Source: a virus
DNA: 20,542 nucleotides
Strand: one strand, 5' to 3'
Virus record (IMG/VR): IMGVR_UViG_3300030109_003033
Location: 1-20,542 of that record
How positions within the stretch are numbered: the stretch's first letter is position 1; each line of letters opens with the position of its first letter. The position numbers and the translations under genes were made by a program. Of the stretch, positions 1-20,542 are shown piece by piece. The notes beneath the pieces were generated by a model, which saw only the letters and a program-made list of their open reading frames with translations, ran no database searches and was not told the DNA's origin.

Positions 1-193
1 TTACATAGGAAATACAGCTGTATATGCCTTGCAGGCGTTTGCTTCGCCTAAATCAGGCATTCCGCAGTTTGTTCAGGGCGAAATGCGCGATCTAGTAAAC
101 AGCACGTTCCAAGAAAAACGAGCGGGTAGGATTTTTGCTGCTACTGGACAGCGCACGGTCGCACCTGTCGGCTATGAACAACTTGGTGGTTAA
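1..193 (+). CDS. 3' end of a phage structural/head-tail completion gene (partial)
   Basis: The frame is open from position 2 to a TAA at 191-193, giving the last 63 residues of a protein that ends in 'APVGYEQLGG'. The fragment shows no membrane segment and no motif I can name; it has a mixed composition with several Phe and Arg. It lies 3 nt upstream of the tail terminator gene, where siphoviruses usually keep head-tail connector or tail-completion genes (the lambda FII/Z position). A structural role is inferred from position only. The N-terminus lies outside the window. Confidence 0.6.
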   Translation, partial: YIGNTAVYALQAFASPKSGIPQFVQGEMRDLVNSTFQEKRAGRIFAATGQRTVAPVGYEQLGG

Positions 194-196
194 GTT

Positions 197-625
197 ATGA
201 CTCTTGTAAATGCTCGCGCTGCTTTTGAAAAGGCAGTCACTGACGCTGTTACAGGCGCTGATGACACAGTGCTGATGGTGTATGACAACGTTCGTTTTAC
301 GGCTCCTGGCAAGAGTAAAAAATACGTTGTTATGAGCGTCAACTTCAATCGCTCAACGCTGCAAAACCAAGGCGCAGCCTCTGACTATTACAGCGGCGTG
401 ATTCAATGCAACGTTTACGTCCCAAAATCAGGTGGAACGTCGGTGCTGTCTGCGATTAGCGAATCTGTTATTGATGGTTTGACCTCAGTAAACGGCACTG
501 GCTATACAGACACGTTTAGCGTTTCTCCAAGAGTTATGGACGTTACTGGCCCAAGCCCTATTGAGCTAGAGGACAGAGCGCACTTTTTGGGCATTATTTC
601 TTGTCAATTTACGGCAGTCGTGTAG
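197..625 (+). CDS. Tail terminator-like protein (gpU / DUF4128 type)
   Basis: The protein has 142 residues, a usual length for siphovirus tail terminators, which cap the tail tube when it reaches the tape-measure length and join tail to head. The N-terminus is a short helix, followed by alternating beta segments ('YDNVRFTAPGKSKKYVVMSV', then 'GVIQCNVYVP' near residues 68-77) and a C-terminal strand 'FLGIISCQFTAVV'. This is the layout I associate with gpU/DUF4128-like proteins. The ATG at 197 follows the previous stop by 3 nt with no clear Shine-Dalgarno sequence. The next gene is the tail chaperone, so the tail-tube gene normally found between them is missing here. The family assignment is from sequence appearance plus synteny, without a search. 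Confidence 0.6.
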   Translation: MTLVNARAAFEKAVTDAVTGADDTVLMVYDNVRFTAPGKSKKYVVMSVNFNRSTLQNQGAASDYYSGVIQCNVYVPKSGGTSVLSAISESVIDGLTSVNGTGYTDTFSVSPRVMDVTGPSPIELEDRAHFLGIISCQFTAVV

Positions 626-651
626 TATATTGATCGAAACGGCATTGATTT

Positions 652-1005
652 ATGCGGGCCACCGAACTGCTTCGGAATAAATTTGGCGTTAGCCAGCTTT
701 ACAAGTACGAGGTAAAAGAAGGCGATGAGGTAGTGCTTGAGGTGTTTTGGCACCCGCTTACCATCGACGAACGCGAGTCGATCCAGAAAAAGGTCGATGC
801 TGGCGAGGGCAACGATTTTGCTCTTGGCTTGATGGTCGAAAAAGCTTTGGATGAAGACGGCAAACGGATGTTCCAGGATGGTGAAAAAGCTGCGCTTAGG
901 AACGCTGTAGCTGCCTCTGTCCTTCAGGAAATTCAGCTTGCCATGCTGAACTCTGGAACGGAGCATAAGGTGGAGGAAGCGAAGGCAGACCTTAAAAGCG
1001 AGTAA
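652..1005 (+). CDS. Tail assembly chaperone, short form (gpG-like)
   Basis: The protein has 117 residues, is highly charged and mainly helical, with a beta start ('YKYEVKEGDEVVLEVFWHPL', residues 17-36) followed by helices rich in Glu and Lys. Size, position directly upstream of the tape measure, and a following overlapping frame are all typical of the gpG component of tail assembly chaperones. These coat the tape measure and recruit tail-tube subunits, and are absent from the finished virion. The stop TAA is at 1003-1005. Just before it the sequence CTT AAA AGC offers a slip site into the frame that continues to 1192. The start ATG at 652 has no visible Shine-Dalgarno sequence. Confidence 0.65.
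   Translation: MRATELLRNKFGVSQLYKYEVKEGDEVVLEVFWHPLTIDERESIQKKVDAGEGNDFALGLMVEKALDEDGKRMFQDGEKAALRNAVAASVLQEIQLAMLNSGTEHKVEEAKADLKSE
991..997 (+). promoter_or_regulatory. Candidate programmed ribosomal frameshift site (+1 or -2)
   Basis: Positions 991-997 read CTTAAAA, with codons CTT (991) and AAA (994) in the gpG frame. After a +1 shift the same Lys tRNA could re-pair with AAA at 995-997, and translation would continue at 998 in the gpT-like frame. That frame has a TGA at 947-949 and no stop until 1190, so any shift must occur between about 950 and the gpG stop at 1003. A -2 shift would reach the same frame. A GGAGGA at 972-977 lies about 16 nt upstream; whether it stimulates slippage is unknown. 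Confidence 0.45.
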
Positions 1006-1192
1006 CGACTGGTATTTTATTTTTTTCTTGGCAAAGGAGCTGGGCATGACGGTTGCTCAGCTTTCGCGTGACTTGACGCAGGAAGAGCTAGTCGGCTGGG
1101 CTGCTTATTTTGAGCTGCATAACGAGCAGCAGGAGAGAGCGATCCAGAACGCTAAGGCAGGCAAAGGGGCGCGAACGATGGGTGGGCGGTAG
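998..1192 (+). CDS. Frameshift-encoded gpT-like extension of the tail chaperone
   Basis: This is the second half of a gpG-gpGT style pair, in the frame offset +1 from the 652-1005 gene. From 998 it encodes 64 residues including 'DWYFIFFLAKELGMTVAQLS' and then 'TQEELVGWAAYFELHNEQQE'. The W..(F/L)AKELG..V..L...L..EEL..W.AY pattern is what I recognise from minor tail protein T/DUF4035-like chaperone domains. Fused to the first 115 residues of gpG it gives a protein of about 179 residues. An alternative is independent initiation at ATG 1046, which has an AAGGAG at 1034-1039 with 6 nt spacing. That start would lose the conserved aromatic and AKELG part, so I favour frameshifting, possibly in addition to internal initiation. 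The stop is 30 nt before the tape measure start. Confidence 0.6.
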   Translation, partial: ASNDWYFIFFLAKELGMTVAQLSRDLTQEELVGWAAYFELHNEQQERAIQNAKAGKGARTMGGR

Positions 1193-1222
1193 ACTGGAGC
1201 GCAAGGCTCTACGTGTTTCGCT

Positions 1223-3988
1223 GTGGCTAACTACGACGTAGATATAAAAATTGCTTTAAAAGGGTCTCAAAAGCTTAAACAGCTAACTGATCAATTAAAA
1301 GCAACTAATAAAGAAGTCGGCAAACTTAACGCTGCAACAATAAAAGCGGCCAAAAGTCAAGACGAATCTTTCTCGATTAAAAAGATTCAAAATATCAATA
1401 ATTATTCAAAAGCAGTAGCCAAGGCTGAGCGTACTTTAAAAAGAGCAGCTGCTGGCACCGAACAAGAGCAATTAGCAGTTAAAGCACTTGTCGCTGCTAG
1501 AAAACAGCATAATCAACAGTTAGAGCGCCAAAACAAACTCTTAAAAGAAGAAGAGTTGCTGCAGGGTGTTGGCAGGCGGCCAAAAGTAAAAGGTTCTAAC
1601 CGAATAAGCGCTTCGTCAGGGCTGTCTTCTCCCTTGATGGGGGCCCAAGACATAAAAGGCTCTCCTATGGAAAGAGCTTTTGGCTACAAGCCGGGGGCAG
1701 GCGGCAAAGGCAGAAGGGGTGGATTTGGTGGCCTCCAAAGCGCTGCACTTGGCGTTGGCTTTCCGCTGCTGTTTGGCGGTGGAGCGGGATCAATTGCTGG
1801 CGGCCTGTTAGGCAGTGCAGGCGGCTTTGGCGGTCAAATTCTTGGCAGTGCTATCGGTGCTCAGCTAGATGCATTTGCGGCTTCGTCTGCAAAACTAGGC
1901 CAGGCATTAAATCTCCTTACGGCAGACGTTGATGCGGTAATCAAAGCGACTGGAGAAAGTGGAACTGAGTTTGAACAGTTAGTCAAAGGTTTAGAAAAAG
2001 TCGCAGGGACAGAAGCGGCTTTAGAAGTTGCATCGGCAAAATTAGCAGTTGCAGTTGGCCAGGGCGGAGTAACAGCCCTTAAACAATTTGGAGATGAAAC
2101 GGCAGAGTTAGGAAATACATTTTCAGTAACTTTGACTCAAATTGGAGTAGCGGTTGCTGAGTTAATAAATAAAGCGGGATTATTGAAATTCGTTACAGAA
2201 GGTTTAGAAAGAAGAAATTTACTCACGGCTGGCCTTAGGAACAGTTCGGATCCTAAGTTAAAACAGTTAAACGAAGAAAGGACGCAGCTTAAAGGCGAAG
2301 GAGCATTTAGCAGAGCTGCTGACGATCCCGAAATAGTTGCAATTGAAGATAAAATTGTAGCGCGTCAGCGTGAAATACAGTTAATTAAAGAAGCCGCAAT
2401 CGAAGAAAATGCAAGAATTATAAAAACTGAAGCTTTGCAGCAAAAGTCTCTTGTAAGCTTGCGAGTTGCAGAGGCTCAGCTTGAGCTAGATAAGTCTGGT
2501 TTAGACATAACCACTGATCAAGGATTTGAGCTTGCTAAAAAAGTAATTGAAGCGCGTAAGTATGAAAGATTGCAGCAAGCGATTAACGAAGACGCAGGCC
2601 ACGAGCTAGCAATCCTTCAAGAGCAAGTAGATCTTTTTGCGCTAAACAATCAAAGAAAAGAAAAAGAGCGCAGGGACGCAGAAAGAGATGCTAAAGAGGC
2701 AGAAAGGGTTAGAAACAAAGAAAATCAAATTTTAAGAACAATTAACTCGCTAATTATTTCAAACAACGAGATTGCGTTGCAGTCTGTTCAAATAGCGCAT
2801 GGAGAAGAAGTGGCTCTTGAGCAGCAAGCCGCTTCGCTGTTTGAAAAGTTCCGCATTTTGAAGAGAAACGTAGAACTTTCAACAGAAGACGCAAGGGTCA
2901 AGGATTTGCAATTGCAAAAACTTGATTTGCAAAAACAGCTAGAAAGCAATCAAATTAGCTCTAAGCAAAGAAGTTTACAGGTTGAAAAAGCTATAACCGC
3001 AGAAAAGCAAAAACAAGCGCTTGCTGCGATTGAAACTGATATTGGTCGTCAAATACAAGACGCAAACTTTAGGTCTACAGGCGATAGCACCCAAGATGCT
3101 CAAATTGCTTTACGAATTGATCAAATTCGCAGGCAAGAAGACGTCACAACCCGACTGACTAATGCAATAAGAGAGCAGCAAATAACTATTGATAATCCGC
3201 CTACTGCAGACGCGGCAATGAGGGCGGAAAAACAGCGTCAAAATTTGCAGGGCCAGCTTGACCTTTACAATCAGCTTCTGCCCCAGTTAGACGCAGCCGA
3301 GCAAGCTCAACTTAGGTTTAACCAAGCACTTGAGGCAGTGCAGCCAATTACAGATACAGTTGTAAGCGGTTTGTTTACTGCAATATCTGCTGTTGCTGAG
3401 GGGACAAAAACAGCAGAGCAAGCGTTCGCTGATTTCTTAAGAAGCATTGGCGACATGCTGATTCAAGCTGCTGCTCAAATGATTACTCAGTATATTGCAA
3501 TTGGCATTGCTAAGGCATTTGCTTTCGGCGGCAGTGGCGGTTTTGCCAGTAACCCCACAGGTACAAGCACTAATTTCATTGGTAGTGGGTTAAGTGGCTT
3601 CCGAGCAATAGGACTTGCAGAAGGTGGTTATGTCACCGGCCCAACTAATGCCGTAGTCGGCGAAGGTGGCGAGCCGGAATACATCATTCCCCAGTCTAAA
3701 ATGCGTGAAAGCATGAACAGGTATTCACGCGGTGCTCGCGGTTCTTCTGTTATCCCAGCAGTGGGCGGCGGTGGAGCGTCAAGCGAAGGCGGCGGGACTG
3801 CTGTTGCCGCACCAATCGATGTCCGCTACACCGTGGAGCGCATCAACTCTGTTGACTATGTAACCGCTGATCAATTCCAAGCTGGGATGCGTGAAGCCGC
3901 AACGCAAGGCGCTAAGCAAGGCGAACAACGAGCTTTGACTACGCTTAGGCAGAACACAACGCAACGCAAGAGGGTTGGGCTGCAATGA
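1223..3988 (+). CDS. Tail tape measure protein
   Basis: This 921-residue protein sets tail length and is ejected ahead of the DNA. Residues 10-110 are Lys/Gln/Ala-rich helix. Residues about 170-215 form a Gly-rich hydrophobic block ('FPLLFGGGAGSIAGGLLGSA') that could insert in membranes. Residues about 380-700 are long charged helices, probably coiled coil. About 726-770 carry the typical 'AEQAFADFLRSIGDMLIQAA' helix. The C-terminus has a 'GYVTGPTNAVVGEGGEPEYI' segment that I recall from phage tape measures. The start is GTG at 1223; the frame upstream runs to the TAG of the gpT-like frame at 1190. The last codons overlap the next gene as ATGA. If the usual roughly 0.15 nm per residue holds, the tail would be about 140 nm. 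The central part is visibly richer in AAA, TTA and AGA codons than the 3' end. Confidence 0.9.
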   Translation: MANYDVDIKIALKGSQKLKQLTDQLKATNKEVGKLNAATIKAAKSQDESFSIKKIQNINNYSKAVAKAERTLKRAAAGTEQEQLAVKALVAARKQHNQQLERQNKLLKEEELLQGVGRRPKVKGSNRISASSGLSSPLMGAQDIKGSPMERAFGYKPGAGGKGRRGGFGGLQSAALGVGFPLLFGGGAGSIAGGLLGSAGGFGGQILGSAIGAQLDAFAASSAKLGQALNLLTADVDAVIKATGESGTEFEQLVKGLEKVAGTEAALEVASAKLAVAVGQGGVTALKQFGDETAELGNTFSVTLTQIGVAVAELINKAGLLKFVTEGLERRNLLTAGLRNSSDPKLKQLNEERTQLKGEGAFSRAADDPEIVAIEDKIVARQREIQLIKEAAIEENARIIKTEALQQKSLVSLRVAEAQLELDKSGLDITTDQGFELAKKVIEARKYERLQQAINEDAGHELAILQEQVDLFALNNQRKEKERRDAERDAKEAERVRNKENQILRTINSLIISNNEIALQSVQIAHGEEVALEQQAASLFEKFRILKRNVELSTEDARVKDLQLQKLDLQKQLESNQISSKQRSLQVEKAITAEKQKQALAAIETDIGRQIQDANFRSTGDSTQDAQIALRIDQIRRQEDVTTRLTNAIREQQITIDNPPTADAAMRAEKQRQNLQGQLDLYNQLLPQLDAAEQAQLRFNQALEAVQPITDTVVSGLFTAISAVAEGTKTAEQAFADFLRSIGDMLIQAAAQMITQYIAIGIAKAFAFGGSGGFASNPTGTSTNFIGSGLSGFRAIGLAEGGYVTGPTNAVVGEGGEPEYIIPQSKMRESMNRYSRGARGSSVIPAVGGGGASSEGGGTAVAAPIDVRYTVERINSVDYVTADQFQAGMREAATQGAKQGEQRALTTLRQNTTQRKRVGLQ

Positions 3989-4833
3989 CCGATATTGCAA
4001 GGACTTATGCAGTCACCGTTGTTGCTGACAACGGCAACAAGTATCGGTTTGACGGCAGCTCAATCAACGCTGAAACCCTTGAGCTTGAAGAGGGTAAAAC
4101 CTACCGCTTTACGCAAGAGGACAACAGCAATAGCGGTCACCCGTTTCGTTTCAGCACAACGCCTAATGGCACGCACGGTGACGGCGTTGAGTACACGACA
4201 GGTGTAACAACAGCCGGAACACCTGGCTCTTCTGGCGCTTACACGCAAATAGAGCTGGCGGTTGGTGCGCCGTTGCTTTACTACTACTGCACGGCCCACT
4301 CAGGAATGGGTGGTGCGATCAGGACGTTGGGTCTTGGGACCAATAACAGAACAATTGCTTTCGGTCATTATTTGACCTTGCGCCCGCCTGATGGCACGGC
4401 TGAATTCAGCTACCAAAACTATTGGGTTGGTGAAGATGCGCCATTTTTCAACGTAGATACAGACAAACGGAAAGAGTTTGGGTTTTTGCCGTTTGCCTTT
4501 TCTGGTGCGACTGTGACCAAGACGGGCGACAACACGCCAGCATCACTTGCTTTCCCTAATAACGAGCTAAGCCGTCCCTTTGCCACAACCGTTGTAGATG
4601 GCCAGTATCTCGCTCATATCCGCACTGTTCTGATCAATCCAGACGATAAAGAGGATTACACACTGATCAATCGATACATTGGGCAAATTGTATCGGCCCA
4701 GTGGAGTTCTACGGTCTTGAAGATTGAGCTTGCCTCTGTTTTAGATGCTGTTGGTTCGGACATACCGCGTAAGCGTTTGACGCGGCAGTTGGTTGGGCAC
4801 TTGCCGTTGACTAGCCGTGTTCGCGTTACGTGA
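3985..4833 (+). CDS. Tail tip protein with N-terminal cupredoxin-like domain (gpL position)
   Basis: The protein has 282 residues in two parts. Residues about 8-116 are a beta-rich domain with a conserved 'GHPFRFSTTPNGTHGDG' segment and a 'YYYCTAHSGMGG' segment. His52, Cys102, His105 and Met108 have the order and C-x2-H-x2-M spacing expected of a type 1 copper site (cupredoxins such as plastocyanin). Residues about 118-282 form a second beta-rich domain ending in 'IPRKRLTRQLVGHLPLTSRV'. Its position between tape measure and the K-like gene matches lambda gpL, though I see none of the Cys ligands of gpL in that half. The start ATG overlaps the tape measure stop (ATGA). A tail-tip structural role is inferred from synteny. 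The domain is common in marine phage proteins as I recall, but copper binding is not shown. Confidence 0.7.
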   Translation: MTDIARTYAVTVVADNGNKYRFDGSSINAETLELEEGKTYRFTQEDNSNSGHPFRFSTTPNGTHGDGVEYTTGVTTAGTPGSSGAYTQIELAVGAPLLYYYCTAHSGMGGAIRTLGLGTNNRTIAFGHYLTLRPPDGTAEFSYQNYWVGEDAPFFNVDTDKRKEFGFLPFAFSGATVTKTGDNTPASLAFPNNELSRPFATTVVDGQYLAHIRTVLINPDDKEDYTLINRYIGQIVSAQWSSTVLKIELASVLDAVGSDIPRKRLTRQLVGHLPLTSRVRVT

Positions 4834-5195
4834 TTGACCTGATTGGCCGCCCATACCGCTTAGGGGCAGACGGCTCTGACCCAGATGGTGCAATCGACTG
4901 CATACATCTTGTCTATGTCGCCTTGGAGCGGATGGGCATTGAAACGCCAAAGTTTAAGGCGTCTTGGTACGGACAAAGCGTTAGGCAGTATGGCCGCGAT
5001 CTTTTGGCATGGGGTGTAAGGGTAAAAGAGCCTCAGTATGATGGCGATGTGTTGCTGTTAAAGCAGGGTGATCCTGTTTTTGCAGTTGTTTGGAGCCAAG
5101 GATGTCTGTACGTCAACCGCCATTTGAACGCGGTCGCATGGTGCCCATTCAGCACCAAGCTGTCCAGCCATTGCTTCCGTATGAAAAAAACTTAA
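4830..5195 (+). CDS. NlpC/P60-like tail protein (gpK-like), possibly degenerate
   Basis: The protein has 121 residues. 'DPDGAIDCIHLVYVALERMG' (residues 17-36) fits the DC-x2-L motif around the catalytic Cys of NlpC/P60 peptidases, here Cys24, and 'YDGDVLLLKQGD' (70-81) fits the GD(L/V) strand. Such proteins in the gpK position cleave peptidoglycan at the tail tip during entry. The region where the family normally has a catalytic His reads 'DPVFAVVW', with Phe84 in the likely slot; His98 in 'NRHLNAVAW' is the nearest His. Activity is therefore uncertain. The start is GTG at 4830, overlapping the previous TGA (GTGA). The 3' end overlaps the J-like gene by 94 nt in another frame. Confidence 0.65.
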   Translation: MIDLIGRPYRLGADGSDPDGAIDCIHLVYVALERMGIETPKFKASWYGQSVRQYGRDLLAWGVRVKEPQYDGDVLLLKQGDPVFAVVWSQGCLYVNRHLNAVAWCPFSTKLSSHCFRMKKT

Positions 5196-8100
5196 TTCAG
5201 GCACTTGGTTGTAGCGAGCAAGAGTATCAACAGTTTGCAGATGAGGTTAGGCGGCGCGTTAAGGAAAGGCCAGAAGAGTATGCACATATCCCTGACATTA
5301 GAAACGGGCCGGTTGTTACATCGATTTTGGTTAGTTTAGTTGTTGGAGTAATTTCAACTGCTGCCTCAATCTTATTAGCGCCAAAACCAAAGGCTCCTGA
5401 TCAACCTGCTGAAATTCGCCGCAGACAGCTTGGCGGCGTCACTGGACGTTCAATTTTTACGCCTACGTTTGGGTTCGACTCAGCGCAAAGTTTGGCTGAA
5501 TATGGCAATGTCGTGCCTGTTGTTTTTACAAGGCGGGACGAATCTGATGGAACGGGCGGACTGTTGGTTTCGCCTCAGCTTGTTTGGTCCCGCATGAAGA
5601 GCTGGGGTGGCTATCAAGTTGCCGAAATTGTCACGGTTGTAGGGCAGGGCAATATGGCACGTCCTGAGTTGCCTGGCATTTTTCTGGGCAACAACGCTTT
5701 AGATGGAATTTATGAGGCATATTTTGATTTTTACTTTAATGGTGGGTTTGAGGTGCAAGGCTCAGGCAGCCGCTTGCGTGCATTCAACCTGCGTTATGGC
5801 GATTTAGCAATTGATGGTAATAACGACAACCCCGGAATCAGCGGAGCTGACCAGGCTTTTTACGCACCAACGCGCAACGGTGCAAATCAACCTGCGTTTT
5901 GTGGAGCGTTCACCCCTACGTCACAGACCAGATTTGGTGTCTACTCAGGAATTCCAAATGGTACTCCTAGGCGACCTGATTGGCGTGTTATTTCACTTCT
6001 TGATAGTGGCGACGATAAGACAAGAGATGAAGCGGCAACTCAACAAAGAAAGTACGTTGACGGATATTTAGCGCAAGAGCATCCTTACGGGGGAGGGATA
6101 AGCGATGGCACAACACAAGCTGGAATGCCTGGCACTGGCGTCAATTACTGCAGCCGTGTAGGAGTAATTGAGCATTATCCGGTTGCAGGCGGCGTAAATA
6201 CGGTTACCCATGTAGTTGATGACAATAAAAACGGGTTTGAGAAGTGGAGTAACTTGACCACAGAGGTTGAAGTTAACCCTGGCGATAAAATTGTTATTTC
6301 ACTTGGAAAAAACAGGCAAGACAGCGAGCCGTTTCCTGTTATTGGTGGCCATGACTTTCCCCCGGCTGATTTGAGTGACATTAGAACATCGGTTGACAGC
6401 GAAGTGGTTCGGTATGACCAAATGCTTAGCCAAGGGTCAACGTGGATGATTGGTCGCTCTACTTGGCAAGTTGTTGATCGCCCCAATGAGAGGTTCGACC
6501 CTGACAACAATAACCACACGTCAACTGGTTACCGAATTACCTTGAAATGCCTTGAAGGGTGGAGCAGAAACCAGCGCAAGATTGGAATTGTTGATGGAGG
6601 AGCAATTGACAGGACTGACTATTTACCTTTTTCAGACATTGAAGAATCGTTTTATCCGATTTTAAAGTATGAGATTGGAACGGTTCAGAATACTAGAGCT
6701 TGCGAGGTCACTGAGATTGGAATTAAGTCAAGAGTGTGGGCAAAGTTTAACTCGATAACTAACTTCAACACGTTAAAATCACCGGGCATAATGGCCCAGT
6801 TAAACGAGGACGATATTCAGGTCACAGAGGGCAAGATGACCACATTTGCCCATCGGATGTCACTCTTTGCGCTTGACGTGAGGCCTAGCAATTATGACGA
6901 AAACGAAACCCGCAACAAAGGCTGGACAAACATTGGCCCATATTTATTCGCTGTTGTAGGCGACTCACCTGTTGACATCTACTCTTTCATCCGAATAATT
7001 CATCCGTCTGTAAGCCAGCTTGAGTTTCGCCTCAGGCCATTCAATAGTGCAATTCCTGCACAGCAAAGTTCGGGCGAGGGCGAAGTATTTGTTTTGAACG
7101 GCGCGATTGTCCCTGCGCAGTCCTGGGAGTCAACAACGTATTTGGGAGAGTTTAAAATATCTGGCAGAGGCTATTTTGCAAAGCCAAGAGATTTCTTTAC
7201 GCACTTGCAAATGGCCATTGTGCCTGAGTTGATCACTGATGAAGACGGAAAGGTCAATCTAGTATTTGGCAGCTTTGTCCAAGATACCACTAAACTCGGT
7301 GCCCGCATTGTAAGAATTACAGCCAATGAGCCTGGGCCTAGTTACAACCAAGGCGATGAAATCAGGCCAAACACTTTAAGCAACATTTTGTCAGTCGCAG
7401 CTAGCCAAGATCCGTATTTTGACAATATAGCGGTTGGGACTACAACAACAATTCCGTGGGAGTATTCAAGAGACGACCGCAAGGTTTTTATGGAGTTAAC
7501 GCTGGAGGCTGTTGAAGTTAATTATGACCACACGGTTCGCAACAGGTGGTGGATCATCAAGGACACAAGAATCACCAGTGTGGTTGGAACGTGGAATCAA
7601 GGAGATACGTTTGTTAAGCACGCTCGAAATACAAACGGCATTCAATTTGGATTCGTTTATGAAATTACTTTTGGAACAAAATATCAAGAATTTGATAAAC
7701 CAAGAACGGCTACTAGGGTTTTCCAAAGATATAGCGGTATCGCTGAGGTTTCACATTACGGCGATTTGGTTTCAAGAAGTTGCGACGACGGGCCAGAGCA
7801 TGAAGTCGTATTCGTAAATGAAACGCTTGAAGAAGACAATATGGTCAACTATGACGGATGTGCGATGGCGGGATTAAAGCTCAAGTCAAGCGATAATTTT
7901 ACGCAACTAGACCAGCTCAGGTGCTACTTAAAAAATGGCCTTGAGGTGGAGCGCCTGTCTTATGACGACGTAGCGCCAAGCAATCTGCTTACCGATTTGT
8001 TTTGGTACTTTGCCACCAACAAAGACACTGGTGCCGGGTCGATAGTTAACAGTGCTTTGGTGGATCGCGAGGCGTTAATTGTCACCGCAAAGTATCTGGA

Positions 8101-9001
8101 CGCGAACAACCTGTATTGGAACGGCACGGTTGATGAATCAATCAATCTTAGGTCTTGGCTTGCGGTGCAGGCCCCAAGTGTTTTGTGCTTTACCAGCATG
8201 AAAAACGGCAAGCTGTCACTGGAACCTGCTTTGCCTTTTAACTCTGATGGGACAATTGATGCAACAAACCCGGTCGCAATCTCTGCGATGTTTTCTGAGG
8301 GGAACATCCTTGAGGACAGTTTAGAGATTGATTGGCTTGAACTTGAAGAGCGTAAGTTGTTTCAGTGCGGGATCACTTATACAACGTCAAGAGTTAATCA
8401 GTTCCCTGAGCAGAAAACATTGATTGTTAGATACACAGACGTGTCAAACAGCACTGAGCTTCCTTTGGAGCAGTTTGATTTTCCGCATATTCACAGCACA
8501 GAGCACGCCCAAAAAGTAGCAAGATATTTCCTTGCGCTAAGGCGTTATCAAACGCATACGATTCTGTTTAAGACGCTGCCCTGGGGCGTGAGTCTTGAAG
8601 CGGGCAAGTTCATTCGTGTTGCTAGTGAGATGAGCCCGTACCGCCCAGAGAACAATGGCATCGTGGATAAGGATGGGAACGTAACGTCTATTTCAACTCT
8701 TGATAACGGCACACACGATGTTTTCTATTGGAACCGCCAAAGCACAGACGTGTTGGAAGGGGTATTGGAGATCAAAGCTGGCAAAGCTGTAGATCTGTTT
8801 GACAGCGTGTTTTCTGTGAAGGGCGGGTCTAACGCTGATTCGCAGATCTATCAGATTGAAGCACTAGACCTTGATGAGGATGGCATCGTCACCATTAAGG
8901 CCAGCAACTACGCAGTAGACTCAAGCGGTCGAAGCCTAGTTGCAATTGACACGCTTGGGCTTGGCGACAACACTGAGTTCGATGGAGCGGTAGACGACTA
9001 A
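5102..9001 (+). CDS. Tail tip hub / host-specificity protein (gpJ-like)
   Basis: This 1299-residue protein is in the J position. After a charged helix, residues about 70-93 form a hydrophobic segment ('TSILVSLVVGVISTAASILL') followed by 'APKPKAP', a transmembrane-like element often present near the N-terminus of J-type hub proteins. The rest is beta-rich, with 'GYQVAEIVTVVGQGNMARPE' near residues 160-180 and hub-like domains to the C-terminus. It should form the trimeric central tip that closes the tube and carries receptor-binding elements. I prefer ATG 5102; TTG 5090 and ATG 5138 are also in frame. The start lies inside the K-like gene, and the stop TAA shares one base with the next ATG (TAATG). 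Codon use in the middle (about 6200-7900) looks more AT-rich than in the last 1 kb. Confidence 0.8.
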   Translation: MSVRQPPFERGRMVPIQHQAVQPLLPYEKNLIQALGCSEQEYQQFADEVRRRVKERPEEYAHIPDIRNGPVVTSILVSLVVGVISTAASILLAPKPKAPDQPAEIRRRQLGGVTGRSIFTPTFGFDSAQSLAEYGNVVPVVFTRRDESDGTGGLLVSPQLVWSRMKSWGGYQVAEIVTVVGQGNMARPELPGIFLGNNALDGIYEAYFDFYFNGGFEVQGSGSRLRAFNLRYGDLAIDGNNDNPGISGADQAFYAPTRNGANQPAFCGAFTPTSQTRFGVYSGIPNGTPRRPDWRVISLLDSGDDKTRDEAATQQRKYVDGYLAQEHPYGGGISDGTTQAGMPGTGVNYCSRVGVIEHYPVAGGVNTVTHVVDDNKNGFEKWSNLTTEVEVNPGDKIVISLGKNRQDSEPFPVIGGHDFPPADLSDIRTSVDSEVVRYDQMLSQGSTWMIGRSTWQVVDRPNERFDPDNNNHTSTGYRITLKCLEGWSRNQRKIGIVDGGAIDRTDYLPFSDIEESFYPILKYEIGTVQNTRACEVTEIGIKSRVWAKFNSITNFNTLKSPGIMAQLNEDDIQVTEGKMTTFAHRMSLFALDVRPSNYDENETRNKGWTNIGPYLFAVVGDSPVDIYSFIRIIHPSVSQLEFRLRPFNSAIPAQQSSGEGEVFVLNGAIVPAQSWESTTYLGEFKISGRGYFAKPRDFFTHLQMAIVPELITDEDGKVNLVFGSFVQDTTKLGARIVRITANEPGPSYNQGDEIRPNTLSNILSVAASQDPYFDNIAVGTTTTIPWEYSRDDRKVFMELTLEAVEVNYDHTVRNRWWIIKDTRITSVVGTWNQGDTFVKHARNTNGIQFGFVYEITFGTKYQEFDKPRTATRVFQRYSGIAEVSHYGDLVSRSCDDGPEHEVVFVNETLEEDNMVNYDGCAMAGLKLKSSDNFTQLDQLRCYLKNGLEVERLSYDDVAPSNLLTDLFWYFATNKDTGAGSIVNSALVDREALIVTAKYLDANNLYWNGTVDESINLRSWLAVQAPSVLCFTSMKNGKLSLEPALPFNSDGTIDATNPVAISAMFSEGNILEDSLEIDWLELEERKLFQCGITYTTSRVNQFPEQKTLIVRYTDVSNSTELPLEQFDFPHIHSTEHAQKVARYFLALRRYQTHTILFKTLPWGVSLEAGKFIRVASEMSPYRPENNGIVDKDGNVTSISTLDNGTHDVFYWNRQSTDVLEGVLEIKAGKAVDLFDSVFSVKGGSNADSQIYQIEALDLDEDGIVTIKASNYAVDSSGRSLVAIDTLGLGDNTEFDGAVDD

Positions 9002-9378
9002 TGGCTTTCCCTGTTCTTACGCCTAGTGCTCGCGCTTTTGATTCTGGCGACTACCCCGTAAAGGTTTATAAGGCGCAAAGCGGAAGCGAAACGCGCATTT
9101 TGTATGGGGACAAGCGCACCAATATGAAGCTGCAGCTCACATACGCAAATATCAGCGATGCAAACGCAGAGTTGTTCCTAGACCATTACGACGAAATGAA
9201 AGGCAGCTTCACCACCTTTGACTTGAATTCGAGCGCCAAAGGGGGCTGGGAAGGCAACGCCGACGCCATTGGAGCGCAAGACCACGGCAATAATTATCGA
9301 TATGAAGCGCCGCCACAGGTAACGCAGGTGCGGCCTGGGATTAGCACTGTTACAGTGAGCCTGATCGGGGTTCTTTGA
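9001..9378 (+). CDS. Minor tail protein, gpM/DUF2460-like
   Basis: The protein has 125 residues, is soluble and beta-rich. It has 'RILYGDKRTNMKLQLTYANI' (residues 32-51), then a helix 'ANAELFLDHYDEMKGSF' and a C-terminal strand 'VRPGISTVTVSLIGVL'. A reference strand with 'GD+R', an aromatic strand, a helix with '..F..H+....G.F.TFDL' and a final Val-rich strand are what I expect of gpM/DUF2460-type minor tail proteins at the tail tip. The start ATG overlaps the J-like stop by 1 nt. The gene lies after, not before, the J-like gene, unlike lambda. The family call is moderate; the tail role is well supported by its neighbours. Confidence 0.55.
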   Translation: MAFPVLTPSARAFDSGDYPVKVYKAQSGSETRILYGDKRTNMKLQLTYANISDANAELFLDHYDEMKGSFTTFDLNSSAKGGWEGNADAIGAQDHGNNYRYEAPPQVTQVRPGISTVTVSLIGVL

Positions 9379-9815
9379 TGTCCAAGGTCTACACCGGCAG
9401 AGACGGCGTAATGCAGCTTGCTGATGTGACCCTTGCTAAGGTCGTCAGCTTCTCTGTGCAAAGCGATTTAGAGACGCTGGAAACCACAACTTTGGGTGAT
9501 GGCGTTAGAAGCTATAGCCCTGGCGTGACAGGCTATTCAGGCAACGCAACGCTGCTTTATTATAAAGATGACGATGATGCAATCAATACAACTGATCTGC
9601 TCAACAAGTTAATCAAAACTGGCAGCGATGGTGTCAGCAGTAGTGACACAGTTGAGCTGACATTCCGCTGGGCTGACGGAACTGACAACAACGATATTAA
9701 GCTGACGGCTTATATCACAAGCGCAAGTTTAGGGGCTGCAACTGGCGACATTGCGCGGGCTGAGATTTCGTTCCAAGGCACTGGAGCGATTACTACTGCG
9801 TCAATTGGATCATGA
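9378..9815 (+). CDS. Tail tube-like protein 1
   Basis: The protein has 145 residues from ATG 9378, which overlaps the previous TGA (TGATG). 'SFSVQSDLETLETTTLGDGV' at residues 24-43 is characteristic of siphovirus major tail (tube) proteins, where a strand and loop with an E(T)..TTLGD signature packs in the hexameric ring. A C-terminal part with 'LTAYITSASLGAATGDIARA' followed by 'EISFQGTGAI' completes a tube-like fold. It probably builds the tail tube or part of it. Normally this gene lies between the tail terminator and the chaperone; here it is 8 kb downstream. It overlaps the next gene by ATGA. The neighbouring 289-residue protein carries a related signature, so the two may be paralogues. 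Confidence 0.65.
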   Translation: MSKVYTGRDGVMQLADVTLAKVVSFSVQSDLETLETTTLGDGVRSYSPGVTGYSGNATLLYYKDDDDAINTTDLLNKLIKTGSDGVSSSDTVELTFRWADGTDNNDIKLTAYITSASLGAATGDIARAEISFQGTGAITTASIGS

Positions 9816-10681
9816 CGGTTTATCTAGGCACCTATGGCAAAGTTGAGCTTGAGCGGGAATTCAACGGCGGGGTGCTGACTGGAACGATTAAGGCTGACGA
9901 CGTAAACACAACTACAAAACGGTTTAGCTTTGATTTTGACCATGGCCAGCTTCTGACTGGCGATCAGATTGAAATTACAAGTACAGATGATAGTGCCTTA
10001 GATTTTATCGACAGTTATACAGATTCAAGCGTAAAGAAATTTATTTACGTTGACGAGTTAGACGGCATCAGGCTTTACGACAGTTTTGCCAATGCAGTGA
10101 CTGGTGGCTCAAGCAACGCAACATCACTTGCCACGCCTGGGAACGACATACCTATTGAAGTAAAAGTTGAAAACTCTGACTACCGCTTGGTCGCTCAAGT
10201 AAACAACTTTGAGCTTAATACTGAGAGAGAAACTGTTGACACGACTACGTTGTCAGACGAGTTCAGAACTAAAGTCAACACGTTAATTTCTGGATCGGGA
10301 AGGATAAGTGCGTTTTGGGAATACACCGGAGACACCAGCAATGAAGTTCCCAATTACATAATGGAGCTTGCGTTAAGAACGCGAGTTGGCAGTAATTTTA
10401 AAGGACGTTTTTACATAAAAGTAAAAGACTATAACCCAAGCGGCGTTACTGCTCGGTCCAATGATGAGCTGTGGTACGAAGCAAACGGAATTATCACGGC
10501 AGCCGCAGTTCAGTTTGCTCCAGATAACACGGTGCAGATAACTGCTGATTTCATTACAACTGGCGAGATACAAATCCGCATGGACCTTGAAGCTGCCGAT
10601 AACGCGCTTACAGAGGGCGGGGATGAAGTCGTTCTCGACCAAGACGACACTGCTAACCTTGAGCTAGACGGCACCGAGTAA
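9812..10681 (+). CDS. Tail tube-like protein 2 with extra N-terminal domain
   Basis: The protein has 289 residues. Residues about 1-115 form a distinct beta-rich domain ('VYLGTYGKVELEREFNGG', later 'FDHGQLLTGDQIEITSTDD' and 'YVDELDGIRLYDSFANAV') that I recall from cyanophage proteins but cannot name. Residues about 120-270 look like a second tube fold: 'NNFELNTERETVDTTTLSDE' (131-150) matches the TTLGD signature of the preceding protein. The C-terminus is acidic. It may be a minor tube subunit, a tube decoration with the N-terminal domain facing outward, or the distal ring. The ATG at 9812 overlaps the previous stop. The gene ends 16 nt before the fibre gene. Confidence 0.55.
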   Translation: MTVYLGTYGKVELEREFNGGVLTGTIKADDVNTTTKRFSFDFDHGQLLTGDQIEITSTDDSALDFIDSYTDSSVKKFIYVDELDGIRLYDSFANAVTGGSSNATSLATPGNDIPIEVKVENSDYRLVAQVNNFELNTERETVDTTTLSDEFRTKVNTLISGSGRISAFWEYTGDTSNEVPNYIMELALRTRVGSNFKGRFYIKVKDYNPSGVTARSNDELWYEANGIITAAAVQFAPDNTVQITADFITTGEIQIRMDLEAADNALTEGGDEVVLDQDDTANLELDGTE

Positions 10682-10684
10682 CCT

Positions 10685-10689
10685 AGGAG
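10685..10689 (+). promoter_or_regulatory. Shine-Dalgarno sequence of the fibre gene
   Basis: AGGAG lies 8 nt before ATG 10698. It is one of the few clear ribosome binding sites in the window, where most starts depend on overlap with the preceding stop. The fibre gene is one of the few + strand genes here that does not overlap its predecessor, so independent loading makes sense. Confidence 0.7.
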
Positions 10690-10697
10690 TCCCGCCA

Positions 10698-13130
10698 ATG
10701 GCCGACAAGAAGATTAGTGAGCTTAATGCGCTCACTGGGTCCGCTCTAGCTACCGGAGATTTGGTTGCCGTTGTAGACACCAGCGCCAGCGAAACCAAAA
10801 AGCTGACAGTTGGTGCGTTGATTGAAAATGGCGTTGATTTAATTGCAAGCGGCAGCATCCCTGGCGTAAAAATTCTGTTCGGCACGGGTGAGGTTGCTGG
10901 AACGGCGCTGGCTGACGGTGGCGTTGCAACAGCCAAGATTGCTGATGACGCAATCACTGCTGCCAAGATTGCCAATGAATCGACTGTTGACCTTGTTACC
11001 AGCCTGCCAACGTCTGGGGCGTTTACGGGGCAGATTGCTTTAGATACCGACGACAACAAGATCTATATCTGGGACGGTTCGGCGTGGCAGTCGGTCAAAG
11101 GTGCTGGGTCGGTCAACACAGTTGTTGGCAGCACCAGCGGCATTGTGAACCTTGTCATCAGCACGACTGGCGACACAGTAACGATCACTCCATCACTTGA
11201 TGACACGACAAGTGCGGGGCAGTTTTTAGCAGGGCCATCAGGTTCTGGTGGTACGGCTAGTTACAGGACAATTGCCGGGGCTGACATTCCTGTTGCCACA
11301 AGCAGCGCCAAAGGCGGTGTAACGGTTAATGGCAACGGTTTGGTGTTGAGCGGCAATGAGCTGCGCGTCAACAACACGGTGACAGCCGAGACCACAGAGC
11401 ACCATTTGGTGCAATATGACGCGAATGGCTTGATAACAGGCGGGCGAGTCATTGCGTCTACTGACGTTCCAGAGGCAGCGTCTTCCACAAGGGGTGCAGT
11501 GTTCCCCGGCACAGGCTTGTCAGTAGCTTCTGGCGGCCAACTGAATCACACCAATTCGATTACTGCGGGCACCTTTACCAAGGTAACGATTGATGCTCAG
11601 GGGCACATTAGCTCTGGCGCGAATATCGCTGCCTCAGACGTTCCAGATCTAGACACGGGCAAGATCACCACGGGAACGTTCGCGACTGCTCGCTTTGCAA
11701 ACAGTGCGATTACCGGTGCAAAGCTAGCCGACAGCTCGGTCACCAAGTTTGGTGGTGCGGGGGCAACAGACAATGTGGTCACCTTCCCCACCGCTGACTT
11801 CAAGGGACAGTTCTTCTTTGATGAAAAGAATGAGGATCTATATGTTCACACTGGCAACTCGTTTATTCCCATCACTGTTATCAGTGGCAACCTAATTCTT
11901 GCGGGTATTTATAACGCCAACACGAACCTACTCAGTAGCGTCACAACGGCAGGTAGTGCCGCTGGATTTACAGCAGGCAGCGCACTGCCATCACCAGCAG
12001 CAACCAACCTCAACTACTACGTCGTAATTGACGTGAGCGGCACTGGATCGGGCGCTGCGCCTTCTGTGTCACTGGCACCGCCAGACATGTTGGTGTCACT
12101 TGGCACGGGCTCTACGTTCAGCCTTGTTGACGTTTCAAACGCTATTGCTGGACAGACTGCCAGTAACATTTCGGTCACACCTGCGGGCAACATCGCTGCA
12201 ACTGATGTGCAGGCGGCGCTCCAGGAGCTTGATTCAGAAAAGGTTGGTGCAGCGAGCCCAACATTTACTGGCAACGTCACGATTGACACGTCTGGAACGC
12301 TTGTCTTTGAGGGCTCAACAGCAAACGATTTTGAGACCACGCTGACGGTTGCCGATCCAAACGCAGACCGGACAATCACGCTGCCTAATGTCACTGGAAC
12401 GGTTGTAACGACTGGCGATACGGGCAGTGTTACCAGCGCAATGATTGCGGATGGTGCGATTGTTAATGCAGACATCAATGCGTCTGCTGAGATTGCAGTC
12501 AGCAAGCTTGCTAATGGCACTGCTCGTCAATTGCTGCAGACCGACTCAGGCGGCAGCGGCGTTGAGTTCACAAGCGATGTGGACATTCCTGGAACGCTTG
12601 ATTGCACTGGAGCCGTCACTTTTGATTCGACGCTGAAGGTTGTTGGCAACATCACCACTGATGCAAGCCTGATCTTTGAGGGTGCAACAGCTGATGCTCA
12701 TGAGCTGACGCTGAGTGTTGCTGATCCAGCGGCTGATGTGACCGTCACGATTCCAGCTAGTACGACCACATTGGCTGGACTTGGTGTCGCTCAAAGTTTC
12801 ACTAAAGCGCAGCGTGGAGCGGTTGTTGCTTTGACTGATGGCGCAACGATTGCGGTTGACCTGAGCCTTGGCAATAACTTTTCTGTGACGCTTGGCGGCA
12901 ACCGGACACTTGGAGATCCAAGCAATGTGACTGCTGGTCAATCTGGCGTGATTGTGGTGACGCAGGATGGAACGGGTAGCAGAACGCTTGCTTTTGCCGG
13001 TACGAAGTATAAGTTTGCTGGCGGAAGTGCAGTAACGTTGACGACAACGGCTGCTGCGGTTGATGTATTGGCTTATTATTGCGAGAGCGCCACGCGCATC
13101 ACGGTAACTTCGCTGCTGAATGTTTCATGA
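10698..13130 (+). CDS. Repetitive tail fibre protein
   Basis: The protein has 810 residues, low in charge and rich in Thr, Ser, Gly, Ala and Val, which is typical of phage fibres. The N-terminus 'KKISELNALTGSALATGDLV' is a common virion-attachment start of such proteins. Repeated elements follow: 'ATAKIADDAITAAKIA' (about 75-90), two 'GQ..(L/F)D.....(Y)..G' blocks near 11029 and 11806 and two 'ASDVP'-type repeats (near 11460 and 11630). There is also a duplicated 'FEG-T---LTVADP-AD-T' block (12286-12405 and 12655-12769). The C-terminal roughly 110 residues ('NFSVTLGGNRTLGDPSNVTA', 'GQSGVIVVTQDGTGSRTLAF') form a knob-like domain seen in many marine phage fibres, as I recall. The stop overlaps the adhesin start (ATGA). 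The role is receptor contact or spacer; the receptor is unknown. Confidence 0.8.
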   Translation: MADKKISELNALTGSALATGDLVAVVDTSASETKKLTVGALIENGVDLIASGSIPGVKILFGTGEVAGTALADGGVATAKIADDAITAAKIANESTVDLVTSLPTSGAFTGQIALDTDDNKIYIWDGSAWQSVKGAGSVNTVVGSTSGIVNLVISTTGDTVTITPSLDDTTSAGQFLAGPSGSGGTASYRTIAGADIPVATSSAKGGVTVNGNGLVLSGNELRVNNTVTAETTEHHLVQYDANGLITGGRVIASTDVPEAASSTRGAVFPGTGLSVASGGQLNHTNSITAGTFTKVTIDAQGHISSGANIAASDVPDLDTGKITTGTFATARFANSAITGAKLADSSVTKFGGAGATDNVVTFPTADFKGQFFFDEKNEDLYVHTGNSFIPITVISGNLILAGIYNANTNLLSSVTTAGSAAGFTAGSALPSPAATNLNYYVVIDVSGTGSGAAPSVSLAPPDMLVSLGTGSTFSLVDVSNAIAGQTASNISVTPAGNIAATDVQAALQELDSEKVGAASPTFTGNVTIDTSGTLVFEGSTANDFETTLTVADPNADRTITLPNVTGTVVTTGDTGSVTSAMIADGAIVNADINASAEIAVSKLANGTARQLLQTDSGGSGVEFTSDVDIPGTLDCTGAVTFDSTLKVVGNITTDASLIFEGATADAHELTLSVADPAADVTVTIPASTTTLAGLGVAQSFTKAQRGAVVALTDGATIAVDLSLGNNFSVTLGGNRTLGDPSNVTAGQSGVIVVTQDGTGSRTLAFAGTKYKFAGGSAVTLTTTAAAVDVLAYYCESATRITVTSLLNVS
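12286..12405 (+). repeat. Fibre internal repeat, copy A
   Basis: This copy encodes 'TLVFEGSTANDFETTLTVAD' followed by 'PNADRTITLPN'. It matches copy B at 12655-12769 (see there) at roughly half of the residues, with similar wording at DNA level ('tttgagggctcaacagc' versus 'tttgagggtgcaacagc'). The duplication of a shaft unit probably sets fibre length. Confidence 0.65.
12655..12769 (+). repeat. Fibre internal repeat, copy B
   Basis: This copy encodes 'SLIFEGATADAHELTLSVAD' followed by 'PAADVTVTIPAST', parallel to copy A 370 nt upstream. It is followed directly by the C-terminal knob region, so the repeat pair forms the last part of the shaft. Confidence 0.65.
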
Positions 13131-15856
13131 GTATTCCTGGCGGTGCGCCTTCGCTGTTTCTTACTGCTGCTGCTGGAGCGGGTGCAGGGTTCTCTATAGA
13201 TCGTTCGCTTAGGTTTAATAGTGCTGACAGCGCGTCACTTAACTTTACTCCGTCATCTGCAGGAAACCGCAAAACGTGGACATGGTCTTCATGGGTAAAA
13301 CTAAATTTTGAAGGATATCAAAACCTTTTTGCTAATTTGGTCAACAATAACAATGGACTTTACGTTTACTGGAACAATGGCTTATTGAATATAAGCGATT
13401 ATGGCACATCTTATGGAGCGTCATTATATGCAGAACGTGTATTTCGTGATTACTCAAGCTGGTATCACATTGTAATTGCAATGGACTCTACCCAGGGCAC
13501 AGCGTCCGACAGGGTAAAGCTCTACATTAATGGTGCGCAGGAAACATTAGTTGGAACGCAACCAAGCCAAAATGTTGATGGTTATTGGAATGCTGCACAA
13601 GCTCAATGGATTGGTCAGCAAAGTAATAATGTTACTGATTATAACTTAGATGGCTACTTAGCAGAGGTTAACTTCATCGACGGCTCTGCATTAGACCCGA
13701 CATCATTTGGCGAGCTTGATGATAACAACGTATGGCAACCGAAGGACACTTCTTCGCTGACATTTGGAACCAATGGTTTCAGATTAAAGTTCGACGATAA
13801 TAGTAGTAACGCAGCACTTGGTACGGATTCAAGCGGGAACGGCAACAGCTGGAGCGTGAATAATTTTAGTGCTGTTTCTGCAGCTTCCGCTGTAACTTTT
13901 TCGGGACACGCTTGGACGCAATACAAGTCCACTTATAACAATAACACTACTGCAAAAACAAAAACTGGCGCAAAGTACAGAATTGAGTTAGATGACTTGT
14001 TCAATGGGGTTGTAGATGGCACTAGCTACAGCGCAGCTACCATTTTTGGAATCAACGAATTTAACTCGCAGGGTTACATTCACGACAGTTTGGTGTCTAA
14101 TGACGGCACAGCAACGACTGGATTTGACAATACTGCGCAAACAGGAACTGCTTGGAAGGGATATTTTAACTATCCTTCTAATTCTGGAAAGTATGCATCG
14201 ATAACTGTTTATGACGGCAGTGAATCTGATGGCACTGATTTTTCAATTAACAGGCCAGAGTGCGACTCTCTCCGCGACACCCCAGTCAACGGCAACACGG
14301 CAAACGACACTGGTGCGGGCGGAGAAATTACTGGCAATTATGCGACGTTGAATCCTTTAGTAAGGTTAGGCGATCCAAATGCTACTTTTAGTGATGGAAA
14401 TTTAACAGCATCTTTCACGTCAGCAAATAATTATGCGGTAGCTACTATTGGAATTACATCTGGAAAGTATTATTATGAATTAACTGCGTCAACGGGGGTC
14501 TCCAGCAGTGATGGAGCTACTTACATTCGCGCATTTACTGCAACTGGAGTATCTGAAACTTTCTATCATTGGCGAGCAAATGGTGGCACTTCCGGCTTGA
14601 CTGGTTCTCCTACACTTTCAACATACGCTAGTGGCGATGTTTTAGGTGTTGGTATTGATGCCACCAATTCAACAGTTCGTTTTTACAAAAACGGCACTTT
14701 GCAAGGATCTGGTGATTATACTTATACAACATTTTCAGGAAAAGCATTATTTATTGCGGCTTTTGCAAATCCAGGCAACAGAACATGTCACTGGAACTTC
14801 GGCCAACGCCCCTTTGCATATACCGCTCCAAGCGGTTACAAATGCCTATGCACAGCAAACCTACCCGACCCAACGATTGCGGATGGTTCGACGGCGTTTG
14901 ATGCGAAGACGTTTGCGGCAAACAATGGAACGCAAACCATAAGTGGATTTAATTTTTCACCAGATTTAATATGGACAAAGTCAAGGTCTAATGCTTACAA
15001 GCATCAGATATGGGATACAGTCAGAGGAAATGATCAAACATTAAACCCAAACCTTGCTGACGCCGAGGCTGATCGCAGCGGCTCTTTAACCTTTAACTCT
15101 GATGGGTTTACATCTAATACACTAAACAACGCAAATTATAGTTCTGGTAATTCAATAGCCTGGGCCTGGGACGCTGGGTCTTCAACGGCCAGCAACACTG
15201 ACGGCAGCATCACTTCGCAGGTCAGAGCAAATCAAACGGCTGGGTTTTCGATTGTAACGTGGAATTTTAGCGGTTCACTTAACAAGACGATTGGGCATGG
15301 TTTAAATGCAGCTACAGAGCTATATTTTATAAAAAACAGAGATGCTTCTGAAGATTGGTATGCTTATACAACAGCAATTGATGGCGGTTTGGACTACGCA
15401 CATTTAAACTCTTCTGCTGCATTTTCTAGTTCTAGTCGAAGCCTGCCAACTTCAAGCGTTTTTAATTATGAAGGCACTACTGGAGACCATGTCGCCTACT
15501 GCTTCGCACCTGTCGCGGGCTTTAGTGCGTTTGGCAAGTACACCGGCAACGGGTCATCTGATGGCCCGTTTGTATACACAGGATTCCGGCCCGCGCTAGT
15601 AATTATCAAAATTTATAGCGGCACTTCAAGTAACTGGGTGATGTTAGACAGTGCTAGAGATCCTGATAATGTCGTACGAAACAATCTGTATGCAGACACC
15701 AATGATGCAGAGAACCAATTTGATTGGGCTGATTTCTTGAGCAATGGGTTTAAGCCTCGCGTTACCTATAGCCAGGTCAATGGCAACAATTACGGTTACG
15801 TATACATGGCGTGGGCGGAAAATCCATTTTCTAGCAATGGCGGGCTTGCTCGTTAA
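13127..15856 (+). CDS. Large mosaic adhesin: LamG-like, SPRY-like and DUF7483-like domains
   Basis: This 909-residue protein starts at ATG 13127, overlapping the fibre stop (ATGA). Residues about 12-190 are a concanavalin A/LamG-like lectin fold: 'SWYHIVIAMDSTQG' then 'LYINGAQETLVGTQP' and 'LDGYLAEVNFIDGSALDP' are classic for it. A link 'GLRLKFD'-type segment ends in 'DSSGNGNSWSVNNFS'. Around 418-561 is a SPRY-like domain ('GKYYYELTAS', 'FYKNGTLQGSGDYTYTTFSG'). About 588-906 fits the domain I know as DUF7483 ('FSPDLIWTKSR', 'AWAWDAGSSTASNTDGSITS', 'DGPFVYTGFRPALVIIK'). The expected role is reversible binding of host surface glycans or proteins. Base composition alternates between AT-rich variable blocks and more GC-rich joints (about 14250-14340, 14800-14930, 15480-15600), suggesting modular exchange. 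Confidence 0.75.
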   Translation: MSIPGGAPSLFLTAAAGAGAGFSIDRSLRFNSADSASLNFTPSSAGNRKTWTWSSWVKLNFEGYQNLFANLVNNNNGLYVYWNNGLLNISDYGTSYGASLYAERVFRDYSSWYHIVIAMDSTQGTASDRVKLYINGAQETLVGTQPSQNVDGYWNAAQAQWIGQQSNNVTDYNLDGYLAEVNFIDGSALDPTSFGELDDNNVWQPKDTSSLTFGTNGFRLKFDDNSSNAALGTDSSGNGNSWSVNNFSAVSAASAVTFSGHAWTQYKSTYNNNTTAKTKTGAKYRIELDDLFNGVVDGTSYSAATIFGINEFNSQGYIHDSLVSNDGTATTGFDNTAQTGTAWKGYFNYPSNSGKYASITVYDGSESDGTDFSINRPECDSLRDTPVNGNTANDTGAGGEITGNYATLNPLVRLGDPNATFSDGNLTASFTSANNYAVATIGITSGKYYYELTASTGVSSSDGATYIRAFTATGVSETFYHWRANGGTSGLTGSPTLSTYASGDVLGVGIDATNSTVRFYKNGTLQGSGDYTYTTFSGKALFIAAFANPGNRTCHWNFGQRPFAYTAPSGYKCLCTANLPDPTIADGSTAFDAKTFAANNGTQTISGFNFSPDLIWTKSRSNAYKHQIWDTVRGNDQTLNPNLADAEADRSGSLTFNSDGFTSNTLNNANYSSGNSIAWAWDAGSSTASNTDGSITSQVRANQTAGFSIVTWNFSGSLNKTIGHGLNAATELYFIKNRDASEDWYAYTTAIDGGLDYAHLNSSAAFSSSSRSLPTSSVFNYEGTTGDHVAYCFAPVAGFSAFGKYTGNGSSDGPFVYTGFRPALVIIKIYSGTSSNWVMLDSARDPDNVVRNNLYADTNDAENQFDWADFLSNGFKPRVTYSQVNGNNYGYVYMAWAENPFSSNGGLAR

Positions 15857-15879
15857 ACTCACTTCATCGCTCCAAACTC

Positions 15880-16407
15880 ATGCCTTACAAGCTTGGTGAT
15901 CGCACGCTTCAGTTGGACGTAGCCTGGGATTACAACGACGTTCAATATCCTGCTAATTGGTTGCGCCTCAGCACTGATCAAGACCGTTCGGAGCTTGGTA
16001 TTGAGTGGGTCAATAATGACCCCACGTGGAATCAGAAGTGGTATTGGGGCTATGACGCTGACGGCAATTTGATTCCTAAGACCTACACAGACTTAAAAAC
16101 TCTGTGGGTCAACAATACAACCGACACGGCATACAAGCTGTTGCAGCCCTCTGATTATTTGTGGGGCAAGTTGCAGCAGCAGAACAGCAGCTTCGCAGCA
16201 GCTAAAACGGCATACGACGCATCTCCCTGGAGCACATGGCGAGCAACCATCCGCACTGAAGCTGCAGCGATGGTGACTGCAATTGAAAACACCGCAAGCG
16301 TTGGCGACACTTCACCACATGCAGATTTTGGAAGAGTCCAAGCGTTGCAGGAATACATCGAGGGCGGCAGCTATAACGTCTGGACACCCAACCCAGACAA
16401 CGCATGA
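15880..16407 (+). CDS. Putative tail fibre assembly/chaperone-like protein
   Basis: The protein has 175 residues. The N-terminal half has 'YPANWLRLSTDQDRSELGIE' (residues 23-42) and 'QKWYWGYDADGNLIPKTYTD'. The C-terminal half is helical, with 'LLQPSDYLWGKLQQQN' and 'PWSTWRATIRTEAAAMVTAI'. A short beta N-terminus describing 'Y.G.....P' followed by a helical 'T.D....R.....Y..WR..+R' part resembles tail-fibre assembly proteins (DUF4376 type), and the place directly after the fibre and adhesin genes agrees. An alternative is a small virion component. It starts at ATG 15880, 23 nt after the adhesin; its stop overlaps the next ATG (ATGA). Confidence 0.45.
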   Translation: MPYKLGDRTLQLDVAWDYNDVQYPANWLRLSTDQDRSELGIEWVNNDPTWNQKWYWGYDADGNLIPKTYTDLKTLWVNNTTDTAYKLLQPSDYLWGKLQQQNSSFAAAKTAYDASPWSTWRATIRTEAAAMVTAIENTASVGDTSPHADFGRVQALQEYIEGGSYNVWTPNPDNA

Positions 16408-16487
16408 TTTCAGTTCTAGGTATCGGCGCTCTTGGGGCGTTACTTTTGATCGGCTATTCACTGCTGGCAATCAATGAACCGTCCTGA
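16404..16487 (+). CDS. 27-residue single-pass membrane peptide
   Basis: The frame encodes MISVLGIGALGALLLIGYSL followed by LAINEPS. Nearly all of it is one hydrophobic helix of about 22 residues with small residues (GIGALGA) that could pack helix to helix. The ATG overlaps the previous stop in the same ATGA pattern as its neighbours, and the next gene starts 14 nt before its stop, which supports real translation. The function is unknown. It could be a holin-like or membrane-protein regulating peptide. I cannot tie it to any named photosystem subunit. Confidence 0.5.
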   Translation: MISVLGIGALGALLLIGYSLLAINEPS

Positions 16488-16647
16488 CCCGATGATTCCG
16501 TGCAAGCCTGAGGCGCAAGACGTTGAGGCAATGGCCAACAGGGTTAAGTGGCTAGATGCCTTGTACCTGCGTGATGGTCGTGACAATGCTGACCACGAGT
16601 TTCATGGCGTTTACACTGGCTTGGTTTTGAAGTACCAGAATCAATGA
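16474..16647 (+). CDS. 57-residue conserved cyanophage-type protein with HGVYTGL motif
   Basis: The protein is small and soluble: 'ANRVKWLDALYLRDGRDNAD' (residues 21-40) then 'HEFHGVYTGLVLKYQNQ'. I recall small picocyanobacterial and cyanophage proteins with the same 'LD.LY..DGRD...H..HG.YTGL' pattern; none has a function I know. There is one Cys near the N-terminus and no signal peptide or membrane segment. The ATG at 16474 lies inside the end of the 27-residue gene, and the stop TGA (16645-16647) overlaps the next ATG. Confidence 0.7.
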   Translation: MNRPDPMIPCKPEAQDVEAMANRVKWLDALYLRDGRDNADHEFHGVYTGLVLKYQNQ

Positions 16648-16829
16648 CCAAGCTGTTTGCAGCACTGCTCGGCCTAGGGATTGCTTTTGGGTCGTCTGCT
16701 TTGTCTCATCACAAATACGCACCAACTCAATCGGTGGACATGATTGAAAATGGACACCTCATTACTACTGAAAAGGCAGAAAGCCAGTACGGTAGTCACG
16801 GAAAAAACGTACCGCACGTCCACCAATGA
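16644..16829 (+). CDS. Small secreted His-rich protein
   Basis: The protein has 61 residues. 'MTKLFAALLGLGIAFGSSAL' is a typical Sec signal peptide: Lys at position 3, a hydrophobic core, and small residues at the likely cut near residues 20-21. The mature part of about 40 residues is polar with 6 His, including 'SHHKYAP' at the start and 'HGKNVPHVHQ' at the end. This could bind metal ions in the periplasm, but that is inference. It overlaps the following exported protein gene (ATGA), so the two are probably made together. Confidence 0.65.
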   Translation: MTKLFAALLGLGIAFGSSALSHHKYAPTQSVDMIENGHLITTEKAESQYGSHGKNVPHVHQ

Positions 16830-17191
16830 TCAAGACAACTGTTTTTGGTGCAGCCGCTGGCGCTCTTGCCTTGGCTCCCCTCTCTGCAATCGCTGGCCCT
16901 TACGCCAACATTGAAGCAAACGCTGGCTGGAGCGGAAACGACTACAGCGGATCTGTTACAGACATCCACCTGGGTTTTGAAGGTGGCGAAGGCCCCTATA
17001 GCTGGTATCTGCAGGGCGGTCCAGCAGTCGTTCAGCCTGATGGCGCTGATTCTGAACTTGAGTTCTCTGGCAAAGTTGGTGGCTCAGTTGCTGCTTCTGA
17101 GAAGCTTTCCGTTTACGGCGAGATCTCAGGCATCACTGGCGACGACAACAATAGCTACGGCGGAAAAGCTGGCGTTAAGTTCCTTTTCTGA
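16826..17191 (+). CDS. Exported miniature outer-membrane beta-barrel-like protein
   Basis: The protein has 121 residues. 'MIKTTVFGAAAGALALAPLS' plus 'AIAGPYANI' is a clear Sec signal with an A-I-A cut site near residue 23. The mature part of about 98 residues is a series of alternating polar/hydrophobic strands: 'YANIEANAGW', 'VTDIHLGFEG', 'YSWYLQGGPAVVQ', 'LEFSGKVGGSVA', 'LSVYGEISGIT' and 'YGGKAGVKFLF'. It ends in Phe with an aromatic/hydrophobic pattern, the usual signal for BAM-dependent insertion into the outer membrane. About six strands is short for a barrel (OmpX has eight), so it may oligomerise or be non-canonical. It is the last gene before a strong terminator. A role in altering host outer-membrane permeability or superinfection is speculative. 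Confidence 0.65.
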   Translation: MIKTTVFGAAAGALALAPLSAIAGPYANIEANAGWSGNDYSGSVTDIHLGFEGGEGPYSWYLQGGPAVVQPDGADSELEFSGKVGGSVAASEKLSVYGEISGITGDDNNSYGGKAGVKFLF

Positions 17192-17223
17192 GTAGTCTTA
17201 GACCACGGACCTGAACACGCCGT

Positions 17224-17270
17224 AACCGTCGAGTGGGATAAAACCCTCACACCAAGCTCGACGGTTTTTT
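17224..17270 (+). terminator. Rho-independent terminator
   Basis: AACCGTCGAG (17224-17233) pairs perfectly with CTCGACGGTT (17257-17266), and the run TTTTTT (17265-17270) follows. The 23-nt loop holds a possible inner GGG/CCC pairing (17235-17237 with 17244-17246). It ends the late tail/secretion transcript 33 nt after the outer-membrane-like gene. Confidence 0.9.
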
Positions 17271-17286
17271 CATGCTTTGTTTTCTC

Positions 17287-17526
17287 ATGCAAAAGTATCT
17301 GAACGCTTTGGGCGCAGTTGGTTTTGTCCTAGCCGCCTGCAATACCGCAGTCATTGTTTTTGCTGTGGTACGTGGGCCAAGTCTTGTTGAGGAAAACCTT
17401 GGCAAGATCCAAGCATTGATGATTGAAAAGATGCACAGTGCTCTCAGTGATTCTGTGACTGAGGCAATGCCCAGCCAGGTCAAAGAGATGATGCCTAGTA
17501 CGACTGGCCCTGCTTTGCCGTTTTAG
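17287..17526 (+). CDS. Small membrane protein with amphipathic C-terminus
   Basis: From ATG 17287 it has 79 residues. 'YLNALGAVGFVLAACNTAVI' and 'VFAVVRG' form one membrane helix (residues 3-30), followed by an amphipathic Glu/Lys helix with many Met ('LGKIQALMIEKMHSALSD', 'AMPSQVKEMMPS'). ATG 17272 is in frame but lies 1 nt after the terminator U-run; homologues as I recall begin near 'M.KYLN.LG..GF', so I prefer 17287. No Shine-Dalgarno sequence is visible. It is joined to the next gene by TAGTG. The function is unknown; the gene pair occurs in cyanophages as far as I remember. Confidence 0.6.
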   Translation: MQKYLNALGAVGFVLAACNTAVIVFAVVRGPSLVEENLGKIQALMIEKMHSALSDSVTEAMPSQVKEMMPSTTGPALPF

Positions 17527-18143
17527 TGCCACAGATTCGCACTATTGGGATTAACGACGTTCGGGTTTGGGACGGCATCCCTGCCATGTCCGTTCCAAAA
17601 GCCCCACCTGTCACAGTCAATATCGGCGTGCCAGTCATCGACATGCCGACATTTGACCCAATGGACTTCAGGCCAAAGAAGTCAGTTGTGGACCCTAAAG
17701 CTGTCTTGCCGAACCCAGACACGTCGTCGTCTGAAGCACCAAAGCCTCCAACGCCAGCTCCGCTTCAGCTTCCCAAGACTGCTGTTGACGAAGATCCAAG
17801 ATGTCCTCCCCTTCGTGCGAAGGAGGTTGGAACGCTTGTTCAAGGTGGTTCAAAAAGAATTGCTGGCTACGAGATACAAGACGGTAAATGCGTCGTCCTG
17901 TATGAAGAGATCACGTTGCCTAGGCAAGTTATAGCAGCAATTCCGTCACTGCCGCAGGTAACAACTGTCGGGGTAACTGCTGCTGTTGGTGTGACTGCAG
18001 CGTTAGCAACACCGTTTTTATTGAAGCTGGTCAAACCTATCGTGAAAAAGATAGGCAAAAAGATCAAGGCTTTGCTGGGTCGTAAGGCGAAACCTGTAAG
18101 CGTGTTTGAGAGGAGGCGGGCTCAGCGGTTGGCACGGAAATAG
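17526..18143 (+). CDS. Conserved cyanophage protein with VRVWDGIPAMSVPKAPP motif
   Basis: The protein has 205 residues from GTG 17526, sharing one base with the previous TAG. Residues 4-30 contain 'RTIGINDVRVWDGIPAMSVP', a segment I recall almost word for word from cyanophages including T4-like ones. A Pro/Ser-rich linker follows (about 45-90), then a small domain with two Cys ('EDPRCPPLRAKEVGTLVQGG', 'GKCVVLYEEITLP'). Residues 145-165 are Ala/Val/Thr-rich and hydrophobic, and the tail is strongly basic ('VKPIVKKIGKKIKALLGRKA'), suggesting membrane association. The function is unknown. Its last 80 nt overlap, antisense, the 3' end of the minus-strand operon. Confidence 0.7.
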   Translation: MPQIRTIGINDVRVWDGIPAMSVPKAPPVTVNIGVPVIDMPTFDPMDFRPKKSVVDPKAVLPNPDTSSSEAPKPPTPAPLQLPKTAVDEDPRCPPLRAKEVGTLVQGGSKRIAGYEIQDGKCVVLYEEITLPRQVIAAIPSLPQVTTVGVTAAVGVTAALATPFLLKLVKPIVKKIGKKIKALLGRKAKPVSVFERRRAQRLARK

Positions 18144-18918
18144 CGTGCCTATGGGGCAAGACTTGCCCTGGCTTTGGCTTAATCATCACGTCAGCGCAGA
18201 CAGCAAAGTAAGGCGACTTGGGATGGAACTCAATGCCTTTGAGTTTCAGCTCACCGCAGTTCTTGAGTCTCGCGATTTCATATTCGAGGCGCTTTGTCTC
18301 AACGATCTGCTGGTGCATACGGATGTTGGCGTCAACCATTGCCTTGCATCGTTCTTGAAGTCCACCATCTAAGGGAATTGTGGCTTGGAGCGACAAACCA
18401 CCTGACCAGTTGTGAGTATCTTTTTGACCTGTCCTTTTTCGCATGTGATAGAGGATTGATCCAGGATTGTCGAGTAACCCATCCTCATCAAGATCAGAAA
18501 GATCATATACGGGATCAAGAAAGTGGCCCACGAACGGATCTTGCCAGCTCTTGGTTCTGTTGACATAAGGAGTGACGGTAAGTGTTGGGCCTTGGCATTG
18601 AATGCCATTGCCGTAGGTGTTTTGGAACGCTGCGCTAGGCGCAATCATCACCGCTTGGTTTGTGACGCTGCCAGAGCTTGTGGCAGTTGGAGCGGCAGTG
18701 GCAGACACGCCACCGATTGTTTCGGCGTTAGCAGGTGACGCTAGGACTACTGCGAGAAGGTAGAGATAGTGTCTGTGATTTGTTTTATTTCCGTTACGCG
18801 ATCGATTGTGGTTACGTTGCTTAGACCTGGGCCAGAGAAAGTTTCTGCGAACTGAAATGCCGCGCCAGGATTGGTGATCTTCCAGCTTGGTTTGTTGCCC
18901 ACGTCGAGAGATGACCAT
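18064..18918 (-). CDS. Exported Cys-containing protein (last gene of minus operon); start unclear
   Basis: The open frame is 284 residues from ATG 18918, but its first roughly 48 residues overlap the previous gene and look non-conserved (rich in Arg, Asn, Ser, His). A signal-peptide-like stretch 'YLYLLAVVLASPANA' sits at residues 51-65, just where the previous gene ends. After it come 'SATAAPTATSSGSVTNQAVM' and 'GNGIQCQGPTLTVTP', segments I recall from cyanophage and picocyanobacterial exported proteins, then a helix 'IRMHQQIVETKRLEYEIARL' and 'FHPKSPYFAVCADVM'. Four Cys suggest disulphides. No NTG codon lies between about 18880 and the signal. The next start, GTG 18708, would remove it. A -1 frameshift from the upstream gene, a non-standard start or a sequence error are possible. 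The 3' end overlaps the + strand gene by 80 nt. Confidence 0.6.
   Translation of the reverse strand: MVISRRGQQTKLEDHQSWRGISVRRNFLWPRSKQRNHNRSRNGNKTNHRHYLYLLAVVLASPANAETIGGVSATAAPTATSSGSVTNQAVMIAPSAAFQNTYGNGIQCQGPTLTVTPYVNRTKSWQDPFVGHFLDPVYDLSDLDEDGLLDNPGSILYHMRKRTGQKDTHNWSGGLSLQATIPLDGGLQERCKAMVDANIRMHQQIVETKRLEYEIARLKNCGELKLKGIEFHPKSPYFAVCADVMIKPKPGQVLPHRHAISVPTAEPASSQTRLQVSPYDPAKP
18154..18168. terminator. Short perfect inverted repeat after the + strand stop (weak terminator candidate)
   Basis: GGGCAAGACTTGCCC is a perfect palindrome 10 nt after the stop of the 205-residue gene. It lacks a T run on either strand, and it lies inside the coding end of the convergent minus-strand gene. It could slow polymerase in the convergent zone but is not a good intrinsic terminator. 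Confidence 0.25.
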
Positions 18919-19172
18919 CCTTTTACGCTTGTTGTTCCTGGAGTAAGGCTGGCTCCATTTGCGGGCTCAACGTTAGTGCCACTGACAGAGTATTCCCAAC
19001 CAGTGCCATAAGACTCGCTGACAATTTTTTCAGTGACCTTGCTAGTTGTTTCCGTGTGACTGGTCATAGAGCCAGTCGTGAAGTTAGGTACGATTGGAGC
19101 AGCATGAGCTGGTTTGGCGAGAGCAAAAGCTTCGCCTAGCAATCCGCAAAACAGCAGAAGCAGAACACGCAT
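18747..19172 (-). CDS. Exported protein of unknown function
   Basis: The protein has 141 residues. 'MRVLLLLFCGLLGEAFALAK' plus 'PAHA' is a Sec signal with a likely A-H-A cut near residue 24. The mature part is Thr/Ser-rich and beta-like ('TSHTETTSKVTEKIVSESYG', 'WEYSVSGTNVEPA'), ending 'ITDTISTFSQ'. There are no Cys after the signal and no membrane helix. It is the third gene of the minus-strand operon: its ATG overlaps the stop of the upstream gene by 1 nt, and its end lies within the open frame of the downstream one. No function is recognised; the three neighbouring exported proteins probably form one complex or surface structure. Confidence 0.65.
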   Translation of the reverse strand: MRVLLLLFCGLLGEAFALAKPAHAAPIVPNFTTGSMTSHTETTSKVTEKIVSESYGTGWEYSVSGTNVEPANGASLTPGTTSVKGWSSLDVGNKPSWKITNPGAAFQFAETFSGPGLSNVTTIDRVTEIKQITDTISTFSQ

Positions 19173-19660
19173 TAGTCGATACTGAGTTCAGTAACAAATT
19201 GACCAATGCCAAGGGTGTTTGCACCGCCCGCCGTCACAGTTAAAGCACCAGTCGGTGCGATTGTGCCTGCAAGTGTTCCTGCTGTGCCTGATGCCGTTGA
19301 CTGCAAGCTGCCAAAATTTGGAGTAGTGCCTGTTGTGATTGCAGATGTTGGAACGGCATCTGCTTGCGTATATGACTGACTAAAGCTGAAAGCGTTTCCA
19401 GGTGTGTCCTGGGTTACAGCGATAGTGCCAGGATTGTAAACGCCGCTAGTAATAGTGCCAGCGGAAATAGTGTTCGCCGTATTTCCGTCGGTAGTGTCAA
19501 CGCCTGAGCCTGAAATGCTGAATGTAGAGCCAATGCGATTTGCGGTGGTCATTGCGCCACCAACTTGAAGCTGCACACTTGATTGGATTTTGTGCGTTAG
19601 ATCAGCGTTTGCTGCTGGGCTAAAAGCCAGCAACGTGATCAGAGGCAGAAAGCGTTTCAT
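19172..19660 (-). CDS. Exported Thr/Ser/Gly-rich protein of unknown function
   Basis: The protein has 162 residues. 'MKRFLPLITLLAFSPAANA' is a clear Sec signal ending in A-N-A. The mature part starts 'DLTHKIQSSVQLQVGGAMTT' and continues as Thr/Gly/Ala-rich beta repeats ('TAGTIAPTGALTV'-like), with 'SFSQSYTQADAVPT' near the middle. It has no Cys and almost no charged residues, which fits a secreted beta structure or fibre-like assembly. Its ATG overlaps the stop of the holin-like gene (ATGA), and its stop overlaps the next ATG by 1 nt. Unknown function; related exported proteins occur near it in cyanophages as I recall. Confidence 0.65.
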   Translation of the reverse strand: MKRFLPLITLLAFSPAANADLTHKIQSSVQLQVGGAMTTANRIGSTFSISGSGVDTTDGNTANTISAGTITSGVYNPGTIAVTQDTPGNAFSFSQSYTQADAVPTSAITTGTTPNFGSLQSTASGTAGTLAGTIAPTGALTVTAGGANTLGIGQFVTELSID

Positions 19661-19920
19661 TTTGGTGGCTCCTTTGAGTCAATCTTAGGCGGCTGTTTTT
19701 TCTGCTGGCCATTTGCTTTGCGCTCAATCCCAAAAGACGCCATGGATCCAGTCAGCAAGCTCGCCACAAAAGTATTGTCCATCTTCATTTCAGGGAAGAT
19801 GCCCAGATAGGACACAGTCAAGAGTGTTGCTGACCAGAACAGCACAGCGCATTTCACGAGGTCAGCAATTGCGATGCCTTCCTTTTCTGGGTTTTCTTGA
19901 CTTTCTTGCGGTTCTGCCAT
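19657..19920 (-). CDS. Small membrane protein, holin-like candidate
   Basis: From ATG 19920 it has 87 residues; an upstream in-frame ATG (19983) would add 21 residues and cross the divergent gene's start. The N-terminus is acidic ('MAEPQESQENPEKEG'), then come 'IADLVKCAVLFWSATLLTVS' plus 'YLGIF' (a membrane helix) and a second hydrophobic stretch 'DNTFVASLLTGSMASFGI'. The tail is basic ('KANGQQKKQPPKI'). Size, two hydrophobic segments and a basic tail fit a holin, which would open the inner membrane for lysis. Context is compatible, with other small membrane proteins nearby, but no endolysin is visible. It is the first gene of the minus operon. Confidence 0.5.
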   Translation of the reverse strand: MAEPQESQENPEKEGIAIADLVKCAVLFWSATLLTVSYLGIFPEMKMDNTFVASLLTGSMASFGIERKANGQQKKQPPKIDSKEPPK

Positions 19921-19946
19921 GATGGAGTCAGTGCTGAGGTCGGAGC

Positions 19947-20198
19947 ATGGTTGAAGTTTGGGCTGCTGCAGCTGGTGCGTCAATCACCGTCGCTGGTCTT
20001 GGCATCACAGGATTGAAGCAGCAGAGCTTGCAAGGGCGTGATTCGTTGGTGCGTCTGACAACTGCTGTTGATGGCCTAAGCAGGCAGCTTGACGTGCTTC
20101 ACACTGACATCAAGAGTAGAGACCAAGAAGTGTTCGCCAGGTTGAGTGATTTAGAGCAGGCTGTGGCGCGACTGGAAGGGCATAGCAATCGGAACTAA
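19947..20198 (+). CDS. Small membrane-anchored coiled-coil protein
   Basis: The protein has 83 residues. 'VEVWAAAAGASITVAGLGIT' is an N-terminal membrane helix, followed by a heptad-like helix 'LVRLTTAVDGLSRQLDVLHT', 'DIKSRDQEVFARLSDLEQAV' and 'ARLEGHSNRN'. An inner-membrane anchor plus an extended helix is the layout of i-spanins and of XhlA-like lysis proteins, so a lysis role is possible; I see no partner lipoprotein. It starts 26 nt from the divergent holin-like gene. The family is one I recall as a conserved cyanophage small protein. Confidence 0.6.
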   Translation: MVEVWAAAAGASITVAGLGITGLKQQSLQGRDSLVRLTTAVDGLSRQLDVLHTDIKSRDQEVFARLSDLEQAVARLEGHSNRN

Positions 20199-20222
20199 GC
20201 TTTTAGTAGTTGAAACATTCCA

Positions 20223-20393
20223 ATGTTCCTGATCCTCAAGCCAATTCTTTTTCGGTTTTTGCGTTCAGAAAGTTTGAAGCGTTTGGTTGTAGATCTAGTC
20301 AAGGCGTATGCCAAGCGCAGCGACAACACTGTTGATGATGCTGTTGCCTCGTTTTTAGAGAAAAACCTATTCCCACCAGTAACTAGCAAATGA
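20223..20393 (+). CDS. 56-residue conserved small protein (MFLILKPILFRFLRSE)
   Basis: It starts with 'MFLILKPILFRFLRSESLKR', an amphipathic hydrophobic/basic helix that may sit on the membrane, then 'LVVDLVKAYAKRSDNTVDDA' and a short C-terminus 'ASFLEKNLFPPVTSK'. I recall a similar 'MFLILKPI.FRFLR.E..KRLVVDLL' protein from marine cyanophages; no function is known to me. Its stop overlaps the next ATG (ATGA), and it follows the coiled-coil gene by 24 nt. Too short for many gene callers. Confidence 0.65.
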   Translation: MFLILKPILFRFLRSESLKRLVVDLVKAYAKRSDNTVDDAVASFLEKNLFPPVTSK

Positions 20394-20536
20394 TCCGCAA
20401 ACGCATCATCTTCGCCGTGTTGCTGGGGATGATGACGGTGCTGTCTAGCATAGTTTTGACTTCTGGTGCCCTGATTTATTACACAGGTTTCCTTGATGGC
20501 AACAAAGGTTGTGACGCGGCAGGATTAGAGCGATGA
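20390..20536 (+). CDS. 48-residue single-pass membrane protein
   Basis: It has a basic start 'MIRKRIIF' then a membrane helix 'AVLLGMMTVLSSIVLTSGAL' and a short tail 'IYYTGFLDGNKGCDAAGLER' with one Cys. It has no lipobox, so it is unlikely to be an o-spanin. The ATG overlaps the stop before it, and its own TGA overlaps the next ATG at 20533, which supports translation. It probably belongs to the lysis or envelope gene set. No family recognised. Confidence 0.55.
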   Translation: MIRKRIIFAVLLGMMTVLSSIVLTSGALIYYTGFLDGNKGCDAAGLER

Positions 20537-20542
20537 CGCCTC
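20533..20542 (+). CDS. 5' end of the next gene (partial)
   Basis: ATGACGCCTC at the window edge overlaps the previous stop (ATGA) and gives only Met-Thr-Pro. The identity cannot be judged. Confidence 0.35.

Follow-up and report, generated by a model that had tools for sequence, protein, structure and literature searches.

A probable programmed +1 frameshift at AAA_AGC in the tail assembly chaperone gene of a phage family with relatives that shift -1

Results

The window, by which we mean the whole stretch of virus DNA analysed here (20,542 nt; IMG/VR record IMGVR_UViG_3300030109_003033, positions 1 to 20,542), carries a gene, G, that PHROG matches place between the tail terminator and tape measure genes, as in G/GT pairs (Table 1). 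A second reading frame, T, overlaps the end of G and is open from 950 to a TAG at 1190-1192, offset by +1 relative to G.

Table 1. Features at the G-T locus (positions are those of the window)
Feature	Position	Strand	Remarks and evidence
Tail terminator gene, upstream of G	197..625	+	phrog_179 3.2e-12
G, tail assembly chaperone	652..1005	+	117 aa; product of normal termination; phrog_344, phrog_20784, fold
TGA in T frame, upstream	947..949	+	bounds possible shift region in window
Slip site AAA_AGC	994..999	+	AAA_AGN in 252/252 +1 loci; lowest synonymous diversity
G stop codon TAA	1003..1005	+	one codon past AGC; 0, 1 or 2 codons past AGC in relatives
T domain, +1 frame	998..1192	+	64 aa; phrog_26456, phrog_337; three-helix model
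Predicted GT fusion	join(652..996, 998..1192)	+	179 aa
Tape measure gene, downstream	1223..3988	+	in the place expected after G-T; phrog_24 1.7e-8

In the window (197-652), the tail terminator is followed by G with no tail tube gene in between; this place encodes a major tail protein in S-2L and contains at least one gene in KBS-S-2A, S-H1 and MED4-184. Possible tube-like genes, judged from a reading of the sequence, lie past the tail tip genes at 9375-9815 and 9812-10681. A 1303-codon tail tip frame (5090-9001) overlaps a short gene (4830-5195) that by eye resembles a tail NlpC/P60-type peptidase, and an open frame of 147 aa on the minus strand (604-1047), antisense to G, is probably a by-product of the codon usage of G.

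By sequence and predicted fold, G is a tail assembly chaperone of the gpG type. It matches phrog_20784 (6e-19) and the tail assembly chaperone family phrog_344 (E 1.8e-5), and its AlphaFold model (pLDDT 78) has as its top PDB match the HK97 tail assembly chaperone 2ob9 (probability 1.00, E 8.6e-3, with a modest TM of 0.49-0.56). Pfam contained no family for either G or T of the window; Phage_TAC_13 was found in 3 of 48 relatives. T matches phrog_26456 (9e-9) and the tail protein family phrog_337 (5.5e-6), and is modelled as a three-helix domain (pLDDT 83). Rows from isolate records were excluded from the input to structure modelling. An earlier note on this DNA had described a hidden gpT-like frame, free of stops, offset by +1 from the 652-1005 gene and carrying the patterns AKELG..V..L and EEL..W.AY. 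The frame is as described, and the patterns are present in it as AKELGMTVAQL and EELVGWAAY.

IMG/VR was searched with the window's own G and T, as well as with the G of Marine virus AG-345-A17, KBS-S-2A, S-H1, HTVC202P and a fifth relative, and we counted loci in which G was readable and T could be located by profile. Among the resulting 439 loci, T lies at +1 in 252, at -1 in 187 and in frame with G in none. Some contigs are present twice, and the number of distinct 150-nt junctions is 187 at +1 and 140 at -1. T went undetected at six loci, five of which run no further than 70 nt from the G stop, while the sixth (L283) starts only within the final 22 codons of G. Every locus of the window's type keeps the +1 offset and AAA_AGN (252 of 252); with the PHROG tail family matches of T and the third-position differences described below, this confirms the observation as far beyond chance.

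These counts bear on the reading that a sequencing or assembly error has split a single gene whose true form is fused in frame. The earlier note had held that homologues encoding both halves in one frame would speak for such an error; the per-locus frame call found none, and an in-frame pattern scan returned no homologue among the 120 matches listed. Moreover, the relatives form two groups whose frames are displaced in opposite directions (+1 and -1). What favours an error is UniProt D6PII1, a viral protein of 179 aa whose single chain contains matches to G (69%) and to T (66%). We consider the error reading extremely improbable for the window and already refuted for the family. D6PII1 was encountered as a fold match; it has the length of the predicted fusion and is the sole possible in-frame member that we met. 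Accessions of this type presumably derive from Mediterranean fosmid clones read by pyrosequencing, and loss of one A from AAAA would yield such a fusion. Long tblastn alignments that seemingly spanned the junction without a change of frame were rejected as over-extensions.

The point at which the frame changes is narrowly confined. At 154 of 233 loci a stop in the T frame lies directly against the shifted AAA, and 0, 1 or 2 codons separate AGC from the G stop (233 loci); the frame change must therefore take place on AAA or the next few codons. The site, CTT AAA AGC GAG TAA in the phase of G in the window, has the form AAA_AGC in 246 of the 252 +1 loci, AAA_AGT in four and AAA_AGG in two. The codon before AAA is free (TTG, CTC, TTA, CTT, CTG or CTA, and ATG or CTN in a relative clade). 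Thus the site is AAA_AGC and not CTTAAAA (991-997), which the earlier note had proposed as the place of slippage just before the stop: its AAA stands, as part of a conserved AAA_AGN, and its CTT does not. The variable distance to the G stop indicates that this codon is not part of the site either.

Selection on these codons was visible in 111 representatives below 95% identity, drawn from the +1 groups of the window and AG-345-A17 types. The slip AAA and AGC have the two lowest synonymous diversities (0.000 and 0.036) of 66 conserved degenerate columns in G (median 0.517), whereas the Leu column that adjoins AAA is strongly variable (0.673). Lys at the slip position is encoded by AAA in 111/111 representatives, as against 662 AAA and 455 AAG elsewhere in G, and Ser by AGC in 109/111, although AGC accounts for only about 19% of Ser codons elsewhere. 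As the slip codons are frozen and the neighbouring Leu is free, selection acts on the nucleotides and not only on the LKS peptide. Slippage of RNA polymerase, rather than the ribosome, might be suspected because the shift point is an A run; however, most loci have only four A, transcriptional slippage has been reported for runs longer than about 7 (PMC3711429), and a frozen AGC in the A site would not be expected. Of all the readings considered here, this one has the most negligible probability.

If Lys-tRNA steps one base forward, from AAA to the overlapping AAA, all three base pairs are restored; this +1 move is possible in 252/252 loci, in agreement with the slip of this tRNA suggested by the earlier note. 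That note had left the direction as +1 or -2. Both lead to the same frame, and phage Mu uses -2 (PMC5009743). In many relatives, however, the site reads TTG AAA AGC TAA, which is TGA-AAA-GCT-AA in the T frame, so that a -2 shift would place Lys-tRNA on TGA or TAA, or Ser-tRNA on AAA, and none of these pairs; the freedom of the codon before AAA also argues against it. Since +1 re-pairs and -2 does not, we take the shift to be +1 and regard -2 as highly unlikely. Nor does the window conform to a -1 heptamer of the form X_XXY_YYZ: its T lies at +1, and such heptamers go with the -1 relatives.

T might instead be a separate small gene that is begun inside the frame, at ATG 1046 or TTG 1028, with no fusion. 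A plausible ribosome binding site, AAGGAG, lies just upstream of ATG 1046 and the product would have 48 aa, as the earlier note had pointed out, and S-H1 has a separately annotated T-like gene. Yet the position of ATG 1046 is K in 41% of representatives, and 98 of 233 loci either have their first in-frame ATG, GTG or TTG at least 19 codons past the shifted AAA or have none. Where relatives differ, the third T-frame position accounts for 61% of the differences in T codons 1-16, upstream of ATG 1046, and for 60% in codons 17-45, and this match indicates that the upstream region is translated in the T frame. A W just past the junction and the LAKELG stretch, both upstream of ATG 1046 and under coding selection, are nearly invariant among relatives. 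With starts scattered or missing and protein-level selection beginning upstream of ATG 1046, an internal start is not a conserved route to T; it would also leave the frozen AAA_AGC unexplained, and we consider it very unlikely. By contrast, conservation and homology give strong support to a gpG/gpGT-like pair whose two parts are linked through programmed frameshifting at AAAA.

We looked for elements that might stimulate the shift. A Shine-Dalgarno-like sequence at the spacing seen in prfB was not found upstream of the site: only GGAGG at -22 or GAGG at -18 occurs there, which fits codons for Glu-Glu, and a stimulator of this kind was rejected for its wrong spacing. Consensus folding gave no conserved downstream RNA structure. 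The 70 nt directly behind the site have a mean z of -1.41 by dinucleotide shuffling, whereas z elsewhere reaches about -1.1; with this z and a null consensus folding, we claim no stimulator. AGC is not rare in this phage, at 23 per thousand codons, a figure that describes the phage's own usage.

In relatives of the KBS-S-2A, S-H1 and HTVC202P types, G is homologous and the same T follows directly behind it at -1, with the classical A_AAA_AAC in 179 of 187 loci. T also lies at -1 in MED4-184, S-2L and a further locus (L279), which lack an A_AAA_AAN heptamer near the G stop. The T half is unannotated in the isolate records of KBS-S-2A, S-2L, MED4-184 and HTVC202P, and is listed in that of S-H1 as a separate hypothetical gene. 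A scan of genome contigs for prophages returned nothing. On well supported branches of an unrooted tree of 36 G+T proteins, the direction must have changed three times or more; when two long branches were removed, three to four changes remained and a single +1 clade was rejected (AU test p 0.0001). A +1 clade with ATG_AAA_AGC (L268, L269, L277 and L275) is nested among -1 loci of the KBS type. No intermediate between the -1 and +1 types of site was seen among the loci.

Discussion

We propose that a group of marine phages very probably uses, at this locus, a programmed +1 frameshift at AAA_AGC to make both G and a G-T fusion. Most ribosomes would read G and terminate at its TAA, giving the chaperone. 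A fraction would pause while peptidyl-tRNA-Lys occupies AAA (994-996) and AGC is next to be read in the A site; Lys-tRNA would then slip one base forward to AAA (995-997), Ala-tRNA would read GCG (998-1000) as the next codon, and translation would continue to 1192. The pause could arise because AGC may be slow to decode in the host. The G-T pair would presumably serve as tail assembly chaperones: if they work as lambda gpG/gpGT do, the G part would coat the tape measure protein, the T part would recruit the tail tube subunit, and a low rate of frameshifting would set the G:GT ratio.

Frameshifting between G and GT, +1 included, is already known, and shifts of -1, -2 and +1 have all been described in the G-T genes of tailed phages (PMC5009743). 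Lambda gpG/gpGT and its counterparts (Xu, Hendrix and Duda 2004, as cited in PMC5009743) have in common with the window the gene order, the chaperone G, the tape measure gene that comes next and a frameshift late in G that leads into a short T domain, but lambda shifts -1 and the window +1 at AAA_AGC. The haloarchaeal myovirus HSTV-2 very likely also shifts +1 in its G-T gene, although this is an archaeal virus (PMC5009743). Re-pairing of a P-site tRNA at +1 likewise occurs in phage tail genes, in the tail-shaft genes of Listeria phages PSA, A118 and A500 and in SPP1 gp17.1*; these sites, however, have CCC before a stop in the major tail protein gene, in place of AAA before a sense AGC in a chaperone gene, and the chaperone of SPP1 itself shifts -1 (PMC5009743, PMC6316719). 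The stop is part of the site in the CCC-stop sites of Listeria phages and in CUU_UGA of prfB, whereas at AAA_AGC the G stop lies outside it. In the open literature covered here, the +1 sites described for phages are CCC followed directly by a stop and, in the capsid gene of PSA, ACA_CCC. Yeast Ty1 (CUU_AGG_C) provides a +1 P-site slip in which the A site likewise holds an AGN sense codon, but in a eukaryote that decodes AGG slowly (PMC5009743); AGC is not rare in this phage. For forward frameshifts, the authors of the frameshift predictor PRFect state that no general motif is known; their 'four' pattern would cover AAA_A (PMC10885494).

No report of an AAA_AGC slip site was found in the open-access literature, and publications on P-SS2 and on a freshwater cyanosiphovirus mention no frameshift. 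Within the open literature, both a site of the form AAA_AGN, whose A-site codon is a sense codon, and the repeated switching of direction appear to be new, and the switching is the more interesting part of the finding. A change of AAC to AGC together with a net +2 or -1 indel would interconvert the two directions, and exchange of T by recombination may also form part of the path. More tentatively, and with a little less confidence than doubt, we suggest that AAA_AGN, whose A-site codon is a common sense codon, suffices by itself as a bacterial +1 site and has arisen more than once in one gene family through conversion of A_AAA_AAC to AAA_AGC together with a small indel, so that very few mutations would switch the direction of shifting while G and GT are kept.

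One consequence is practical: in published records of cyanophages and Pelagibacter phages, gene calling overlooks the T half or splits it. Beyond this, hundreds of natural sequences here define a forward motif whose A-site codon is a sense codon. Finally, homologues in which the shift at this lysine codon goes backward provide a matched natural series on what sets the direction of slippage.

Follow-up and report, generated by a model that had tools for sequence, protein, structure and literature searches.

What does a run of very short, overlapping genes contribute to a marine phage, and do its members act together? The question arises from a virus record of 20,542 bp (IMG/VR IMGVR_UViG_3300030109_003033), analysed over its full length and referred to here as the window, which encodes a siphovirus-like tail module that comprises a tail terminator, a tape measure, and minor tail and fibre-like proteins. 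The original prediction, made from the sequence, described four overlapping genes that are closed by a terminator and end in an exported, barrel-like outer-membrane protein, and proposed that they form one system that spans all cell compartments. The four open reading frames (ORFs) lie at the predicted positions and overlap successively by 14, 4 and 4 nt (Table 1). The run of overlaps begins earlier than had been noted, as a 175-aa ORF (15880–16407) precedes the 27-aa ORF with a 4-nt overlap. After a signal-like start, the 61-aa peptide has six His residues; the 121-aa protein also has a signal-like start and ends in LF.

Table 1. Features of the window and RNA leader sites in related loci.
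Feature	Position	Strand	Remarks
27-aa peptide, single hydrophobic segment	16404–16487	+	ORF just 5′ of the 57-aa gene
57-aa soluble-looking protein	16474–16647	+	no Pfam or PHROG match
61-aa His-rich, exported-looking peptide	16644–16829	+	no Pfam or PHROG match
121-aa predicted outer-membrane protein, six strands	16826–17191	+	PF24653 Phage_OMP / phrog_417 / DUF680
Rho-independent terminator, 3′ of the 121-aa gene	17224–17269	+	stem about 17224–17266 plus U-run
84-aa protein, hydrophobic N-terminal segment	17272–17526	+	phrog_568, E 6e-5, labelled plasmid stability
205-aa protein	17526–18143	+	phrog_570
284-aa protein	18064–18918	-	phrog_848; minus-strand operon
141-aa exported-looking protein	18747–19172	-	DUF6322, phrog_650; minus-strand operon
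162-aa exported-looking protein	19172–19660	-	phrog_564, homologues annotated 'OMP1 protein'; minus-strand operon
108-aa protein with membrane segment	19657–19983	-	DUF6450; minus-strand operon
RNA leader sites	L086:4867–4912, L092:3869–3913, L125:3364–3408, L126:3367–3408, L127:3364–3408		
RNA leader sites	L128:3366–3410, L129:3363–3406, L130:3369–3414, L132:3437–3479; 102 in L133–L252		

All four ORFs are beyond chance and under purifying selection among relatives. The median dN/dS is 0.16 for the 57-aa gene (46 sequences), 0.41 for the 61-aa gene (15 sequences) and 0.25 for the 121-aa gene (97 sequences); the 27-aa ORF, assessed from one usable pair (window and L001), has five synonymous and no non-synonymous changes. 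The closing terminator was also borne out, with a stem and U-run in an 84-nt stretch of predicted folding energy −23.4 kcal/mol (z −1.97). The seven relatives folded alongside the window each form a hairpin in the corresponding position, with different stem sequences. This hairpin is missing from the output of a pattern scanner that has a loop limit of 8.

The grouping of the genes fared differently. We tallied gene order by tblastn in 48 contigs that carry the 57-aa gene, after four duplicate fetches had been removed, and found all four genes together in a single contig (L001). Accepting any hydrophobic ORF of 18–45 aa just upstream of the 57-aa gene adds L093, L094, L095, L096 and, doubtfully, L122, which gives at most six contigs under this loose rule. 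Downstream sequence exceeds 700 nt in 36 contigs; of these, 32 carry the barrel gene, 13 the 61-aa gene and 15 a phrog_516 gene. The 61-aa gene is an optional neighbour that is missing or substituted in many relatives, and the 57-aa gene is present in siphovirus relatives both with and without the barrel. About 15 of 45 relatives (18 by a looser script rule) encode a peptide similar to the 27-aa one just ahead of the 57-aa gene; L099, L102 and L117 do so with no barrel downstream on the stretch examined. On this tally we reject the four-gene module: separation of the genes in relatives was the stated condition for refuting it, and in most relatives the four do not stay together, which leaves a system spanning all compartments unsupported. 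The observation itself is real and the boundaries of the unit were drawn wrongly. In L019–L022 and L097–L117, the place of the 61-aa gene is taken by the phrog_516 product, a basic peptide of about 42 aa with many Lys, Arg and Gly residues.

In the 32 contigs that carry a barrel and pass this length limit, the 84-aa gene follows it in 30 and the 205-aa gene in 31, and on longer contigs of siphovirus relatives the minus-strand operon (window 18064–19983) accompanies the block. The phrog_848/DUF6322/phrog_564 operon also lies about 1–10 kb from the barrel in some cyanomyoviruses (L086, L132 and about a dozen of L133–L252). Four contigs (L097, L099, L102 and L109) hold the 57-aa gene and an 83-aa gene without the block, and in L102 and L109 a lysozyme gene then follows the 83-aa gene, which identifies the block as an accessory insertion located between the tail genes and the lysis genes. 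Its position upstream of the 83-aa gene could suggest that the barrel assists lysis by weakening the outer membrane. We consider this extremely improbable, because the block is absent from these same four contigs, two of which have a lysozyme gene on the stretch, and because other phages carry the gene amid metabolic genes.

The 121-aa protein matches PF24653 (Phage_OMP) from end to end (141.1 bits against a cut-off of 27; residues 1–121 on positions 1–122 of a 122-position profile) and also matches phrog_417. Homologues were found by tblastn in 469 phage records, all of which are cyanophages or marine or uncultured phages by name and many of which are annotated as DUF680. The family (PF24653, phrog_417, DUF680, PhCOG173, T4-like GC 241) is thus already known and uncharacterised, a common cyanophage accessory gene without an assigned function. 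A signal-like N terminus occurs in 88 of 88 members and a C-terminal Phe in 87 of 88, including the window protein, as scored with a simple script rather than SignalP. The mature phage protein has a net charge of −4 to −12 in all 32 members for which it was calculated, which fits the passage of cations.

An AlphaFold2 model built from 88 sequences has six strands and reaches a pLDDT of at least 90 for 82 of 121 residues; a model from 32 sequences likewise has six. Hydrophobic and polar residues alternate along the strands (p = 0.0008). Positions that are at least 90% conserved make up 19 of 39 inward-facing sites versus 1 of 38 outward-facing sites; with conservation inward and variation outward, selection therefore appears to act on the inside of the predicted barrel. 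The best structural match of the first model is OmpA (Z 10.4, 97 residues aligned, 2.3 Å) and that of the second, deeper model is OprF (Z 9.4, 97 residues aligned, 3.8 Å). Small barrels of this kind (OmpA, OprF, OmpX and NspA) have eight strands, whereas six are predicted for the window protein, and the deeper model fits larger barrels about as well as eight-stranded ones. Foldseek returned no match in the PDB at E ≤ 0.001 for either model (E > 0.04 for the deeper model), and by sequence no solved structure is significantly related (best E 0.38). The structural matches are modest and non-specific, and absence from the match lists excludes no family. Among viral models, 11 matched at E ≤ 0.001: seven with PF24653-type or DUF680 names and four without a name. 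The structure tests covered 25 of the 32 siphovirus-type contigs. Taken with the Pfam score, the six predicted strands, the inward–outward alternation and the barrels among the best matches support the predicted exported, barrel-like outer-membrane protein.

An alternative role is superinfection exclusion or receptor masking at the host surface. In L093, L121 and L123, the barrel has 49–51% identity to that of the window, whereas the flanking 61-, 84- and 205-aa products have 75–88%; compared with L018, the mature barrel differs while the signal peptide region and the neighbours are alike. The exchange of the barrel as an allele favours exclusion, but the conserved positions lie inside the barrel, not outward or in loops, and the predicted strand connections are short. 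Moreover, phage exclusion proteins are usually lipobox-type surface lipoproteins, the features of which are absent here. A further point in favour comes from experimental evolution, in which loss of the gene was strongly selected on a particular host, as the S-TIM4 homologue acquired 13 mutations, many of them disabling, only on WH8102 (PMC6224464). On balance, exclusion or masking seems decidedly unlikely.

A concrete role is suggested by relatives in the host. Our search covered 300 genomes of the taxonomic family to which a Prochlorococcus single-cell genome belongs, and found PF24653 matches in 43, of which 28 were over the cut-off; a search of 14 control genomes found none. Host proteins take two forms, one of about 256 aa with two tandem PF24653 copies and one of about 320 aa with a single recognised, C-terminal copy. 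Tandem copies occur in five host proteins of about 256–275 aa, and Pfam recognised two stretches in all three that were tested. Host copies can be aligned along all six strands of each repeat; the similarity to the phage protein is distant (E about 1e-6 to 1e-10 for host single domains), and where the phage protein has the inward-facing His48, the host repeats have Arg. Several of the roughly 320-aa host proteins (L264, L265 and L273) have a His/Asp-rich insert of the HDDHDDH type, which is perhaps a metal-binding loop. No family name for the host proteins was found in NCBIfam.

We left phage-like single repeats in G001, G067 and G280 out of the host count, along with a stop-containing place in G116. 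The other 40 genomes yielded 41 host places; those in G018, G130, G191 and G229 are not of the two host types, and 37 loci were counted. A ZnuA, ZnuB, ZnuC, Fur-type or CobW gene is present on the stretch in 34 of the 37, no more than 249 nt away in 32, a count that is limited by the breadth of the Fur, CobW and ABC ATPase families; Pfam confirms ten zinc-type neighbours in three of the loci. The 34 include L280, in which the nearest zinc gene (ZnuB) is 5.7 kb away. On the stretches of L278, L292 and L298, Fur-type and CobW genes occur without ZnuA or ZnuB. Beside the host barrels of L285, L306 and L308 (a 5.9-kb contig), no zinc gene was seen. When scanned with a Zur-box consensus, six of nine host regions contain Zur-box-like sites at p < 0.05 (five of them at 0.002) and three do not; examples are three loci with a site between znuC and znuA, and L278, with one upstream of the barrel. 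Ten phage leaders and three stretches of the window gave no Zur-box hit to the same consensus, and no zinc gene was found beside phage copies among the named families of the window or in annotated phage neighbourhoods.

According to one report, the synw0968–0973 cluster of Synechococcus WH8102 is repressed by Zur, and synw0972 is uncharacterised and likely to be co-transcribed with znuA (PMC9337993). The gene order in L281 (znuB–znuC / znuA–barrel) is the same as in that cluster, so synw0972 is probably the host barrel, as judged from gene position only. Enav et al. describe the phage gene as having no homologue in their host strains (PMC6224464). Within literature that left out most subscription journals, we found nothing that joins DUF680 or PF24653 to zinc or to an RNA leader. 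What appears to be new here, from sequence comparison, is the presence of the same domain in host zinc-locus proteins and the view of the phage protein as a single-repeat half of them. The repeat domain is common to both (by Pfam and by a local profile), with six alignable strands per repeat; the host barrels are two to three times longer than the phage protein and are encoded beside znu, Fur-type or CobW genes. As the phage protein has one repeat, compared with two per chain in the 256-aa host type, we liken it to the host zinc-locus barrel and do not class it as a member. The suggestion of a role in metal handling, one of three in the original prediction, thus receives indirect but strong support from the placement of the host relatives in zinc loci; the passage of metal itself is what we infer.

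We propose, at a little below even confidence, that the phage protein is a 'half' of the host zinc-locus barrel that resides in the outer membrane as a dimer and admits divalent metal to the periplasm. The infected cyanobacterium would make the 121-aa protein, and host Sec would export it and host BAM insert it, a route suggested by the signal-like N terminus and the C-terminal Phe. There it would act as a single-repeat, six-strand version of the host barrel. To our knowledge, no natural membrane barrel made of a single chain has as few as six strands. As this is too few for a conventional membrane barrel, two copies would pair into a 12-strand barrel, a 2 × 6 dimer being the simplest assembly, or one copy would pair with a host repeat. 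The paired barrel would let divalent metal into the periplasm during infection; passage across the outer membrane, most likely of zinc, is suggested by the host gene neighbourhood. The barrel would be an accessory gene for which the 27-, 57- and 61-aa genes are not needed, and the His-rich 61-aa peptide could serve as an optional metal-binding partner. Against a zinc role, a Glutamine-II riboswitch in the leader of two podovirus-type copies points to nitrogen. Further points against the proposal are the lack of zinc genes and Zur boxes at the phage copies examined, the distant similarity to the host proteins, the Arg that replaces His48, the modest structural matches, the published link to phosphate and the statement of Enav et al. 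on their host strains.

Copies in other phages have different neighbours. In the podovirus records examined, the barrel adjoins psbA; in the myovirus records examined, it lies upstream of nrdC or in an hli–petE–psbA island, and S-SM2 has two copies, which pstS and phoA follow. In some myoviruses, a second, divergent PF24653 paralogue is located behind the first (L125:4057–4431, L164:2004–2360, and in L193, L141 and L214), and pstS was found only in three loci with this second paralogue. These settings bear on whether the protein is instead a virion component or a host-attachment protein, which we regard as very improbable. The podovirus and myovirus copies seen adjoin psbA, hli, nrdC or pstS rather than tail operons, and the signal-like N terminus, present throughout the family, also argues against a place in the particle. 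Published homologues conflict on this point: two peptides of a 122-aa DUF680 homologue were detected in S-SZBM1 particles (PMC9146016), whereas the S-TIM4 homologue was not particle-associated (PMC6224464). The two S-SZBM1 peptides may derive from co-purified outer membrane.

The S-SM2 arrangement, in which two family members lie directly upstream of pstS and phoA, raises the alternative of a phosphate-stress (PhoE-like) outer-membrane protein that allows more phosphate to enter for phage DNA synthesis, with PstS as its periplasmic partner. Consistent with this, pstS occurs in three RNA-leader loci and a second barrel in all three of them, and eight myoviruses reportedly have the gene between a pho box and pstS (Kelly et al. 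2013). However, pstS accompanies the second, divergent barrel and not the window type, the protein is net acidic in every one of the 32 members, and the host relatives are in zinc loci, not pst loci. Scans with two- and three-unit pho-box models across 14 phage leaders and three window stretches gave a nominal signal in the S-SM2 leader only (1 of the 14 leaders; two-unit model, p = 0.010), which is unconvincing after multiple tests. Published work favours phosphate: a role in phosphate limitation is cited by Enav et al. (PMC6224464), upstream pho boxes have been reported (PMC9146016) and the gene is over-represented at BATS (PMC3686209). We regard this phosphate-stress reading as unlikely. 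The zinc and phosphate readings may, however, be one and the same, given the links between zinc and phosphorus supply noted in one study (PMC9337993).

Expression of the barrel in T4-like cyanophages seems to have a layer of its own. An RNA leader, composed of a 6-bp hairpin with a GUCG loop, a CAUC linker and a 5-bp hairpin, lies 18–28 nt upstream of the barrel start in eight annotated cyanomyovirus genomes and in L092 (Table 1). Its stems covary, with double changes in 9 of 11 pairs and a score of 0.846 versus 0.10–0.21 for slid controls. A gene-blind DNA-pattern scan returned at least 120 instances, of which 102 have both stems among the matches listed. Of these 102, 99 precede a barrel gene (98 intact and 1 frameshifted), 2 are at a contig end and 1 has no barrel; among the weak-stem instances listed, 2 of 18 precede a barrel. 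Each of eight complete genomes has one strong copy of the leader model, at the barrel. Most of the cyanomyovirus barrel copies seen carry the leader; as the search for myovirus loci started from the pattern of the leader itself, these counts are not a share of all myovirus copies. Rfam contains no match at E ≤ 5, and the leader may be a cis-regulatory RNA of a new kind.

In the window and 88 other loci, the leader model gave a single match, at E 0.75; it matched 0 of 101 host genomes in a search run without a positive control, and the leader is absent from the T4-like, barrel-carrying contig L088 and from the second S-SM2 barrel. Thus, compared with other PF24653 Phage_OMP copies, that of the window is in a siphovirus-type genome, is translationally coupled to small genes and is without the myovirus RNA leader. 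A broader statement is possible, which we offer tentatively and with some doubt: cyanophages of at least three genome types may carry a stripped-down host barrel that forms a metal channel, as a 2 × 6 homodimer or by pairing with the host protein, and the T4-like phages among them may control it through their own, previously undescribed RNA leader.

The kinship with host zinc loci gives a concrete candidate role to a gene found in hundreds of phage records, connects the biology of phages with the scarcity of metals in the open ocean, and suggests that many marine phages alter the metal uptake of infected cells. If the proposal is true, a widespread phage gene would be an auxiliary metal-uptake gene, and a channel to which each chain contributes six strands would represent a novel construction of an outer-membrane barrel. 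The alkaline phosphatase PhoA is a zinc enzyme, so a zinc role could also reconcile the link to phosphate. The single-repeat form would provide a natural test of the growth of outer-membrane barrels by duplication, and the RNA leader an independent handle on the timing of the protein in T4-like cyanophages.

Several further observations concern the contigs on which the barrel occurs. The barrel is present on contigs whose records name other bacteria or an archaeon, one in a Nonlabens xiamenensis assembly (L088) and four among metagenome-assembled genome contigs (L087, L089, L090 and L092). Given the T4-like phage genes on L088, the contigs L087–L090 and L092 look like phage contigs that were binned or assembled with other genomes. 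Glutamine-II riboswitches lie between psbA and the barrel in two podovirus-type loci (L131:3309–3364 and L091:3869–3920); in other podovirus loci the riboswitch is elsewhere, mostly downstream of psbA. Finally, a group I intron (L035:6132–6345) is located beside the psbA and riboswitch region of a podovirus-type contig.
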